Source: Lysobacterales bacterium
Lineage (GTDB): Bacteria > Pseudomonadota > Gammaproteobacteria > Xanthomonadales > Marinicellaceae
Direction of reading: 5' to 3'
Assembly: GCA_027067055.1 (NCBI GenBank)
Contig: JAMOMK010000114.1
Coordinates: 1-64,000 of the forward strand
DNA: 64,000 nucleotides
Positions 1 through 64,000 of this stretch are shown piece by piece. A program made the position numbers and the translations under genes. Under the pieces are notes generated by a model. That model was not told the origin of the DNA, ran no database searches, and was given only the letters and a program-made list of their open reading frames with translations. How positions within the stretch are numbered: the first letter of the stretch is position 1; every line of letters starts with the position of its first letter.

Positions 1-107
1 ATCACTTTATCTTTTATATTTACGAAAATAATAACGCAATTATCATTGCTGTTATTCATGAAAAGCGGGATATTTTGAAACATTTAACTCATCGTTTGGA
101 AACATAA
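1..107 (+). CDS. ParE/RelE-type toxin, C-terminal end (cut by window edge)
   Basis: An open frame enters from the left edge (codons starting at positions divisible by 3) and stops at TAA 105-107. The visible 34 residues include FYIYENNNAIIIAVIHEK followed by a short helix rich in H, L and R. This is the usual C-terminal strand-plus-helix of RelE/ParE toxins, in which a Y/F-R-I-E-N segment leads into an I-V-A-V-x-H-x-x-M/R-D motif. The start and any antitoxin lie outside the window, so activity cannot be judged. It is on the opposite strand from the parDE pair further on, so it belongs to a different toxin-antitoxin unit. Family call is by eye. Confidence 0.6.
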   Translation, partial: HFIFYIYENNNAIIIAVIHEKRDILKHLTHRLET

Positions 108-143
108 TTAATTCACTATATTTAATAACAAACCAGTAAAAAG

Positions 144-404
144 ATGATAAACCTACAAAACAACCCAAAAGAGTGGGCAACCCTAATGTATGAACTTGAA
201 GATGCAAAAGAACATCTTGAGGATTTAATAAATACAATGAACTCACAAGAAAATATTGATGAGGTGAATTATGAAATAAACCTAGGGCATATTTTCGCAC
301 ACCTGAATCGTGCTTGGAATTCTAGAAATACCATTGGCGAATATACTGATAAGACGCGTTCTATAATCAGTGCTTTTCCAAAAGACATTGAGCCTTGTGG
401 GTAA
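144..404 (+). CDS. hypothetical protein, 86 aa
   Basis: An 86-residue acidic, mostly helical protein with no signal peptide or membrane segment. It starts 36 bp after the cut ParE-like toxin on the same strand and ends before the convergent parE. Its composition (many E, D, N; ELEDAKEHLEDLI amphipathic stretch) looks like a real soluble protein and not a chance frame. The ribosome-binding site is weak (AAAAAG just before ATG). I do not recognise the family. Its position between two toxin-antitoxin units suggests the same accessory gene pool, but no function can be given. Confidence 0.5.
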   Translation: MINLQNNPKEWATLMYELEDAKEHLEDLINTMNSQENIDEVNYEINLGHIFAHLNRAWNSRNTIGEYTDKTRSIISAFPKDIEPCG

Positions 405-454
405 ATAAATTATTTTCTCAATCCATTCATTTAATGTAGGTGCGAGGTATAAGT

Positions 455-751
455 TTATTCTTCAAAACTAGCTTGAACATTCTCCTTATTTAGAATTCTG
501 ATAATTTTTACTGTATTTTTATTTTCAACTAAATAATAAATTGAATGGTTTCGATAAACACTTCTTCGGTAGTTCTTGCGAATATAATCAACTGCTTGCC
601 AGTGATAAGGATTCTCGGAAATTTCTGAAAACCTATTTTTCAATCCCTTTGAGTAGTTTATTGCCTTTGCCACACCAAAATTATCAATGCCATATTCAAA
701 TAAGCGTTCAAAGTCATCTTCTGCTTCTTGATTAAGTGAGTAAGAAGGCAT
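455..751 (-). CDS. parE: ParE-family toxin
   Basis: 98 residues, the normal length for a ParE/RelE-superfamily toxin. The start reads MPSYSLNQEAEDDFERLFEY, typical of ParE (Y-x-L-x-x-x-A-x-x-D-L-x-x-I-x-x-Y). The centre has NPYHWQAVDYIRKNYRR followed by the VYRNHSIYYLVENK strand, and the end has IKIIRILN-like VKIIRILNKENV. ParE toxins poison DNA gyrase; other members of the fold cut ribosome-bound mRNA, and the fold alone does not settle which applies. Its ATG overlaps the stop of the upstream antitoxin gene by one base (TAATG), so the two are translationally coupled. It is complete with no visible damage. Confidence 0.85.
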   Translation of the reverse strand: MPSYSLNQEAEDDFERLFEYGIDNFGVAKAINYSKGLKNRFSEISENPYHWQAVDYIRKNYRRSVYRNHSIYYLVENKNTVKIIRILNKENVQASFEE

Positions 752-996
752 TATAAATTTCTTCTATCCAATACAGCCTGCATAATCTCATCAACACTTC
801 GCGAGCCCTTACCGCTTCTTTCACCTTTGATTAATGCAGCGCGAATGGCTTGAACTTCTGTCAATTGTTCTTGGTCTCGTCGTATCAAATCTCGTACGTA
901 CTCGCTATCATTAGTAAAGTCACCATCATTAATGCGTGACTTTATCCAGTTGCCTTGTTGCTCGGTAAGAGTGATTGTTTTTCTAATTGTTGCCAT
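751..996 (-). CDS. parD: ParD-family antitoxin
   Basis: An 81-residue ribbon-helix-helix antitoxin. I place the start at the ATG giving MATIRKTITLTEQQ, not at an in-frame upstream ATG 39 bases earlier, because ParD proteins begin with this short beta strand. The N-terminal half carries the DNA-binding ribbon-helix-helix (RKTITLTEQQGNWIKSRI, then DGDFTNDSEYVRDLIRRDQ). The C-terminal half (about residues 45-81, ending SVDEIMQAVLDRR) should wrap around ParE. The gene precedes parE on the minus strand with a one-base overlap, the standard parDE order, and would be expected to autorepress the operon from the 1000-1110 region. Confidence 0.88.
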   Translation of the reverse strand: MATIRKTITLTEQQGNWIKSRINDGDFTNDSEYVRDLIRRDQEQLTEVQAIRAALIKGERSGKGSRSVDEIMQAVLDRRNL

Positions 997-1111
997 AAAT
1001 TCACTTAATTGCATACTATTGGTGCAGTATAGCATACATGTTTTTATTCAACCAGAACTCCAATGAAAATCGTCATTTGACAAATTATTCAATTAATCAT
1101 TAAATACAACA

Positions 1112-2599
1112 ATGAAACAAAAAAACGAATTATACGCTGCGGTTGATTTGGGATCTAACTCTTTTCATATGGTGGTGGCTGAAATTGTTAATCATCAGAT
1201 GCATGTGATTGATCGACATAAGGACATGGTGCGTTTGGCTAATGGGCTGGATGATAAAGGGCGTTTGTCGGATGAGAAGATGGATGAGGCGATTGCTTCG
1301 CTTGAGAAAATAGGGCAGCGCATTGTGCATATTCCAAAATCCCATCTGCGCATTGTTGGCACCAATACATTACGCAAGGCTAAAAATGCTGAGGAGTTTT
1401 TAGCGCGGGCATCAATTGCTTTGGGTAAACCGATTGATATTATTTCGGGTCGTGAGGAGGCACGGATTTTGTATTTGGGAGTCGCGCATTCTCTTGCCAG
1501 TAACCAAGGTAAGCGGTTGGTGATTGATATTGGAGGAGGTTCAACTGAGTTGATAATTGGTGAAGAATTCACCCCATTGTTGCGTGAATCTCTGCACATG
1601 GGTTGTGTCAGTTACACCAAGAAATTCTTTGCTGATGGTCTTATTTCAAAATCTAATTTTAAAAAAGCTGTCCGTTCTGCGCAACGACAACTGCTTTCAA
1701 TTGTCAGCAAATACCAATTGACGGGCTGGAATATTGTTATAGGTGCATCGGGGAGTATGCGCTCCACTGCTAAGGTCATCACAGAAAACAATTATGCTCG
1801 TTATGGAATCGAGAAAGAGGGTTTGGATAAGCTTATTAAGAAGTGCTACGATTTAGGCACTATTGACAAGCTCAAAAACCTTGATGGATTAAGCTCTCGT
1901 CGTCGTCCTGTCTTTATCGGTGGGTTAGCCATTATAAAAGCCTTATTTGACTCACTGGATTTGCATACAATCCAGGCTTCAAGTGGTGCTTTACGCGAGG
2001 GTATTGTTTATGATTTAAGTGGCCGTTTACACCACAATGATATTCGACAGCGAAGTATTGATAAACTTGTCAAACAGTTTGAAATTGATATAACACATAG
2101 TAAGCGTGTCAAATCAACCATCGATGATTTAATAAAGTTAAGCAATATTAAACTCTCCAAGTCTCAACATGAATTACTTGATTGGGCAGCACAGTTGCAT
2201 GAGTTGGGTTTAAATATTTCCCATTCACATTTTGAAAAACACGCAGCTTACATAATCAGTCATGCTGACATGCCAGGGTTTTCAAACCAAGAGCAAATTA
2301 AACTGTCTGTAATTGTGGCTTTGTTAAGGCGAAAAATCACAAAAGAATGGCTCAACAAACTATCCAATAAGCAACAACTTAAGTTGTTGCCGTTAATCGT
2401 AATCTTTCGCGCTGCGACTTTACTCAATCGTCCAAGAACAGACGAAAGTATCGAATTGGAATCCATCACATTAAATGATAAAGTTATTGAGATTAAATTC
2501 CAAAAAGAATGGCTAAACAATCACCCTTTAACCGAAGAAGATTTACATTCTGAAGCTAAATACCTAAAGTCATTGGAAGTAGAGTATTTAATTTTCTAA
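1112..2599 (+). CDS. ppx: exopolyphosphatase / Ppx-GppA phosphatase
   Basis: 495 residues, the length of bacterial exopolyphosphatase. It begins with the first ASKHA phosphate-binding motif (AAVDLGSNSFHMVVAEI, residues 9-25). The second motif VIDIGGGSTELIIGEE follows at about 137-152, and the third, with a GASGSMRS loop, at about 211. The C-terminal part (from about 310) is the all-helical HD-like domain with HELGLNISHSHFEKHAAYII. Ppx removes terminal phosphate from inorganic polyphosphate; GppA uses pppGpp, and sequence alone does not fully separate them, though the length favours Ppx. No ppk neighbour is present. The gene stands alone between parDE and valS. Confidence 0.9.
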   Translation: MKQKNELYAAVDLGSNSFHMVVAEIVNHQMHVIDRHKDMVRLANGLDDKGRLSDEKMDEAIASLEKIGQRIVHIPKSHLRIVGTNTLRKAKNAEEFLARASIALGKPIDIISGREEARILYLGVAHSLASNQGKRLVIDIGGGSTELIIGEEFTPLLRESLHMGCVSYTKKFFADGLISKSNFKKAVRSAQRQLLSIVSKYQLTGWNIVIGASGSMRSTAKVITENNYARYGIEKEGLDKLIKKCYDLGTIDKLKNLDGLSSRRRPVFIGGLAIIKALFDSLDLHTIQASSGALREGIVYDLSGRLHHNDIRQRSIDKLVKQFEIDITHSKRVKSTIDDLIKLSNIKLSKSQHELLDWAAQLHELGLNISHSHFEKHAAYIISHADMPGFSNQEQIKLSVIVALLRRKITKEWLNKLSNKQQLKLLPLIVIFRAATLLNRPRTDESIELESITLNDKVIEIKFQKEWLNNHPLTEEDLHSEAKYLKSLEVEYLIF

Positions 2600-2932
2600 A
2601 AATATTTTTAATCTACGCCATCACAAGCATTAGGCGAACGATATGTTGAATTCGGAACGGGCTGGCGAGAATTGTTTATTTTCAGCAAAGGCTGTATTTC
2701 AACATTTATGTAAATTAAGGCGCAGCTCTAAAAAGTAGTTGCATTTGACTTCGTAACCTTACGTACCTTAAATCTCGCTCCCACGCGGAGCATGGGAACT
2801 AGTTAAACCTCCGCGCCTCTTGCGCTACTTAAACAGCGAAGCGCGTAGCCAAAGATTGCGATGCCCAATGAGATACCTGTCTTCGCAGGTATGACGGTTT
2901 ACTTATTGGAGTATGACACAGCATTTTGAGTT
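2600..2932. repeat. intergenic stretch with dispersed-repeat fragments
   Basis: About 330 bp without a gene between ppx and the convergent valS. It holds pieces of short dispersed repeats. One is a hairpin-forming segment around 2777-2805 (TCCCACGCGGAGCATGGGA), related to a segment at 12,612-12,640. Another is around 2869-2896, where ACCTG-TCTTCG-CAGGT forms a small stem-loop of the type often found at the end of dispersed palindromic units. No coding potential was seen. Confidence 0.5.
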
Positions 2933-5698
2933 TTACATATTCTCCAATTTAACCAACTGACCTTTTAGTTCTTCTAATTTATGCTCATTTGCTGCTAATG
3001 TATCTTTTTCTTTATTTACTACCGCCTCAGGTGCGGAGCTAACAAAGCGTTCGTTTTTGAGTTTGCCAGCACTTCGGGCGATTTCTTTATTGGCTGTTTC
3101 GATTAATTTATTAATGCGTGCTATTTCGGCATCGACATCAATTAAGCCAGCTAGTGGAATATTGACTTTCATTTCGCCAATCAGCGCTACGGCTGATTCT
3201 GGTGCTTGTTCGTCTTCTTTTAAGACTGAAATGTTTTCCAGTTGTGCCATGGTTTTTAATAAAGCTTCATTGTTGGCTAAGACACTTAAATCATTGGCAG
3301 AAGTATTTTCTAAAATTATACTTAAAGGTTTTCGCGGTGAGATATTCATTTCGCCACGAATTTGACGGACACCTAATACGGCAGCTTGTAACCACTGCAT
3401 GTCTTTGAATGATTTTCCATCCACCAATTTAGCATTGAATTCGGGAAATTGGGCAATCATTATGCTGTCACTTGGCAACTCTAGTTTTATTTTGAGTTCT
3501 TGCCAAATTTCTTCTGTAATAAACGGCATGATTGGGTGCAATAAGCGCAAGGCTTCATCTAACACATATAATAAGGTGTGTTGCACATTGTATTTGGTGT
3601 TTTCGTCTTGCTTGAGTAATGGTTTGGCAAGTTCCACAAACCAGTCACAATAGTTGTTCCAAATAAAGTCATAAATACATTGCGAGGCTAAATCCAAACG
3701 GAAGTTGTCTAAATGTTTGCGGTAATCAGCAATGCTGTTTTGCAATTGCGATAATATCCATAATTCGGCGGTTGAATTAGGCTTCCATTTTTGTGTATCC
3801 AGTTTAAAGTCTTCTGTGTTCATGAAAACAAAACGTGAGGCGTTGAATATTTTGTTGCAGAAATTACGGTAGCTTTCCAAACGGTTCATGTCAAAACGCA
3901 AGTGTCTGCCGTTGGTTGCAAGAGCTGCAAAGGTGAATCTTAATGCGTCACAACCATTGGGGTTGATTCCATCAGGAAATTCTTTGCGGGTAGCTTTTTC
4001 AACTTTGGCAGCCATTTTGGGTTGCATTAAACCACTGGTACGTTTTGTGATGAGTTCTTCTAACTCTATACCGTCAATAATATCAATTGGGTCTAAAACA
4101 TTGCCCTTTGACTTAGACATTTTTTGTCCTTGTGAGTCATTTATAAGTCCGTGAATATAAACCGTTTCAAATGGAATTTGATCCATAAATTTACAACCAG
4201 CCATAATCATACGCGCGACCCAGAAAAAGATAATGTCAAAACCTGTAACCAAAACTTGGGTTGGATAAAATTCTTTTAAACGGTCAGTCTCTTCAGGCCA
4301 TCCTAGAGTTGAAAAAGGCCAAAGGTTAGATGAAAACCATGTATCAAATACATCTTCATCTTGGGTGAGTTTGAAATCATTGGCTAAATTGTATTTTTCA
4401 CGTACCTTTTCTTCGGTTTCGGCTACATAAATTTTACCTTCTTCATCGTACCAAGCGGGAACTCGGTGTCCCCACCATAATTGGCGTGAGATACACCAAT
4501 CTTCTATGTTTTCCATCCACTGGTAATAAGTTTTATCCCAGTTTTCGGGAACAAATTTTATTTCACCTTCTTTAACAACATCCAGTGCTTTTTTTGCCAT
4601 GGTATCGACTTTGACATACCATTGGTCGGTGCGGTAAGGTTCGACAATACTGTGCGAACGATCACCACGAGGTACCATGACTTTATGGGGTTCAATCTTT
4701 TCCAGTAAGCCAAGTTCTTCAAAATCAGCAACAATTTGTTTACGTGCATCAAACCTATCCATGCCACGGTAAGCCTCAGGCATGTCGTCATTGATTTTGG
4801 CATCATCGGTTAAGACATTAATAATCTCTAAATCGTGGCGTTTGCCAATTTCTGCATCATTAAAGTCATGGGCTGGAGTAATTTTCACACAGCCTGTACC
4901 AAATTCTAAATCGACATAATCATCAGCAATAACCTTGATTTTACGGCCAGTTAAGGGTAAGTCAACGGTCTTGCCGACTAAATCAGTGTAACGCACGTCA
5001 TTTGGGTTAACGGCAATGGCAGAATCTCCCAACATGGTTTCAGGGCGAGTGGTAGCAACAATAACATAACCCTTACCATCGGTTCTAGGGTATTTCAGAT
5101 GCCATAAAAAACCATCTTCTTCAGCTGATTCGACTTCTAAATTTGATAATGCGGTTTGTAATACTGGGTCCCAATTGACTAATCTTTTGCCGCGATAAAT
5201 TAAGCCTTCATCGTATAAATCAATAAACTGCTTTTGTACCGCTTTGGATAAGCCTTCGTCCATGGTAAAGCGTTCAGTTTCCCAATCAACTGATGCACCC
5301 AGGCGACGAATTTGCGATTGAATATGCCCTGCGGATTTTTCTTTCCACTGCCAAACCTTATCCAAAAACTTTTCACGACCCAATTCAGTGCGCTTAATGC
5401 CATCGGCAAGCAATTGACGTTCGACCACCATTTGAGTGGCAATACCTGCATGGTCGGTACCACATTGCCACAAGGTTTTTTTGCCTTGCATACGGTTATA
5501 ACGGATAAGTACGTCCATAATAGTGTCTTGAAAAGCGTGCCCCATGTGTAAAGAACCTGTCACATTAGGTGGCGGCAGCATGATGCAAAAAGTCTCATCA
5601 CTTTTAGCGCCATTATCACTTGGGCTAAAGTAGCCTGCCTCTTCCCATTGCTTGTACCAACGGCTTTCTATGTCTTTTGGATTGTATTTTTCTATCAT
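2933..5698 (-). CDS. valS: valyl-tRNA synthetase
   Basis: 921 residues, class I aminoacyl-tRNA synthetase that charges tRNA-Val. The HIGH-type motif is seen as GSLHMGHAFQD (about residues 48-58) and the KMSKS loop as GQKMSKSKGN (about 533). The CP1 editing domain lies between them (with TTRPETMLGDSAIAVNP). The C-terminal anticodon-binding domain carries LHPIMPFITEEIWQ, and the last 70 residues form the ValS coiled coil (INKLIETANKEIARSAGKLKNE region). The start ATG lies only 12 bp from the inverted-repeat arm of a GxxExxY module, and no clear Shine-Dalgarno sequence is visible. In many gammaproteobacteria valS follows pepA-holC; here the island separates it from pepA. Confidence 0.97.
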   Translation of the reverse strand: MIEKYNPKDIESRWYKQWEEAGYFSPSDNGAKSDETFCIMLPPPNVTGSLHMGHAFQDTIMDVLIRYNRMQGKKTLWQCGTDHAGIATQMVVERQLLADGIKRTELGREKFLDKVWQWKEKSAGHIQSQIRRLGASVDWETERFTMDEGLSKAVQKQFIDLYDEGLIYRGKRLVNWDPVLQTALSNLEVESAEEDGFLWHLKYPRTDGKGYVIVATTRPETMLGDSAIAVNPNDVRYTDLVGKTVDLPLTGRKIKVIADDYVDLEFGTGCVKITPAHDFNDAEIGKRHDLEIINVLTDDAKINDDMPEAYRGMDRFDARKQIVADFEELGLLEKIEPHKVMVPRGDRSHSIVEPYRTDQWYVKVDTMAKKALDVVKEGEIKFVPENWDKTYYQWMENIEDWCISRQLWWGHRVPAWYDEEGKIYVAETEEKVREKYNLANDFKLTQDEDVFDTWFSSNLWPFSTLGWPEETDRLKEFYPTQVLVTGFDIIFFWVARMIMAGCKFMDQIPFETVYIHGLINDSQGQKMSKSKGNVLDPIDIIDGIELEELITKRTSGLMQPKMAAKVEKATRKEFPDGINPNGCDALRFTFAALATNGRHLRFDMNRLESYRNFCNKIFNASRFVFMNTEDFKLDTQKWKPNSTAELWILSQLQNSIADYRKHLDNFRLDLASQCIYDFIWNNYCDWFVELAKPLLKQDENTKYNVQHTLLYVLDEALRLLHPIMPFITEEIWQELKIKLELPSDSIMIAQFPEFNAKLVDGKSFKDMQWLQAAVLGVRQIRGEMNISPRKPLSIILENTSANDLSVLANNEALLKTMAQLENISVLKEDEQAPESAVALIGEMKVNIPLAGLIDVDAEIARINKLIETANKEIARSAGKLKNERFVSSAPEAVVNKEKDTLAANEHKLEELKGQLVKLENM

Positions 5699-5710
5699 AA
5701 GTTTTGTTTA

Positions 5711-5753
5711 GTAACGCAAAGAGCGCAAAGAAGGCGCAAAGTTTCGCAAAGTT
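5711..5753. repeat. left inverted-repeat arm of GxxExxY module 1
   Basis: A 43-bp arm made of repeated CGCAAAG-type units (GTAACGCAAAGAGCGC then AAGAAGGCGCAAAG then TTTCGCAAAG). Its reverse complement is found with a few small differences at 6141-6185, on the other side of the GxxExxY gene. The arm ends 2 bp from the gene's stop codon and begins 12 bp from the valS start. Confidence 0.85.
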
Positions 5754-5754
5754 T

Positions 5755-6135
5755 TTATAGGTTATTAACTAATCTTTTTATTCCTGATTTTAATAGTGAT
5801 TCATTAAAGTTGATAAGCAGTCCTAGTTTATAGTTTCCAAGTTTTAAGTAAGTTAAAAGTTGTGCTTTGTGGCTTGGAGTTAATTTTTCTACAGCTTTTA
5901 ATTCTATGATCACCTTCTTCTCAACCAACAGATTGATTCGATAGCCGTATTCTAATTTTATTTTTTTATAATTGACAGGGCAAGGAAGTTCTTTTTCAAC
6001 TTTAAGTCCAGATTTTAATAATTCATAGTGTAAACACTCTTGATAAGCTGATTCTAACAAACCAGGGCCAAGGGTTTTATGAACCTCAATCGCACAACCA
6101 ATAATTATATTTGAAATGTTATTTTCATCAATCAT
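5755..6135 (-). CDS. GxxExxY protein (complete copy)
   Basis: 126 residues of the GxxExxY family (PDDEXK-like nuclease fold, function unknown). The defining segment is seen as IGCAIEVHKTLGPGLLESAY (about residues 12-31), where GLLESAY carries the G-x-x-E-x-x-Y signature. It is followed by a conserved strand region (INLLVEKKVIIELKAVEKL, with the E-x-K of the fold) and a C-terminal HKAQLLTYLKLGNYKLGLLINFN block. The gene fills almost all of the space between two inverted-repeat arms. A second, broken copy of the same family with its own arms lies at 12,689-13,238. Members are often found near repeats or in rRNA insertions in other bacteria, but no experimental role is known to me. Confidence 0.85.
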   Translation of the reverse strand: MIDENNISNIIIGCAIEVHKTLGPGLLESAYQECLHYELLKSGLKVEKELPCPVNYKKIKLEYGYRINLLVEKKVIIELKAVEKLTPSHKAQLLTYLKLGNYKLGLLINFNESLLKSGIKRLVNNL

Positions 6136-6140
6136 AAATT

Positions 6141-6185
6141 ACTTTGCGAAACTTTGCGCCTCCTTCTTCGCGCCCTTTGCGTAAC
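6141..6185. repeat. right inverted-repeat arm of GxxExxY module 1
   Basis: Imperfect reverse complement of 5711-5753: ACTTTGCGAAACTTTGCGCC, then CTTCTTCGCGCCCTTTGCGT. It lies 5 bp upstream of the GxxExxY start codon, so any promoter for that gene must overlap or lie beyond the arm. Confidence 0.85.
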
Positions 6186-6304
6186 GCTTTTAAATTATGG
6201 CATTATCCAATATTTGTTTTAGCTTTAATATATTTTTTTGATGAATAAGTTGATTTTATTAAAGAAGCTCTGCAAGAGTTGAAAGATGCTAGGAAAACCT
6301 AGAA

Positions 6305-7879
6305 CCCTAATCCCGATATAGAAAAGTCAAAACAAGCAGTAAGCCTTGGTGTATAATGGTTTTACTACAAATCAAAAATCACCCAACGGGTGAAACCAAG
6401 GCTTATGAATATATTACCACACAACTTATCAACAACGCATGAACTTTTAACATCCAGAGGTGGATTGCTTGCAATAGCTACTCTAATGCAAGAACTAAAC
6501 CTCACAAACCTAATCGACAAACATTTTGTTTAACCCAAGAGCAACAGAGGTTTTAAACCCTCCGTATTTTTAAATTCTCTTATACTAATGCAGCACGAAG
6601 GTGGAATACGTTTAGATGACCTGAAGTACCTTAAAAAAGATGAAGCCATAACAAAATTGCTGGGATTGAAGGACATTCCACAACCTGACTCTGTTGGCGA
6701 TTGGTTACGTAGAATGGGAACATCTGGAGTCGATGCCATATCATTAATCAATAGAGAATTATGTCGTATTGCACTCAAAGAAACCAATGGTATCACCCTA
6801 GATATAGATGCATCGGAAATCATCAGCAATAAAAAGGAAGCAAAAAAGACCTACAAATATAACCAAGGCTATATGCCAATGGTTGGTCACATAGCAGAAA
6901 TAAACCATGTGATCCAAACTGATTTTCGAGAAGGCAATGTTGCACCAAAAACTGAAAATTTAGAATTTATAAAAAAATGTGTGAGCAACCTACCAAAAGG
7001 AGTAAAACTCAAGAACTTAAGAATTGACTGTGCAGGCTATCAAAAGTCCATTATAAAATATTGCGATGAAGAAGAAATCCACTTTGCAATTAGAGCTATA
7101 AAGAGTAAATCATTAACAAGTTACATAAACAATTTAGATGAAACCCAGTGGGATCCCGTCATTAAATCAGACGGTAAAGCATCTCAAATAAGTAGCCACA
7201 GAACAACCCATAATATTTCAGATTATAAAAAACCTTTCACATTGATTATTCAAAGAACAGCAAAATCAGGACAACTGGAGCTAAATATTGGTTCTCCAAG
7301 TGATGAAATAGAGTCAAATGGCTATGTTTACCGTGCAATAGCAACATCATTAGATCACATGAGTGATAGTGAAAGCATCAGTTGGTATGGTATGAGAGCT
7401 GAAAAGTCTGAGAATAAGATTAAAGAATTAATGCTGGATTTTGGTGGAGCGCACATGCTGATGAATTTAAAAAAAGCCGTGCCAAAGCAGTTAGGTTGAG
7501 GATTTATGCCATGGCAGCCAAGCTAATCAAACATTCACGTCAATACAAATTGAAATTACAAAATTTCAATCAAAGCTTATTGTTACAAATAATAGACAAA
7601 ATTACACGCTATGGATTTTACCCTATCTTAGAATAGCTACTTATTAAGTAGTCGCACAAACAAGTGAGCAAAACCAGTCAGCCAATATCTACCTATGCCT
7701 AGAATTTGTCAAATGTTGGTATAAGCCGATGATTTTGTAAATATATATGAAAATTTTTGAAATTAAGACACATAACATCGAATTTCAAATAATTTAAGTT
7801 TGAATTGTAACTCGAAAACCCAAGTTTCTCTAAAAACCAAGATTTGATAGAGAATTTAAGTTCTATATCGGGATTTGGG
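6305..7879 (+). mobile_element. decayed IS1380-family insertion sequence
   Basis: The element is delimited by 19-bp terminal inverted repeats: CCCTAATCCCGATATAGAA at 6305-6323 and the reverse complement of CCCAAATCCCGATATAGAA at 7861-7879 (one mismatch). A 5-bp direct repeat TAGAA flanks it at 6300-6304 and 7880-7884, as expected for target-site duplication by this family. The only gene inside is a broken IS1380-type transposase. The ends are intact although the transposase is dead, so it could only move if a related enzyme is present elsewhere. Confidence 0.85.
6405..7636 (+). pseudogene. IS1380-family transposase, broken
   Basis: The frame begins MNILPHNLSTTHELLTSRGG and meets an in-frame TAA at 6531-6533. 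It then continues in the same frame through SNRGFKPSVFLNSLI and the open stretch 6588-7499. Family motifs include LDIDASEIISNKKEAKKTYK, GYMPMVGHIAE, TDFREGNVAP and the C-terminal ISWYGMRAEKSENKIKELMLDFG (YREK-like). After that the usual block of about 50 residues seems deleted. The reading then shifts frame near 7478, where AKAVRLRIYAMAAKLIKHS continues to a TAG at 7634-7636. Stop codon, frameshift and deletion together make it inactive. Confidence 0.85.
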
Positions 7880-7908
7880 TAGAACCTGAATTAGAACTAA
7901 ATCAAAAT

Positions 7909-7946
7909 TTTACATTCCAATTGTTGTTGTTGTTGTTGTGTATAAT
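7909..7946 (+). promoter_or_regulatory. candidate promoter of DGR target 1 with TTG repeat in the spacer
   Basis: A perfect -10 hexamer TATAAT lies at 7941-7946. A good -35 match TTTACA is at 7909-7914, but the spacer is 26 bp. That spacer contains six tandem TTG units (7921-7938). Loss of three units would give the ideal 17 bp. The predicted transcript would start about 27 bp before the ATG at 7980. No better -35 is seen at the normal distance. Promoter activity is a prediction. Confidence 0.45.
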
Positions 7947-7979
7947 TCTGTCTATCAAACGGACAAACGGATAACATCA

Positions 7980-8741
7980 ATGAAAAAATTATTATTGACA
8001 CTGCTCATCACAAGCACAACTTTATATGCTCAGAATGTAATATTTGGAAATGGTTTTGAACAACCCGTTATTCAAATGGTTAAACTCAACGACACAGGTA
8101 TTACATGGGGTGGCGATTACCCATCAGGTAATAATGCAACTTGTACCAGTAATATAGCATCCCCTCAAGATTGTAACCAAGGGCGAGATTTTACCCACAA
8201 TGATGATACTGATGGACATGCAGGTTTTAGCTTTACCAAACTCGATGCAAACGGCACAGCCTTAGTTGACCAAAGTGTTGATTATGCCACTACACCTTGG
8301 GCATGTGTACAAGACAATGTTACAGGCTTGGTATGGGAAGTAAAAACCACCACCGCAGGCATTCACAATAAAGACAATACCTACCAATGGGGCGGAGATA
8401 CGGCGATTGGCAAAGGTCACCCAAATGCACAAGGCACTTATTACGACCCAAGTTGGAATGAATTGGTGCAAGGCTCAAATACTGATAATCTTTGTGGGTT
8501 TAATAACTGGCGAGTACCTACAGTTGATGAGTTATCTGGTATAGCGAATCAAGGCACATTCAATCCTGCAATCGATACAAACTATTTTCCAAACACAGTA
8601 TCATCAAAGTTTTGGTCGTCCTCGCCTATTGCTAACTATCCTTACTATGCGTGGATTGTCTACTTCGACTACGGCGGTGTCTACGGCTTTATTCGTGACA
8701 ATGGCAATCGTGTGCGTTTAGTTCGTAGTCTCGGACAGTGA
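7980..8741 (+). CDS. DGR target protein 1: exported DUF1566 protein carrying VR1
   Basis: 253 residues from the ATG at 7980, chosen because it opens a clean signal peptide (MKKLLLTLLITSTTLYAQ). A GTG frame start at 7938 would overlap the -10 box. The body is a DUF1566 (Lcl C-terminal, C-type-lectin-like) protein: VTGLVWEVK at about 123-131, NNWRVPTVDELSGIA, YFPNTVSSKFWSSSP. The last 43 codons are the variable repeat VR1 (8610-8741), in which 12 of the 15 template AAY codons have become Y, D, G, F or I. The mutated residues sit where C-type-lectin DGR targets expose their ligand-binding surface. It is the first gene of the cassette and is followed by avd. Near its N-terminus is IFGNGFE, similar to the C-terminal tail of the protein at 54,390. 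Confidence 0.9.
   Translation: MKKLLLTLLITSTTLYAQNVIFGNGFEQPVIQMVKLNDTGITWGGDYPSGNNATCTSNIASPQDCNQGRDFTHNDDTDGHAGFSFTKLDANGTALVDQSVDYATTPWACVQDNVTGLVWEVKTTTAGIHNKDNTYQWGGDTAIGKGHPNAQGTYYDPSWNELVQGSNTDNLCGFNNWRVPTVDELSGIANQGTFNPAIDTNYFPNTVSSKFWSSSPIANYPYYAWIVYFDYGGVYGFIRDNGNRVRLVRSLGQ
8610..8741 (+). repeat. DGR variable repeat VR1
   Basis: 132 bp at the 3' end of target gene 1, aligned without gaps to the template at 9294-9425. There are 18 differences at template adenines (A to T, G or other). The only other change is GAG to CAG in the last sense codon. The final 27 bases before that codon (CGTGTGCGTTTAGTTCGTAG...) are identical to the template including their adenines, marking the initiation-of-mutagenic-homing (IMH) end. 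A T-rich tract follows the stop codon. Confidence 0.95.
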
Positions 8742-8762
8742 TTTTTCTTTTTTTATAATTTT

Positions 8763-9143
8763 ATGAATAAGAAGTTTCCAATATACAGAGATGCAAACCA
8801 GTTAATTATAGACACTGAGTTAACGGTTCGGCAATTTCCACGTTATCACAAATATACTTTGGGTAGCGAGATGCGTAGCTCTGCCTATACTATTTTAGAA
8901 AATATATCCTTAGCTATCAATCAGCCAATAAGCATGATAAAAGATAAAAAAGACTTAATTCAGCAAGCCCATAGAGAAACAGAAAAATTTAAAATAAAAA
9001 TTCAGCTAGCAAAGTCCTTAAATTTGTACACAAATTTTAAGAGTTTTGAAACCATTGCCAGAGGAGTGGTGTCAGTTTCAAAACAATGTTTTGCATGGCA
9101 ATATAAATTGCAACACCACAAGATGCGCCAACAGGGGCTATAA
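8763..9143 (+). CDS. avd: Avd-like four-helix-bundle protein of the DGR
   Basis: 126 residues, strongly helical and basic. It resembles the bacterial accessory variability determinant (bAvd) and the related four-helix-bundle family: YHKYTLGSEMRSSAYTILENI near residue 27, then a basic third helix (RETEKFKIKIQLAKSL) and a final helix with ARGVVSVSKQCFAWQYKLQ. In characterised DGRs Avd forms a pentamer that binds the reverse transcriptase and the template RNA and is needed for mutagenic cDNA synthesis. The gene lies 21 bp after target gene 1 and just before the template repeat, the classic place. No damage is visible. Confidence 0.88.
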   Translation: MNKKFPIYRDANQLIIDTELTVRQFPRYHKYTLGSEMRSSAYTILENISLAINQPISMIKDKKDLIQQAHRETEKFKIKIQLAKSLNLYTNFKSFETIARGVVSVSKQCFAWQYKLQHHKMRQQGL

Positions 9144-9293
9144 ATTATGTTTATATTTAAAACCTCTTGTGCGTTTTTCACTGTGTGCCTTGTTCGCCTG
9201 TATAACCATATAGGTAATATAAAACAAGCAAATTACCCGAGGTTACTTGGGATATTTGTAAGTAGAATAAGTAACAAGGAAAATGCCCATTGG
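9144..9293 (+). ncRNA. leader region of the DGR template RNA (predicted)
   Basis: The 150 bp between avd and the template repeat have no convincing gene. Two inverted repeats can be seen: GGTAAT (9213-9218) with ATTACC (9232-9237), and GTTACT (9243-9248) with AGTAAC (9270-9275). In studied DGRs the RNA flanking the template is structured and binds Avd and reverse transcriptase. These stems could serve that purpose, but this is inferred from position only. Confidence 0.4.
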
Positions 9294-9425
9294 TTTTGGT
9301 CGTCCTCGCCAATTGCTAACAATCCTAACAATGCGTGGATTGTCAACTTCAACAACGGCAATGACAACAACAATAATCGTGACAATAACAATCGTGTGCG
9401 TTTAGTTCGTAGTCTCGGAGAGTGA
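9294..9425 (+). ncRNA. DGR template repeat (TR)
   Basis: 132 bp matching VR1 and VR2 without gaps. It holds 15 AAC/AAT codons in the frame used by the VRs; adenine mutation of AAY can give many residues but no stop codon. Every TR-VR difference except the GAG/CAG at the 3' end is at an adenine here. It stops one base before the reverse transcriptase ATG. An open frame of 92 codons (9147-9425) runs through it in the VR frame, but the N-rich product and unrelated first half indicate template RNA and not a protein gene. With VR2 the similarity extends five bases further upstream (from 9289). Confidence 0.95.
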
Positions 9426-9426
9426 A

Positions 9427-11442
9427 ATGAGGATTTCGTATCAACAGATTTATCAAGCTGAACAAAAATGCAGTAAATCAAAACGCAAGGGTTCACAATG
9501 CCAGCGTTTTAATGCTGATTTAATTGATAACTTGTTTGAAATCCAGCAGGTGTTGCAATCTAAAACCTATGTGCCTAAACCCATGCGTGTATTTGTCGCA
9601 GACAATGGCTCAAAACCACGTGAGATTTATGCACCGCATTATTATGATCGTGTGATACACCATATACTCGTGCCAAGACTAGAAAAAATAATCGCTCATA
9701 AGTTTATCCATGATTCGACAGCCAATCAAAAAAACAAAGGCACTCATTTTGCAGTAGCACGATTGCAAAAAATGATGAGAAAGCCGTCATTGCGAGGAGC
9801 TTTACAACAATCTCAAAGTAACCCGTCATTGCGAGGAGGAACGACGCGGCAATCTCCAAAATCAAGTTCCGTACTAAATAAATTTCCATACTGCACTCGC
9901 AATGATGAAAGTGGACCGACTTGTAAGATGGGCCCCGCCCATTATTTTAGTTTTGTTGATTCACCAAGTTATCAGGATGATGGGCAGGGCCCATCTTACG
10001 TAAAACCCAATAAACTTAAACATGCCCTACGGCTAGTGCAAGGAGGGCAGCCATTGCAATTTCGCAAAACTAGCGTTGTGTCCAACAGATTGCCACAGTC
10101 GTGCCTCCTTCGCAATGACAGTGATTTTGATGCTGGTAATGATGAGTGTGTTTTAACCCAGAAAAACAAAACCTATTACCTCCAACTAGACATTCACAAC
10201 TTCTTTTATAGCATCGATAAAAAAATACTCATGCTGATATTAGTCAAGCATATAAAGGTAGCTATAAAGCAGAAAAAAATCACTAGTGATACTGGCAGAG
10301 ATTATTATTGGTTGTGTCAACAAATTCTAAAGCGAAACAATAAAACCCAAATAACACACAATGTTGAATTGCCTTTTATTAAACAACTACATAATATTGA
10401 TAATGATAAAGGTTTACCAATCGGTAACTTGACCAGTCAATTTTTTGGCAATGTTTACCTTAATGAGCTAGATCAATTTGTTAAGCATCAATTAAAAGTT
10501 AAACACTATGTCAGATATGTTGATGATTTTGTATTGTTGTCAGATAACCCACAACAATTAGAAAAATGGCAAACACAAATACAAAAGTTTTTGGACAAAA
10601 AATTATCCTTGCGCTTAAAAAAAGTTGCTAAACCCAAAGACATTGCCCAAGGCGTTGATTTTTTAGGCTATATTATTAGACAGCATTACAATCTGGTTAG
10701 GCGACGCATATTGGGTAATATGCACCAAAGGCTTGCTTTATGGTACAAAGAAAATAATCAAAAAGTATGTAATGGTTCAGTTTTACATTTGCCTAAAGCA
10801 GCTTCAGATAAAATTGACAGTGTTTTTGCCAGTTATATGGGTCATTTCAAACATGCTAAAAGCCATAAAATCACCCAACAAAAGTTTAATCAATTTAAAT
10901 TGTTGGATTTATTGTTTTATTATCATGAGGGGCAGTTTAAGAGTAAAAGGCATACAAAAAAAGCCACAAAACTAATGCAGCAATGGAGCTATTTTAAATT
11001 TCATTATCAACATTTTGTGCTATTGATGCAGGTAGGGTGCTATTTCGTGGTATTGAAACAATCCATTTCGTCACTTTTTTTTGATAGGTGTTCCCAAATA
11101 GAACATCAGAACCAGAATGGACAACCGTCATTGCGAGGAGGAACGACGCGGCAATCTCCTAAATTAAGTTCTGTACTAAACAGATTTCCACGCGGCACTC
11201 GCAATGATGAAAGTGGCCCATCTTACCTATTTTTTGATAGAATACTCAAACAATCAAAACTTAAACCCAATTGGATAGAATTTCATCAAAAAAAACTATC
11301 CTTTGTTTTAAAAACATTACAACAACAATCGATTTCTTATGTGGTAGCTACCCAACAAGGCTATGTCAACAATAAGTTAAGAAAACGCAAAGTTTCACAA
11401 ATCTATATCTCAAATAATTTAAACCCAAAGGACGCAACATGA
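9427..11442 (+). CDS. DGR reverse transcriptase with in-frame repeat insertions
   Basis: 671 residues, about 300 more than usual for DGR reverse transcriptases. The N-terminal domain (YQQIYQAEQK; PREIYAPHYYDRVIHHILV), motif A (YYLQLDIHNFFYSIDKK), motif B (GLPIGNLTSQFFGNVYLNEL), the catalytic YVRYVDDFVLL and the following GVDFLGYIIRQH are all present and in frame. Extra length comes from repeat-derived segments at about residues 119-243 (between the N-terminal part and motif A) and about 567-597 (after the thumb). Both contain PSLRGGTTRQSPK. The enzyme would copy TR RNA with adenine errors and pass the cDNA to the VRs. The stop overlaps the ATG of target gene 2 (ATGA). Confidence 0.93.
   Translation: MRISYQQIYQAEQKCSKSKRKGSQCQRFNADLIDNLFEIQQVLQSKTYVPKPMRVFVADNGSKPREIYAPHYYDRVIHHILVPRLEKIIAHKFIHDSTANQKNKGTHFAVARLQKMMRKPSLRGALQQSQSNPSLRGGTTRQSPKSSSVLNKFPYCTRNDESGPTCKMGPAHYFSFVDSPSYQDDGQGPSYVKPNKLKHALRLVQGGQPLQFRKTSVVSNRLPQSCLLRNDSDFDAGNDECVLTQKNKTYYLQLDIHNFFYSIDKKILMLILVKHIKVAIKQKKITSDTGRDYYWLCQQILKRNNKTQITHNVELPFIKQLHNIDNDKGLPIGNLTSQFFGNVYLNELDQFVKHQLKVKHYVRYVDDFVLLSDNPQQLEKWQTQIQKFLDKKLSLRLKKVAKPKDIAQGVDFLGYIIRQHYNLVRRRILGNMHQRLALWYKENNQKVCNGSVLHLPKAASDKIDSVFASYMGHFKHAKSHKITQQKFNQFKLLDLLFYYHEGQFKSKRHTKKATKLMQQWSYFKFHYQHFVLLMQVGCYFVVLKQSISSLFFDRCSQIEHQNQNGQPSLRGGTTRQSPKLSSVLNRFPRGTRNDESGPSYLFFDRILKQSKLKPNWIEFHQKKLSFVLKTLQQQSISYVVATQQGYVNNKLRKRKVSQIYISNNLNPKDAT
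9783..10155 (+). repeat. nested palindromic repeats inside the reverse transcriptase gene
   Basis: An insertion of roughly 370 bp that keeps the reading frame. It contains a partial repeat (9784-9815), a 92-bp copy (9823-9914) and a 20-bp inverted pair with one mismatch (GTAAGATGGGCCCCGCCCAT at 9923-9942; partner at 9980-9999). It ends with an oppositely oriented fragment near 10,086-10,127 ending CTTCGCAATGAC. The 92-bp unit starts GTCATTGCGAGGAGGAACGA and ends with CTCGCAATGATG, so its ends are complementary. Exact borders are approximate. Confidence 0.8.
11125..11216 (+). repeat. second 92-bp palindromic repeat inside the reverse transcriptase gene
   Basis: This copy matches 9823-9914 closely over its full length and is read in the same frame, giving PSLRGGTTRQSPK, SSVLN, F-P, TRNDESGP in both places. 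Its ends (GTCATTGCGAG and CTCGCAATGAT) are complementary. It is followed by CCCATCTTAC, the same sequence as one arm of the inverted pair at 9980-9999. It lies after all catalytic motifs. Confidence 0.85.
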
Positions 11443-11957
11443 AAGCCATTATAATAACATTAATCATCATAAATTTATCTATCTATCAAAAAGCCAATGC
11501 AGTATGTGAGGCGTACATAACTGACGAATGGCCTGACTCTCGCTATACAGTTACAGATATATCTGGCGACAACGTGGTTACAGATAATCAGACAGGTTTA
11601 ATGTGGAAACAATGCCCTCAAGGTTTAACTGGTTCAATCTGCGATACAGGTAGTGTAACAACTCACACATGGCAACAGGCATTAGATTTGGCTAGTATAG
11701 AAGACTTTGCTGGTTTTACTGATTGGCGAGTGCCTAACCAAAAGGAGTTGCGCACAATTGTTGCCAGAAATTGTTATAGCCCAAGCATCAATACCAATAT
11801 TTTTCCTAATACGCCAAGTAATTGGTTTTGGTCGTCCTCGCCTTTTGCTGACGGTCCTGACTTTGCGTGGATTGTCTACTTCGGCAACGGCGATGACGGC
11901 GGCAATGGTCGTGACGTTGGCGATCGTGTGCGTTTAGTTCGTAGTCTCGGACAGTGA
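11439..11957 (+). CDS. DGR target protein 2: exported DUF1566 protein carrying VR2
   Basis: 172 residues with a signal peptide (MKAIIITLIIINLSIYQKANA, cleavage likely after ANA). The DUF1566 core follows: VVTDNQTGLMWKQ, TWQQALDLA, FTDWRVPNQKELRTIV, NIFPNTPSNWFWSSSP. The last 43 codons form VR2 (11,826-11,957), with 13 of 15 template AAY codons altered, mostly to G, D, F, V and Y. The start codon overlaps the reverse transcriptase stop by four bases (ATGA), so the target is translationally coupled to the enzyme. Cysteines at C22, C50 and C59 of the precursor may form disulfides in the periplasm or outside. It is shorter than target 1 and shares little with it outside the domain. Confidence 0.92.
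   Translation: MKAIIITLIIINLSIYQKANAVCEAYITDEWPDSRYTVTDISGDNVVTDNQTGLMWKQCPQGLTGSICDTGSVTTHTWQQALDLASIEDFAGFTDWRVPNQKELRTIVARNCYSPSINTNIFPNTPSNWFWSSSPFADGPDFAWIVYFGNGDDGGNGRDVGDRVRLVRSLGQ
11826..11957 (+). repeat. DGR variable repeat VR2
   Basis: 132 bp aligned without gaps to TR 9294-9425, with 23 differences, all at template adenines, plus the same GAG to CAG change seen in VR1. VR1 and VR2 also differ from each other at many of these positions, so each has been diversified separately. The 3' 27 bases before the changed codon are invariant. The stop codon is followed by a T-rich tract like that after VR1. Confidence 0.95.
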
Positions 11958-12036
11958 TTTTTTCTTTTTTTGTTTTAATAGTGAGATATTAAATAAGTTG
12001 ACATTAATTTACATAATAACTACAATGTAATTATTA

Positions 12037-12326
12037 GTGATTTAATATTTCAATGGGATGAAAATAAAAATAGAAGCAATCAAAGGAAACATGGCATTTC
12101 ATTTGCAGAGGCTAAAACGGTATTTTTTGATCATTTAGCTAGGCTGATTCCTAATCCAGATCATTCAATTGGTGAAGAGCGATTCATTTTGATGGGTTTG
12201 AGTCAAAAATATCGTTTACTCACTGTTTGTCATTGTGAAAGAGATGGCGATACCATAAGAATAATTTCAGCAAGAAAAGCAGATAAATTTGAAACAAAAC
12301 AATACCAAGGTGACGATTATGCGTGA
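12037..12326 (+). CDS. brnT: BrnT-family toxin (start unclear)
   Basis: The frame reads IFQWDENKNRSNQRKHGISF (from 12,045), then AEAKTVFFD, DHSIGEERFILMGLS, YRLLTVCHCERDGDTIRIIS and ARKADKFE. This is the full BrnT pattern (F-x-W-D-x-x-K, N-x-x-K-H-G-I-S-F, R-I-I-S-A-R). BrnT is a RelE-like RNase toxin. No ATG, GTG or TTG opens this frame. The nearest GTG (12,037) would need one extra base to read in frame, so the gene either uses a rare ATA/ATT start or has lost a base. It ends at TGA 12,324-12,326 and overlaps brnA by 8 bp. It starts 80 bp after the DGR target 2 gene. Confidence 0.75.
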
Positions 12327-12528
12327 CAGTTATGATTTTTCAGACTCAATTAAAAATCCTTATACCAAAAGGTTAAAAAAACAAATTACTATTCGTATTG
12401 AAGAAGACACGATTACTTACTTTAAGCAAATGGCAGAAGATAAAGGTGTGCCTTATCAGAGTTTAATCAATTTATATTTAAGGGATTGCGCAACAAAACA
12501 CAGAGAAATTGAGGTTATTTGGCGTTGA
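12319..12528 (+). CDS. brnA: BrnA-family antitoxin
   Basis: 69 residues from the ATG at 12,319, chosen because an AAGG lies 8-11 bases upstream; a longer frame from 12,289 lies wholly inside brnT. The sequence has the BrnA ribbon-helix-helix: KKQITIRIEEDTITYFKQMA followed by GVPYQSLINLYLRDCA. BrnA binds the BrnT toxin and represses the operon. The toxin-first order and short overlap are standard for brnTA. It looks intact. Confidence 0.87.
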   Translation: MRDSYDFSDSIKNPYTKRLKKQITIRIEEDTITYFKQMAEDKGVPYQSLINLYLRDCATKHREIEVIWR

Positions 12529-12611
12529 GTAAAAGTATGAAACAAGAATATTATTTTAGTAAAACCAAACAATTGACGGAATAAATCGTGCCACTACAAC
12601 TATGCTTATGC

Positions 12612-12640
12612 ATCCCCATGTGGAGCCATGGGAACGAGGA
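12612..12640. repeat. dispersed hairpin repeat fragment
   Basis: CCCCATGTGGAGCCATGGGAACGAG is related to the segment at about 2777-2805 (CCCACGCGGAGCATGGGAAC). Each can fold into a short stem (CCCA/TGGG). It lies just before the left arm of GxxExxY module 2. Confidence 0.45.
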
Positions 12641-12653
12641 ATCATTTTTTTTG

Positions 12654-12703
12654 TAAGGAACGCAGAGATTCGCTGAGGAATCGCAGAGTTACGCAGAATT
12701 TCT
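12654..12703. repeat. left inverted-repeat arm of GxxExxY module 2
   Basis: The arm reads TAAGGAACGCAGAGATTCGC then TGAGGAATCGCAGAG, and its best part is the reverse complement of 13,264-13,289. It has the same tandem-unit style as module 1 (CGCAGAG in place of CGCAAAG) but a different sequence. The stop codon of the GxxExxY reading (12,689-12,691) lies inside this arm. Confidence 0.8.
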
Positions 12704-13238
12704 TTCGTTAATAATTCTTGTTATTCCTTGTTTTAATGTTTTGACATTAAAGTTTAATAACAAGCCGAGTTTAAATTTCCCTAATTTTAAATAGGTTAAA
12801 AGTTGGGATTTATGAATGTCTGTTATTCTATCAACAGCCTTTACAGACCGTGAAAGTATTCTGATGACGAGTAAAAATGGTATAAAATGCGCTACTATTC
12901 GTTGAAAAACTTGGAATTAGCTAGCTAGTCACAGCGTTTTCCGCCTTTATTAGCAAATTTTCTACTCATTTTTCTTTCGCCCCACAATACTTTCACAGTC
13001 TGTTTAGTTCTAGCACAATTGAATTTTCTACTAATATATCAATTCTAAAACCTCTACCAAGGTTTAAATTTTTATATCTCAAAGGTATGAAAACTTCTTT
13101 TTGAACATTGAGATTCGCTTGTTGAAGTTCATAAATCAAACAATCTTGATAGGTGGATTCTAATAACCCTGGCCCAAGTTGTCTATGAACTTCAATGGCA
13201 CAACCAATAATTTTACTTGTTATTGTATTTTTATCCAT
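12689..13238 (-). pseudogene. GxxExxY protein, interrupted by a MITE
   Basis: The N-terminal part (13,238 down to 13,004) reads MDKNTITSKIIGCAIEVHRQ, LGPGLLESTYQDC, KNLNLGRGFRIDILVENS, IVLEL. The rest resumes beyond the insertion as KAVDRITDIHKSQLLTYLKL, GKFKLGLLLNFN and ends at the stop 12,689-12,691. Removing the 161-bp insertion and one copy of its TTTA duplication restores one continuous GxxExxY frame. The gene is therefore a recent loss of an otherwise intact relative of the copy at 5755-6135. Confidence 0.88.
12843..13003. mobile_element. MITE 1, inserted in a GxxExxY gene
   Basis: 161 bp with terminal inverted repeats (ACAGACCGTGAAAGTATT at the left; ACAGACTGTGAAAGTATT as reverse complement at the right). 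An apparent TTTA target duplication partly overlaps these ends. It has no gene. The internal core (GGCGGAAAACGC, TTTTTCAACGAA and ACTCGTC in reverse complement) is clearly related to MITE 2 at 46,384-46,543, although the outer ends differ. Confidence 0.85.
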
Positions 13239-13289
13239 AAATTTCTCTGTGTGCCTCTGCGCGTCCTCTGCGAATCTCTGCGTTCCTTA
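13239..13289. repeat. right inverted-repeat arm of GxxExxY module 2
   Basis: Imperfect reverse complement of 12,654-12,703 (TCCTCTGCGAATCTCTGCG then TTCCTTA). It starts immediately upstream of the GxxExxY start codon and ends 7 bp before the pepA stop codon, so the module was placed directly behind pepA. Confidence 0.8.
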
Positions 13290-13296
13290 AAGCTCT

Positions 13297-14763
13297 TTAT
13301 TTAGAACTTTCGTTAATTAAGTATTGCACCATCATGGCGACTGGTCGTCCGGTTGCGCCTTCTTTTTTGTTATTCCAAGCAGTTCCTGCTATATCTATAT
13401 GTGCCCAGTTGACATCTTCACAGAAGCGGCTTAGGAAACAACCTGCTGTAATTGAACCACCAGCGAAACCACCAACGTTTTGCATATCAGCAAATGTGGT
13501 ATCAATTTGTTTTTGGTATTCATCCCATAAAGGCAATTGCCATGCTTTGTCATTAACTTGGATGCCAGCATTTAAAATATCTTGTGGTAATTGAGTCTGT
13601 TTTGACATGACGGCAGAGGCGACATGGCCTAATGCAATAACACAAGCCCCTGTTAATGTGGCTAAATCAATCAACACTTGTGGTTTGTACTCTTGTGCGT
13701 AAGTGAGCGCATCGCATAAAATCATACGGCCTTCAGCATCTGTATTTAACACTTCAATGGTTTTGCCTGAATAACTTGTGACAACATCGCCTGGTCGGTA
13801 AGCATCTCCATCAGGCATGTTTTCAACAGCTGGGACAATCATGACTAAGTTAATCGGCAATTGCATTTCGGCAACAGCGACAAAAGTTCCAAAAACAGTT
13901 GCAGCTCCGCACATATCGTATTTCATTTCATCCATATTAGGACCTGGTTTTAATGAGATGCCGCCTGTGTCAAATGTTATGCCTTTACCGACTATAACAT
14001 GTGGCTTTTGGGTTTTCTTTGCACCTGTGTATTTTAAAACAACCATTTTTGGTGAGTTTCGTGAACCACGAGCAACAGCGAGCAATGAACCCATTTTGAG
14101 TTTTTGCATTTTCTTTTCATCTAAAATGGTGAGTGAACAATTATCGTATTTTTTGGCAATACCTTTGGCGTGCTTTGCTAAGTAATCGGGATTGCATATA
14201 TTGGGAGGTAAATTTCCTAGTGCGCGGGTGGTCTCAACGCCTGTTGCTATGGCAGCAGCATGTTTAACTGCGTTAGCTGATTTTTTATCAGCATACATGG
14301 ACATTGATGTTAGGCTGTGTTTATCACCTTTTTTGAAAATTTTTGTGACTTCATAACGGTACGTAGCATAGGATGCGGCGATTGCACTAATTTTTGTGAC
14401 AGTTGCTGAATCAAAATCAATATAGGCTAATGAAGATATGTAGTTACTTACCGTTTTTACTGGAGTCTTAACAACGGCCTTTACTGCTCTTATTGTTGCC
14501 GATTGAATAGTGCCTAGAACGCATTTATTTTTATCACCAAGTCCAACAAGAATAACTCTTTGGCCAGAATCTGCAAATAATGTTAAAGTTTCACCTGATT
14601 TGCCCGAGAAGTCTTTTGTCTTGATACGTGCACTGATTTGTTTATTTATTATTTCATCTGCTTCTTTTGCTATGGCGTTTAATTTGGCATCTGAGAAAAT
14701 CCCAATAAATAAAGCATCAGCTTTTGATTTGATTGGGGTCATCAATGATGAGGTGATTTTCAT
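13297..14763 (-). CDS. pepA: leucyl (cytosol) aminopeptidase PepA
   Basis: 488 residues from the ATG at 14,763. I prefer this start over one four codons upstream because GGAG lies 7 bases before it (GGAGAAACGCATG). The C-terminal M17 catalytic domain has the zinc and catalytic segments VGKGITFDTGGISLKPG, MKYDMCGAATVFG and the signature VLNTDAEGRMILCDALTY (NTDAEGR). The domain before it starts near TRALGNLPPNICNP. PepA is a cytoplasmic di-metal hexameric aminopeptidase and in E. coli also a DNA-binding cofactor of Xer recombination. It is divergent from lptF, as in many gammaproteobacteria. The usual downstream holC is missing. Confidence 0.96.
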   Translation of the reverse strand: MKITSSLMTPIKSKADALFIGIFSDAKLNAIAKEADEIINKQISARIKTKDFSGKSGETLTLFADSGQRVILVGLGDKNKCVLGTIQSATIRAVKAVVKTPVKTVSNYISSLAYIDFDSATVTKISAIAASYATYRYEVTKIFKKGDKHSLTSMSMYADKKSANAVKHAAAIATGVETTRALGNLPPNICNPDYLAKHAKGIAKKYDNCSLTILDEKKMQKLKMGSLLAVARGSRNSPKMVVLKYTGAKKTQKPHVIVGKGITFDTGGISLKPGPNMDEMKYDMCGAATVFGTFVAVAEMQLPINLVMIVPAVENMPDGDAYRPGDVVTSYSGKTIEVLNTDAEGRMILCDALTYAQEYKPQVLIDLATLTGACVIALGHVASAVMSKQTQLPQDILNAGIQVNDKAWQLPLWDEYQKQIDTTFADMQNVGGFAGGSITAGCFLSRFCEDVNWAHIDIAGTAWNNKKEGATGRPVAMMVQYLINESSK

Positions 14764-14902
14764 GCGTTTCTCCATAATATTAAATGTTTATGTTAAGATT
14801 CGCTTTTTTGGAATAGTTGGTGCTATTTCTTAACTGGTTAAGCATTCTAAACATTAAATGTGCTTAGTGCCAGTATTTAATGAACGCTAAAGAGATTTTA
14901 TA

Positions 14903-15970
14903 TTGCAAATATTAGGTAAATATCTTAGGAAAGAAACACTTATAGCATTTTTTGCTATTTTATTGGTGTTATTAGTGTTAACTATTGGAAATTCGTTCGC
15001 GGGAACTTTGCGTGCGATTGCTCGGGGTGTGTTGCCAGCATCTATGGTCTATGTGGAACTTGGCTTGCGCAGCATAGATGCGTTAACAATTTTATTGCCT
15101 TTGGCATTGTATTTAGCCGTTCTTTTTAAGTTGGCCCAATTATACCGCAATCATGAAGCAGTTATCTTTCACACTTCTGGTATCAGTAGTATGAAGATGT
15201 TAAAAATGTACCTCCCTTTGATGAGTTTCTTTTTTGTTTTCTTGTTGCTTCTATCGGTTTTTGTTCTTCCTGTTGTCTCTCGCACATCTGAAAAATTAAC
15301 CTTAGCTGCTAGTAAAAACATTTCACTAATGGGGCTGAAGGAAGGTGTCTTCCAGGAAATATCTGGTAGTAATTCAGTGATATATGTTCGAAAATTAAAT
15401 GTTGAAGAAAATAGGTTGGAAAATATATTTCTTAACATTAGGCATGAGGACAGAGTTGATACATTAACGGCAGAATACGGTTATCAGTATGAAGATGAGC
15501 AAACTAAAGAGCGCTACATATCTTTGTATAATGGTTTTCGTAACGAGGGTGTGCCAGGTAGTAAAATGTATAATTTAATGAAGTTTGAACGTAATGACAT
15601 AAAGTTACCTCGCTTAAAAGGCAAGTCAGTTGATGTGGATGAAAAAGGCAAATCATTTTTTGAATTAATGAGTTCTGACCGGTTAGTTGATAAAGCAGAA
15701 ATTCACCATCGTTTATCTCCGGCATTTAATATTGTCGTTCTGGTTATATTGGCACTATCACTTTCGAAAACATCTCCTCGAGATGGCAAGTATGGCAGTT
15801 TGATTTTGGGTTTGTTGGTATTTACGGCTTATATTAATCTTTTATTTATTGCAATTTCCATGATTGAACAAGGCAAAATCCCTTTTTGGTTGGGAGTGTG
15901 GTGGGTTCATGCACTATTTCTTGCTTATGGGTTTTACCGAATTCATAAAGCCGACAGTTCTAATAGGTAA
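14903..15970 (+). CDS. lptF: LPS export permease LptF
   Basis: 355 residues starting at TTG (14,903) with AAAGAGA upstream. The N-terminus has two hydrophobic helices (LIAFFAILLVLLVLTIGNSF; ALTILLPLALYLAVLFKL), and a third lies near 100-120. A periplasmic beta-jellyroll follows (about 130-265) and three C-terminal helices close the protein. This is the LptF/LptG layout. LptF and LptG form the membrane part of the LptB2FGC transporter that lifts LPS from the inner membrane. It is divergent from pepA and followed after 5 bp by lptG. Confidence 0.93.
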   Translation: MQILGKYLRKETLIAFFAILLVLLVLTIGNSFAGTLRAIARGVLPASMVYVELGLRSIDALTILLPLALYLAVLFKLAQLYRNHEAVIFHTSGISSMKMLKMYLPLMSFFFVFLLLLSVFVLPVVSRTSEKLTLAASKNISLMGLKEGVFQEISGSNSVIYVRKLNVEENRLENIFLNIRHEDRVDTLTAEYGYQYEDEQTKERYISLYNGFRNEGVPGSKMYNLMKFERNDIKLPRLKGKSVDVDEKGKSFFELMSSDRLVDKAEIHHRLSPAFNIVVLVILALSLSKTSPRDGKYGSLILGLLVFTAYINLLFIAISMIEQGKIPFWLGVWWVHALFLAYGFYRIHKADSSNR

Positions 15971-15975
15971 GACTG

Positions 15976-17067
15976 ATGTTTACTGTATTGAACCGCTATA
16001 TTATCAAGTCTATAAGTTTGGGGTTAGTGTTGTCCGTCAGCATGTTTCTGACGTTAACCGTCTTATTAGACTTTATCAAGCAAGTTAATTGGATTGGAAC
16101 TGGAGATTTTACTGTTGGTAGCGCCATCTTTTATATTGTTCTAACAATACCTAGTTTAGTATTTGATTATTTTCCAGTTAGTGGTGTTGTTGGTTTGATG
16201 TTAGGTTTGGGCGCACTGGCTGCCAACTCTGAATTAGTTGTCATACAGTCTTATGGCCTAAGCCGCATAAAATTAGCGGGTGTTGTGATTTTGACTTTTA
16301 TTGTTTGGTTGGTTCCACTCATGCTAATAGGTGAATATGTTGTACCACCAGCTAAGCTTATGGCAGAGTCTTATCGAAGTACAAAAATGAGTAACGATGT
16401 TGGACTGGGGCTTAATTCAGGTGTTTGGCTACGCGATGGCAATGTTATTTTTAATGCCACACCAATTGGCAATGCTTATGACATTAAGAATGACAACATC
16501 GAAATGAATGATGTAACAGTGTATGAACTCGATGATAAGCTACAAGTTGTTAAAGTATCAAAAGCACAAAAAGCGAAACACAGCAATGGCAATTGGGAGC
16601 TTTCTAGATTAGAGGTAACGGATTTTACCGAGTTTGGAGTCAAAACTCAGCTTGTAGATAAACAAATTTGGCCATCACGTATAAAACCAGAAATTTTAAG
16701 CATTACACATTCACGCCCAAAATACTTGAGCATACGTGATATTTTAAAATACAAAAAATTTAAAAATAATGATGAACATGTGCCAGCAAAATATGATATT
16801 GCCTTATGGTCTAAAATATCTTTTCCATTGTTGGTATTAGCCATTGCTTTGTCAGGCTTACCATTTGTGTTTGGATTATTGCGCTCGGGAGGTTTTGGAC
16901 AGCGATTGTTGATTGGTATAATGTTAGGTGTTATTTTATACTTAATGAATCGAATGTTTCTAAATGTGGGAGAGGTTTTCCATATTCATCCGCTTGTTGT
17001 TTCTGTTTTACCATCGGCGACAATACTTACTTTTGTTTTATTATTGCTTAAGAAGCAAAAAAAATAA
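15976..17067 (+). CDS. lptG: LPS export permease LptG
   Basis: 363 residues with the same architecture as LptF. Membrane helices lie near residues 10-35, 45-75 and 95-120. A central periplasmic domain (about 130-265) contains NSGVWLRDGNVIFNATPIG, a well-conserved LptG segment. C-terminal helices are at about 270-360 (ISFPLLVLAIALSGLPFVFG; GFGQRLLIGIMLGVILYLM). It works as the LptF partner in the LPS exporter. The genes are 5 bp apart and surely co-transcribed. Confidence 0.94.
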   Translation: MFTVLNRYIIKSISLGLVLSVSMFLTLTVLLDFIKQVNWIGTGDFTVGSAIFYIVLTIPSLVFDYFPVSGVVGLMLGLGALAANSELVVIQSYGLSRIKLAGVVILTFIVWLVPLMLIGEYVVPPAKLMAESYRSTKMSNDVGLGLNSGVWLRDGNVIFNATPIGNAYDIKNDNIEMNDVTVYELDDKLQVVKVSKAQKAKHSNGNWELSRLEVTDFTEFGVKTQLVDKQIWPSRIKPEILSITHSRPKYLSIRDILKYKKFKNNDEHVPAKYDIALWSKISFPLLVLAIALSGLPFVFGLLRSGGFGQRLLIGIMLGVILYLMNRMFLNVGEVFHIHPLVVSVLPSATILTFVLLLLKKQKK

Positions 17068-17099
17068 AAGCACATCCGTTTGTGTTGCTGGATTAATGT

Positions 17100-17519
17100 T
17101 TATTTAGTCGAGTTGTAAGTAGTGTGAGAATCACTAGCTAAGTCCATCCATGATTTGCTCTCTTTTGAAAAAAGCTTCCAAAATAATCCCAGCCCCAAAA
17201 GAGCTGTTGAAAAGATGCCAATAATAAACCTCATGCCTGCCTGTTTCCAAGAAAGCTGTTGTTGATTTCCGTTGTTTGGTTTTATATGGATTTGCCATGC
17301 TTTCATGCCAATAGTCTGACCACCGACCTTCCAAAAATAAATATAATAGAGTGCGATTTCACAAACAATAATGACCTGAAACCACCATGTATGGGCTTGA
17401 ACGTGATTACCTGCACGTAAAACCAGGGTGATTCCAGAGGTGACTATTAAAATCCCTATAACGGGAAATATATCATAAACAAAAGCAGCTATATGCTTTA
17501 ATACGTTGGTTTTAGACAT
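17100..17519 (-). CDS. RDD-family membrane protein
   Basis: 139 residues with about three membrane helices. The RDD family signature is visible in weakened form. The first helix begins HIAAFVYDIFPVIGILIV, where FVYD stands for the usual R-x-x-A-x-x-x-D. The second block is YYIYFWKVGGQTIGMKAWQI, where GQTIGMKAWQI is the typical G-Q-T-x-G-M-x-x-x-x-I segment. The third is AGMRFIIGIFSTALLGLGLF. Members are small inner-membrane proteins of mostly unknown role. It is convergent with lptG, 32 bp away, and is often found next to lptFG in gammaproteobacteria. Confidence 0.88.
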   Translation of the reverse strand: MSKTNVLKHIAAFVYDIFPVIGILIVTSGITLVLRAGNHVQAHTWWFQVIIVCEIALYYIYFWKVGGQTIGMKAWQIHIKPNNGNQQQLSWKQAGMRFIIGIFSTALLGLGLFWKLFSKESKSWMDLASDSHTTYNSTK

Positions 17520-17750
17520 GGATTATATATATTGAAAAGTTAATGTATTATAACTTTCTAAAAGATATAAATCTTTAAAAACAAAAATAAAAAAACTAAA
17601 AATCATTGAATAAATACTTTTCTTTTTGATTAAAGAAATGTATTCTAGACAAACTAAAAGTTGAGTGCAGCTGTAAAAGTGATAAATTTTATAAAAAAAT
17701 TATCCAATACAACTGATTTTCCTTAATCAAAAAAAGAGTGAAAACACGGT
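17520..17750. promoter_or_regulatory. divergent intergenic region
   Basis: About 230 very AT-rich bases between the divergent RDD gene and the TonB cluster. It must carry both promoters. I do not see convincing -35/-10 pairs or a Fur box, so I claim no specific site. Confidence 0.35.
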
Positions 17751-18530
17751 ATGTTTAATCGTAAAAATCAAAAGAGAAACGTTAACAAAATAGCAGCAGT
17801 TGTTTTATTGTTAGCAATGGGATGTATAAATGCACAACCCCTAAATACAGCAGTGCAAACAGCTGTAAATACAAACAAAGCCGCAGCGCAAGCGCAGGTA
17901 AGAATAGATAAGTTGAGTACGCAAACGGATACTTTAGTCGGACAATACAGACAAGTACTGAATGAGATTGAAAGTTTGAGAGCATACAATAAACAGTTGG
18001 AGGCTGTTGTTGGCGATCAAAGAGCTCAAGTAAAATCTATGAATACACAAATGACGACACTTGAACAAACCAATAGAGGTGTTGTTCCTATGATAATTGA
18101 AATGGTTGATGCTTTGGGTCAATTAGTTGAGGCAGATATACCGTTCAAAAAGGAGAAGAGACTTCAAAGGGTTGCTAATTTGGAGGTGTTGTTAGGAAAG
18201 CAAGACTTAACAACGGCAGAGTTATACAGAAAAGTAACAGAAGCCTATGGAATTGAGCTTGATTATGGTTCAACAGCAGAATCTTATCAAGGCGAATTAC
18301 CAGATGGTAAAAAAGTAGATTTCTTAAGAGTGGGTAGAAATATACTTGTTTACCAAACGTTTAACCAAGAAGTTTCAGGTTGGTGGAATCCAAATACTCA
18401 AAAATTTGAAACAATGGACAGGCGCTATAATGGTGAAATCAAAGAAGCTTTGAGAATTGCAAGTAAAAAAGCATCTCCTAATCTCGTTGGGTTGCCAGTA
18501 TTAGGTGCACAACAAGCAGGAGGTCAATAA
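17751..18530 (+). CDS. DUF3450 periplasmic coiled-coil protein of the TonB cluster
   Basis: 259 residues. A signal peptide (KIAAVVLLLAMGCINAQ) is preceded by a basic N-terminus. A long coiled coil spans about residues 45-110 (RIDKLSTQTDTLVGQYRQV and onward). A globular C-terminal part contains GRNILVYQTFNQEVSGWWNP and the end of the DUF3450 domain. In Shewanella and Vibrio relatives this protein is encoded first in the TtpC/TonB2-type cluster, as here, and is needed for energised outer-membrane uptake. Two bases separate its stop from the start of the next gene, whose AGGAGGT site lies inside this gene. Confidence 0.88.
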   Translation: MFNRKNQKRNVNKIAAVVLLLAMGCINAQPLNTAVQTAVNTNKAAAQAQVRIDKLSTQTDTLVGQYRQVLNEIESLRAYNKQLEAVVGDQRAQVKSMNTQMTTLEQTNRGVVPMIIEMVDALGQLVEADIPFKKEKRLQRVANLEVLLGKQDLTTAELYRKVTEAYGIELDYGSTAESYQGELPDGKKVDFLRVGRNILVYQTFNQEVSGWWNPNTQKFETMDRRYNGEIKEALRIASKKASPNLVGLPVLGAQQAGGQ

Positions 18531-18531
18531 C

Positions 18532-19881
18532 ATGAAGAACTTTAAAATGAAAAAAATATTATCATTAGCCGTTGTTGCATTATTTGTAAGCAATATGGCT
18601 TCGGCCCTTACGCTAACTGAATTAGTTGACGTTGTTAGAAAGTCAGCCACTGAAAGTTCAGCTGAAAACAGAAAGCGAGTCAATGAATTTAAGAGTCAGA
18701 GAAATCAACAACAAGCATTGCTAACAAAGGCAAAGGCAACATTGAAGTCTTTGGAAGCAAAAACAGATGAATTAAAGACAGAATTTGATGCTAATGAAGA
18801 AATGCTTGCAAATTTAGAAACTATTTTACATGAAAGAGCGGGTAACTTAGGCGAGATGCATGGAACTGTTAAGATTTTGGCTGGTGACTTACGCAGTCGA
18901 TTAGAAAATTCATTTACAAGTGCGCAATTTAGTGGACGTACTGAATTTTTGAAAAATTTAGCAGCCAACAAAGTACTGCCAAACATTGCTGAATTAAAGC
19001 AACTATGGCTAGAATTTACCAAAGAAATTGCAGAACAGGCAAAAACAGTTAAGTTTACAGCACCTGTATTAAATGGCAATGGTGAGATTGAAGAGAATGT
19101 GAAAGTTGTTCGATTGGGTGTTTTTAATGCTTTTGATATGGACGGTAATTTTTTAACTTGGAATGAAGAAGGTTCGGTTTTGTTTAGAAATAATAAACAG
19201 CCAACTGGAAAGTATAAGGATATGGCAGGTCAGTTTGTTAAAGCAGCTCCTGGAGCCCTTGTTCATGCACCAATTGACTATTCAAAAGGTCAAATTCTTG
19301 AGTTAGTAACAGCATCTCCAAGTCTGAAAGATAAAGTGAAACAAGGTGGCTTGGTTGGTTATGTTATTATTGGACTAGGAATAATTGGTCTGTTACTAGC
19401 CTTAGTTAAATTCTTAAGCTTATTGGCATCTGGTGCTAAGATTAAGAGTCAATTGAAGAACAAAACACCTAAATCAAATAATGCTCTAGGACGTATCATG
19501 TCAGTTTATACTGAAAACCCAGATGCTGATATTGAAACAATGGAGCTGAAGATGGATGAAGCAATTCTTCGTGAAACAGCCCCTCTTGAAAGTGGATTGT
19601 CATTCATTAAGGTAATGTATGTTATTGCGCCTCTTATGGGTTTATTAGGAACAGTTGTGGGTATGATTGCGACCTTCCAAATGATTACATTGTTTGGTAC
19701 AGGTGATCCAAAATCAATGGCTGGTGGTATTTCACAAGCCTTGGTAACAACTGTATTAGGATTGGTTGTTGCTATTCCTTTAACAATTCTCCACTCTGTT
19801 TTACAGTCAATGGCACGAAAACAAACGCAAATACTCGAAGAGCAAAGTGCAGGTATCATTGCACGTATAGCGGAGAAATAA
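18532..19881 (+). CDS. MotA/TolQ/ExbB proton-channel protein with long periplasmic N-terminus (TtpC-like)
   Basis: 449 residues from the ATG at 18,532, chosen because a near-perfect AGGAGGT sits 7 bases before it. A signal sequence (ILSLAVVALFVSNMASA) precedes a coiled-coil region (about 45-110) and a periplasmic domain. A membrane helix at about 283-305 (LVGYVIIGLGIIGLLLALVK) follows, then an ExbB/TolQ channel domain with YVIAPLMGLLGTVVGMIATF and GGISQALVTTVLGLVVAIP. TtpC proteins link ExbB2/ExbD2/TonB2 to certain receptors in vibrios. It is followed by a second, short ExbB after one base. Confidence 0.9.
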   Translation: MKNFKMKKILSLAVVALFVSNMASALTLTELVDVVRKSATESSAENRKRVNEFKSQRNQQQALLTKAKATLKSLEAKTDELKTEFDANEEMLANLETILHERAGNLGEMHGTVKILAGDLRSRLENSFTSAQFSGRTEFLKNLAANKVLPNIAELKQLWLEFTKEIAEQAKTVKFTAPVLNGNGEIEENVKVVRLGVFNAFDMDGNFLTWNEEGSVLFRNNKQPTGKYKDMAGQFVKAAPGALVHAPIDYSKGQILELVTASPSLKDKVKQGGLVGYVIIGLGIIGLLLALVKFLSLLASGAKIKSQLKNKTPKSNNALGRIMSVYTENPDADIETMELKMDEAILRETAPLESGLSFIKVMYVIAPLMGLLGTVVGMIATFQMITLFGTGDPKSMAGGISQALVTTVLGLVVAIPLTILHSVLQSMARKQTQILEEQSAGIIARIAEK

Positions 19882-19882
19882 G

Positions 19883-20410
19883 ATGTTATTCCAGTTAAAA
19901 GAAGCCTGGTTTAAAATTCTTAGTTTTATTGATATGGGTGGTCCAGTATTATGGGCCATCATGGCAGTCTTATTTTTTATGTGGCTTATGGTTATCGAGC
20001 GCTTGTGGTATTATCTGGTGACTTTCCCAAAGAAGAGAAGTGCAATTCTTACAATGTGGGACAATAGAGTAGATACGACTAGTTGGTACGCGAAAAGAAT
20101 AAGAGAGCAGTACATATCTGAGGCAAATATAGATTTAAAGTCTGGCCTGGGTTTTCTAGATTCACTGGTTGCAATTAGTCCGTTATTGGGATTGTTTGGC
20201 ACAGTATATGGAATGCTAGGTGTATTTGAAATTATGGCTACCGAAGGAACCTCAAATGCCCGCGCGATGGCAGGTGGTGTTGCAAAAGCAACAGTTCCAA
20301 CTATGGCGGGTATGATTGCAGCATTATCAGGAATTTTTTTTACAACCTATTTTAAGCAAAAAGCACAGGTTGAAACTCAGAAGCTTGAAGATTCCATGAT
20401 TCAACACTAA
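19883..20410 (+). CDS. exbB: ExbB proton-channel subunit
   Basis: 175 residues, the compact ExbB2 type. The first membrane helix is VLWAIMAVLFFMWLMVIERL. The channel helices carry LVAISPLLGLFGTVYGMLGV and MAGGVAKATVPTMAGMIAAL, the conserved TolQ/ExbB core with its threonine-lined pore. With ExbD it converts proton motive force into motion of TonB in the inner membrane. It lies one base after the TtpC-like gene and 78 bp before exbD. Confidence 0.93.
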   Translation: MLFQLKEAWFKILSFIDMGGPVLWAIMAVLFFMWLMVIERLWYYLVTFPKKRSAILTMWDNRVDTTSWYAKRIREQYISEANIDLKSGLGFLDSLVAISPLLGLFGTVYGMLGVFEIMATEGTSNARAMAGGVAKATVPTMAGMIAALSGIFFTTYFKQKAQVETQKLEDSMIQH

Positions 20411-20488
20411 GAAAGAGCGAACCAAATGAGAGTGAACTATAAATTATAGTCACTTACAACAAACAAAAAATTATATAGAGGTCTAGAA

Positions 20489-20890
20489 ATGAGACGTAGA
20501 CATTTTCAAGAAGATGAAGCAGAAATCAATATCACACCGATGTTGGATGTGGTATTTATTATGTTGATATTCTTTATCGTAACAACATCGTTCGTTAAAG
20601 AAACAGGTGTGTCAATTAGTCGCCCATCGGCATCATCTGCAAAACAAGTGAAAAAAGGTAACATCCTAGTAGCAATTAAAGACACTGGGAAAATCTGGAT
20701 TAATAAGCGTGAAATTGATATTAGAGCCGTGCGAGCAGTGGTTGAAAAAATGCATGCAGAAAACCCTGAGGGGTCAGCTGTAATTATTGCAGACAGGGGT
20801 TCGAGAACAGGTGATTTAGTGACTGTAATGGATCAAATTAAAGCCGCTAAAGTTGAAAAGATTTCAATTGCAGCGACAAAAGCTGATTAG
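20489..20890 (+). CDS. exbD: ExbD proton-channel subunit
   Basis: 133 residues. The N-terminus EAEINITPMLDVVFIMLIFF gives the single membrane helix with the proton-carrying aspartate (D of MLDVVF). The periplasmic domain follows, with VAIKDTGKIWINKREID and the terminal VTVMDQIKAAKVEKISIAAT. An AGAGG sits before the ATG. It partners the adjacent ExbB and TonB. Confidence 0.94.
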   Translation: MRRRHFQEDEAEINITPMLDVVFIMLIFFIVTTSFVKETGVSISRPSASSAKQVKKGNILVAIKDTGKIWINKREIDIRAVRAVVEKMHAENPEGSAVIIADRGSRTGDLVTVMDQIKAAKVEKISIAATKAD

Positions 20891-20903
20891 TAAGGAGTTT
20901 TTT

Positions 20904-21542
20904 ATGAGTAGCATAGCAAGAGGTGGCATATCAATTATACCGGCTGGAATCATTACCTTCTTTTTATTTATAGGGATGTATTGGTTAGTAAATTTATCCA
21001 ACCATGAAAAGCCCAATGACGATGATAATATTTCCATTGATTTTTCTCCAGTTAAAATAGACGAAGATGTTAATCAAAAACAAAGGCGTATACCCAAAAA
21101 ACCACCGCCACCTAAAGAGCCGCCACCTCCGCCAAAAATGAATATTCAACAGAATCAGACGGTGTCTAATAATATGCCAACTCCAAATGTCCCAGCTTTA
21201 GATTTAGGCGTTGGTGGAGGAGGTCCATTTCTTGGAGCTATGGGTGCAGGTGTTGATATGGGTAAAGATGGTGGTATTATTCCAATTGTTACTATTGCAC
21301 CAAACTACCCAAGAAAAGCGGCAATTGCCAAAATTGAAGGATGGGTTGAGATGGAATTTACTATTACCGAAGTAGGGACGGTCGTAAGCCCTAAAGTAAT
21401 TGCATCAAAGCCAAGAAGAATTTTCGATAGAGAGGCGTTAAGGGCAATATTGAAATATAAATTTAAACCCAGGGTAGTTGACGGTGTAGCAATGACACAA
21501 GTTGCTACACAGCGAATAGACTTTAGATTGGCGAAGGATTAA
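20904..21542 (+). CDS. tonB: TonB energy-transducer protein
   Basis: 212 residues from the ATG at 20,904, chosen for the AAGGAG 7 bases upstream; a longer frame overlaps exbD. An N-terminal membrane anchor (GIITFFLFIGMYWLVNL, no His as in E. coli SHLS) is followed by a proline-rich spacer (RRIPKKPPPPKEPPPPPK). The C-terminal TonB domain has NYPRKAAIAKIEGWVEMEFT and ends in FKPRVVDGVAMTQVATQRI. It is the TonB2 type, shorter than E. coli TonB, and spans the periplasm to touch TonB-dependent receptors. Confidence 0.93.
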   Translation: MSSIARGGISIIPAGIITFFLFIGMYWLVNLSNHEKPNDDDNISIDFSPVKIDEDVNQKQRRIPKKPPPPKEPPPPPKMNIQQNQTVSNNMPTPNVPALDLGVGGGGPFLGAMGAGVDMGKDGGIIPIVTIAPNYPRKAAIAKIEGWVEMEFTITEVGTVVSPKVIASKPRRIFDREALRAILKYKFKPRVVDGVAMTQVATQRIDFRLAKD

Positions 21543-21546
21543 TAAA

Positions 21547-22857
21547 ATGAAAAAGTATCTAAATTACACACTAGCACTTTTAGGATTAATAAGTTTTACT
21601 TTTACTTTTGCTGGAGAGATTAAAACAGGGAACCCTGAGCGTAAAAGATCTAGCAATGAAGCCATGACTGAAATGATCTATAAGAAATTTGTTAAATTAC
21701 AAGAAATGATAGCTGATGAGAAGTATGCTGAAGCAAGAACTGGGCTGACTTCACTAGCTAATAAGAGAATTAATGATTTTGAAAAGGCTAATATAAACCA
21801 ATATCTTGGCTGGATTGACTCAGCTGAGGGCAAATATATTGCAGCGGCAAATAAATTTAAAATTGCAATAGACTCAGACTCCTTGCCAAATAAGGCTCAT
21901 TTTTCAATGATGTTGCAAGTGGCACAAATTTTAATAGGTGGAGGCGAATTTAAACTGGGTCTTAAGGCATTAGAGGATTACTATAAGGTAACTGATATTA
22001 TTCAAGACTCTACTTTTGTCCTTGAGGCAAACGCTTATGCTCAGCTGGAACAGTTTAGAAAAGCAATACCGGTGCTTAAAAAAGGTATTGATTTGGCAGA
22101 TAAACCGCATGAAAATTGGTATTATTTACTGTATTCTTTGTATATGCAGACATCGCAGTTTCAACAGGCTGCTAAGACTTTAGAAAAGTTAATTGCAATC
22201 AACCCAAACAAAGAAGACTATTGGAAACGATTATCTGGTGTTTACTTTAACCTTAAAAAAGATGATAAGGCTTTAGCAGCTTTGATTTTGGCAGATAAAA
22301 ACGGTATGTTAAAAACAGGAAAAGACCAATTGAGACTGTATAAAATGTATTCTTTTCTTGAGGTGCCATATAAAGCAGCAAAGGTATTAGAGAGTGGATT
22401 AAAGTCAGGCATGATTGAGTCCACATACAAAAACTGGAAGTCATTAGGAGAGGCTTGGTACACATCAGCTGAAATGGATAAAGCATTAGAGGCTTTTGAT
22501 GAGGCTAGTAAAACTGCACAGGACGGCCAGATAGATTTTAGAAGAGCTTACATATATTTTGATAGAGAAGACTGGCCAAATGTGAAAAAAGCTTTGAATG
22601 CTGCTCTTGAAAAAGGAGGTTTAAAAGACAAAAAAGTTGGTCAAGCATGGTTGTTAATTGGCATGTCTAATAGTGAATTGGGCAATATGCCAGGTGCTAT
22701 TGCAGCTTTGAAAAAAGCTGCTAAATATAAAAGCACTCGTAACAATGCTGTTCAGTGGTTAGACCATATTGCTAGTCAACAAAAACGTTCAAAAGCTGAA
22801 GCAGAGCAAAGAAAAATGTTAGAAGAAAAAGCCTCTGATATTGTTAATGAAACCTAA
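21547..22857 (+). CDS. periplasmic TPR protein of the TonB cluster
   Basis: 436 residues with a signal peptide (NYTLALLGLISFTFTFA) and many tetratricopeptide repeats. Recognisable units include QQAAKTLEKLIAINPNKEDY, DKALEAFDEASKT and PGAIAALKKAAKYKS. The end is a charged helix. A TPR protein in this last position is typical of the Shewanella/Vibrio TonB2 clusters and may organise the machinery. The start is 4 bp after the tonB stop, so the five upstream genes and this one form one operon. Confidence 0.88.
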   Translation: MKKYLNYTLALLGLISFTFTFAGEIKTGNPERKRSSNEAMTEMIYKKFVKLQEMIADEKYAEARTGLTSLANKRINDFEKANINQYLGWIDSAEGKYIAAANKFKIAIDSDSLPNKAHFSMMLQVAQILIGGGEFKLGLKALEDYYKVTDIIQDSTFVLEANAYAQLEQFRKAIPVLKKGIDLADKPHENWYYLLYSLYMQTSQFQQAAKTLEKLIAINPNKEDYWKRLSGVYFNLKKDDKALAALILADKNGMLKTGKDQLRLYKMYSFLEVPYKAAKVLESGLKSGMIESTYKNWKSLGEAWYTSAEMDKALEAFDEASKTAQDGQIDFRRAYIYFDREDWPNVKKALNAALEKGGLKDKKVGQAWLLIGMSNSELGNMPGAIAALKKAAKYKSTRNNAVQWLDHIASQQKRSKAEAEQRKMLEEKASDIVNET

Positions 22858-22863
22858 AATCTT

Positions 22864-23769
22864 GTGAATGAAGCAAGCAAAAGCAGCAATGATAATATCG
22901 TTGCTGCTTTTTTTAATTTTCTAAAACTTGAAAAGGGATTGTCAGATAACACTATTGCAAGTTATTCCTCAGATATAAAACAGTTTATAGTGTTCCTAAA
23001 AAACTCAGTTGAATTTACACGAGTCACTCCAGACATAATTAATGATTACTTGGTTAAATTAAATCGGCAAGGTCTTACTGCCAAAAGTATTTCTCGAAAA
23101 ATATCATCATTGAAACAACTGTATGTTTATTTGATGAAAAATAAGTTAATCCAAGAAAGTCCTTTAAGTAATATTATGATGCCTAAACAAGGCACTTCAA
23201 TCCCCAAGCCTCTATCAGAAAATAAAATCACTAAATTATTAAATTCACCAGATGAATCAACAGCGATAGGATTTAGAGATAAGACTATGATTGAGTTAAT
23301 GTATTCTTGCGGCTTACGAGTATCTGAGTTAATTGGGGTAAAATTAATGGAAGTTAATTTAAACCAGGGAACCTTGCTAATTACAGGTAAAGGTCAGAAA
23401 CAACGATTGATACCTATGGGGGAGTACGCAACAGATTATTTATCAAATTATTTAACTCGGTTTAGGAAACTATTATTAAAGGTAAAAAAATCGAATTATG
23501 TTTTTCTCAGTAATCGAGGCACTAATATGACGCGCCAAACATTTTGGTATAGCATTAAAAAATATGCTCAGAAGGCTGATATTTATCCATTGCCGTCACC
23601 GCATATGCTGCGCCATTCTTTTGCGACTCATTTACTCAATCATGGAGCAGATTTGAGGGTGGTACAAATGTTATTGGGTCATTCAAATATATCAACAACG
23701 CAGATATATACATTAGTTGCAAAAGAAAAATTGAAAGAAATTCATCAAAAACACCACCCTAGAGGGTAA
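22864..23769 (+). CDS. xerD: tyrosine recombinase XerD
   Basis: 301 residues from a GTG start at 22,864, 6 bp after the TPR gene. The N-terminal SAM-like core-binding domain runs to about residue 105 (LEKGLSDNTIASYSSDIKQF). The catalytic domain carries the first Arg in YSCGLRVSELIGV, Lys in TGKGQKQRLIPM, HxxR in PHMLRHSFATHLLNHGADLR, His in LLGHSNISTTQIYT, with the nucleophile Tyr in that last motif. XerD with XerC resolves chromosome dimers at dif. It is followed by dsbC, a common gammaproteobacterial pair. XerC cannot be fully excluded, but length and context favour XerD. Confidence 0.92.
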   Translation: MNEASKSSNDNIVAAFFNFLKLEKGLSDNTIASYSSDIKQFIVFLKNSVEFTRVTPDIINDYLVKLNRQGLTAKSISRKISSLKQLYVYLMKNKLIQESPLSNIMMPKQGTSIPKPLSENKITKLLNSPDESTAIGFRDKTMIELMYSCGLRVSELIGVKLMEVNLNQGTLLITGKGQKQRLIPMGEYATDYLSNYLTRFRKLLLKVKKSNYVFLSNRGTNMTRQTFWYSIKKYAQKADIYPLPSPHMLRHSFATHLLNHGADLRVVQMLLGHSNISTTQIYTLVAKEKLKEIHQKHHPRG

Positions 23770-23872
23770 GTTGACAAGTATTTAGGATTAAATATTTGCT
23801 TATAAATATAATTGGAACTAAAATTCACCACCTCTTGTCAAAGAACAATATTATTAAATTTGGAATCAGAGT

Positions 23873-24601
23873 ATGTATAAAACAATTACAACAACGGCAT
23901 TGATGTTAGCAGTGACTGCTATTAGTGCAAAAGAACCTTCTAAAGCTATTAAGGAAGGCATAAAAAATTTAGCACCAACAGCGTCAGTTGCATCAATGGA
24001 AAAAACACCAATAAATGGAATTAAAGAAATTGTTATTAATTCAGGCAGAGGTGGAGAGGTTTATTACATCTCTGATGATGGAAAATATTTATTAAATGGA
24101 AACATGATTGACACAACGAGTCGTGAAGATTTAACTGAAAATAAAAAATCTGGCATTAGAAAAGATCTAGTATCTAAATTTGGTAAAAATGAGCGTATTG
24201 ATTTTTTACCAAAAGAGATGAAATACCATATTTACGTATTTACCGATATTGATTGTGGTTATTGTCGTAAGTTACATAACCAAATTGATGAGTACAACAA
24301 ATTGGGCATCGGTGTTTCTTATCTTTTTTACCCACGTGCAGGTTTAAAGTCGCCAGCCTATGATAAGGCAGTAACGGTATGGTGTTCTGATAATAGACAA
24401 GAAGCAATGACAAATGCAAAATCTGGAATTAGTTTGGAAAACAAGACTTGTGATAACCCCATTGAAGCACAATATAAAGCGGGTCAATCTGCAGGTGTCA
24501 CAGGAACTCCGGCTATTGTTCTTGAAAATGGAAAATTAATGCCTGGTTATTTGCCACCTGAAAAATTATTGCAAAGATTAAATATTATGATGGCAAAGTA
24601 A
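23873..24601 (+). CDS. dsbC: thiol:disulfide interchange protein DsbC
   Basis: 242 residues with a short signal peptide (TTTALMLAVTAISA). An N-terminal dimerisation domain runs to about residue 80, and a thioredoxin-fold catalytic domain follows, with the active site CGYC in FTDIDCGYCRKLHNQ. The cis-proline loop is GVTGTPAIVLENGKLMPGY. Two more cysteines (VWCSDN and KTCDNP) match the structural disulfide of DsbC. It repairs wrong disulfide bonds in the periplasm. A clear terminator follows. Confidence 0.94.
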   Translation: MYKTITTTALMLAVTAISAKEPSKAIKEGIKNLAPTASVASMEKTPINGIKEIVINSGRGGEVYYISDDGKYLLNGNMIDTTSREDLTENKKSGIRKDLVSKFGKNERIDFLPKEMKYHIYVFTDIDCGYCRKLHNQIDEYNKLGIGVSYLFYPRAGLKSPAYDKAVTVWCSDNRQEAMTNAKSGISLENKTCDNPIEAQYKAGQSAGVTGTPAIVLENGKLMPGYLPPEKLLQRLNIMMAK

Positions 24602-24620
24602 AAATCAAATCAAGAATTAT

Positions 24621-24648
24621 AAAAAACCGGCATCTGCCGGTTTTTTTA
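24621..24648 (+). terminator. rho-independent terminator after dsbC
   Basis: AAAAAACCGGCA-TC-TGCCGG followed by seven T residues. The GC-rich stem with the T run is a textbook intrinsic terminator, ending the xerD-dsbC unit. Confidence 0.9.
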
Positions 24649-24733
24649 ATTTAAACAAAGGTGAATAGTGATATACATTGATTGGATTAATGGTATTATT
24701 CACATCTGAATTAGTCAACATTTCTTAAATAAA

Positions 24734-27700
24734 ATGAATAGTGAAATCTGTGTATTACAATCAGCTTTAACGCTGAGTCAATTTCAACTCAAAAAACTCA
24801 ATAAAGAAATCAATAATACCAATAAAATTATTCGTATTACGGATATCTTTATAGTCTCAGCTCAGGTTATTTCGGATCCAACTAAAAGTACATTAAAGAA
24901 CTTATTGCATGCGAATGAATATAAAAAAAGTAATCATGTAATTTTTATTGCGCCAAGACAAGGTACGATTTCACCCTGGTCAAGCAAAGCGACTGATATT
25001 TTGCATAATTGCGGCCTCAAAGATATAAAGCGTATAGAGTTGTCGCGCTGTTATGAGTTTGAAAAGGGTGTCACTGTTAATGCTATCAAGGGAACACACA
25101 TATTTGATAGAATGATAGAAGATGTATATGAGAGTATTGATGATTTAAAAATACTGTTTGAGGAACTTAAGCCACAAAAAGATAATAAGATAAATATTTT
25201 TACTTCTCCAAAAAAGATAGATGAAATAAACCTTGAGTTAGGCTTGGCATTATCTCAAAGTGAGAAACAGTACCTACTTAAAAGTTATGCAGAAATACAA
25301 AAAGAACCCACTGCAGCAGAATTAATGATGTTTGCTCAGGCAAACTCTGAACATTGCCGACATAAAATATTCAATGCTAGTTGGCATATAGATAATCAAA
25401 AACAGCCTAAGTCTTTATTCTCCATGATTCGAAATACTGAAGCCAATACGCCAAGCCCTGCGGTTTCAGCTTATAAAGATAATTCAGCAGTTTTTGATGG
25501 CGGCCTAAGTGTTCGTTGGATTAAGGATGCGGAAAACAAATACGTCGAAGAAACCTTAGTTGCTGATATTCTTATCAAGGTAGAAACACACAATCACCCG
25601 ACTGCCATATCACCATTTCCAGGAGCAGCAACAGGTTCAGGTGGAGAAATCAGAGATGAGGCAGCAACTGGGCAAGGCAGTCGTCCAAAAGCAGGATTGA
25701 CAGGCTACTCAGTTAGTCATTTAAAAATACCTGGCAATATACACTCATGGGAAGAGGGCACAATTGGTAAGCCGGAACGAATCGCCTCGGCACTTGATAT
25801 TATGCTCGAAGCACCATTGGGTGCCGCAGCTTTTAATAACGAGTTTGGCCGACCAAATATTTGTGGTTATTTTCGTTCAATGGAAATTAATACCGAAGAC
25901 TTTGGCTGGCGCGGTTATCACAAGCCCATAATGTTAGCAGGGGGTTTAGGAACAATAAACCATGATTTGGCAATAAAGCAGGATACTCAAGCAGGTGATG
26001 TATTAGTCGTATTGGGTGGACCTGCCATGCTGATTGGGCTAGGTGGCGGAGCCGCCTCGTCAATGACTAGTGGTAGTAGGAAAGAAGATTTGGATTTTGC
26101 CTCGGTTCAGCGAGGAAACCCAGAGATGGAACGTCGTTGCCAAGAAGTGATTGATTCATGTTGGGCTCAAGGAAAAGAAAGCCCGATACGTTCGATTCAC
26201 GATGTTGGAGCTGGTGGTTTGTCAAATGCAATGCCAGAATTACTTGATGATGCTGGCTTGGGAGGTGTATTAGAGTTGCGGGAGTTGCAGATAGATACGA
26301 CTTCTATGACTCCAATGGAAGTGTGGTGTAATGAGTCACAAGAACGTTATGTTTTATCAATTAAACCAGAAAAACTAGAGGAGTTTACCACAATATGTGC
26401 AAGAGAACGTTGTCCTGTTGCAGTACTTGGCAAGGCGACAAAAGAACGAAACTTAATAGTTAATGATAAATATTTTGAAGAAAAATTAGTAGATATTCCA
26501 ATGAGTCTTTTATTTGGAAATACACCCAAAACAGAAAAAAATATCACAAGAGTTAAGCCAAAACTTTGTAAATTTGATAGCAATTCTATTCAATTAGATG
26601 AAGCCATTAATAAAATCCTTGCTTTTCCAACAGTGGCGAGTAAAAAATATTTAATAACGATTGGTGATCGCACTGTGTCGGGATTGATTCACCGTGATCA
26701 AATGGTTGGACCTTGGCAAGTTCCTGTGGCAGATTGTGGTGTTACTTTAAGGGATTTCCATTCCCAGGCGGGCGAAGTTATGTCTATTGGTGAAAAAGCA
26801 CCATTGGCATTGATTGACGGTAAAGCATCTGCACAAATGGCTGTTTGTGAAGCTTTGCTCAATTGTGCAGCTAATGCAATTGGAACATTGGATAAAATAA
26901 AGTTATCGGCCAACTGGATGGCGGCATCTGGGTTGGGACGAGAAGATGAAGTGCTTTTTGATGCAGTCAAAGCCATTGGCGAAGAACTGTGCCCACAGTT
27001 GGGTATAGGTATTCCTGTTGGGAAAGATTCTTTATCAATGAACTCACAATGGGATGGAGGCAATAAAAAAGTCACCGCCCCCGTTTCATTATTGATTTCG
27101 GCATTTGCAAATGTAGCAAATGTGCGAAAGAGTATAACGCCCTATTTTAATGCTCAACGAACACATAACTTTTATTACATCGATTTAGCCGAAGGCAAAA
27201 AGCGCATGGGAGCCTCATCTTTGGCACAAGTTTACAGTCAGATAGGAGATGACTGTCCACAAGTAGAGAACATTGAAAAAATAAAAGTGTTTTGGCAATT
27301 GATGCAAGTATTCATAAATAAAGAACTTATTGCGGCATACCATGACATTTCAGATGGTGGATTATTTGTCACGGTACTTGAGATGTGTATGGCTAGCCGT
27401 TGCGGATCAAAAATAAATTTAGACTTTAGTGAAAAAGCTCATATTGATGTATTATTTACTGAAGAGCTCGGTGTTGTTGTTGCTGTTTCAGAAGAGCAAG
27501 AGTCTGATTTTAAAAAACAGATTCAACAAAGCAACCTAACTAATGATGTATTTGAAATAGGGTATAGTCAAACACAAAAGATTCTCCATTTTACTGATGG
27601 GGTGGAGAGTGTTGTCAGTGAATCGCTGCATGATTTGCAAGAAAAATGGAGTCTTACAAGCCATCAAATGGCAGGCCTTCGCGATAACCCCGAAACGTGC

Positions 27701-28558
27701 TCTCAAGAGTTTGCTTGGATAACAAAAGAAGATAAAGGTTTGAAACCGCAAGCTTCTTTTGATTTTAGTGATGAAGTGATAGCACCCTATTTAAATTTAT
27801 CTCGACCCAAGGTTGCGATTTTAAGAGAGCAGGGTGTTAACGGTCAAAAAGAAATGGCAATGGCATTCCACAAAGCTGGGTTTGATGCCTATGACGTACA
27901 TATGCAAGATTTACTTGATGAGCGATTCGATATAAATGACTTTCAAGGGTTGGCAGCTTGTGGTGGGTTTTCCTATGGCGATGTGCTTGGGGCTGGAAAA
28001 GGTTGGGCAAATAGTATTTTGTTTAATGAAAAAATAAAGCAAGAGTTTGCTAACTATTTTAGTGATGAAAGCAAATTTACTCTGGGTGTCTGTAACGGTT
28101 GTCAGATGCTTTCATCTTTGAAAGACATTATTCCTGGGGCGCATGCATGGCCACAATTCTTAAAAAACTCATCACAGCAATTTGAGGCACGTTTTTCTTC
28201 TGTTATAATTGAGCAGAGTAACTCTGTTTTTTTTGAAGATATGCAGGGTGCTCAAATTCCAGTGGCAATAGCACATGGTGAAGGGCGTGCGCATTTTGAC
28301 GATGATGCAAGCACAATAAATCGAGTGGCGAGCTATTGTGATAATAATGGCAACAGAACACAAAGTTATCCATTTAACCCAAATGGCTCTCATGCTGCAA
28401 CAGCAGCAGTGAGTAACGAAAGTGGAAATGTATTAGTTATGATGCCGCATCCTGAGCGAGTATTTAGGGCAGTGCAAATGTCATGGCATCCAAAGCAGTG
28501 GCAAGATAATTCGCCGTGGATGAGAATGTTTTATAATGCGAGGAGATTTGTTAAGTGA
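24734..28558 (+). CDS. purL: phosphoribosylformylglycinamidine synthase
   Basis: 1274 residues, the large single-chain form of Gammaproteobacteria. It makes FGAM from FGAR, glutamine and ATP in purine synthesis. A PurS-like N-terminus and linker (SEHCRHKIFNASW at about 210) come first. Two AIR-synthase-like halves follow, with VETHNHPTAISPFPGAATGS and GVGIPVGKDSLSM-like LGIGIPVGKDSLSMN. A C-terminal glutaminase carries nucleophile Cys in FTLGVCNGCQML, and the catalytic His/Glu in MMPHPERVFR. The stop overlaps the following gene by 4 bp. It is the first gene transcribed toward the secretion operon. Confidence 0.97.
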   Translation: MNSEICVLQSALTLSQFQLKKLNKEINNTNKIIRITDIFIVSAQVISDPTKSTLKNLLHANEYKKSNHVIFIAPRQGTISPWSSKATDILHNCGLKDIKRIELSRCYEFEKGVTVNAIKGTHIFDRMIEDVYESIDDLKILFEELKPQKDNKINIFTSPKKIDEINLELGLALSQSEKQYLLKSYAEIQKEPTAAELMMFAQANSEHCRHKIFNASWHIDNQKQPKSLFSMIRNTEANTPSPAVSAYKDNSAVFDGGLSVRWIKDAENKYVEETLVADILIKVETHNHPTAISPFPGAATGSGGEIRDEAATGQGSRPKAGLTGYSVSHLKIPGNIHSWEEGTIGKPERIASALDIMLEAPLGAAAFNNEFGRPNICGYFRSMEINTEDFGWRGYHKPIMLAGGLGTINHDLAIKQDTQAGDVLVVLGGPAMLIGLGGGAASSMTSGSRKEDLDFASVQRGNPEMERRCQEVIDSCWAQGKESPIRSIHDVGAGGLSNAMPELLDDAGLGGVLELRELQIDTTSMTPMEVWCNESQERYVLSIKPEKLEEFTTICARERCPVAVLGKATKERNLIVNDKYFEEKLVDIPMSLLFGNTPKTEKNITRVKPKLCKFDSNSIQLDEAINKILAFPTVASKKYLITIGDRTVSGLIHRDQMVGPWQVPVADCGVTLRDFHSQAGEVMSIGEKAPLALIDGKASAQMAVCEALLNCAANAIGTLDKIKLSANWMAASGLGREDEVLFDAVKAIGEELCPQLGIGIPVGKDSLSMNSQWDGGNKKVTAPVSLLISAFANVANVRKSITPYFNAQRTHNFYYIDLAEGKKRMGASSLAQVYSQIGDDCPQVENIEKIKVFWQLMQVFINKELIAAYHDISDGGLFVTVLEMCMASRCGSKINLDFSEKAHIDVLFTEELGVVVAVSEEQESDFKKQIQQSNLTNDVFEIGYSQTQKILHFTDGVESVVSESLHDLQEKWSLTSHQMAGLRDNPETCSQEFAWITKEDKGLKPQASFDFSDEVIAPYLNLSRPKVAILREQGVNGQKEMAMAFHKAGFDAYDVHMQDLLDERFDINDFQGLAACGGFSYGDVLGAGKGWANSILFNEKIKQEFANYFSDESKFTLGVCNGCQMLSSLKDIIPGAHAWPQFLKNSSQQFEARFSSVIIEQSNSVFFEDMQGAQIPVAIAHGEGRAHFDDDASTINRVASYCDNNGNRTQSYPFNPNGSHAATAAVSNESGNVLVMMPHPERVFRAVQMSWHPKQWQDNSPWMRMFYNARRFVK

Positions 28559-29247
28559 GTGATTCGATAGAAAATAACGAAAATTATTCGAAGACAGTTA
28601 TTAAAGAGATGCTAATTAGTGCAATATTATATTTGCCAATTAGTTTTTTTGTGTGGTTTTATGCATCTACATTACTGATTGTTCCAGTTAAGTACTTACT
28701 GCAAATGATTATAACACTATGGCAACCAGAGCTATTTAATGCCGTCACTCAGCATCAGTACTTGTTGAGTATTGAAACCTTAATATTTCCATCAGAGTCT
28801 TTCACGGGTCAAGGCGACAAATTAGCTGTATTGGACGTATCGGTAAATCCTATGCTTTATGGCTATGGATTGGCTGTTATATCTGGATTGGTACTATCCG
28901 TTCCGGGGCTTAAATGGTCAAAGGTTTTTTTCCAAATAATCTTGGGATATTTTATTGTGGTTTTAGTCCAAACTTTTGGTTCTTTTTGGGAGATGATAAA
29001 GCACTTAATCTTTGAAGCCGGTCCTGATACCACTCAAGCAATTTTAGATACAGGATTAACACCCAATTTAGTGGCACTAATGTATCAGTTGTCCTATTTG
29101 ATTATCCCTGCTGTTGTGCCGGTAGCTTATTGGATTATAATGAATAGCGTCTTTATAGGAGAAATCACCGGCTTGGATAAAAAACAAGTTGGAAACTTTA
29201 GTAAAGAAGTAGTGTCTGATAAAGCACAAAAAGAAGAGAACAAATGA
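28555..29247 (+). CDS. membrane protein of unknown function
   Basis: 230 residues from a GTG that overlaps the purL stop (GTGA) and ends with an ATGA overlap into gspE. Four or five hydrophobic helices are visible: MLISAILYLPISFFVWFYAS, LLIVPVKYLLQMII, YGYGLAVISGLVLSVPG, FQIILGYFIVVLVQTFGSFW and LIIPAVVPVAYWIIMNSVFI. A short charged C-terminal tail follows. I do not recognise a family with certainty. Tight coupling to gspE hints that it is co-expressed with the type II secretion system. An exosortase-associated or assembly role is possible but unsupported. Confidence 0.75.
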   Translation: MSDSIENNENYSKTVIKEMLISAILYLPISFFVWFYASTLLIVPVKYLLQMIITLWQPELFNAVTQHQYLLSIETLIFPSESFTGQGDKLAVLDVSVNPMLYGYGLAVISGLVLSVPGLKWSKVFFQIILGYFIVVLVQTFGSFWEMIKHLIFEAGPDTTQAILDTGLTPNLVALMYQLSYLIIPAVVPVAYWIIMNSVFIGEITGLDKKQVGNFSKEVVSDKAQKEENK

Positions 29248-30992
29248 GCGAACCACAAGCACAATACGAGACAGAAGAACAAAGCATTCAAACAAAGCAA
29301 TCGTTTGAAGAGCAATTGTGTCAATACATGATTGAAAATGGCAGACTTAAGGCTGAAGATTTAGCTCGTGGGCAGCGCCTTTATGCAGAAACATTAAGCA
29401 CTTCGCTGGTTCCATTGTTAGTCAGGTTGGGTTTAGCATCAGAGAGAGATGTTGCTAATTCATTAAGTGAATTAATGAAAATAGAGATGATTGCTGAAAA
29501 AGACTACCCTGAATCAGTGGCAATTGAAACAGAGTTTCCAGAACGCTTTATGCGTGAAAATCTATTTGTTCCAATAGCTGAAGATGCTGATACAATTAGT
29601 GCAGTCATGGTTTACCCAAGTGATGAGTACACCACTAAGTCTATAAAAATGGCTTCACAAAAAGAACTGGATATAAAGATTGGCTTACCATCAGAAGTAG
29701 AAAATGCCATAGAAAAACTCTTTGGCGGCGGGCGCTCAGCCATGGGGCAGATTGTGGACAATTTGTCCGATGAAAGTACTGGTGATGAAGAAGATGTCGA
29801 TCATTTGCGTGACTTAGCCTCAGAAGCACCGGTTATTCGTTTAGTGAATATTATCCTGCAACGAGCTGTTGAAGCGCGTGCATCAGATATTCATGTTGAA
29901 CCGTTTGAAAACAGATTAAAAGTGCGTTACCGTATTGATGGTGTTTTACAAGAAGTGGAGTCCCCTCCTGCGCGTTCTACAGCTGCAGTTATTTCTCGTA
30001 TCAAAATCATGGCAAAACTTAATATTGCCGAACGCAGGTTGCCCCAAGATGGGCGTATTATGTTACGTGTGCAAGGCAAAGAGTTGGATTTGCGTGTATC
30101 AACAGTGCCAACCTCTTATGGCGAATCGGTGGTTATGCGTATTTTGGATAGAGAAAGTATCGCCTTTGATTTTCATCAGCTAGGCTTTACTGATAGAATT
30201 CTTGAACCATTCAAAAAAGTTTTAGAGTTGCCACATGGTATTATGCTTGTTACAGGTCCTACGGGTTCGGGTAAAACCACGACGCTATATACTGCATTAG
30301 ATCAACTTAATACCGAAGAACGTAAAATTATTACGGTAGAAGATCCCGTTGAGTACCAATTAACAGGCATCAACCAAATCCAAGTAAAATCATCCATTGG
30401 GTTGGACTTTACTTCAGCACTTCGTGCCATTGTTCGTCAAGATCCTGATGTTATCATGATTGGTGAAATGCGAGATTTGGAGACGGCTAAAATTGCCATT
30501 CAATCAGCACTAACTGGTCACTTGGTTTTATCAACAATTCATACCAATGATGCAGCAGGTGGCATCACTCGTATGTTGGATATGGGCGTGGAAGATTATT
30601 TATTGACTTCAACAGTGAATGGAATTTTGGCACAGCGTTTAGTGCGTAAATTAAATCAAGAAACTGCACAAAAAGAAATCCTCGCGCAAGAAGTGGTCAA
30701 AAGCATGGGACTAGATAAGCTCATTGAACAAGATGAATATGCTTTTTACAAACCAGTACCTAGTGAAAACAACCTCACAGGCTACTCTGGTCGTATGTCG
30801 ATTTTGGAATTTCTAGAAATGTCAGATCCTATTCGTCGCTTGATAATGAATCATGCAACAGCAGGAGAAATTCAAGCCCAGGCATGTAAAGAGGGCATGA
30901 CCACAATCTATGAAGATGGATTGCTGAAGTGCTTAGAAGGTAAAACCAGTTATGAAGAAATTTTACGCGTCTCTCAAGATAGCGAGCATTAG
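29244..30992 (+). CDS. gspE: type II secretion ATPase GspE
   Basis: 582 residues. The N-terminal N1E/N2E domains (to about 190) bind the GspL cytoplasmic region. The ATPase core contains Walker A (LVTGPTGSGKTTTLYTA), the Asp box, Walker B-like DPDVIMIGEMRDLETA and the His box STIHTNDAAGGITRML. The four-cysteine zinc motif normal for GspE, just before the LTGYSGR segment, is absent; the region reads EYAFYKPVPSENNLTGYSGR. This is a cytoplasmic hexamer powering pseudopilus assembly. It is the first core gene of an E-F-G-H-I-J-K-L-M-N-D operon as in the Xanthomonas xps system. Confidence 0.95.
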   Translation: MSEPQAQYETEEQSIQTKQSFEEQLCQYMIENGRLKAEDLARGQRLYAETLSTSLVPLLVRLGLASERDVANSLSELMKIEMIAEKDYPESVAIETEFPERFMRENLFVPIAEDADTISAVMVYPSDEYTTKSIKMASQKELDIKIGLPSEVENAIEKLFGGGRSAMGQIVDNLSDESTGDEEDVDHLRDLASEAPVIRLVNIILQRAVEARASDIHVEPFENRLKVRYRIDGVLQEVESPPARSTAAVISRIKIMAKLNIAERRLPQDGRIMLRVQGKELDLRVSTVPTSYGESVVMRILDRESIAFDFHQLGFTDRILEPFKKVLELPHGIMLVTGPTGSGKTTTLYTALDQLNTEERKIITVEDPVEYQLTGINQIQVKSSIGLDFTSALRAIVRQDPDVIMIGEMRDLETAKIAIQSALTGHLVLSTIHTNDAAGGITRMLDMGVEDYLLTSTVNGILAQRLVRKLNQETAQKEILAQEVVKSMGLDKLIEQDEYAFYKPVPSENNLTGYSGRMSILEFLEMSDPIRRLIMNHATAGEIQAQACKEGMTTIYEDGLLKCLEGKTSYEEILRVSQDSEH

Positions 30993-30997
30993 AGATT

Positions 30998-32206
30998 ATG
31001 GCGCAATTTGTTTATAAAGCACTGACACCAGCAGGCGAACAACTCGAAGGGCAAATGGATGCCAACTCGCAAGCAGAAGTTATTAGCAAAATTCAGGCAG
31101 CAGGCAATATACCTGTAACGGCAAAAGAGCTGGGAACAGGTTTTTCATTAGAAAACTTATTGGCATCGCGTAAAACAGTTACCCAAAAACAAGTGGGTGA
31201 ATTTACTGATCAACTAGCTACATTGTTGAATTCAGGTATGCCACTAGAACGCTCTTTGAGTGTTATGATTGATTTGATAGATGAAGAGCGATTGCGCATC
31301 ATGGTTGAACAAGTGCGAGATAAAGTACGTGGGGGTGGAACGCTATCGGATGCTCTAGAAGAGCAACATGTTTTTTCAAATATGTACACTAATATGGTCC
31401 GAGCAGGAGAAATGGGTGGAACTTTAGAAACCACCCTTGAGCGCTTATCCGATTATATGTCGCGCGCCAAAGAACTTAAAGATTCGGTGGTCTCGGCCAT
31501 GATATACCCCACTATACTTTTTATATTGGCCGGTATTTCCATGTTTGTATTATTGGGCAAGGTTGTTCCTTCGTTTAAACCCATGTTTGAAGATGCTGGC
31601 ATTGATTTGCCTGCCATCACGCAAATGGTGTTATCTATTGCCGGTTTTGTGCAAAATTACTGGTGGGTGATAATATTAATTTTTGTGGTACTAATTGTAC
31701 TGTTTAAACAAAAACTTAAAGAAGCCGCTTTTCGCTTAGAATGGGATAAAAAATTACTCAAATTGCCCTTGATTGGAGATTTGATAACAAAAATAGACAT
31801 AGCTCGATTCACTCGAACACTGGGTACACTTGTTGATAGTGGTGTGCCGCTGTTATCGGGTTTAACTATTGCCAGAAAGGTCATTAATAATTCATTATTA
31901 AATCAAATCGTTGGTGAAGCATCAGAAAAGGTAAAACATGGTGAGCCTTTGGCATCAGGATTGGACAAAGTAGAAGAGTTTCCGCGTTTGGCGCAACAGC
32001 TAATTAGTGTGGGCGAGGAAACAGGAAAATTAAATGAAATGCTGTTAAAGACAGCAGACACATATGATATTGAAGTCAAAACTTCAATTGATCGCATGAT
32101 TTCGTTGTTGGTACCCGTCGTGGTATTGGTATTGGCAGCTTTAATCTTTTTTATAATATTCGCCATTATGATGGCAATGTTAAAAATGAATGACATCGTA
32201 GGATAG
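30998..32206 (+). CDS. gspF: type II secretion inner-membrane protein GspF
   Basis: 402 residues with the duplicated T2SSF domain. The first half is FTDQLATLLNSGMPLERSLS, VRAGEMGGTLETTLERLSDY; the second is FTRTLGTLVDSGVPLLSGLT, ISVGEETGKLNEMLLKTADT. Three membrane helices are seen near residues 170, 220 and 375. The N-terminus MAQFVYKALTPAGEQLEGQM is typical. It is the platform protein that couples GspE to pseudopilin insertion, and is 5 bp after gspE. Confidence 0.95.
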   Translation: MAQFVYKALTPAGEQLEGQMDANSQAEVISKIQAAGNIPVTAKELGTGFSLENLLASRKTVTQKQVGEFTDQLATLLNSGMPLERSLSVMIDLIDEERLRIMVEQVRDKVRGGGTLSDALEEQHVFSNMYTNMVRAGEMGGTLETTLERLSDYMSRAKELKDSVVSAMIYPTILFILAGISMFVLLGKVVPSFKPMFEDAGIDLPAITQMVLSIAGFVQNYWWVIILIFVVLIVLFKQKLKEAAFRLEWDKKLLKLPLIGDLITKIDIARFTRTLGTLVDSGVPLLSGLTIARKVINNSLLNQIVGEASEKVKHGEPLASGLDKVEEFPRLAQQLISVGEETGKLNEMLLKTADTYDIEVKTSIDRMISLLVPVVVLVLAALIFFIIFAIMMAMLKMNDIVG

Positions 32207-32216
32207 AGGTACAAAA

Positions 32217-32642
32217 ATGATACGTAAAAATAACATGAAAAGAGCACAAGCTGGTTTTAGTTTAATCGAAATTTTAGTGGTCATGGTAATGATGGCGACA
32301 TTAATTGGTTTGGTGGCAAACAGTGTAGGTAATAGCCGACTCAAGGGACAAGTGCAGGAAACAAAAATAAGAATGGGAAAGCTAAAAATGAAAATGGATG
32401 AATTTAATTTAGACCTAGGTTATTATCCAAGTAGTTTAGATGATTTGGTCAATGATAACAATGACCCAAATTGGATGGGTTACAAGTTGAAAGAAAAAGA
32501 TTTAAGAGATGCATGGGGAGAAAAGTTTAAGTATTCAAACCCAGGTCAACACGATGAAGATTATAGTTTGGTTTCATATGGAAAAGATAAATCCCCAGGC
32601 GGTACTAAATTTGACAAAGACATTAATAGTTGGGATTTATAA
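32217..32642 (+). CDS. gspG: major pseudopilin GspG
   Basis: 141 residues. The prepilin signal is QAGFSLIEILVVMVMMATLI (cleavage before F, Glu at +5). The rest is the GspG fold with LDLGYYPSSLDDLV and LRDAWGEKFKYSNPGQHDED; the last is the calcium-binding loop region, and the acidic end is DFGKD-like. It forms the shaft of the pseudopilus. AGAGGT lies before the start. No prepilin peptidase gene is in the window, so processing depends on an unlinked pilD/gspO. Confidence 0.95.
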   Translation: MIRKNNMKRAQAGFSLIEILVVMVMMATLIGLVANSVGNSRLKGQVQETKIRMGKLKMKMDEFNLDLGYYPSSLDDLVNDNNDPNWMGYKLKEKDLRDAWGEKFKYSNPGQHDEDYSLVSYGKDKSPGGTKFDKDINSWDL

Positions 32643-32657
32643 TTCCGCAAGGCTTTT

Positions 32658-33122
32658 ATGTTGACCTATAATCCTAAAAAATACACAGGTTTTACTTTAA
32701 TAGAGGTACTTGTGGTTATGGTAATGATTGCTGTCTTGGCAGGACTCGTTGCGACAGGTATGAGTGATAGTTTGCGTAAGGCGAAAATACGAGCGGTCAG
32801 TAAAAATTTAGTTTCTGCCATGCGTTACACGCGTGGACAAGCGGTGGTTAAACACGAACAAAAGACCATAACTTTTAACGTAGAAGAAAAGACTTACCAG
32901 GCCCCGCGAAAAAAAGTGGTACATATTCCTGACGAAATTGACATTAATGTTTACACCGCTGACTCAGAAGTCGCTGATGAAACCACAGGCTCTATTCGTT
33001 TTTTTTCAGACGGGAGTTCCACAGGTGGCTGGGTAAAATTAACTCACAAAAATAAAATTTGGAAAATAAATGTCAATTGGTTAACGGGTGAAATAGCCAT
33101 GATAGAAGGTTCAAGTATATGA
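32658..33122 (+). CDS. gspH: minor pseudopilin GspH
   Basis: 154 residues with the prepilin motif TGFTLIEVLVVMVMIAVLAG and Glu at +5. The C-terminal GspH domain contains VSAMRYTRGQAVVKHEQ and a late FFSDGSSTGG loop, which is a well-known GspH/FimT segment. It is one of the four minor pseudopilins at the tip complex (H, I, J, K). It starts 16 bp after gspG and ends just before gspI. Confidence 0.9.
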   Translation: MLTYNPKKYTGFTLIEVLVVMVMIAVLAGLVATGMSDSLRKAKIRAVSKNLVSAMRYTRGQAVVKHEQKTITFNVEEKTYQAPRKKVVHIPDEIDINVYTADSEVADETTGSIRFFSDGSSTGGWVKLTHKNKIWKINVNWLTGEIAMIEGSSI

Positions 33123-33123
33123 G

Positions 33124-33552
33124 ATGCGTATGAGAGTTGCTAAAAAACAAAATGGATTTACTCTGCTTGAAGTGCTGATAGCTTTCACCATGTTGGCAGT
33201 GATTTTTGCTACCACAATGGAAATTATTGCGGGTTCGGCCCGCAATACACGAAAAGCCTCTGACAATACGATGGTTGCTTTGTACGCACAGAGTAAATTG
33301 GACGAATTAGGCTTATTAGAAAAGCTTGAAGAAGGCAGCAGTGATGGCGATTTTGATGACAATACCAGTTGGTCACTGGATGTTGTGCCATTTGATGTGC
33401 CTTATGAAGGCGATGTAAATCAAGACTTTTCAGTCGTTGAGTTAATGGAAGTAACCTTGGTAGTTACCACCCAGAGAGGTGGTAGGCAACGCCACACGGA
33501 GTTTAAAACTTTGCGCGCCATAACGCCAGACTTTAGTCAGAGGCGGAAATGA
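33124..33552 (+). CDS. gspI: minor pseudopilin GspI
   Basis: 142 residues with prepilin motif QNGFTLLEVLIAFTMLAVIF. The next segment (TRKASDNTMVALYAQSKLDE) is the GspI hallmark A-x-x-x-A-x-x-x-L. The tip-complex protein starts one base after gspH and overlaps gspJ by four bases, so translation of the pseudopilin block is tightly linked. Confidence 0.9.
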   Translation: MRMRVAKKQNGFTLLEVLIAFTMLAVIFATTMEIIAGSARNTRKASDNTMVALYAQSKLDELGLLEKLEEGSSDGDFDDNTSWSLDVVPFDVPYEGDVNQDFSVVELMEVTLVVTTQRGGRQRHTEFKTLRAITPDFSQRRK

Positions 33553-34262
33553 AAAGATTAGCAGGCAGGCCAATAAGTAAACGTCAAACGGGATTCACTT
33601 TGATAGAAATTATCGTAGTAATGACCATGTTGGCACTTATTATGACCATGGTATACGGTGCAATAAATACCAGTCGAAAAATGGCATCAAAGGGGCTCAA
33701 GCGTATCGATGCAACCAATGAAGTGCGTGTTGTGCAAGAGTTGGTTAGGCGACAGATATCGCGAATATTGCCCATGGCTTTTAAAGAAGAAGAGGGTGTT
33801 TTTGTCATTTTTGAAGGCGATGATGAGCACATCATGTTTGTATCACCCATGCCTGGTTATTTAGGTAAAGGTGGGCCACACGTGCAATTAATTGAGATTG
33901 TTAATGCAAAAGGTGGTAAAATCCTGCAATTTTCGCATTGGCTACTAAATGACTCCTTGGAAGAGGATTCTTTTGATGATTCAGATCAGGAGCCTGTGGT
34001 GTTACTTGAAAACATCGAATATGCCCAGTTTAGTTTTATGAAGCTAGATGAAGAAGGTGAGCCAGGTGATTGGGAAGGACAGTGGGAAGAAGGTGAAAAC
34101 ACACCGTTAATGGTTCAACTCGAAGTGGATATGGGAGACAAATCATTGATGAGCTTCCCTACAATGGAAGTGGCATTGATGCTTGATGCAACAGCAACCA
34201 ATCGACGTGTGAGTGAGCATTTGTTGTTAGGCGATAGAAACAATCGAGATGAAATCAAATGA
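33549..34262 (+). CDS. gspJ: minor pseudopilin GspJ
   Basis: 237 residues. The prepilin motif is QTGFTLIEIIVVMTMLALIM. The globular domain begins TNEVRVVQELVRRQISRILP and contains FVSPMPGYLGKGGPHVQLIE, matching GspJ. Overlaps of four bases exist on both sides (gspI and gspK). The tip complex of I, J and K is thought to start pseudopilus growth. Confidence 0.92.
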   Translation: MKRLAGRPISKRQTGFTLIEIIVVMTMLALIMTMVYGAINTSRKMASKGLKRIDATNEVRVVQELVRRQISRILPMAFKEEEGVFVIFEGDDEHIMFVSPMPGYLGKGGPHVQLIEIVNAKGGKILQFSHWLLNDSLEEDSFDDSDQEPVVLLENIEYAQFSFMKLDEEGEPGDWEGQWEEGENTPLMVQLEVDMGDKSLMSFPTMEVALMLDATATNRRVSEHLLLGDRNNRDEIK

Positions 34263-35137
34263 AGAAGCAAGCGGGAGTGGCAATAATTTTGGTTTTGTGG
34301 GTAACAGTATTACTTACTGTTATTGCTTCAAGTTTTGCCTTATCTGCGAGAGTAGAAGGCATACAAGCTAAGATGGTATTTGATACAACAAAAGCCCGTT
34401 ATTTGGCAGAAGCAGGCTTGCACAGAGCGGTTTACGAGTTAAGGAATCCTGACCCAGATTCGCGTTGGATGGCTGATGGACGCAATTATGAAATGGAATT
34501 TGCAGGCGCTAAAATAGAGATAAAAATAACCGATGAAACAGGTAAAATTGATATAAATTTAGCCAATGAGGAACTTTTAATCGGACTATTTGCCTCATTA
34601 GGCATGAGCGAAGATGAAGCAACAACTTTAGCTCAGCGGGTGATAGATTGGCGCGACAATGATAATATCAAAGGATTTGATGGTGCGGAAGACGACGACT
34701 ATGAATCCGAAGGTTATGCTTACGGTGCAAAAGATGCCTTATTTGATACAGTGCCAGAGTTGCAGCAGGTTATGGGTGTTAGTTATGAAATGTACAGGCA
34801 GCTCGAAAAAGCCATAACCGTATATTCTGGCAGTAGAAATATAAATATTGCCTTTGCATCAGAGCAGGCATTAATGGCATTAGATGGTGTTGAGCGTGAG
34901 GATGCTAAACAGTTTATCCAAGAGCGAGAGCAAACTGAAAAAGGTGATGCCTTACCGCTTTTGCCAAATGGACAAACAGGTGCAGCTCGAGGCGGTGGTG
35001 TTGCCTTTAGTATTGTTGCTAAAGCCACACTTAGCAATGGTCATTGGGCATCACTTGATGCCACAATTCGCTTAGGCGGAACAGTAAACGGACGACCATT
35101 TCGTATAATGCGGTGGCGTGATAATGAACACATATAA
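34259..35137 (+). CDS. gspK: minor pseudopilin GspK
   Basis: 292 residues. The prepilin-like start KKQAGVAIILVLWVTVLLTV lacks Glu at +5, as expected for GspK. A signature AEAGLHRAVYELRNPD follows. The helical domain has ITDETGKIDINLANEELL and RVIDWRDNDNIKGFDGAEDD, the calcium-coordinating acidic stretch. It caps the tip complex. The gene overlaps gspJ by four bases. Confidence 0.94.
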   Translation: MKKQAGVAIILVLWVTVLLTVIASSFALSARVEGIQAKMVFDTTKARYLAEAGLHRAVYELRNPDPDSRWMADGRNYEMEFAGAKIEIKITDETGKIDINLANEELLIGLFASLGMSEDEATTLAQRVIDWRDNDNIKGFDGAEDDDYESEGYAYGAKDALFDTVPELQQVMGVSYEMYRQLEKAITVYSGSRNINIAFASEQALMALDGVEREDAKQFIQEREQTEKGDALPLLPNGQTGAARGGGVAFSIVAKATLSNGHWASLDATIRLGGTVNGRPFRIMRWRDNEHI

Positions 35138-35164
35138 GTACAAACTAAAAAATTAAAATAATTA

Positions 35165-36304
35165 ATGAGTGCAATAGATAAATTACAAAATGATTTGAGC
35201 AACTGGTATGAAACATCATCAGTTGGTCAGTTTATGCGCTGGTGGAAATCAGAGCTCATGTCTTTTGCGCCTGAAAAATACCAACAACAATTGTTTCCAC
35301 AAGCCGTTAATGTCCTGCTGATTCAAAAACAAGATGAGGTTGTGGTTTGGCAAGATACTACGGGTGATTTTGTTATTGAGCAAAATGAAGATGAAGAAGT
35401 CATGTGGTGGCATAAAATTCAACGCATTATAAATAATGCCGAAGGTAGACGTGTTAACGTTGTTTATTTGTTACCAAATAACGAAGCATTGGTCCGTAAA
35501 ATTGCCTTACCACAAGCCGCAAAAGAAAATCTGGATGATGTCATTGGTTTTGAATTGGATAAATACGTGCCATTTAAAGCCGAACAAGTACAGCTGAGCT
35601 ACAAAATAGACCAAGACAACTCAAATGAAGATAAAATTGTACTAGACTTGGCAGTTATTCCAAAACACAAGGTCGCAAATATTGTTGCCTTAACAGAAGA
35701 AAAGTCCATTGTGTTGGATGCACTAGATGTTGATATTGGTCAAGATGAACAGCCCAAAGTACTAGGTGTCAACTTGTTGCCAGTGGAAAACCGCAAAGAG
35801 CGAAATTATTTTAACCTCAAGCTTAATTTAGGGTTGTTGCTTTTGCTTTTTGTATTGACATACTTTGTGATGTATACATCAGTGGCAAACAAACAAGAAA
35901 AAATAGAACAACTAACAAACATCAATACTGACTTGAGCAAGCAAGCCAAAAAAGCCAAGCTCTTAAGAAAAGAACTTAAATCAGTCATTATATCCAGTAA
36001 GTTTTTAAACAACAAAAAACAGGACAACCCAAGTTTAGTAGACATACTGTCAGAAATGACAACGAGATTGCCCGAAGACACTTACATAACGAGATTAAAA
36101 GTAGACAAGGAAAAGCTAGAACTCACAGGGCAATCAAACAATGCCAGTAATCTCGTGCCAGAACTAGATAAATCAAGTAGTTGGTTTCAGCCAGAAATAG
36201 TTGGAGGTGTTACTGAAGATAGGCGCACCAAAAAAGAAAAATTCACCATTAAAGCCCTATTAAAAGAGCCAAAACCAGAGGAAGACGATGACAGCACTAG
36301 CTAA
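35165..36304 (+). CDS. gspL: type II secretion protein GspL
   Basis: 379 residues. The N-terminal cytoplasmic part (to about 215) binds GspE and contains VVYLLPNNEALVRKIALPQA and DVIGFELDKYVPFKAEQV, which is typical of the Xanthomonas/PilM-like type. One membrane helix follows (LGLLLLLFVLTYFVMYTSV, about 223-241), then a coiled coil and a periplasmic ferredoxin-like domain like PilN (LVDILSEMTTRLPEDTYITR). It thus looks like a PilM-PilN fusion. It overlaps gspM by 17 bp. Confidence 0.9.
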   Translation: MSAIDKLQNDLSNWYETSSVGQFMRWWKSELMSFAPEKYQQQLFPQAVNVLLIQKQDEVVVWQDTTGDFVIEQNEDEEVMWWHKIQRIINNAEGRRVNVVYLLPNNEALVRKIALPQAAKENLDDVIGFELDKYVPFKAEQVQLSYKIDQDNSNEDKIVLDLAVIPKHKVANIVALTEEKSIVLDALDVDIGQDEQPKVLGVNLLPVENRKERNYFNLKLNLGLLLLLFVLTYFVMYTSVANKQEKIEQLTNINTDLSKQAKKAKLLRKELKSVIISSKFLNNKKQDNPSLVDILSEMTTRLPEDTYITRLKVDKEKLELTGQSNNASNLVPELDKSSSWFQPEIVGGVTEDRRTKKEKFTIKALLKEPKPEEDDDSTS

Positions 36305-36911
36305 CAAATCAGAACTAAATCGGTGGTATGCATTAGCAATACTCGGTTTTGTCATCGTCTTGATTTATTTTATCTTTTTTCAAGGTTTTGTAGCAGAACA
36401 CAGTCTAATGAATGAAGAGATTGATGCATTAGAGCAGGATAGGCAAGAGTACGCTCAGCTAGTCAAGATTATTCCAGAATTACAAAAACGCATTAACACG
36501 GTAAAAACAAATGTAGGCGACAACACCAGTTTTTTGCTTGCCGATAGTTACAACTTAGGAACAGCAGAGCTCACACGAACACTCAAAAGTATTGTTTCAG
36601 AAAACACGGCCTCTACATCAGAGTGCCAAACAGTAAGCAATACGCCTTATAGAGACAAAAAGCCTGACCAGTTTGAAAAAATCGTGTTAAAAGTGCGTAT
36701 GCGTTGTCAATACGACAAAATGTTGAATGTCTTGTTGGCTTTTCAAGAACATGTTCCATACCTATTTGTAGACAACTTAAACCTAGAGCAGCACTTGGTT
36801 CGTACTCGCAGAAATCAAAATCCAACACATCCAAAGCTGGAAGTGCGATTTGATTTAATTGCCTACATGAATAAACCAGTAAAAGTTAAGAAAAAAAATG
36901 ATAAAAAATAA
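36288..36911 (+). CDS. gspM: type II secretion protein GspM
   Basis: 207 residues. A short cytoplasmic N-terminus is followed by one membrane helix (WYALAILGFVIVLIYFIFFQ), a coiled coil (SLMNEEIDALEQDRQEYAQL) and a periplasmic domain of the GspM_II (XpsM) type. Partner of GspL in the inner-membrane platform. Both neighbours overlap it (17 bp upstream, 14 bp downstream). Confidence 0.87.
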   Translation: MTALANKSELNRWYALAILGFVIVLIYFIFFQGFVAEHSLMNEEIDALEQDRQEYAQLVKIIPELQKRINTVKTNVGDNTSFLLADSYNLGTAELTRTLKSIVSENTASTSECQTVSNTPYRDKKPDQFEKIVLKVRMRCQYDKMLNVLLAFQEHVPYLFVDNLNLEQHLVRTRRNQNPTHPKLEVRFDLIAYMNKPVKVKKKNDKK

Positions 36912-37602
36912 CTTATTCGGGCAAATTTTAATAGGAGTATTGGTGCTATTGTTGTTGATAGCAAGCATCCAAATGCTTGGCATAGGCGGTCAAATAGGGG
37001 CAGTGCAACTAGATGAAGAAGGGCAAGTAAGCATTCCACAAATCCCGCGCAGCATAAATCAACAAGAGCCACAAGAAGAAGCAGACCTGAAAAAACTAGT
37101 GGAAGTTGCAACAATAAAGCCAATTTTTAGTACAACGCGCGAGCCTTTTGTTGGCGAGTCTGAAGAGACTACTGTAGAAGAACCTCCTGAAGAAATTGCA
37201 GAATTAAAAGCTCAAATTACTGGCATAGTCATCACACCTGAAAACTCTTATGCGATGATATTGGATACAACGACCAATGAACGAAATTCTTATAAAGTTG
37301 GTATGCCACTAGATGGAGAATTGGGTGGTTGGACAGTTGCATCAATCCAAAGTCGCAAAGTAACCTTTGTATCAGATGATGAAAAGACAGAAGAGTTAAA
37401 TCTTGAAGTTAGTGGTGGAACAAAGCCGAAAATAGCTGCAAAAGCTGGAAACAAAAAAGCCGGTGCAAAAGCTGGCAAAGTAGCCAATCCAAACAAACCA
37501 TTGAGCCGCAAAGACAAGAAAAAGAATGCGGACGACATCCGTAAAAAAATAGCAGCCCGCCGTGCACAAATGCGCGCAGAAGCTGCAAACAAGAAAAACT
37601 AG
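36898..37602 (+). CDS. gspN: type II secretion protein N (XpsN/GspC-like)
   Basis: 234 residues. One membrane helix (GQILIGVLVLLLLIASIQML) near the N-terminus is followed by a GspC-type homology region: VEVATIKPIFSTTREPF, then AQITGIVITPENSYAMILD and GELGGWTVASIQSRKVTFVS. A basic Lys/Ala-rich tail (about 180-234) ends the protein. In Xanthomonas the equivalent XpsN, encoded between M and D, connects inner-membrane XpsL/M to the secretin. No separate gspC gene occurs here, which fits this. Confidence 0.85.
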   Translation: MIKNNLFGQILIGVLVLLLLIASIQMLGIGGQIGAVQLDEEGQVSIPQIPRSINQQEPQEEADLKKLVEVATIKPIFSTTREPFVGESEETTVEEPPEEIAELKAQITGIVITPENSYAMILDTTTNERNSYKVGMPLDGELGGWTVASIQSRKVTFVSDDEKTEELNLEVSGGTKPKIAAKAGNKKAGAKAGKVANPNKPLSRKDKKKNADDIRKKIAARRAQMRAEAANKKN

Positions 37603-37612
37603 GAGATAATTA

Positions 37613-39733
37613 GTGATTAAACAATTAATCATCATTTGTATTACGGTTGGATTGATGTCATGCGCATCAACCCCGCTGGATTTATCCAAAGAAGTGGATG
37701 GATACGATTACCTCAATGGTATTGAGAGTAAAAAGTATTCGGGCGCTGTTTTTGGAAATGATAAGCCTGAGGCAGAAACCACAAAAAAAGAACAGTATGA
37801 GTTCTATCCAGGTTCGGGCAAATTTATAGACGTAAAAGCAGCCAGCAAATACCAAAAGCCAGTATCAAGCAAAGGCGAAATCACACTAAACTTTGAAGGT
37901 GATTCGTTGCCGGCAGTAGTCAACCTAATATTGGGCGAAGTGCTTAAAGAAAACTATGTCATAGCACCAGGGGTTTCAGGTGAAGTTACCTTTGCAACGG
38001 TTAAGCCAGTCAATAAAGACCAAGTTCTCCCTATTTTAGAAATGTTATTAAGCTGGAACAATGCCGCCTTGGTATATATCGAAGACCGTTACCATGTTAT
38101 GCCACGCGCTGATGCCATCAAAGGTAACCTTATCCCAAGCTATGGACATATGCAAAAACGCAAAGGCTATACGGTTATAGTAGTACCACTAAAGTACATA
38201 GCACCTGCCGAGATGGAAAAAGTATTAACCCCATATGCAAAAGAAGGTGCAATTGTCAAAGCAGACAATGCTCGCAACTTATTATTCTTGTCAGGTACAA
38301 AAAGAGAGCTAAATATGTATCTCGATACCGTCAATATCTTTGATGTAGACTGGTTGGAAGGTATGTCGACAGGCATCTTTAGGTTAAACCGAGTTGAAGC
38401 AAGTACAATAGTAGGTGAGCTAGAAGCGATATTTGGCGAAGGAGCAGACAACCCACTAGCAGGTATGTTTCGCTTTATGCCGCTAGAACGCCTAAATGCC
38501 ATTATGGTTATAACCCCACAAGAAAAATATTTACATAAAGCGCAAGAGTGGATAAAACGCCTCGACCGTTCCGATTCAGAAGCCTCAAGCAACCTCTATG
38601 TATATAATGTCAAAAACATTAAGGCTGACGATTTGGCAGGCTATCTAAGTGATGTCTTCGGTGGCGGTAGTAGTGGCGGTAGTTCGCGAAGCTCCAAAAA
38701 AGACAATGCAGGAAAAGTAGCTCCAGGTTTAGCAGGAAGAGAGATTGGCTCAAAGACAAACAAATCAAAATCAGTAAAGAAAACAAAAAGAAACAATTCA
38801 TCTAATAAAAACAATGATGGACCAAGCTTTACCGCAATCGAAGAAAACAACCAAATATTAATTAGCTCTAACACCCAAGAGTACGATGCTATTATGGCAG
38901 CAGTTGCGCGATTAGACATTGAGCCATTGCAAGTTTTAATCGAAGCCAAGATTATCGAAGTGACCTTAACAGACAATGAGTCATCAGGTGTAGAGTGGTT
39001 GTTTGGCTCAGCTAGAAATGCAACAACAGATACTACAGATAAAATACTCGGAATACGTGATACCGACTCTGCACGATATGGAGCAGGTGGACTAACCTAT
39101 GTATTAACAGGAGTAGATGTTCAAGCAACCATAACAGCAAAGGATGTCAAGAGTCGAATTACATTACTATCAACCCCGTCACTTCTAGTGTTAAACAACA
39201 AAGAAGCATCTATTAATGTCGGAACAAGAATACCAATTCAAAATAACTCACTCAACCAAGGCGGGCTTAACACCTTTAGCTCGGTTAGGTACTTACAAAC
39301 AGGCACCAAACTCACAGTAACACCAAGAATTAACCCAGGTGGGCTGGTATATATAGAAGTAGCTCAAGAAGTCAGTCTTCCAACACCCGTAGATGCAAGT
39401 GGCAACAGAGACATCAACAATCGCGAGCTAACAACAGAAATAGCGGTACAAAGTGGCGACACAATAGTAATGGGTGGCTTGATAAAAGAAGATAGAAGTA
39501 ATAGCAAAAATGGAGTGCCAAAATTAAATAGAATCCCGCTGTTAGGAGGTCTATTTGGCTCAAGAGATCGCACAAGCGAAAGAACAGAGCTAATCTTATT
39601 GTTAACACCAACAGTAATAGAAAACCCAGAACAAGCCAAACAACTAACCAAAGAATACATAAGTCAATTTAAAGGGCTAAAGCCATTAAAACCAAAGCAT
39701 AAAAAACAAAAAGAGCAAAACAACAATGAATAA
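37613..39733 (+). CDS. gspD: type II secretion secretin GspD (lipoprotein)
   Basis: 706 residues from a GTG with AGGAGATAATTA before it. The signal peptide ends in a lipobox (LMSCAS, Cys at 17), so the secretin carries its own lipid anchor, as in XpsD. The N0 domain is EITLNFEGDSLPAVVNLILG; N1-N3 repeats follow, with a Gly/Ser and Lys-rich linker at about 345-400 (GGGSSGGSSRSSKKDNAGK). The secretin pore domain has VLIEAKIIEVTLTDNESSG and ending motifs VPKLNRIPLLGGLFGSRD and TELILLLTPTVIENP. It forms the outer-membrane channel. Confidence 0.95.
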   Translation: MIKQLIIICITVGLMSCASTPLDLSKEVDGYDYLNGIESKKYSGAVFGNDKPEAETTKKEQYEFYPGSGKFIDVKAASKYQKPVSSKGEITLNFEGDSLPAVVNLILGEVLKENYVIAPGVSGEVTFATVKPVNKDQVLPILEMLLSWNNAALVYIEDRYHVMPRADAIKGNLIPSYGHMQKRKGYTVIVVPLKYIAPAEMEKVLTPYAKEGAIVKADNARNLLFLSGTKRELNMYLDTVNIFDVDWLEGMSTGIFRLNRVEASTIVGELEAIFGEGADNPLAGMFRFMPLERLNAIMVITPQEKYLHKAQEWIKRLDRSDSEASSNLYVYNVKNIKADDLAGYLSDVFGGGSSGGSSRSSKKDNAGKVAPGLAGREIGSKTNKSKSVKKTKRNNSSNKNNDGPSFTAIEENNQILISSNTQEYDAIMAAVARLDIEPLQVLIEAKIIEVTLTDNESSGVEWLFGSARNATTDTTDKILGIRDTDSARYGAGGLTYVLTGVDVQATITAKDVKSRITLLSTPSLLVLNNKEASINVGTRIPIQNNSLNQGGLNTFSSVRYLQTGTKLTVTPRINPGGLVYIEVAQEVSLPTPVDASGNRDINNRELTTEIAVQSGDTIVMGGLIKEDRSNSKNGVPKLNRIPLLGGLFGSRDRTSERTELILLLTPTVIENPEQAKQLTKEYISQFKGLKPLKPKHKKQKEQNNNE

Positions 39734-40148
39734 AATAAAAGCAATACTATTAATCATAACAGTATCATTATTAATGACAGCATGTAAAGATAAAGAAAAA
39801 AATAAACTAGACAACCGCGTAATAGATTATTGGAACTACAAAATCAATCAAGACTTCAAGCAGGCCTATGAGTTCCTAAGTCCAGGTTGGCGCAAGACAG
39901 AGTCATTACAAGCATACGTAGCAAGGATGCGTGTAGTGTCAATAAAGTGGCTCGGTGTTAAGATTAAGAGTAAAGAGTGCACAGAGAAGTATCTATGCAC
40001 CGTCCTGACAGATTTGCAATATGAGTACCAGTTTAGGGGGGCAATGTCTAGCACAGTACAAGTGACAACCGAGCTAAAAGAAAAGTGGCTAATGAAAAAC
40101 AATATCTGGTATAAGGTTCCTGGTTCGTTAAATGTATTAAAAAAGTAA
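39726..40148 (+). CDS. small lipoprotein at the end of the T2SS operon
   Basis: 140 residues with a lipoprotein signal peptide (AILLIITVSLLMTAC, Cys at about 20). The mature part is a small alpha/beta domain (VIDYWNYKINQDFKQAYEFL, SPGWRKTES, then strands to the end) that looks like an NTF2/SnoaL-type or DUF-type fold. The gene overlaps gspD by 8 bp, so it belongs to the operon. A pilotin role is conceivable but the secretin already has a lipobox. The family is not recognised. Confidence 0.7.
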   Translation: MNKIKAILLIITVSLLMTACKDKEKNKLDNRVIDYWNYKINQDFKQAYEFLSPGWRKTESLQAYVARMRVVSIKWLGVKIKSKECTEKYLCTVLTDLQYEYQFRGAMSSTVQVTTELKEKWLMKNNIWYKVPGSLNVLKK

Positions 40149-40276
40149 ATATATTCTTGCGGTTTGCTATTTTATCGCGTAACATTGGCATCAGCTATAA
40201 AATATAAAGTCTCTACCTGAGTGGGTGAGCATAATTATAGCTCTGTATTTATTATAAATTTTAGGAGTTCTAAAAA

Positions 40277-41755
40277 ATGAAAAGAAATAATTTAACAACT
40301 GCATTGATCGCAGGTATTGCTGGCGTTGCTGGTATAGCATCTGTATCAACAGCAGTAAACATAAACCCAGACGGTATTGGTCAGATTCTTTTATACCCTT
40401 ACTACTCAGTAAGAGGCGACAACAATACGCTGATATCAGTAGTCAATACAACAAACAATGTTAAGGCAGTAAAAGTACGTTTCCTTGAAGGCAAAAACTC
40501 TCGCGAGTGTTTGGATTTCAATTTGTATCTATCTCCATATGATGTATGGACAGCTGCATTAGTTGCAACAACATCTACTGAGCCAGGTCACGCTGGTGAA
40601 GACTCTGTTAAGCTAATCACAAGTGACAACTCATGCCTATCACCAAACACCATAATGGCTGGTCAGCAGTTTTTACCTTACGGTTATAGTGCTCCAGCTC
40701 CATATGATGAGTTGGGTCTAGATATGAAACGTTGTACAGAAGGTCACTTCGAAATGATTGAAATGGGTAATGTTGTTAACACAGCCACCAATGGTAATGC
40801 AGCATCAGCAGTAACACATGGTGCATCAGGTGTTCCAGCTGATTGTTCTGTAGTTCACAATAACTGGTTAGGTGGAGCATGGTCTGCTCTTGCTACTGAT
40901 GGAATTGTTGACCCTGATGGTTCTGGTGGTTTATTTGGTTCAGCAGCGATAGTTAATGTACCTGCTGGAACAGAAGTATCTTATAATGCTGATGCGATTC
41001 AATCTTACTCAACTGTAGCACAACATAGAAACCCAGGTGATTTATTCCCTAATGTTGCATCAGGTAACAACTTGGTCAGTAATGTTTTCTATGCTGCCAC
41101 TCCAGGCTCTATAGTGACAGATACGTGGAACAGCAGTGAAGTACAGGCAGTAAGTGCAGTATATATGCATGATCATATTTATGGTGAGTTCGAAATTACT
41201 GATGACTTTGGAGCAGATACCGAGTGGGTAGTAACTTTTCCTACCAAAACTTTCTATACGGATCCTTTTTCAACAGCAACAACTTTTGGTGTAGGCGCTC
41301 CTGTAGAACCTTTTACTCGCGGTCTTTCAGATCCGTACAATGGTCGTCCAGCTTGTGAGTCATTTGCTATGCAAAGATGGGATAGAGAAGAGCAACAATT
41401 AGGTGGCGGAGTTTTATTGCCATCTCCAAGACCTCCAGGTGAGCTGGGTCCTGTATTTTGTTGGGAAACTAATGTCTTAGAATTTCATGATGAGAATGAT
41501 GTGTTTGATATAGATGCTTCTTTGATACTATCATCAAGCAACAACATGTTTGTAAGACCAGGATTTAACAACGGTTGGGCAGAGATTGCATTTGCACAAA
41601 GTACAAATGATAATGTTGCAGGAAGAACTTATACGGGTCTTCCAGTAACTGGTTTTGCTGTACAAAAGTTTGTTAACGGAACATTAGGTGGTGGAACTAC
41701 TCTAGCTAACTACGCTGGATTATTTGCTCACAGATATTCTAAAAACATTCAATAA
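40277..41755 (+). CDS. exported protein of unknown function, 492 aa
   Basis: 492 residues with a signal peptide (ALIAGIAGVAGIASVSTA) and AGGAGT before the ATG. The mature start VNINPDGIGQILLYPYYSVR, then TLISVVNTTNNVKAVKVRFL and LDFNLYLSPYDVWTAAL, is a conserved opening for a family I recall only as hypothetical proteins in marine Gammaproteobacteria. Later parts are Gly, Asn and aromatic rich with several Cys pairs. A strong terminator follows. Its place 128 bp after the T2SS operon and its export signal make it a candidate secretion substrate; that is inference. Confidence 0.8.
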   Translation: MKRNNLTTALIAGIAGVAGIASVSTAVNINPDGIGQILLYPYYSVRGDNNTLISVVNTTNNVKAVKVRFLEGKNSRECLDFNLYLSPYDVWTAALVATTSTEPGHAGEDSVKLITSDNSCLSPNTIMAGQQFLPYGYSAPAPYDELGLDMKRCTEGHFEMIEMGNVVNTATNGNAASAVTHGASGVPADCSVVHNNWLGGAWSALATDGIVDPDGSGGLFGSAAIVNVPAGTEVSYNADAIQSYSTVAQHRNPGDLFPNVASGNNLVSNVFYAATPGSIVTDTWNSSEVQAVSAVYMHDHIYGEFEITDDFGADTEWVVTFPTKTFYTDPFSTATTFGVGAPVEPFTRGLSDPYNGRPACESFAMQRWDREEQQLGGGVLLPSPRPPGELGPVFCWETNVLEFHDENDVFDIDASLILSSSNNMFVRPGFNNGWAEIAFAQSTNDNVAGRTYTGLPVTGFAVQKFVNGTLGGGTTLANYAGLFAHRYSKNIQ

Positions 41756-41777
41756 GTACGTAAGTTTTAAACGAGTA

Positions 41778-41808
41778 AAAAAAATGGGCGTTAATCGCCC
41801 ATTTTTTT
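41778..41808 (+). terminator. rho-independent terminator
   Basis: ATGGGCG-TTAAT-CGCCCAT flanked by A and T runs (seven T on the 3' side). It can work in both directions. It closes the 40,277-41,755 gene. Confidence 0.9.
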
Positions 41809-42229
41809 ATGCCCAACAAAAAACCAAACCCGTAGGTTGGCGTTGAGGTACGAAACCCAACACCAAAGCCCAAACCACCCCCATAAACAAACCAAACCAA
41901 AAATCCAAACCAACCGATAAACCAACCAACCCCAAACCCCGCAAATGTTGGGCTTCGCTCCGCTCCGCACCAACCTACATTGGTATTCCAAACGAAACCC
42001 AAATCAAAACCTAAAAATAACTTAAACATGGATTGTCGCCTACGCGGCAATGACGAGTTGCTTGGGGCTACTCTGTCGTTCGGTATCATGGCAGAATTGA
42101 TATTGAAGTATGGCGATACATGCAAAGCAATAATATATAGCCACAGTATGTGCAAATTGTGTATACTGCTAATGCGTGCGTACACGCAAATAATTTAACT
42201 TTTGATTTAGAAAAAACGGTATTAGACTA
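41809..42229. repeat. intergenic dispersed-repeat region with a G-depleted tract
   Basis: About 420 bp without a convincing gene. 41,830-41,940 is nearly free of G on the + strand (many AACC, CCAAA), so the minus strand is G-rich. A 55-bp block at 41,924-41,978 recurs at 43,364-43,418. A fragment near 42,028-42,056 (GATTGTCGCCTACGCGGC) resembles the dispersed repeat family found inside the reverse transcriptase. A long frame on the minus strand is low-complexity and not taken as a gene. Confidence 0.6.
41924..41978 (+). repeat. 55-bp direct repeat, copy 1
   Basis: Starts AACCAACCCCAAACCCCGC and ends GCACCAACCTAC. Matches 43,364-43,418 with two mismatches in 55 bases. The inner TTGGGCTTCGCTCCGCTC is a type of dispersed unit often seen next to accessory genes. 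The pair brackets the RhuM gene and an hsdS remnant. Confidence 0.85.
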
Positions 42230-43273
42230 ATGGAGGAAAAACAGCAAAAAAAATTAAGCACTTCATCTTTAACAAAGTTTGAAAATTTTGTAATATTTCA
42301 GACTAAAGATGGCAAAGTAAATATTGATGTATATTTTCAAAATGACACACTATGGTTAACTCAAAAATTACTTGCTAAATTGTTTGAAAAAGGGCGTTCT
42401 ACTATAACGGAACATTTAAAAAACATATTTAATGATAATGAATTAGATGAAAGTTCAGTATGTCGGGAATTCCGACATACTGCCAATGATGATAAAAGCT
42501 ATACTACAAAATATTATAACCTACGAGCAATAACGGCAGTTGGTTATCGAGTAAATTCACACAGAGCGATTGAATTTCGTAAATGGGCAACTGAAATACT
42601 GCACGAATACATCATTAAAGGTTTTGCCATGGATGATGAGCGTCTAAAACAAGCCAAACATTTTGGGGTGGATTATTTTGATGAAATGTTGGAGCGAATC
42701 AGAGAAATTCGTTTGAGTGAAAGAAGGTTGTATCAAAAAATAACAGATATATATGCCTTATCAGCCGATTATGATAACAAATCTGACATAACAAAATATT
42801 TTTTTGCCACAGTTCAAAATAAATTACATTGGTCAATAGCCGGCAAAACGGCTGCTGAAACTATTTATACTGAAGCAGATGCCAGCAAAGTTTATATGGG
42901 TTTAAAAACTTGGAAAAAATCACCAGATGGTAAAATCTTAAAAAGTGACGTAAGCATTGCCAAAAACTACCTAAATGAAGAGCATTTAAAGTTACTACAA
43001 AGAATAGTAGCTTCCTATTTGGATTTAGCCGAAAGTAGAGCTAAAAACAGAACCATCATGAATATGAAAGATTGGGACAGGTTTTTAGTGCAGTTTTTAG
43101 AGTTGGCGGATTATCCAATTTTGAAAGACAAAGGAAAAGTTTCAATGCTGGAAGCAAAACTAAAAGCCGAAAGTGAATATGAAAAATTTAGAATAATACA
43201 AGATAAAAATTATATTTCTGACTTTGACCGAGCAATCAAACAATTCGAAAAAAAGACGAAAAAAAAGGACTAA
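42230..43273 (+). CDS. RhuM-family protein
   Basis: 347 residues of the RhuM family (named for a Salmonella SPI-3 gene). Typical parts are FQTKDGKVNIDVYFQNDTLW, LTQKLLAKLFEKGRSTITEH, YYNLRAITAVGYRVNSHRAI and FRKWATEILHEYIIKGFAMD, and later KYFFATVQNKLHWSIAGKTA. The ATG follows TAATGGAGG-type spacing (start at the ATG itself, no strong site upstream). RhuM genes commonly sit between hsdM and hsdS in type I restriction loci, and a fragment of hsdS starts at its stop codon here (TAATG). The biochemical role is not established. Confidence 0.9.
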   Translation: MEEKQQKKLSTSSLTKFENFVIFQTKDGKVNIDVYFQNDTLWLTQKLLAKLFEKGRSTITEHLKNIFNDNELDESSVCREFRHTANDDKSYTTKYYNLRAITAVGYRVNSHRAIEFRKWATEILHEYIIKGFAMDDERLKQAKHFGVDYFDEMLERIREIRLSERRLYQKITDIYALSADYDNKSDITKYFFATVQNKLHWSIAGKTAAETIYTEADASKVYMGLKTWKKSPDGKILKSDVSIAKNYLNEEHLKLLQRIVASYLDLAESRAKNRTIMNMKDWDRFLVQFLELADYPILKDKGKVSMLEAKLKAESEYEKFRIIQDKNYISDFDRAIKQFEKKTKKKD

Positions 43274-43365
43274 TGGAAAAGCACAATACATATAAAGATA
43301 GCGGAATTGAATGGATTTATGGCATGAGATACATTAACATGGATTACCCTCCACCCAACAAATAA
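43273..43365 (+). pseudogene. hsdS: fragment of a type I restriction specificity gene (hsdS), 5' end only
   Basis: Starts by TAATG overlap with the RhuM stop. The first residues read KHNTYKDSGIEWIYGMR. YKDSGIEWIG is the almost invariant N-terminus of many HsdS proteins (KYKDSGIEWIGEIPEHW). After about 20 residues the similarity ends and the frame runs into the 55-bp direct repeat and stops at 43,363-43,365. No hsdM or hsdR is present, so this is the remains of a deleted type I restriction-modification locus. Confidence 0.75.
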
Positions 43366-43418
43366 CCAACCCCAAACCCCGCGAATGTTGGGCTTCGCTC
43401 CGCTCTGCACCAACCTAC
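43364..43418 (+). repeat. 55-bp direct repeat, copy 2
   Basis: Second copy of 41,924-41,978 (two mismatches). It lies exactly where the hsdS similarity is lost, so recombination or insertion at this repeat may have removed the rest of the gene. Confidence 0.85.
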
Positions 43419-43523
43419 GATAAAGAATTAACAATAAACAATAAATTAAACTATAAATAAACAATAAATTAACATTCTCTTCTGTATAATGTGCAACTAA
43501 GATACTATATTTGAGAATTAACC

Positions 43524-44603
43524 ATGAAAAAATACACATTAATACTATTATTAATCATTTCAACGACTTATGCATTTATCGCTTTTGGTAAGGATTTAAT
43601 CGTTACTTTGAGCAATAATGACGTTATTTCTATTCCGCTAGAGCCTGGCTCAAAGTTGGATGTCGTCTCTACATCAGGGATAGGAGTGAATGAAGGTGAT
43701 GTAACCGTAACTGTCAGCGATACAGGTTTAGATTTATGTGAAAGAATCAAAGCAGTAGATGCCACGGTTACTTGTACTGGTGGCACCGGCACAGCCCCAA
43801 CTATTACCAGCTTCACAGCATCACCAACTTCAATAACATCTGGTGGCAACGTAACCCTTACTTGGGTACTGGCAAATGATGCTGTTTCATGTGTAAAGAC
43901 AACAACATCAGGCTCAACAGGTAACTGGTCAGGTACCATCACCGGTTCACAAGTGACAAATGGTTCACACTCACAGCTCATATCAAACATAACATCAAAC
44001 TCTACTTATAGATTACAATGTACTAATAGCAATGGCTCTTCTCTACTCAAGACTGCATCTGTAAATATTGCCACCTCTGCTAGTTGCACCAGCCAGCCAC
44101 CACCACCAAGCCCAATCATAGAAGATACAACAATATTGTCTAGTGGTGGCGGTCCCGGGCAGTCTTATAACGGCACTTATATAGGCATGTTCCCTGGTTC
44201 AGGTGCTACAGCGTGGCCAGGCTCATCAGCACAATCGTTAAGCCTAACAATTCATCGAGATGAATACGTAGCAGCGCAATTTAATAGTGGCAATACAGAT
44301 TATACTGGAAATTTAGTGCTAGTTCCAGTTACTGGTGATGAGGGTCCAGCTTCCTTTGGTACAACTTGGGTAATAAGTGAATGTCCTGGTGACTTTAACA
44401 CGCATCTCGGGCAGTCTGCTTGTAAAAGTACATCGACACTCAGGTGGAGTACTGAAGGTACAGATGGTTCGGCTCGTTGTCAGCTAGACAAAAACAAAAC
44501 CTATTATCTCAATATTATTCATTCGTGGAACACAGCAAGTGATTATGCTTCCAAATGTTCAAGTGCTTATTGTGGTCTTTTAGGTTCTAATACTTTTAAC
44601 TAA
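43524..44603 (+). CDS. exported protein with Ig-like region, 359 aa
   Basis: 359 residues with a signal peptide (YTLILLLIISTTYAFIAFG). Residues about 92-190 look like an Ig/PKD-like domain (APTITSFTASPTSITSGGNV then TLTWVLANDAVSCVKTTTSG, with CVKT and RLQCTNSNG as the disulfide pair). A proline-rich linker QPPPPSPIIE leads to a C-terminal domain with several Cys and WVISECPGDFNTHLGQSAC, CQLDKNKTYYLNIIHSW. I do not recognise the last domain. It is Thr/Ser/Gly rich, fits an extracellular protein, and could be exported by the T2SS upstream. The next gene starts 7 bp downstream. Confidence 0.8.
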   Translation: MKKYTLILLLIISTTYAFIAFGKDLIVTLSNNDVISIPLEPGSKLDVVSTSGIGVNEGDVTVTVSDTGLDLCERIKAVDATVTCTGGTGTAPTITSFTASPTSITSGGNVTLTWVLANDAVSCVKTTTSGSTGNWSGTITGSQVTNGSHSQLISNITSNSTYRLQCTNSNGSSLLKTASVNIATSASCTSQPPPPSPIIEDTTILSSGGGPGQSYNGTYIGMFPGSGATAWPGSSAQSLSLTIHRDEYVAAQFNSGNTDYTGNLVLVPVTGDEGPASFGTTWVISECPGDFNTHLGQSACKSTSTLRWSTEGTDGSARCQLDKNKTYYLNIIHSWNTASDYASKCSSAYCGLLGSNTFN

Positions 44604-44610
44604 AAGCGTG

Positions 44611-45597
44611 ATGATAAAATTTATTATATTGCCACTTTTATTGGCTAGTCAAACATTGTTAGCATCATCACCATTATCAACAACACTTGTCTCTCAAGGG
44701 GGGGCAAGTGTGACGCTAGATGATATGGATGGCTTTGCTTATAAAATCCCCAAGGATAAAAGAAATGGTTTTTTTTACTCCATACCGAGGATAGACAAAG
44801 CACTCTCGACATTACTTAAGATGAAGCATATTGTAAATTATGCAAATAGCAACAACTTACTAGACACTCAGCTCATTAAGCAAAATGTACAAAGCAAACT
44901 GCTGAACTTAGCTCCAGTTGATACTACAGAGCTAGACTCTATGCAGCAGCAACAAGACTACAGCAAGTATGTTCGCTATCTTGAGCTAATTGAGAGCTAC
45001 AAACAATTTAAAGGGGTCATTAAAGGCTCCATAAAACCAGAGGATGTAGAAGAGCTTGCTTATGAAAAATACATCACCAATAAATCCGTGTATGTATCAA
45101 AAGAATCAAGAGATTTGCAAGTGCTTTCAGTTGTTTTTAATGACGAAAACAGACAACAACAGAAAATTAAAGCAGAAAAAATCCTAAAAGAAATAACTAA
45201 AAGCAAGGCAGGTTTTAAAGACTATGCAATGACCAAGCTAGTAGATCAAGTCGATGTGGAGTTAAGCCTAGAGATGAAAGGCTTCCATAACAACCCTGAC
45301 TATGGAGAGTTATCAAGGTTGGTCTATAAGCAGAAGCAAACAGGCATCATAAAAAAGCCAGTTGAGTTCAACTCAAGATTTAGTATTGTTAATGTATTGA
45401 ATATTAACCCCAGCAAACAACTAAGCTTTGATGAGGTGAAAAAATACATTATTGAGGATTTAGCCAAGCAAAAAGGCAAGGAAAGATTTTCAGAAATATT
45501 ATTGAAAATAACCCAAGACCCAATAAATATTGATAAAGAAGTCTTTGAGTTTATTAAGCAAAGATATACTACCAAACCACAAAAGACCGTTGATTAA
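44611..45597 (+). CDS. parvulin-like exported protein (probable peptidyl-prolyl isomerase)
   Basis: 328 residues from the ATG at 44,611 (a GTG one codon upstream is possible). A signal peptide (FIILPLLLASQTLLA) is followed by a helical N-terminal chaperone-like region and then a parvulin-like domain: RDLQVLSVVFNDENRQQQKI, KAEKILKEITKSKAGFKDYA, then FNSRFSIVNVLNINPSKQLS and FDEVKKYIIEDLAKQKGKER. This is the SurA/PpiD-type arrangement. Core catalytic residues are not well conserved, so activity is uncertain. It sits between an exported protein and the wzm gene, overlapping the latter's start by 8 bp. Confidence 0.65.
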   Translation: MIKFIILPLLLASQTLLASSPLSTTLVSQGGASVTLDDMDGFAYKIPKDKRNGFFYSIPRIDKALSTLLKMKHIVNYANSNNLLDTQLIKQNVQSKLLNLAPVDTTELDSMQQQQDYSKYVRYLELIESYKQFKGVIKGSIKPEDVEELAYEKYITNKSVYVSKESRDLQVLSVVFNDENRQQQKIKAEKILKEITKSKAGFKDYAMTKLVDQVDVELSLEMKGFHNNPDYGELSRLVYKQKQTGIIKKPVEFNSRFSIVNVLNINPSKQLSFDEVKKYIIEDLAKQKGKERFSEILLKITQDPINIDKEVFEFIKQRYTTKPQKTVD

Positions 45598-46381
45598 AAC
45601 AGCATTTATTTTTAATAATATACAGCTACTAAGTTACTTTTTTAAAAGGGAATTAAAAGGTAAATATTTGGGTAACATAACAGGCATGTCTTGGGCATAT
45701 ATTCAGCCTGTTATTACCTTATTGATTTACTGGTTTGTCTTTGGTGTTGTTTTTAAGCAAAGAGTGCATGAAAATCCAAACATAGAGTTTATTGTCTACT
45801 TAGCCATCGGCTTTTGGCCTTGGGTTACATTTTCTGAAGCCGTGCTTAAATCAATAAAAGTAATCGAAGAGAGTTCTGACTTGCTTGGAAAGGTGAACAT
45901 GGACTTCAAAACACCAGTCCTTGCATCAGTTTCGGCAACATTTGTTATCAACTTAATAGGTTATATTGCCGTTTTAGTTATTTTATTTTTATTTGCTGGA
46001 GAGTTTAACCATAAGGGCATTTTACTTTTAATATTCCCTATTGTTACTCTTTATATATTTGCACTAAGCCTTGCTTTTATTTTTTCGTCCATCCAAATTT
46101 TTATTAAAGACACCAACCAGATTGTCGGCACAGTCATGACCCTTTGGTTTTTTTTGACACCAATTCTCTATTCGGAATCAATCTTGCCAGAAAAATACCA
46201 ATATTATATTCAGTTTAACCCCTTATATATACCAATAAGCTTCATCCATAAAGCTATACTTACGCAGGGAGATTTACCTTGGTTAGGTCTGTTTACATTG
46301 TCTATGGTATTTATGTTTATGCTTTACTTGTCAATAAAGTTATTTAATAAATTAGCAAAGAGTTTTGTTGATTTCAAATAA
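45590..46381 (+). CDS. wzm: ABC-2 polysaccharide exporter permease (Wzm-like)
   Basis: About 263 residues from a TTG at 45,590 (an upstream TTG at 45,530 is also open; the shorter start gives MIKTAFIFNNIQLLSYFFKR, typical of Wzm). Six membrane helices are visible. ELKGKYLGNITGMSWAYIQP is the family signature (R-x-L-K-x-K-Y-x-x-S-x-L-G-x-x-W). Later comes LWFFLTPILYSESILPEKYQ. It forms the channel of an O-antigen/teichoic acid-type ABC exporter with the ATPase at 47,141. Its TAA stop is part of the duplicated TAAGT next to a MITE. Confidence 0.9.
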   Translation: MIKTAFIFNNIQLLSYFFKRELKGKYLGNITGMSWAYIQPVITLLIYWFVFGVVFKQRVHENPNIEFIVYLAIGFWPWVTFSEAVLKSIKVIEESSDLLGKVNMDFKTPVLASVSATFVINLIGYIAVLVILFLFAGEFNHKGILLLIFPIVTLYIFALSLAFIFSSIQIFIKDTNQIVGTVMTLWFFLTPILYSESILPEKYQYYIQFNPLYIPISFIHKAILTQGDLPWLGLFTLSMVFMFMLYLSIKLFNKLAKSFVDFK

Positions 46382-46383
46382 GT

Positions 46384-46543
46384 GAGACCTTTGCATAACT
46401 ATATGACGAAAGAAAAAATAGAGTAAATTTGCCAAATTGAGGCGGAAATCGCAGGTAATAGCTGGCTATTGACCAGATTTTCAACGAAAAGTTTGGTGAA
46501 TTTAATCATTTTTTACTCGCCATTATAGTTATGCAAAGGTCTC
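46384..46543. mobile_element. MITE 2, directly after wzm
   Basis: 160 bp with 19-bp terminal inverted repeats (GAGACCTTTGCATAACTAT and its reverse complement, perfect). It is flanked by TAAGT on both sides (46,379-46,383 and 46,544-46,548), an apparent target duplication. No gene. The internal core (GGCGGAAATCGC, TTTTCAACGAAAAG, TTTTTTACTCGCC) is related to MITE 1 at 12,843-13,003. The ends look like those of IS5-group elements from memory. Confidence 0.87.
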
Positions 46544-46562
46544 TAAGTAAAAATGTAGAGTT

Positions 46563-47012
46563 TTATAGACTATAATCTGGATACTTGCTTATTAATAAAT
46601 CAATGTATTCTGACTCTTTAGCAGTATCACCTTGTTTTCTTGCTGCATCAATCGCCTTAATAATATCTTCAGGTGTTTTGAAAAATAGTGCTTGATACAT
46701 TGCTTTTTGACTCGCATCGCGTTGTTTTTGCATTCTTTCTTTTAAGGGTAGCTCGGAGTAGCTAGAGTTTGTTGCTTCGATATCATCAGGGGTAATATCA
46801 TCCGAGGCATTTGTTGTGGCTACAGTTGCTTTTTTTGTATCATTTTTGTGTTCTGTTCTTTCTTTAAAGTTAGCTTTTGGCTCGATTTGTTGTGTAGGAA
46901 CAGTAACTTGTTCGGAGTTGTCAACGGATGTATATTTGTATATAGCTGTAACTATAAAAATTGTAACTGCGATAAGGATTAAATATTTTAAAAATTTAGG
47001 CTGATTATTCAT
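46563..47012 (-). CDS. membrane-anchored protein of unknown function
   Basis: 149 residues from the ATG giving MNNQPKFLKYLILIAVTIFI; a longer frame upstream exists but this start opens directly before the membrane helix (about residues 10-27). A polar Thr/Lys/Glu-rich linker leads to a short helical domain (PLKERMQKQRDASQKAMYQA, then IIKAIDAARKQGDTAKESEY) like a single TPR-type pair. The gene lies between wzm and wzt on the opposite strand, so it interrupts what is normally one operon. I do not recognise the family. Confidence 0.65.
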   Translation of the reverse strand: MNNQPKFLKYLILIAVTIFIVTAIYKYTSVDNSEQVTVPTQQIEPKANFKERTEHKNDTKKATVATTNASDDITPDDIEATNSSYSELPLKERMQKQRDASQKAMYQALFFKTPEDIIKAIDAARKQGDTAKESEYIDLLISKYPDYSL

Positions 47013-47140
47013 AATTATATTTGGAAATGTAAGTTTAGGGTTGGTTAGAGTTCTATAAATTAGCAAAGTTTCATATTTTAATAAAATTTAAAGATTTATA
47101 CTATAAATATAATTATAATAGTTATTAATAATAACCAAGT

Positions 47141-48319
47141 TTGATAAAACAATTGAGTAACTTAATTCTAGCACGAAACATTTCTAAAAGCTACCCCAAC
47201 ATAAATACGGCCACTCAGAGGCTAAAGTCCTTGCTATCACTGCTATTCAACAAAGATAAATACGACCAAACTTTTGTATTAAAAGACATAGATTTAGAAA
47301 TAAAAGCAGGTGAATCTTTTGCGATTATAGGCAAAAATGGTGCAGGCAAAAGTACTTTACTCAAAATAATTAGTGGCGTTATCAACCCGACTACAGGAAC
47401 AGTAAAAGTTAACGGCAGAATAGGGGCGTTACTTGAGCTTGGCAGTGGCTTTCATCCAGAGTATACAGGCAGAGAAAATCTTAAAATGTCAGCAGCTTTA
47501 GCTGGAATGGATGATAAGTATTTAAAGGAAAACCTTGAAAAAATGATTAAGTTTGCCGATATTGGAGACTATATTGATCATCCTGTTAAGAATTATTCAT
47601 CAGGAATGGTGGTCAGATTAGGTTTTTCTGTTGTGACAGTAACTAATCCTGATTTACTCATTACCGATGAGGTGTTAGCTGTTGGTGATGCAGACTTTCA
47701 ACGCAAGTGTATCGCTTGGATAGATAGTTATTTAAAAAAAGGTGGCACTTTATTATTGGTATCTCACAGCATCTATCATGTACAAAAAATGTGTAAAAAT
47801 GCTATCTGGTTAGAGAATGGAAAAATTAAGAAACAAGGCAATGCATTTGCAATTTCTCAAGAGTATCAAAGCCATTATGAAAAGAAAAAAGATGGGGTTA
47901 AAATCAGTGGAGATAAAGACACTGCAAATTATCATGTAATGTCGATTAAATTGCTTAATGATGAAGAAGATGAGATAACCTTAGTAGGTACTAACCAGGA
48001 TATAACGGTTAAAGTACAGGTTTTCTCGCCAGATAATAGACCTCCTGGTCTAACTATAGGTATTGTTAGAAAGGATATTCCTGTCTATGGGACAATATCA
48101 TATAACCATAATGCTATACCAAAAAAAATAAAAGACCATGTCTTTGAGTTCACTATCAAATATAGCAATTTCAAATTATTATCCTCCGATTATGAGTTTA
48201 AAGCCCATGCGATGGATCCTGAGTGTTTGCGGTTAATGGATGAAGAGTCAAAGGAGTTTCGGGTGCACTCAAATTCGACAGATTTGGGAGTTGTTGTTTT
48301 GGATACACAGTGGAGTTAG
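47141..48319 (+). CDS. wzt: ABC polysaccharide exporter ATPase with C-terminal domain (Wzt-like)
   Basis: 392 residues from TTG 47,141 (a second TTG at 47,153 giving MSNLILARNISKSY is equally possible). ATPase domain: Walker A AIIGKNGAGKSTLLKIISG, family-specific RIGALLELGSGFHPEYTGRE, signature VKNYSSGMVVRLGFSV, Walker B PDLLITDEVLAVGDADF. From about residue 255 there is an added beta-sandwich domain (ISGDKDTANYHVMSIKLLND to the end), which in Wzt proteins binds the capped O-polysaccharide end. The partner is wzm at 45,590. It is followed after 1 bp by a glycosyltransferase. Confidence 0.92.
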   Translation: MIKQLSNLILARNISKSYPNINTATQRLKSLLSLLFNKDKYDQTFVLKDIDLEIKAGESFAIIGKNGAGKSTLLKIISGVINPTTGTVKVNGRIGALLELGSGFHPEYTGRENLKMSAALAGMDDKYLKENLEKMIKFADIGDYIDHPVKNYSSGMVVRLGFSVVTVTNPDLLITDEVLAVGDADFQRKCIAWIDSYLKKGGTLLLVSHSIYHVQKMCKNAIWLENGKIKKQGNAFAISQEYQSHYEKKKDGVKISGDKDTANYHVMSIKLLNDEEDEITLVGTNQDITVKVQVFSPDNRPPGLTIGIVRKDIPVYGTISYNHNAIPKKIKDHVFEFTIKYSNFKLLSSDYEFKAHAMDPECLRLMDEESKEFRVHSNSTDLGVVVLDTQWS

Positions 48320-48320
48320 C

Positions 48321-49133
48321 ATGTGTCAAATTGATATAGTTGTTCCTATATACAATGCTTATAATTGCGTGAAAGATTGTTTGACAAGTCTAGCACAGCA
48401 CCAGAAACTAGCAGAAAACATTTACTTGCTTGATGATTGTTCGACCGATGTCAGAATAAAGCCGCTGTTACAGCGATTTGCGGATGAAAACAATTGGAGC
48501 GTCCTTTATCAATCTGAAAATAAAGGTTTTGTAAAAACTGCCAATCAAGGATTAAAACTAAGTAAAAACAATACTGTTTTACTTAACTCTGACACTGTCG
48601 TTTGCCAGTATTGGTTGCATGGGTTTAAACAGTGTCTTGAGAGTGTTGCAGATTTAGCAACAGCTACAGCATGGTCAAACAATGCTGAGATATGTTCTTT
48701 TCCTGAATTTTTAAAAAACAATATTATCCCTAAAGATATAAATAAATTTTCTCAAAAGCTTTATAAAAACTATAGCCCTGTTTACCCAGAGATTCCTACC
48801 GCTGTTGGATTTTGTATGTTAATAACAAAGCGAGCAAAAAAAGTTGTAGGTTATTTAGATGAAAAACAATTTGGTCATGGATATGGAGAGGAAAATGATT
48901 ATTCGTTACGTGCCACAAAAGCAGGTTTAAATAATATTGTTTGTGATAATATCTATGTTGTACATGTTGGTAATCAGTCATTTAGTGATTTAGGAATTAA
49001 GCCGGATGAAAATAGTATGAAACGACTATTAGAAAAACATCCTGACTATTTAAAATTAATTCATGAGTTTATTGACAATGACCCTTTAGCAGAAGTTCGT
49101 ATGGAAATTCTAAAGAAGATTAGTCAAGATTAG
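48321..49133 (+). CDS. glycosyltransferase family 2
   Basis: 270 residues from the ATG at 48,321 (GGAG lies 5-8 bases upstream and the start gives MCQIDIVVPIYNAYNCVKDC). The GT-A fold begins IDIVVPIYNAYNC, with the LLDDCSTD motif, then ENKGFVKTANQGLKLSKNN and the metal-site VLLNSDTVV. The later GYGEENDYSLRATKAGLNN is the ED-x-D-like acceptor segment of rhamnosyltransferase-type enzymes. It likely adds a sugar to the glycan exported by Wzm/Wzt. Confidence 0.9.
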   Translation: MCQIDIVVPIYNAYNCVKDCLTSLAQHQKLAENIYLLDDCSTDVRIKPLLQRFADENNWSVLYQSENKGFVKTANQGLKLSKNNTVLLNSDTVVCQYWLHGFKQCLESVADLATATAWSNNAEICSFPEFLKNNIIPKDINKFSQKLYKNYSPVYPEIPTAVGFCMLITKRAKKVVGYLDEKQFGHGYGEENDYSLRATKAGLNNIVCDNIYVVHVGNQSFSDLGIKPDENSMKRLLEKHPDYLKLIHEFIDNDPLAEVRMEILKKISQD

Positions 49134-49190
49134 TGGTGTAATTTAGCCTTTTTGGGTAAAATCGATGCACTTTTAAAACAATAAATATTT

Positions 49191-50996
49191 ATGGAATTTG
49201 AATTTGATTTCGGTGCAAAAACCTTAGCCCAGGGTGTTCAGAAAAATACAAAAAAATATGCATCAGTAGCAGGGGTAGCTTTTCCCCTGTCCGCTGAAGA
49301 GCTTGTCTTCATGAATAAAGAAACAGGTGAAAACCATGTGATGACAGATAAAGTGTTATTTGCCCTAAGTCTTTGCCAACAATTTAAACCACTTGACCAA
49401 CATATCATTACGATAGGTCAAAACATTCCAGAACTGCAAAACCAAGTACAAGCCATCCAAACGGTGGTTGACTTTTTGGTGAAAAACAAGCTGCTATTAG
49501 AAGATAAAGAGTGGCAGTCACAATTGTCACAGTCCTCACAGCAAATAAAAGTTGCAAATGCAGGCATAGTCATCCGCACATTTGAAAAGCCTGCTTTGTT
49601 AAATCGTTTGTTAGAATCTTTGCAAAAATATCAGTTAAAACATAAGCAAAAGTTTTCTGTTCAAGTTTACTGTGGCACAACATCAGAAAAAACTGAATTA
49701 GAAATGGAAGAAGTATGTAAATCCTTTAAGTCTGATATAAGTATTACTTTTTTTGGGCGTGTTTGGCAAGATCAATTTGTTAAAATGCTGATCACGGAGT
49801 TCCCAAAAAGAACAGAACAAATAAAATGGCTGTTGAGTCATTCCAGTGAGGAATATTCAGGTGGTAGGATATGGAATCTTGCCTTGTTAAATAATGCAGG
49901 GAAAAAGTTCTTATTCTTTGATGATAACTATATATTTGAAGCCAGAATAAAAAATCACGAAATAAACGAAATAAATTTAAACAACAATTCAGATTTGAAT
50001 GTAGGATTTTCACTAAATTTGACTGATATAAAACAGAACTCTAAAAAGTATGATGAAGATGTTTTATCTCAGATGATTAATAGTTGCGGGCAAACCACTG
50101 GAAACTGGCTTTCAACAAAGCAAATAGAATATTCGCCGATTGACAATTTAACCTTACTGGATTTACAAAGAATTGCCTCAACCTCATTAATTAAAACGGT
50201 TGGAAGTGGTAGCTGGGGCAGTCCTCGCTCAGAGCAAAATTATTGGTTGTATTATTTAGAGGGTGACCAAAAACAAGCGTTTTGGGAATCACGTGAAGTT
50301 TACTTGGATAATATAGAGGCTTCAAACTTGATGCATTATTCAAATGACTATGAGTTTTTGTCAATCGGTAGATTTTTACCGTCAGCCATTGATAATTCAA
50401 CCATGACTCCTTTTGCCATGCCAACAGACACATTGGAGGATTATTTTTTTAATGCCGTATCACTATACTGTTACCCCAGCCAAGTTTCAATGCAATGCCC
50501 ATTCATGTTGGGGCATATTCAGTCAGAGAAAAAAGACCGTTCTGCCTCAAATCACCTAGCAAGAACACCAAACTTCAACAAGTTTTTGGCAGATTATGCC
50601 TTAACATTAGTAGAGGTAACAGAAGCTCAGGATCCTGCTTTGCGAATGAAAACTCTTTCAGATTATGTTTTAGGCTTGTCAAATTCATCAGATGAGACGG
50701 TGCATAATCGCCTTAAAGAATATCTGTCACAAATTCGATCAGATATTGTCTTGAATATGCAAACACAAATGGCACAATCTCCAGATGCACCGGTGTATTG
50801 GCAGGCGGATGTTAGAGAAATAGTTGAAGCCAATGGTAAAGCACTGATTCAAAATAAGCCTCCGATTTTAGATGGTTGGCAGCAAACAATGAATGCACAA
50901 GCATGTGTTGAAAAGGCACGAAGTGAATTAAAACAAGCAGCACAAGCTATGGACTTATGGCCAAAGTTGTGGGAATTCTGCAAAATCAGTCAATAA
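49191..50996 (+). CDS. large glycosyltransferase-like protein of unknown specificity
   Basis: 601 residues without signal peptide or membrane helix. The N-terminal 115 residues look like a small helical domain of the PqqD-like or adaptor kind. From about 120 a GT-like part starts (NAGIVIRTFEKPALLNRLLE, SLQKYQLKHKQKFSVQVYCG), with KKFLFFDDNYIFEARI near 242 as a possible D-x-D metal site. The C-terminal third is helical (SRSASNHLARTPNFNKFL-like SASNHLARTPNFNKFLADYA). Located between two GT2 genes, it is probably part of the same glycan pathway. I do not recognise the exact family. It overlaps the next gene by one base (TAATG). Confidence 0.65.
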   Translation: MEFEFDFGAKTLAQGVQKNTKKYASVAGVAFPLSAEELVFMNKETGENHVMTDKVLFALSLCQQFKPLDQHIITIGQNIPELQNQVQAIQTVVDFLVKNKLLLEDKEWQSQLSQSSQQIKVANAGIVIRTFEKPALLNRLLESLQKYQLKHKQKFSVQVYCGTTSEKTELEMEEVCKSFKSDISITFFGRVWQDQFVKMLITEFPKRTEQIKWLLSHSSEEYSGGRIWNLALLNNAGKKFLFFDDNYIFEARIKNHEINEINLNNNSDLNVGFSLNLTDIKQNSKKYDEDVLSQMINSCGQTTGNWLSTKQIEYSPIDNLTLLDLQRIASTSLIKTVGSGSWGSPRSEQNYWLYYLEGDQKQAFWESREVYLDNIEASNLMHYSNDYEFLSIGRFLPSAIDNSTMTPFAMPTDTLEDYFFNAVSLYCYPSQVSMQCPFMLGHIQSEKKDRSASNHLARTPNFNKFLADYALTLVEVTEAQDPALRMKTLSDYVLGLSNSSDETVHNRLKEYLSQIRSDIVLNMQTQMAQSPDAPVYWQADVREIVEANGKALIQNKPPILDGWQQTMNAQACVEKARSELKQAAQAMDLWPKLWEFCKISQ

Positions 50997-51802
50997 TGAA
51001 CTCTTGTGCTGTTATTATCGTCAACTACAATACTGGGAAATTATTGTCTCAAGTCATAAAGCGTGTATTAAAAGCGAAAGGTGTTGATGAAATTATTATT
51101 GTAGATAATAACTCGACCGATAACAGCATGGAGCTATTACCCGATAACCCCAAAGTTATAAAGTACTTTAGAAAAACTAATGCAGGCTTTGCCAGTAGTT
51201 GTAATTATGGTGCTAAACGTGCCCAATCTGATTTTCTCTTGTTTCTTAATCCTGATTGCTTGGTTCAAGAAGATAGTATAGTTAACACACTAAATTCTTT
51301 TAAGTATAAGCAAAACATTGGTATGGTTGGAGTATGGGTAAAAAATCCTGATGGCACTGAACAAAGAGCGACACGTCGTCGCCTACCAACTTTATGGCGG
51401 GCAATAAAAACCTACTCGAAGTTAGAAAATTTTGCTAAGTTTTGTAGTTGTTTTACTGGAGTAAATTTGAATCACTTACCTATTTCTAAAAAAATCCAAC
51501 AAGTAGAGGCGGTATCGGGAGCTTATGTTTTTATCAAAACTGCAGTGTTTAATGAGGTTGGTGGGTTTGATGAAGATTTTTTCATGCACTTTGAGGATTT
51601 AGATCTATGTAAACGCACCAGTGACGCAGGCTACAATATTTTATTAAACCCGCAAATAGAGGTCGTTCACCACCAAGGTACATCAAGCCAAAGTAATAGC
51701 CATGTTAGTGAATATAAAAAACAAAGCCTGCAAAGATATTTTCACAAGCATTGTTCTGTTTTTTCGTATCATGTGATAAAAATCACCAGTCACTTTCTTT
51801 AG
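50996..51802 (+). CDS. glycosyltransferase family 2 (rhamnosyltransferase type)
   Basis: 268 residues from the ATG overlapping the previous stop (TAATG), giving MNSCAVIIVNYNTGKLLSQV. Motifs: IIIVDNNSTDNSMELL, FRKTNAGFASSCNYGAKRAQ, FLLFLNPDCLV (metal site), GAYVFIKTAVFNEVGGFDED and FFMHFEDLDLCKRTSDAGYN. This is the WbbL-type pattern. It likely adds a deoxyhexose such as rhamnose to the polysaccharide. It converges with, and overlaps by 4 bp, the regulator gene on the other strand. Confidence 0.9.
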   Translation: MNSCAVIIVNYNTGKLLSQVIKRVLKAKGVDEIIIVDNNSTDNSMELLPDNPKVIKYFRKTNAGFASSCNYGAKRAQSDFLLFLNPDCLVQEDSIVNTLNSFKYKQNIGMVGVWVKNPDGTEQRATRRRLPTLWRAIKTYSKLENFAKFCSCFTGVNLNHLPISKKIQQVEAVSGAYVFIKTAVFNEVGGFDEDFFMHFEDLDLCKRTSDAGYNILLNPQIEVVHHQGTSSQSNSHVSEYKKQSLQRYFHKHCSVFSYHVIKITSHFL

Positions 51803-54150
51803 TTATTTAATTTCAATTGGTAATTCTCCAGTAATAGTTGATCATCGTTGGACCAAAATTCTCTTGCTTTGGGTTTTAATTCTTGCATGAGTATAGTTGC
51901 ATTGAAGAAGTCTTCCTGATAGGCAAAATACTTGGCACGAAATTTTAATATTGGATAATCAAAGGTTGATATTTCTTGAACACGATTAATGGTTTTTAAA
52001 TAACTATCCATATCATTTTGCCATTGTAACTCTAAGATTTCATAACCAATATAACTGGCATATAATAAATGGTTGTTACTAATGTAGTAATCCATTAGTT
52101 TTTGTAGCATTGAAATAGCTTTATTACTGTAACCCTCAGCAGCAAAAATATGTGCCTCTATACGTTGCAAATGGTGGCTCATCGATTGTGTTAAAAGAGG
52201 GTATAAGTTTAAATAGTTATTCATTTTTTTCCGAGAGACTACAGCACTGTCTGCTAGAGCCGATAGAAACATATCAATGGCAACAATATATTCAGCATGA
52301 GCAGGGTGGTCTGCAGGGTTTACCTTAACAATATCTAACATTTGAGTAACCGTATGCCTTGCATCATCAAAATTTTTATAAGAAATTTGTAACTCTGCTT
52401 GAATAATTAAAGCCATTATTTTAGCCTCTATATTATCGTAGGTAATACTTAACGAATACAATTTATCAATTTGAATTTTGGATTTGTTTAAGTACCCTTG
52501 TTCATAAAGATTTCGAGCCTTAGATGTATAATAATGCGCCAAAATAATCGGTGAATCAACATGATCTAGCCATTTTTCAGCTTTTTCTAAAGCCAATAAT
52601 GATTGCCCTGTCTCAGCAAGGTCATTATAGATGTTGCTTTTTACTCTATAACTAGAAACTAAACCACTATAGTGTTGTAACCTTTGATATTGCTCTATTG
52701 CCGTTTCAATATAGTTTTTGGCCCCATCATAATTGAATAAATGTTGACTTACTATTGCAAGATTGTGATTAATTTGTGCAATAAGGCTTGGCAAAGGGTT
52801 ATATTTCTCAACAAGTTCTAATTGTTTTTTGATGATTTTCATTGTTTTGGTGCTAATGCCTTGTCTATCTTGAATTAAGGCTTTATTAGAAAGCGATACT
52901 ATAACAGCTTTCATGTCACTTACTTGATTCGAAATCTCTATTGATTTATTTAAATAAGTCTCAGCATCTTCGAGCTTGTTCATGTATATTAAAGTGCGTG
53001 CCTTGACATTGTATAAATCATTTAAATAGTAATCATCAAAAGTATTTAAGTTTTCAATGGTTTTAGATATTGCTAATGATTTTTGAAAATTCCCTAATTC
53101 TGCCTCAACTTCAGCTAATAATAACCATGCAGGGAAGAAAGATTTATTCTGGGAGACAGCAGTTTGTAAAAATTGAGTAGCTTTATTAAGCTCCCTGCTT
53201 CTAGCTGCTGCCAAACCCCTTAGATAACTTTCCAAAATAAAGTCAGAAATTTTAGCAATACGCTCTGAATCAGCAAAGACAACACCTGAGGTAATATTGA
53301 GTTGCTGTATTGCCCATACATCAATTTTTTCAAATAAACTGGTAAGTGTTGTGGCTTGTATCTCGTTATTGGCTAAAACTCCGTGTTTATTTCTAAGGGT
53401 AACTTGAGAAATAAAGTTATTCTTTTGTTTGATGTTTTTAACAATTAGAGAAAAGTCAATATTCTCTGCCTGGGATAACTGTAGGGCTAAAACATTGATC
53501 TTATCCTGTTTAAACCAATCTGCTTGGGGGTTGATCGAATCAATTTCATCGTGTTGCTGTAGTAATTCTGACAAATAATTCAAGCCACCAATATCCAACC
53601 ATTCGTTAGTTTTCTCAGCAGGAATAATGGCAATATTTATGAGTTTCTTAGTAGTTTTTAGTGGCACAATATCGACTATCTTGGCATTAATCGCACTGCC
53701 TAGTCTTGGTTGACTGAAATAGTGATAAAACAAAAAACTTGCAGCCATTACAATAACTATTACAACAACACTAGAGATGATAGTTTTCTGGTTAAACCTA
53801 TGAGAGCTAAACTCCTCTGATTTATTGTCAGTTACTTCAATATTCACTGCCAACCGAATACCTACACCTCTAACTGTTTCAATAATAGACTTGTTACAAT
53901 CAGGGGCATCAAATGTATTTCTTAATCGGGAAATTTGCTTGTTGAGAGCAGAGTCAGTAATAAATTGATTAGGCCAAACTGCGGCTAATAATTCATCTTT
54001 CGTGATTAATTCGCCCTGTCTTTGTAACAAAAACAAAAGCATATCAAAGCTCTTTTTGGTTAAATCAATGGCTCGTGAATTTTTACTTATAGATCGTTGT
54101 TGTGGGTCTATTTCAAAACTTAAGAAACGATAAATTTTATTCGTGTTAAT
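51799..54150 (-). CDS. winged-helix (OmpR/CadC-type) membrane regulator with TPR domain, probable ATT start
   Basis: 783 residues if read from ATT at 54,150; the first ATG (54,042) would cut off the first strands of the DNA-binding domain. The extension reads IYRFLSFEIDPQQRSISKNS, RAIDLTKKSFDM, then LLQRQGELITKDELLAAVWP and NQFITDSALNKQISRLR, a complete OmpR-type winged helix. AGAGGA lies 8 bases before the ATT. A membrane helix (TIISSVVVIVIVMAASFLF) follows, then a long periplasmic part with about ten TPR-like repeats. CadC-like proteins sense outside signals and bind DNA from the membrane. The ligand is unknown. It is divergent from the small exported protein at 54,390. Confidence 0.8.
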   Translation of the reverse strand: MNTNKIYRFLSFEIDPQQRSISKNSRAIDLTKKSFDMLLFLLQRQGELITKDELLAAVWPNQFITDSALNKQISRLRNTFDAPDCNKSIIETVRGVGIRLAVNIEVTDNKSEEFSSHRFNQKTIISSVVVIVIVMAASFLFYHYFSQPRLGSAINAKIVDIVPLKTTKKLINIAIIPAEKTNEWLDIGGLNYLSELLQQHDEIDSINPQADWFKQDKINVLALQLSQAENIDFSLIVKNIKQKNNFISQVTLRNKHGVLANNEIQATTLTSLFEKIDVWAIQQLNITSGVVFADSERIAKISDFILESYLRGLAAARSRELNKATQFLQTAVSQNKSFFPAWLLLAEVEAELGNFQKSLAISKTIENLNTFDDYYLNDLYNVKARTLIYMNKLEDAETYLNKSIEISNQVSDMKAVIVSLSNKALIQDRQGISTKTMKIIKKQLELVEKYNPLPSLIAQINHNLAIVSQHLFNYDGAKNYIETAIEQYQRLQHYSGLVSSYRVKSNIYNDLAETGQSLLALEKAEKWLDHVDSPIILAHYYTSKARNLYEQGYLNKSKIQIDKLYSLSITYDNIEAKIMALIIQAELQISYKNFDDARHTVTQMLDIVKVNPADHPAHAEYIVAIDMFLSALADSAVVSRKKMNNYLNLYPLLTQSMSHHLQRIEAHIFAAEGYSNKAISMLQKLMDYYISNNHLLYASYIGYEILELQWQNDMDSYLKTINRVQEISTFDYPILKFRAKYFAYQEDFFNATILMQELKPKAREFWSNDDQLLLENYQLKLNN

Positions 54151-54389
54151 GATTACTATCCTCTTAAACCACTATATTTTGGCATTTATCAACCATTGGT
54201 TGATTGAAATTCCTTTAATTGTCCTGTAAATGTCAAGTAAAGTCAAACCCTAATTCTTAAAATGAGTTCTGAAATTAAGTTGATTTCTAAAAGAAAATGT
54301 AACTGATTTGTTCGGTTATTACAACGTAAACAGTTACACAATTGGGGTATAAATTATATCCCTCTATATTAAATAAATGGAGGACAAAA
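54151..54389. promoter_or_regulatory. divergent intergenic region, regulator / exported proteins
   Basis: About 240 AT-rich bases containing AACCATTGGTT (54,191-54,201, an inverted repeat) and a GTAACTGATT...AACAGTTAC pair around 54,300-54,337. These could bind the winged-helix regulator, but this is only suggested by symmetry and position. Confidence 0.35.
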
Positions 54390-54677
54390 ATGATGAATAC
54401 TTCATCCTGCCTAAATAAAAAGAAAATATTATATTTAATAATCTTAAGTATTTTTTTAATCACTACTCAAGCAAGTGGCATACCTGACTATGTAATAGAC
54501 AATTATGTTATCTCAAGTGGTGGCAATGTAAGTTCAAATGGCGATTATAGCGTACAGGGCAGTATTGGGCAGCCTGTAACAGCCACTTCAAGTAGTGCTA
54601 ACTATAAGATGCAAAGTGGTTTTTGGCATGAAATACCAGAACTCGTAGAAGAGATATTTAAAGACAGTTTTGAATAA
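54390..54677 (+). CDS. small exported protein, 95 aa, ending in FKDSFE
   Basis: 95 residues from the ATG at 54,390, selected for GGAGG 7-11 bases upstream. A long signal peptide (ILYLIILSIFLITTQASG) is followed by PDYVIDNYVISSGGNVSSNG and DYSVQGSIGQPVTATSSSAN, YKMQSGFWHEIPE. This is the repeat-like segment seen in many secreted proteins that start 'Y-x-I-x-x-x-V-I-x-x-G-G-x'. The C-terminus is IFKDSFE. A related IFGNGFE is near the N-terminus of DGR target 1. The function is unknown; it is followed by another exported protein. Confidence 0.75.
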   Translation: MMNTSSCLNKKKILYLIILSIFLITTQASGIPDYVIDNYVISSGGNVSSNGDYSVQGSIGQPVTATSSSANYKMQSGFWHEIPELVEEIFKDSFE

Positions 54678-54698
54678 TAATTATAGAGGAAAAAAACA

Positions 54699-55673
54699 AT
54701 GAAAAAATTTAATTTAATAACACTATTATTTTTAGTAGTAAGTTTCACCATTTTAGCAGTCCCAGTCGGTAGTAAGTTTAGTTACCAAGGGCAATTACAG
54801 GAAGCGGGTTCATCTGTATCAGGAGTTTATGACATGATATTTTCCTTGCACAACGACTCTGGCAGCACTACAGCTATAACTTTTAATGAAATAAATGATG
54901 TTGTAGTAACAAGCGGCCTATTCAGTGTGGAACTTGATTTTGGAGACCTTCCTTTTGATGGTCAAGAGTATTATTTAGAGATAAAAGTAAAGCAGGATTT
55001 AGCCTTGGCATTTTCTCTTTTAGTACCTATGCAAAGAATAAATACAGTTCCCTATGCTATTCAATCTGCCTTTGTAGAAAACAGCTCTTCTGCTTGGATT
55101 GATGCATTTAGTGGCATTCAACATAATGGTGAAGTGGTAATAGGAAATCTTGTTGCAGATGCAGGAGATACAGTGCAAATTGTATCTGATGCAGGAGATT
55201 CTCCTTTAAGAGTCATTGTTGATACTGTTGGCACTAGGTTTAGGGTTAGTAAAAATGGCGGTGTTGGTGTTGGTAATAATTATAATGATTCTCAAATACC
55301 TGATAATGGCTTGCTGGTCAGAGGACAAGCTAGCCAACAATTGAGTTCTCATGGTTTTGTGAAAGCAGGAACTTTCATAGAGTGTGGCGCAGGGATTAGT
55401 AGTGGTTCAGTTAGGTATTTTAATAATGTCGATAGCAGTGGCGACTTTTCCACCAGCCCTACTGGTGCAGGTGGTAATTGTATAATAACAACACCCTTTG
55501 ATATATCTAATGTTTTTTATGTTGTTAGTGCCGAACATCCTGGTGGTCCGTTTGAATCAAGAACAGCCAGTTGCACTTCAGCATCATCAAGTACTTTGGC
55601 TTGTCAAATAAACCAAGTTAGTTCTGCAGGGGTGACACACCCCAATGGTGTATTACAAATTTTGTTTTACTAA
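54699..55673 (+). CDS. exported protein of unknown function, 324 aa
   Basis: 324 residues with a signal peptide (ITLLFLVVSFTILAVPVG) and AGAGG before the ATG. The first domain reads FSYQGQLQEAGSSVSGVYDM, IFSLHNDSGSTT, VVVTSGLFSVELDFGDLPFD and MQRINTVPYAIQSA. This is a pattern common in surface proteins of many bacteria (x-L-x-G-x-Y-D-x-x-F-x-L ... G-L-F-x-V-x-L-G). The C-terminal part has four Cys (IECGAG, NCIITT, SCTSAS, ACQINQ), likely two disulfides. It probably acts at the cell surface or outside. It is in an operon with the small protein before it (21 bp). Confidence 0.75.
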   Translation: MKKFNLITLLFLVVSFTILAVPVGSKFSYQGQLQEAGSSVSGVYDMIFSLHNDSGSTTAITFNEINDVVVTSGLFSVELDFGDLPFDGQEYYLEIKVKQDLALAFSLLVPMQRINTVPYAIQSAFVENSSSAWIDAFSGIQHNGEVVIGNLVADAGDTVQIVSDAGDSPLRVIVDTVGTRFRVSKNGGVGVGNNYNDSQIPDNGLLVRGQASQQLSSHGFVKAGTFIECGAGISSGSVRYFNNVDSSGDFSTSPTGAGGNCIITTPFDISNVFYVVSAEHPGGPFESRTASCTSASSSTLACQINQVSSAGVTHPNGVLQILFY

Positions 55674-55697
55674 CATGCTTTTGAAAACAAAAAAATT

Positions 55698-56512
55698 ATG
55701 CGGCTAATACTATTAATATGCCTTTGCCTTCAAATGAACAAAAGTTTTGCACAACAAACTTTATACTCCCATGTGGAATTTCAAGAACTGGGATTAAGTT
55801 TTGATATTCCACAAGGATGGAAAGGGCAGTTAACAGATGCAGCAGTTATACTTGGGCACTATCGTCTTGCTGGTTTAATGATTTTAACTGAAAATCAATC
55901 ACAAACAGCAAAGGATTTGAAAAAACTCGCCATGGAAGGTCTGGCTGATGATGGTGTGCAACTCACTCCTGTTGAAGAATTTGATTTGATTGGAGAAAAT
56001 CGAGTCGAAGGTTTCTACCAAGGGACTTTTAGTGGTTTTCAAGTCAAGGCCTATGCCATTGGCTTAATCAATGGCATGAATATTGTCATTCTCACCGAAG
56101 CCAAGCAATTGACAGGTTCGGTAAAATTTTACCAGGCAAAAGAATTAGATAGTTCAAAATTTTGGAGAAACAGGATTGTTGGCTGACATTAAAGTATTTT
56201 AATACCAACACCATGAGTGATGGTGCAGGTGTATCTGAGCAAGTTAGTATCGAACTGTGTGGCAATGGTCAATTCAGTTATTATGCAAATTCTCAAGTTG
56301 GTTTTGGTGCCAACAGTGGTGATTTATCAACGGGCAATCAAAAAAGCAATACTGGATATTATGAAATTAAATTTATTGCTAATAATAGCTATTTAGTTTT
56401 AACTTTTAGCCAAGGTGATGTCTATGAATATTCTCTTTCAAGCAATACTCAAGGCTATACTTTTTTAGATAAAAATCGATATATTCTTACCTCACTTGAA
56501 AGTTGTTATTAA
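55698..56512 (+). pseudogene. exported protein split by a frameshift near 56,180
   Basis: The first frame (55,698-56,186) has a signal peptide (LILLICLCLQMNKSFAQ) and a domain with LGLSFDIPQGWKGQLTDAAV, GLMILTENQS, VEGFYQGTFSGFQVKAYAIG. It ends in SSKFWRNRIVG and TGA. The second frame (from about 56,162) continues WLTLKYFNTNTMSDG, ELCGNGQFSYYANSQ, NTGYYEIKF, YLVLTFSQGDVYEYSLSSN and ends at 56,512. In the kind of protein I know, the W-x-N segment and this beta-rich domain are one chain. A one-base indel would explain the split. The reading is unproven; two overlapping genes remain possible. Confidence 0.6.
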
Positions 56513-58176
56513 GATAGTTTTTTGTATTTAATGCGATGTGGCTGAGGAATATCACCAAAACGGCGCTTGTAATCTTGCTCGTATTCGGTGTAATTGCCTT
56601 CAAAAAACTCCACATGTGATTCGTCTTCAAACGCCAATATGTGTGTGGCAATTCTATCTAAAAACCATCTATCATGAGATATGACCATGACAGAACCGGC
56701 AAAATTTAATACTGCCTCTTCCAAGGCGCGTAATGTTTCAACATCTAAATCATTGGTTGGTTCATCAAGTAATAAAACATTGCCACCAGATTTCAAAACT
56801 TTGGCTAATTGTAAGCGGTTACGCTCACCACCTGATAAGTTTTTAACTATTTTTTGTTGGTCAGCACCTTTAAAATTAAAACGTGATAACCACGCACGAG
56901 TAGGAACGGTGTAGTTACCAATTTTTAAGACTTCTTCACCATCACCGACATCTTGCCACAGTTGTTTGTCATTGCTTAGGTCTTCGCGTGATTGTTTGAC
57001 ATAAGCCAGTTCAACTGTTTCACCAATTTCGACAGAGCCACTATCGGGTTTTTCTGATCCATCAATCATATTAAATAAAGTCGATTTACCCGCTCCATTT
57101 GGGCCAATAATACCAACTATAGCCCCTTGAGGAACTTTAAAACTTAAATCGTCAATCAAGTATTTATCACCAAAAGCTTTAGATACATTCTCAAATTCAA
57201 TAACTTTTTCACCCAACCTTGGACCTTGTGGAATAAAAATTTGATTGGTTTCGTTACGCGATTGAAAATCTTTAGATTGAAGTTCTTCAAAACGTTTTAA
57301 GCGAGCTTTTGATTTGGTGCGTTTACCTTTAGCATTGGAGCGAACCCACTCCAATTCGCTTTGTATTACTTTCATGTGTGAAGCTTCTTGGCGCTTTTCT
57401 TGAATTAAACGGGCTTCTTTTTGTTCCAACCAAGAAGAGTAATTACCTTCATAAGGAATGCCATGACCACGGTCTAATTCCAAAATCCATTCGGCAACAT
57501 TGTCAAGGAAGTACCTATCATGGGTTACTGCCACAATTGTGCCCGTAAAATCTGCCAGATATCGCTCAAGCCATGCGACGGTTTCTGCATCCAAGTGATT
57601 GGTTGGCTCATCCAATAGCAATATATCAGGGGCAGAGAGCAATAATTTGCACAATGCCACGCGTCTTTTTTCACCACCAGATAATACATTCACAGGCTTG
57701 TCCCATTCAGGAAGTCGTAAAGCATCAGCTGCTCGTTCCAATGTTCGGTCTAATTCCCAACCGTTGGCGGCCTCAATTTTATCTTGTAATTCTGCTTGTT
57801 TTGCAAGCAAGTCAGTCATCTCATCATCTGACATTTCTTCACCAAATTTTTCAGAAATGGCATCAAACTCATCCAACATACCTTTGACTTCACTCATGCC
57901 TAATTCAACATTTTCACGCACGGTTTTTTCTTCATCCAATTCAGGCTCTTGCGATAAATAACCAATCTTAATGCCAGGTTGAGGGCGAGATTCGCCATTA
58001 AATTCCTTATCAATACCTGCCATAATGCGAAGAACGGTGGATTTACCCGAGCCATTTAAACCCAAAACGCCAATCTTGGCACCAGGGAAAAAACTAATGG
58101 AAATGTCTTTGATAATTTCTTTATTGGGGGGAACCGTCTTACTTACACGGTTCATGGTATAAATGTATTGTGCCAT
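56509..58176 (-). CDS. ettA: energy-dependent translational throttle protein EttA (ABC-F)
   Basis: 555 residues with two ABC modules and no membrane part. Module 1: VLGLNGSGKSTVLRIMAGID, signature NVLSGGEKRRVALCKLLLSA, PDILLLDEPTNHLDAE. Module 2: GIIGPNGAGKSTLFNMIDGS, NLSGGERNRLQLAKVLKSGG, LLLDEPTNDLDVETLRALEE. The arm domain between helices of module 1 (about 95-140) and the linker with RTKSKARLKRFEELQSKDF fit EttA, which binds the ribosomal E site and slows initiation at low energy. It overlaps the end of the convergent pair by 4 bp. Confidence 0.95.
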   Translation of the reverse strand: MAQYIYTMNRVSKTVPPNKEIIKDISISFFPGAKIGVLGLNGSGKSTVLRIMAGIDKEFNGESRPQPGIKIGYLSQEPELDEEKTVRENVELGMSEVKGMLDEFDAISEKFGEEMSDDEMTDLLAKQAELQDKIEAANGWELDRTLERAADALRLPEWDKPVNVLSGGEKRRVALCKLLLSAPDILLLDEPTNHLDAETVAWLERYLADFTGTIVAVTHDRYFLDNVAEWILELDRGHGIPYEGNYSSWLEQKEARLIQEKRQEASHMKVIQSELEWVRSNAKGKRTKSKARLKRFEELQSKDFQSRNETNQIFIPQGPRLGEKVIEFENVSKAFGDKYLIDDLSFKVPQGAIVGIIGPNGAGKSTLFNMIDGSEKPDSGSVEIGETVELAYVKQSREDLSNDKQLWQDVGDGEEVLKIGNYTVPTRAWLSRFNFKGADQQKIVKNLSGGERNRLQLAKVLKSGGNVLLLDEPTNDLDVETLRALEEAVLNFAGSVMVISHDRWFLDRIATHILAFEDESHVEFFEGNYTEYEQDYKRRFGDIPQPHRIKYKKLS

Positions 58177-58244
58177 GATTCTCTGCTAATTTTTATTGAA
58201 TGCTATCTTACAATAATTACAAGCTAAAATCAGAATAACTTAGT

Positions 58245-58556
58245 TTAAATAAATCCATTGCTAAGATTTTCCTTCTCATTTCTTAATTTAATCATATGTA
58301 AAACTGAAGAATGAAAATTGTCTAATACGAAATTTGCCCAAAATTTACCGTACCAATTGAGTTTTGTGGTCATTTTGTAACTAGTGGTTAACGATAAATA
58401 GGTTTGCCCTTGGTATTCTGATAAATAATAATAACCAGATTTGACGTTCAAGAACTGATCGCCAACAGTGATGTGGGTGTCAAGTTCTGCTATTTTCAAG
58501 GGCTTTTCCTTCTCTGAAGTATTTTTTTGGTATTTCGTGATAAGATAATGATGCAC
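58245..58556 (-). pseudogene. C-terminal fragment of an SRPBCC-like protein (probable remnant)
   Basis: 103 residues. The middle reads FLNVKSGYYYLSEYQGQTYL, SLTTSYKMTTKLNWYGKFWA, NFVLDNFHSSVLHMIKLRNE. This is the last half of polyketide-cyclase/SRPBCC-type proteins of the kind fused to membrane segments (strand ...L-T-T-S-Y-x-I-T..., then helix ending in K-x-R-x-E). The N-terminal half is missing, and the frame begins with an unrelated MHHYLITKYQ. The gene is thus likely a decayed end piece. It is divergent from the HExxH protein, 26 bp away. Confidence 0.5.
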
Positions 58557-58582
58557 TTAAATCAAATCTCTAGAAAGTACCT

Positions 58583-59347
58583 ATGTTTGGATTCTTCAAG
58601 AAAAAACCTTTAATAAAAAGAGAAGATAAGGAATTTCAAATTGCAACTTTTCGTTGGTTAATGAAGAATTGTGATGGTGAATATTTCATCAAACACACGC
58701 AACTTATTTGTCCTTCAAGTGAATTTTTTCCAATTACAATAACAAAAAAAGATACGACTATTAAAGATATATTCCATCAAGTTCAAGTTTTGGCAGGAAT
58801 GGAGCATTGGCAATGTAAACTTCAAAAACAAGAAAAGGATATTAATCCAAATATTGCCCCTACCTTAACAGTCAAAAACAGCCCTTCGAATCCCCTAGGT
58901 ACCTTTGATGATAGCAACACTAAAAACATCATTATTTCTTACAATCCTAGGTTGTCAACAGATCCTATAAATCTTGTAGCTACTTTTGCACATGAACTCG
59001 CACATTATTTAACTGGCGGAATCGAAAAAGAACCTCCCGGTGGATGGGATAACTGGGAGTTCGCAACCGACATCGCTGCAACTTTTTTAGGATTTGGTAT
59101 ATTTCAAGTAAATTCAGCTTTTAACTTTAAACAATTTACTGATGGAGAAACGCAGGGATGGGAAAGTAGTCGGAATGGATATTTAAGTCAAAATGAACAC
59201 ATTTATGCTTTGGCTATATTTTTATTATTAAAAAAAATACCATCAAAAGAAGCCAAACAGTATATAAAGCCTCATCTAAAGAACACTTTAGACAAGGCGA
59301 TAAATGAAATCAAGGATGATGATACAATAATAAAAATACTTTCTTAA
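58583..59347 (+). CDS. conserved protein with an HExxH zinc-peptidase motif
   Basis: 254 residues, no signal peptide. The motif AHELAHYLTGG (about residues 138-148) is a classical HExxH metal site; downstream, EFATDIAATFLGFGIFQVNS supplies an acidic residue that could be the third ligand, giving the pattern of gluzincin-like proteins. The N-terminus FGFFKKKP is basic. A cytoplasmic metallopeptidase or metal-binding protein is plausible. I do not recognise the family by name. Its stop overlaps by 4 bp the convergent repeat lipoprotein gene. Confidence 0.7.
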   Translation: MFGFFKKKPLIKREDKEFQIATFRWLMKNCDGEYFIKHTQLICPSSEFFPITITKKDTTIKDIFHQVQVLAGMEHWQCKLQKQEKDINPNIAPTLTVKNSPSNPLGTFDDSNTKNIIISYNPRLSTDPINLVATFAHELAHYLTGGIEKEPPGGWDNWEFATDIAATFLGFGIFQVNSAFNFKQFTDGETQGWESSRNGYLSQNEHIYALAIFLLLKKIPSKEAKQYIKPHLKNTLDKAINEIKDDDTIIKILS

Positions 59348-60045
59348 TACGGTTGATCATCTCCGCTGTAGTTGATTATTTCAGCATTTTCTATTTCATC
59401 ATCTACCTCAACGCTGTCGTGGACATAAAGTTTGACTTCGCGTTCAAATTCTAAATTACCGTTGATTTCTGCATTTTTACCAAGAACAATTTTTGGTGCT
59501 TTGTTTTTGGAGCTACTAAACCAACCACTGTTGGGTTTGTGTACGATGATGTCATCAACGCTAGAGCCTTTTAATAAGTAGATGTTACCGTTTACAGTTT
59601 CAATGTCACCTTTAATCTCTGAGTGATAAACTTTAATACTGCCATTAACTGTTTCCACATTTTCATGAATAACACAGCCAGAATTAGTTGTGATTGAGCC
59701 GTTAACTGTTTCGACATTTTCTTCGATGTCACAATTGTCGCCTAATTTAATCGAACCATTAACCGTCTCTGCTGATTCTGCTTTGACATTTTCCGCAAAT
59801 GTTACACTGCCATTAACAGTGCTTGCTTCTCCAACTTGGCTATCGGATGATACTCTAACTGAGCCATTAACAGTGGATAAATCACCTACATTAGCATTGT
59901 GTCCAACTTTGATGCTACCGTTGACAGTATCGTAATCTTTGTTAGGGGCATTTGTGCCATCTTCAACAGATTTGCTACCGAGAAATCCAGCACAGGCAGT
60001 CAGTGAAAATAATGAGCCTATAATGATGAGTTTGTATTTTTTCAT
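59344..60045 (-). CDS. lipoprotein with seven TVNGS repeats
   Basis: 233 residues with a lipoprotein signal peptide (YKLIIIGSLFSLTACAG, Cys in TACAG). The mature part has seven repeats of 18-19 residues, each with T-V-N-G-S/N-I/V (for example DTVNGSIKV, STVNGSVRV, ETVNGSIKL). Such regular short repeats with V/I at alternating places form a right-handed beta-helix or DUF4097/bactofilin-like adhesin fold. The end is a polar domain with VHDSVEVDDEIENAEIINYS. It would sit in the periplasm or at the outer membrane. The exact function is unknown. It lies downstream of the rpoH terminator. Confidence 0.8.
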   Translation of the reverse strand: MKKYKLIIIGSLFSLTACAGFLGSKSVEDGTNAPNKDYDTVNGSIKVGHNANVGDLSTVNGSVRVSSDSQVGEASTVNGSVTFAENVKAESAETVNGSIKLGDNCDIEENVETVNGSITTNSGCVIHENVETVNGSIKVYHSEIKGDIETVNGNIYLLKGSSVDDIIVHKPNSGWFSSSKNKAPKIVLGKNAEINGNLEFEREVKLYVHDSVEVDDEIENAEIINYSGDDQPY

Positions 60046-60101
60046 GGTGTTACCTTTTGTTATGTCTTGTTACTTAAACGAATACTATTTAATAATGTTA
60101 C

Positions 60102-60136
60102 AAAAAAAATGGCAACTGTAAAAGTTGCCATTTTTT
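60102..60136 (-). terminator. rho-independent terminator downstream of rpoH
   Basis: AATGGCAACT-GTAA-AGTTGCCATT with A runs on one side and T runs on the other; T-rich on either strand, so it can stop both directions. It lies 20 bp after the rpoH stop, in the minus direction, before the lipoprotein promoter. Confidence 0.88.
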
Positions 60137-60156
60137 CATAGTCTAAATTAAAAGCC

Positions 60157-61035
60157 TTAAGCTTGCATTTGAGTTTTGAGCTTTTTCAAGGCAACGGCTT
60201 CAAGTTGTCTAATGCGCTCAGCAGAGACGCCGTATTTTGCTGCTAATTGGTGCAAAGTGGCTTTTTTATCTTGTAACCAACGGCTTTCAATAATATCTAA
60301 ACTGCGTTCATCAAGTTTATCTAAGCCTTTAAACAATAAGTTGTGATTTTTATCATCACGTGTCTCTTTTTCAAGTACGTCTTCAGGTGTTGGTGATGAG
60401 TTGGTCAACCATGCTTGAGGAGAAAATGTATTGTCCTCATCATTTTCATCCATTGGTAAATCAAAGCAGACATCTTGACCGTGAAGACGCGATTCCATTT
60501 CGACCACTACTTCTGGTTTGACATCTAAATCTTTTGCGATTTTAGCAATTTCAGGACCTCGTAACCAACCAAGACGTTTTTTATTTTTACGCAAGTTGAA
60601 AAATAATTTACGGTGTGCTTTAGTCGTAGCAACTTTAAGTATACGCCAGTTCTTTAGAATATATTCGTGAATTTCAGCACGAATCCAATGCACTGCGAAC
60701 GAAACTAAGCGAACTTTATGTGAAGGGTCAAAGCGTTTAACAGCTTTCATTAAGCCAATATTACCTTCTTGAATAAGGTCACCTACAGGTAAACCATAAC
60801 CTGCATACGAGCGCGCCACATAGACGACAAAACGTAAATGTGATGTGACTAAACGGTGGGCCGCTTCAAAATCGTTGTCCTCAAATACCTTAAGTCCAAG
60901 TTCGATTTCTTCTTCTCGTGATAAAATTGCAATTTGATTGACGGCACTGATATAGCTTTCTAAAGATCCAGAAAGTGCTGGAATTTTAGCCATAGCTTTA
61001 GTTTTTGAGTTGTCTTTATTTAAATCTTTGTTCAT
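60157..61035 (-). CDS. rpoH: heat-shock sigma factor RpoH (sigma-32)
   Basis: 292 residues. Region 2: RLVTSHLRFVVYVARSYAGY, GLPVGDLIQEGNIGLMKAVK (region 2.1-2.2), then LVSFAVHWIRAEIHEYILKN (2.3-2.4) and HRKLFFNLRKNKKRLGWL, the RpoH box region. Region 4: LQDKKATLHQLAAKYGVSAE, RIRQLEAVALKKLK. AGGAGT lies before the ATG. It directs RNA polymerase to chaperone and protease promoters. It lies downstream of sppA on the same strand; the 141 bp between them may carry its own promoter. Confidence 0.96.
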   Translation of the reverse strand: MNKDLNKDNSKTKAMAKIPALSGSLESYISAVNQIAILSREEEIELGLKVFEDNDFEAAHRLVTSHLRFVVYVARSYAGYGLPVGDLIQEGNIGLMKAVKRFDPSHKVRLVSFAVHWIRAEIHEYILKNWRILKVATTKAHRKLFFNLRKNKKRLGWLRGPEIAKIAKDLDVKPEVVVEMESRLHGQDVCFDLPMDENDEDNTFSPQAWLTNSSPTPEDVLEKETRDDKNHNLLFKGLDKLDERSLDIIESRWLQDKKATLHQLAAKYGVSAERIRQLEAVALKKLKTQMQA

Positions 61036-61176
61036 TTTATTACTCCTAGTTATTCCCGAAAAATCGGCAAATAAATGTGTTATATAAAAATCTGTCCTTC
61101 CTATGAAGCAACAGAGATGTGGATTATATACTATGACAAGTATTTAAAGCAATAGTTCAAAAGTCATGTTGTTAAT

Positions 61177-63039
61177 TTATTGATTAATATCACACAAACA
61201 GTGAGCATATTGCGTTAATTCGCCTTGTTTGGCATGAGTGACTAATTCCAATGATTTCTCAAGTGGAGAAAGTATCTTTTCAATCAACATATGTTGTTTT
61301 GGCAGGAGGTCAATATCAAAATTGTCACTGACTTGTGCCAGTGTTGACATTAAGAACTGCTGGGTTGCACTTAACTCAGGTTCAATCCATGTCAAATCAT
61401 AATCATTATCAATACTTGCCTTATTTGCGGCATCGGCTATGGCATCAGATAAGGTGCCAATTTCGTCAATTAAGCCAAACTCTTTGGCTTGTTTAGCTGT
61501 CCATACTCGACCTCGTGCAATACTATCAACCAATTCAATATCCATATTTCGTGCCATGGCAACAGATGAAATAAACTGTTGATAACCATGATCAATATTG
61601 GATTGAATAAGTTCAGCTAGATTTTCATTAAGCTCTCGATCAGGTCGAAAGGCTCCAGCCCAATCTGATGTGCCTACACCGTCAGTGTGTACGCCAATTT
61701 TTGCTAAAGTTTTTGGGTAAGTCATAAACATGCCAAATATCCCGATAGAACCTGTAATAGTGGCATCGGATGCATAAATTTTGTCCGCTGTCATGGAAAT
61801 CCAATATCCACCTGAGGCGGCAACATTGCCCATGGAAACAACCACAGGTTTGCCTGCAACTTTAATAGCGTCGACTTCACGTCTAATTTGCTCAGATGCA
61901 AAAACTGCTCCACCACCAGAATTAACACGTAGTACAACGGCTTTGACTGATTTGTCTAAGCGAGCTTTGCGCAACAAGTTGCTGGTCGAAACACCACCAA
62001 TACTACCAGCATCTTGCTCACCATTTAAGATGGTTCCTTCGGCAACAATAATGGCGATTTTATTAGGTTTTGGCAAAGATTTTTCTTGGTCAATAACGGT
62101 TAAATAATCAATTAATCCGATATTTCTAAAGCCATTGTCATCTTCGCCTTTGGCACTTAAATCTGCAATGTATTTTTCTTTAAAATGTTGGTTTTTGATT
62201 TGGTCTATTAAGCCAGCTTTTTTGTACATACTTGCCATATCACCACTGGAATCTTTCAGTAATGTTGCTTGGTCTTCGATGATTTTATTAAAATCGTCAA
62301 TGCTGATATTTCTTTTGTCAACAATGCCTTGGGTATACGTTTTCCATAAATCATTCATGTAGTGTAAAGAAGCTTCTTTGGCTTCGATTGACATGTCATT
62401 ACGAATATAGGGTTCGGCAGCTGATTTGTATTCGCCTACACGAAATAAATGCACATCGACTCCAAGTTTGTCTAGACCATCTTTAAAGTAATTACGGTAA
62501 CTGCCATAGCCCTGGAAAAACATAAAGGCTTGTGGGTCAAGTATTATCTCATCAGCTAAATTAGCAAAATAGTATTGGTTTTGGCTCATGTTTTCGGCTA
62601 ATGCGATAATAGGTTTTTTGGAAACCTTGCGAAATTTAGCAATGGCATTTTCCAATTCTTTTAAATCAGCTAAACCAATACCCCACATAAAGTCAGGGCT
62701 TAGTACTAAAACTGAAATTCGTTCATCAGTAGCGGCTTTTTCGATGGCTTTAACTAAGTCCCGTAATTGCGTTTCAGGTACATCCGAGCCCTGTAGTTGT
62801 TGGATAAACTTTTCCGATGGCGTGCCACTGAATTGATTAACTACCATACCAGCTGGCGCAATCACTAAAGCGGTGTTTCTTTTGAGTTCAACCTTATCAT
62901 TAAAGAAAAGTATTTTCACAAGGAAAAAGAGAATAATTAAGAGGATAAAATGTCTAGTGAAATTTGCCAACTTAACTAAAGTATTGGGAATAAACTCGAT
63001 GAGTTTTCTTAAAAATGATTTTTGTGTTTGTGTATTCAT
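61177..63039 (-). CDS. sppA: signal peptide peptidase SppA (67K type)
   Basis: 620 residues. An N-terminal membrane helix (FILLIILFFLVKILFFND) anchors the protein, and two tandem S49 domains follow. The catalytic lysine belongs to RVGEYKSAAEPYIRND (about 207), in the first domain. The second domain provides the serine in VVSMGNVAASGGYWISMTAD, next to VVLRVNSGGGAVFASEQIRR. This is the long E. coli-type enzyme, a homotetramer that cleans signal peptides from the inner membrane. An SDR gene is 32 bp upstream, likely co-transcribed. Confidence 0.95.
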   Translation of the reverse strand: MNTQTQKSFLRKLIEFIPNTLVKLANFTRHFILLIILFFLVKILFFNDKVELKRNTALVIAPAGMVVNQFSGTPSEKFIQQLQGSDVPETQLRDLVKAIEKAATDERISVLVLSPDFMWGIGLADLKELENAIAKFRKVSKKPIIALAENMSQNQYYFANLADEIILDPQAFMFFQGYGSYRNYFKDGLDKLGVDVHLFRVGEYKSAAEPYIRNDMSIEAKEASLHYMNDLWKTYTQGIVDKRNISIDDFNKIIEDQATLLKDSSGDMASMYKKAGLIDQIKNQHFKEKYIADLSAKGEDDNGFRNIGLIDYLTVIDQEKSLPKPNKIAIIVAEGTILNGEQDAGSIGGVSTSNLLRKARLDKSVKAVVLRVNSGGGAVFASEQIRREVDAIKVAGKPVVVSMGNVAASGGYWISMTADKIYASDATITGSIGIFGMFMTYPKTLAKIGVHTDGVGTSDWAGAFRPDRELNENLAELIQSNIDHGYQQFISSVAMARNMDIELVDSIARGRVWTAKQAKEFGLIDEIGTLSDAIADAANKASIDNDYDLTWIEPELSATQQFLMSTLAQVSDNFDIDLLPKQHMLIEKILSPLEKSLELVTHAKQGELTQYAHCLCDINQ

Positions 63040-63071
63040 GGGTTTGATTATAAGTCCTTTAAAAATTTTTA

Positions 63072-63758
63072 CTACCTGTCAATAGTCATATTTAATAGTT
63101 CTATGTATTGTTTGACAACTATTTCAGGTTGCACTAAGCCTTTGTCTGTTTCTGCAGGCCAAGCTTTGGCACGTAGTTGGGTTTTCATGGGAGCTGGTAC
63201 CAATGAGTTGACGCTTACTTTAAAGTCTTCCATTTCTTCTTTGAGAACAGAAGCAAAATGGTTAATACCCGCTTTGGTTGTGCCATAAGCACCCCAATAA
63301 GCTTTGGCAACAGTGTCTAAGTTTTCAGTGGTGAAAATAATTGAACCTTGGCTTTTTTTCAATAATGGCAATAAAGATTGGGTCAGAAAAATCGGAGAAT
63401 TAAGATTTATCTGCATTTCTTGCAACCAGCGAGTGGCTTCATAGTGGGTAAACTCTGTTAAACCACTGAATTCAGCAGCTGTATGCACCAAAGCATCAAG
63501 TGAGCCAATATTCTTGTCAATAGTCAGGGCTAGTTGGTAAAAATCATTCGGTGTGGCACCAACCAAGTCCATGGGATAAGCCATCGGTTCTTTGCCACCC
63601 TGTTCAATAATTTTATCACACATGATATTTAAGGAACGCGGATTTTTATCTGAAATAATTACATCGGCTTGTTGCTGGCATAATTCTAAGGCAAGAGCAG
63701 AGCCAAGTCCGCCACAAGCACCTGTGAGGAATATGGTTTTGTTTTTCAAATTGTTCAT
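63072..63758 (-). CDS. short-chain dehydrogenase/reductase (YciK-like)
   Basis: 228 residues. The cofactor loop is IFLTGACGGLGSALALELCQ (T-G-x-x-x-G-L-G), followed by DVIISDKNPRSLN. The catalytic YxxxK is AYWGAYGTTKAGINHFAS with Ser replaced by Thr earlier in SIIFTTENL, and the late segment is VNSLVPAPMKTQLRAKAWP. It resembles E. coli YciK, an SDR of unknown substrate (YciK also lies in a stable gene neighbourhood). Likely an operon with sppA. Confidence 0.85.
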   Translation of the reverse strand: MNNLKNKTIFLTGACGGLGSALALELCQQQADVIISDKNPRSLNIMCDKIIEQGGKEPMAYPMDLVGATPNDFYQLALTIDKNIGSLDALVHTAAEFSGLTEFTHYEATRWLQEMQINLNSPIFLTQSLLPLLKKSQGSIIFTTENLDTVAKAYWGAYGTTKAGINHFASVLKEEMEDFKVSVNSLVPAPMKTQLRAKAWPAETDKGLVQPEIVVKQYIELLNMTIDR

Positions 63759-63789
63759 GGGCTTATTTTGCCATGAAAAGTTTAAAAAT

Positions 63790-63878
63790 TAATGATAATA
63801 TTAAAAATAACGTGAAAAATATGATTATATTGTTAATTATTCACGTATATATTGTGAATATCGTGAACACATGACATT
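63790..63878 (+). promoter_or_regulatory. repeated GTGAA/TTCAC half-sites upstream of fic
   Basis: Several half sites occur in a short AT-rich stretch: CGTGAA (63,810-63,815), TTCACG (63,840-63,845), GTGAA (63,854-63,858) and CGTGAA (63,862-63,867). ATTCAC-gtatatatt-GTGAAT is a perfect inverted repeat. The pattern suggests an operator in the fic promoter. The binding protein is unknown. Confidence 0.45.
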
Positions 63879-63886
63879 ATGAAGAA

Positions 63887-64000
63887 ATGGAACAAATACA
63901 CAAATTACGTAACCGTTACCTTAAAGTTGTTGATGGTAAAGCCTCGCTATTGAAAATGATAGGCGAGAGTGAAATATCAGAACAAGTCTATAACTCCAAT
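63887..64000 (+). CDS. Fic-family protein, N-terminal part (cut by window edge)
   Basis: The first 38 residues, open to the right edge: MEQIHKLRNRYLKVVDGKAS, LLKMIGESEISEQVYNSN. The SEISEQVYNSN segment is the well-known N-terminal pattern of Fic proteins (S-N-A-I-E-x-x-x-L follows beyond the edge). The core HPFxxGNGR motif is outside, so AMPylation activity cannot be judged. The ATG at 63,887 is preceded by GAAGAA; another ATG at 63,879 is out of frame. Confidence 0.7.
   Translation, partial: MEQIHKLRNRYLKVVDGKASLLKMIGESEISEQVYNSN

What the first reader, a model, noticed from the sequence alone, without database searches (positions are those of the whole stretch)
7909..11980. Complete diversity-generating retroelement with two diversified targets
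Seen: TR (9294-9425), VR1 (8610-8741) and VR2 (11,826-11,957) are 132 bp each and align without gaps. VR1 has 18 and VR2 has 23 substitutions, all at TR adenines, apart from a single GAG/CAG difference fixed in both VRs. The 27 bases before that codon are invariant even at adenines, which fits an IMH segment. An Avd-like gene and a YVDD reverse transcriptase lie between. Known: this is the defining pattern of DGRs (Bordetella phage BPP-1 type). Both targets are exported DUF1566 proteins, so the product is probably a variable surface or secreted binding protein.
Basis: partly seen in the sequence, partly recalled or inferred. Interest (0 to 1): 0.93.

Follow-up and report, generated by a model that had tools for sequence, protein, structure and literature searches.

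The report
Gene-diversifying retroelement with two targets
This stretch holds a known kind of genetic machine, a diversity-generating retroelement, that rewrites the ends of two neighbouring genes for exported proteins in a marine bacterium; it is ordinary in kind, but its copying enzyme carries unusual in-frame inserts of repeat DNA, and related genomes hold broken and fossil versions of it.

Summary
TR 9294-9425, VR1 8610-8741 and VR2 11826-11957 align ungapped; 18 of 19 and 23 of 24 differences fall on TR adenines, the exception being one G/C at position 127 in both VRs (p 2.6e-10 and 6e-14). The RT's best solved relative is the BPP-1 DGR RT, by sequence and by predicted fold; 80 of 88 relatives scanned carry an adenine-biased repeat pair. 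It is a diversity-generating retroelement (DGR) with two Lcl_C (DUF1566) targets, a common type.

(2) Same-genus genomes hold two more DGRs with the same signature, one RT relic, fossil VRs and 11 DGR-less pairs of the two target genes. TR states specific to this genome are in both its VRs, suggesting retrohoming after the split from G010, when the RT probably already carried inserts. (3) No GC hairpin follows the VRs; a T-rich tract does. Present activity is untested.

The parts
7980..8741 (+). Target gene 1, exported Lcl_C (DUF1566) protein, 253 aa from the ATG (the ORF list starts it at GTG 7938)
   Evidence: Pfam Lcl_C E 1.1e-28 on the 267-aa ORF; signal-peptide-like start by inspection only
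8610..8741 (+). VR1; 3' invariant (IMH-like) part 8707-8741
   Evidence: 18 of 19 differences at TR adenines
8742..8766 (+). T-rich tract directly after VR1 (18 T in 25), no exact stem of 6 bp or more in 60 nt
8763..9143 (+). avd-like gene, 126 aa
   Evidence: PHROG Avd E 1e-13; Pfam bAvd 35.7 bits against cut-off 40; NCBIfam Avd 33.3 bits against 80
9144..9293 (+). Leader between avd and TR; lies in an ORF (9147-9425) but shows no coding constraint
   Evidence: pS 0.251, pN 0.235 against G010
9294..9425 (+). TR, ending 1 nt before the RT start codon; 3' part (IMH*-like) 9391-9425
   Evidence: 113 of first 114 bases identical in G010
9427..11442 (+). Reverse transcriptase, 671 aa; YVDD at 10516-10527
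   Evidence: PDB 8ub7 E 6.7e-26; Foldseek E 9.2e-18; PHROG RT E 3.4e-87
9784..10161 (+). Insert 1 in the RT, codons 120-245, two CGTC-type repeat heads (9785, 9824) and a GC palindrome (9923-9999)
   Evidence: linker -2 to 5 residues in 90 of 90 relatives; heads; palindrome; 0 stops in frame, 4 and 17 in the other frames; pLDDT under 50 for 136-242
10984..11064 (+). First half of the MutS-domain-I-like C-terminal module
   Evidence: alignment with L054, where MutS_I scores E 6.5e-12; no Pfam match in the window's own sequence
11088..11240 (+). Insert 2 in the RT, 153 nt, with one CGTC-type head (11126), bounded by 11-bp direct repeats at 11077-11087 and 11230-11240
   Evidence: pLDDT under 50 for 565-612
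11257..11406 (+). Second half of the MutS-domain-I-like module
   Evidence: alignment and predicted strands and helices on both sides of insert 2
11439..11957 (+). Target gene 2, exported Lcl_C protein, 172 aa, start overlaps the RT end
   Evidence: Pfam Lcl_C E 4.7e-35
11826..11957 (+). VR2; 3' invariant part 11923-11957
   Evidence: 23 of 24 differences at TR adenines
11958..11982 (+). T-rich tract directly after VR2 (19 T in 25); only an AT-only 7-bp stem in 60 nt

Best explanation
A chromosomal diversity-generating retroelement of a marine gammaproteobacterium. TR RNA is copied by the RT with Avd into cDNA with errors opposite adenines, and the cDNA replaces the VR at the 3' end of either of two exported Lcl_C genes, anchored by the invariant 3' part, which differs from TR at position 127. 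Shown: the anatomy; adenine specificity in six TR-VR pairs from three genomes; purifying selection on the RT parts that could be compared; TR states specific to this genome present in both of its VRs. Inferred: the BPP-1-like route, continued copying after the RT gained its repeat inserts, and a role of the products as variable surface or secreted binding proteins.
For: Adenine bias 18/19 and 23/24 here, 22/27 and 25/26 in G010, 29/30 and 25/26 in G008. Best solved relative is the BPP-1 DGR RT. 80 of 88 RT relatives scanned have an adenine-biased repeat pair. Apart from position 127, none of the non-adenine positions differs in either VR. TR position 105 and the 3-nt longer end are specific to this genome and shared by its TR, VR1 and VR2. 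dN/dS 0.10 (119 codons) and 0.26 (71 codons) for RT parts against G010.
Against: No population or expression data. Inserts of 126 residues and 51 codons in the RT could impair it. In G010 the RT frame stops at insertion site 1 and VR1 has a nonsense codon. No GC hairpin after the VRs, although BPP-1 needs one for efficient retrohoming (PMC3240598, passages read). Avd scores below two curated cut-offs. The shared TR/VR states could also come from recombination between repeats.
Confidence: 0.93

Rival explanations
1. The DGR worked in the past but is dead in this genome because repeat DNA disabled its RT; the VRs are frozen.
For: Two large inserts in the RT, low model confidence there; [quoted passage not shown] G009 keeps only an RT relic.
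Against: The 671-codon frame is open, with other frames of the inserts full of stops; no drift at non-adenine positions in either VR except position 127; RT parts under purifying selection.
Confidence: 0.3
2. The repeat-derived segments are not passive: they tune the RT or its expression, for example as a hairpin in the messenger or a flexible protein segment.
For: Palindromic repeats lie in the RT C-terminal part in all four RT loci of the genus (G000, G008, G010, G009 relic) and are in frame in the three whose frame can be followed. 3 of the 11 repeat heads found in this genome lie in this one gene; the other 8 lie in frames of at most 102 codons.
Against: Insert content differs between species. 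One 28-codon unit has pN 0/62 against pS 3/22, but a 40-codon stretch has pN 6/95 against pS 0/25: no consistent coding constraint. Repeats inside genes are known in other bacteria, and their spread over unrelated proteins was taken there as an argument against functional constraint (PMC3733652, passages read).
Confidence: 0.12
3. No retroelement activity: three related gene ends diverged by ordinary selection or gene conversion.
For: DGR-less paralogs also differ from the TR somewhat more at its adenines (p 1e-5 to 0.02 in four compared).
Against: In those paralogs 22 to 31 differences fall at non-adenine positions, here one; Avd-like gene and DGR-type RT present.
Confidence: 0.02

Closest known systems
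Bordetella phage BPP-1 DGR (mtd-avd-TR-brt)
   Same: Target gene with 3' VR, avd, TR and RT in this order and on one strand; adenine-specific differences; RT is the best solved match.
   Different: Two targets, one on each side; Lcl_C targets; RT with a MutS-I-like C-terminal module and two repeat inserts; TR 1 nt from the RT start; T-rich tract instead of the GC hairpin that BPP-1 needs (PMC3240598, passages read).
DGRs with several VRs and DUF1566 targets
   Same: One TR with two VRs in two DUF1566/Lcl_C genes; in one survey 271 of 948 DGRs had multiple VRs and DUF1566 was the commonest target domain named (PMC6642488, passages read).
   Different: Repeat inserts in the RT; not reported in the passages seen.
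CGTC-tagged REP elements, including rickettsial RPE repeats (PMC3733652, passages read)
   Same: Short palindromic repeats beginning CGTC that can lie in frame inside protein genes; clusters encoding 43 to 82 amino acids are reported there.
   Different: Here they lie inside a DGR reverse transcriptase, at matching places in related species; no assignment to a numbered family was made.

Membership tests
Diversity-generating retroelement | TR and VR of about 100-150 bp with differences confined to TR adenines | tested here: met
   18/19 and 23/24 here; four further pairs in G010 and G008
Diversity-generating retroelement | RT of the DGR type with intact catalytic motif | tested here: met
   YVDD; 8ub7 best match; 80 of 88 relatives scanned have an adenine-biased pair. 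No tree was built
Diversity-generating retroelement | Avd or another accessory gene | tested here: met
   PHROG Avd E 1e-13, below the curated cut-offs of Pfam and NCBIfam
Diversity-generating retroelement | Invariant 3' part of VR and TR with a small fixed difference (IMH and IMH*) | tested here: met
   positions 98-132 with one difference at 127 in both VRs; function not tested
Diversity-generating retroelement | GC-rich hairpin downstream of VR (efficient retrohoming in BPP-1; [quoted passage not shown]
   none after either VR here nor after four VRs of G010 and G008; found after both VRs of L053. An aid to efficiency in BPP-1, not a defining feature of the family
Diversity-generating retroelement | Observed mutagenic retrohoming | not testable with these tools
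   no reads or cells; only sequence traces
CGTC-tagged REP element | Palindrome beginning CGTC, interspersed in the genome | tested here: met
   11 heads with up to 1 mismatch, 0 for the reversed control pattern; inverted partner CTCGCAATGATG in the same unit by inspection

The most novel reading that the evidence does not exclude
A DGR reverse transcriptase has absorbed palindromic repeats as in-frame, extruded segments and stayed a working mutagenic enzyme through at least one species split, while repeated loss of the avd-TR-RT cassette across the genus left paired Lcl_C genes behind as a frozen archive of formerly diversified binding proteins.
Probability: 0.3. Interest if true: 0.65.

Novelty: new member of a known kind. 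Interest (0 to 1): 0.42.

Why it matters
As a DGR with two Lcl_C targets it adds one case to a large family. Its worth lies in the comparison set: one genus with an open-frame, a probably interrupted and a relic DGR, fossil VRs, and DGR-less pairs of the same target genes, so that use and loss of a DGR can be followed. The repeat-laden RT is a natural test of where a DGR RT accepts large insertions, which matters for those who engineer these enzymes.

Tried and rejected
Odd error spectrum: no A-to-C among 41 changes in this genome, 7 of 142 in the six genus pairs. In 80 relatives the counts are G 616, T 370, C 152: same order, C somewhat rarer here (Fisher p 0.003), selection not excluded. Not treated as a finding.

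TR abutting the RT as an oddity: rejected. In the 72 of 80 viral loci with a same-strand pair the TR ends 11-31 nt before the RT match in 71 and 91 nt before it in one.

TR ORF as a protein gene: rejected; the part before TR has pS 0.251 and pN 0.235. RT 5' coding part as a hidden RNA spacer: no extra synonymous conservation in codons 1-40 (pS 0.643). No Rfam family at gathering threshold in 5000-15000.

TR as uniquely conserved: weakened. TR pS is 0.045 against 0.25-0.72 in other stretches, but the RT C-terminus has 0.184 and two insert stretches 0.136 and 0, so conservation between G000 and G010 is patchy.

Hairpin as a general rule: in the rough scan of ten stretches from other relatives, GC stems of 6 bp or more appeared in 4 (both L053 VRs, L056, L058) and not in 6; VR ends were mapped only for L053.

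Target 1 structure: pLDDT 48, too poor; no fold search was run on it.

MutS-like module: no Pfam match in the window's own C-terminus; the name rests on relatives (L054 E 6.5e-12; L055 E 0.0086, below cut-off). That MutS-like accessories are known in DGRs is recalled; that paper is not held and a phrase search found none. In G008 the second half of the module seems to lie before the thumb, on weak matches; left open.

Repeats in a DGR RT in print: searches (none; none; three papers, listing only) showed no such report; open-licence papers only.

Organism: G010 is a gammaproteobacterial MAG from a Southwest Indian Ridge vent chimney (PMC9769843, passages read). The window's own genus was not named.

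Full report
Observation. VR1 differs from TR at 19 positions and VR2 at 24; all but position 127 (G to C in both) are TR adenines. With 40 adenines in 132 positions the hypergeometric probabilities are 2.6e-10 and 6e-14, and the two VRs differ from each other only at TR adenines (19 of 19). Positions 98-126 are the same in all three copies, four TR adenines included.

Genes. Both VRs are 3' ends of Lcl_C (DUF1566) genes, exported by inspection of their starts. Between them lie an avd-like gene (PHROG Avd E 1e-13; below curated cut-offs in Pfam and NCBIfam), the TR, and an RT of 671 aa. The RT's best solved relative is the BPP-1 DGR RT 8ub7, by sequence (E 6.7e-26) and by predicted fold (E 9.2e-18, TM 0.85 over the target). 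Of 88 RT relatives scanned (80 viral loci, the best of more than 543, and 8 of the 10 loci of the class search; L053 and L060 left out) 80 have an adenine-biased repeat pair nearby. Membership in the DGR family is secure.

Repeat inserts in the RT. Insert 1, codons 120-245 (9784-10161), lies between RLQKMMRK and KNKTYYLQLD. In 90 of 90 relatives measured the linker there is -2 to 5 residues (L060 left out because its match lacks the N-terminal part). It holds two heads CGTCATTGCGAGGAG and a GC palindrome. Insert 2, 11088-11240, carries a third head and is bounded by 11-bp direct repeats 153 nt apart, like a target-site duplication. Eleven heads with up to one mismatch occur in the genome, none for the reversed control. 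The three in this RT lie in frames over 600 codons long, the other eight in frames of at most 102. Both inserts lack stops in the RT frame, while the other two frames hold 4 and 17, and 3 and 5. AlphaFold gives most of the RT core high confidence and both inserts pLDDT under 50 (136-242, 565-612), with strands and helices of the C-terminal module on both sides of insert 2. In L054 that module scores as MutS domain I (E 6.5e-12), in L055 below cut-off (E 0.0086) and in L053 not at all; the window's own sequence gives no match.

Same-genus comparison. An RT (E up to 1e-20) was found in 3 of 61 genomes, all three among the 11 of the genus, this one included. In G010 the TR has 113 of its first 114 bases identical to ours while the whole aligned region is about 81% identical. 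Differences at TR adenines are 22 of 27 (VR1) and 25 of 26 (VR2) in G010, 29 of 30 and 25 of 26 in G008. G010's VR1 has a nonsense codon at repeat position 6 and three more non-adenine changes besides the one shared by both its VRs at 123. In the assembly G010's RT stops 22 codons after insertion site 1, in a 133-bp sequence found at five places in that genome, each at a contig end, so misassembly is possible. Another G010 contig carries the RT C-terminus with an in-frame two-unit repeat array and VR2. G009 keeps an RT C-terminal piece with repeats and a VR2-like gene with 11 of 13 differences at TR adenines in 70 nt; a broken target gene in G003 shows 12 of 16 in 73 nt. These look like fossil VRs. 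Eleven loci in 6 of the 11 genomes hold a long-type and a short-type Lcl_C gene side by side (one, L051, with frame breaks) and no avd or RT match. L053, from another family, has the order long Lcl_C, avd-like (by inspection; no Pfam match), a third copy of the repeat end, RT, short Lcl_C. I read most DGR-less pairs as cassette loss; gain into an existing pair is not excluded. In the four DGR-less paralogs that could be compared base by base the adenine excess is weak (p 1e-5 to 0.02) and may reflect ordinary variability of the same surface.

Has the insert-bearing RT worked? TR position 105 is G here and C in TRs and VRs of G010 and G008, and the 3-nt longer 3' end is likewise specific to this genome; both states are in TR, VR1 and VR2. 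The simplest reading is transfer from TR to both VRs after the split from G010. Insert 2 has the same right boundary in G010, and at site 1 both species continue with CGTCAT after the same codons, so the inserts probably predate the split; independent insertion at favoured sites is possible. RT parts beside the inserts are under purifying selection (dN/dS 0.10 over 119 codons, 0.26 over 71). This favours a working RT with inserts without proving it.

Setting and differences. After the VR stop codons no GC stem was found in six VRs of the genus (two have AT-only stems); 13-19 of the next 25 bases are T, against 3-16 in the ten DGR-less gene ends caught by the same search (one-sided p 0.0017; three TRs and the G009 relic left out). 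L053 has GC hairpins 4 nt after both VRs. In G001, G002 and G006 valS and pepA lie next to each other; here about 7.6 kb lie between them, with transposase, BrnT/BrnA-like and nuclease-like genes beside the DGR. In the stretches held, the G010 and G008 DGRs share none of these neighbours, and nucleotide matches to the window's flanks were limited to 73 nt just before target 1 in G010. The locus thus sits in a variable island and its place differs within the genus.

Verdict. Papers: passages read in PMC6642488, PMC3733652, PMC12875486, PMC9769843, PMC8144416 and PMC3240598 (abstract included in the last); other papers seen as listings only.

Noticed in passing
window 12042-12528 (+): BrnT-like (E 1.6e-29) and BrnA/CopG-like genes, a possible toxin-antitoxin pair directly after target 2.
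   Followed up: partly
window 12654-13289: 44-nt inverted repeats (86% complementary) around a GxxExxY-type nuclease-like gene (PDDEXK_3) that seems broken by a small element; 12849-13007 is 95% identical to a stretch in G003.
   Followed up: partly
window 6588-7499 (+): IS1380-type transposase ORF upstream of target 1, 155 bits against a curated cut-off of 180, so perhaps truncated.
   Followed up: no
L049 1185-1968 (G000 contig C23): A second, frame-broken paralog of target 1 in the same genome, first 154 residues 79% identical.
   Followed up: no
L014 769-2484 (G008 RT): RT of 571 aa whose C-terminal part holds a different palindromic repeat (also seen in the G009 relic) and in which the two halves of the MutS-like module seem to be in swapped order.
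   Followed up: partly
window 41913-41978 and 43353-43418: Two 66-nt direct repeats, 89% identical, 1440 nt apart.
   Followed up: no
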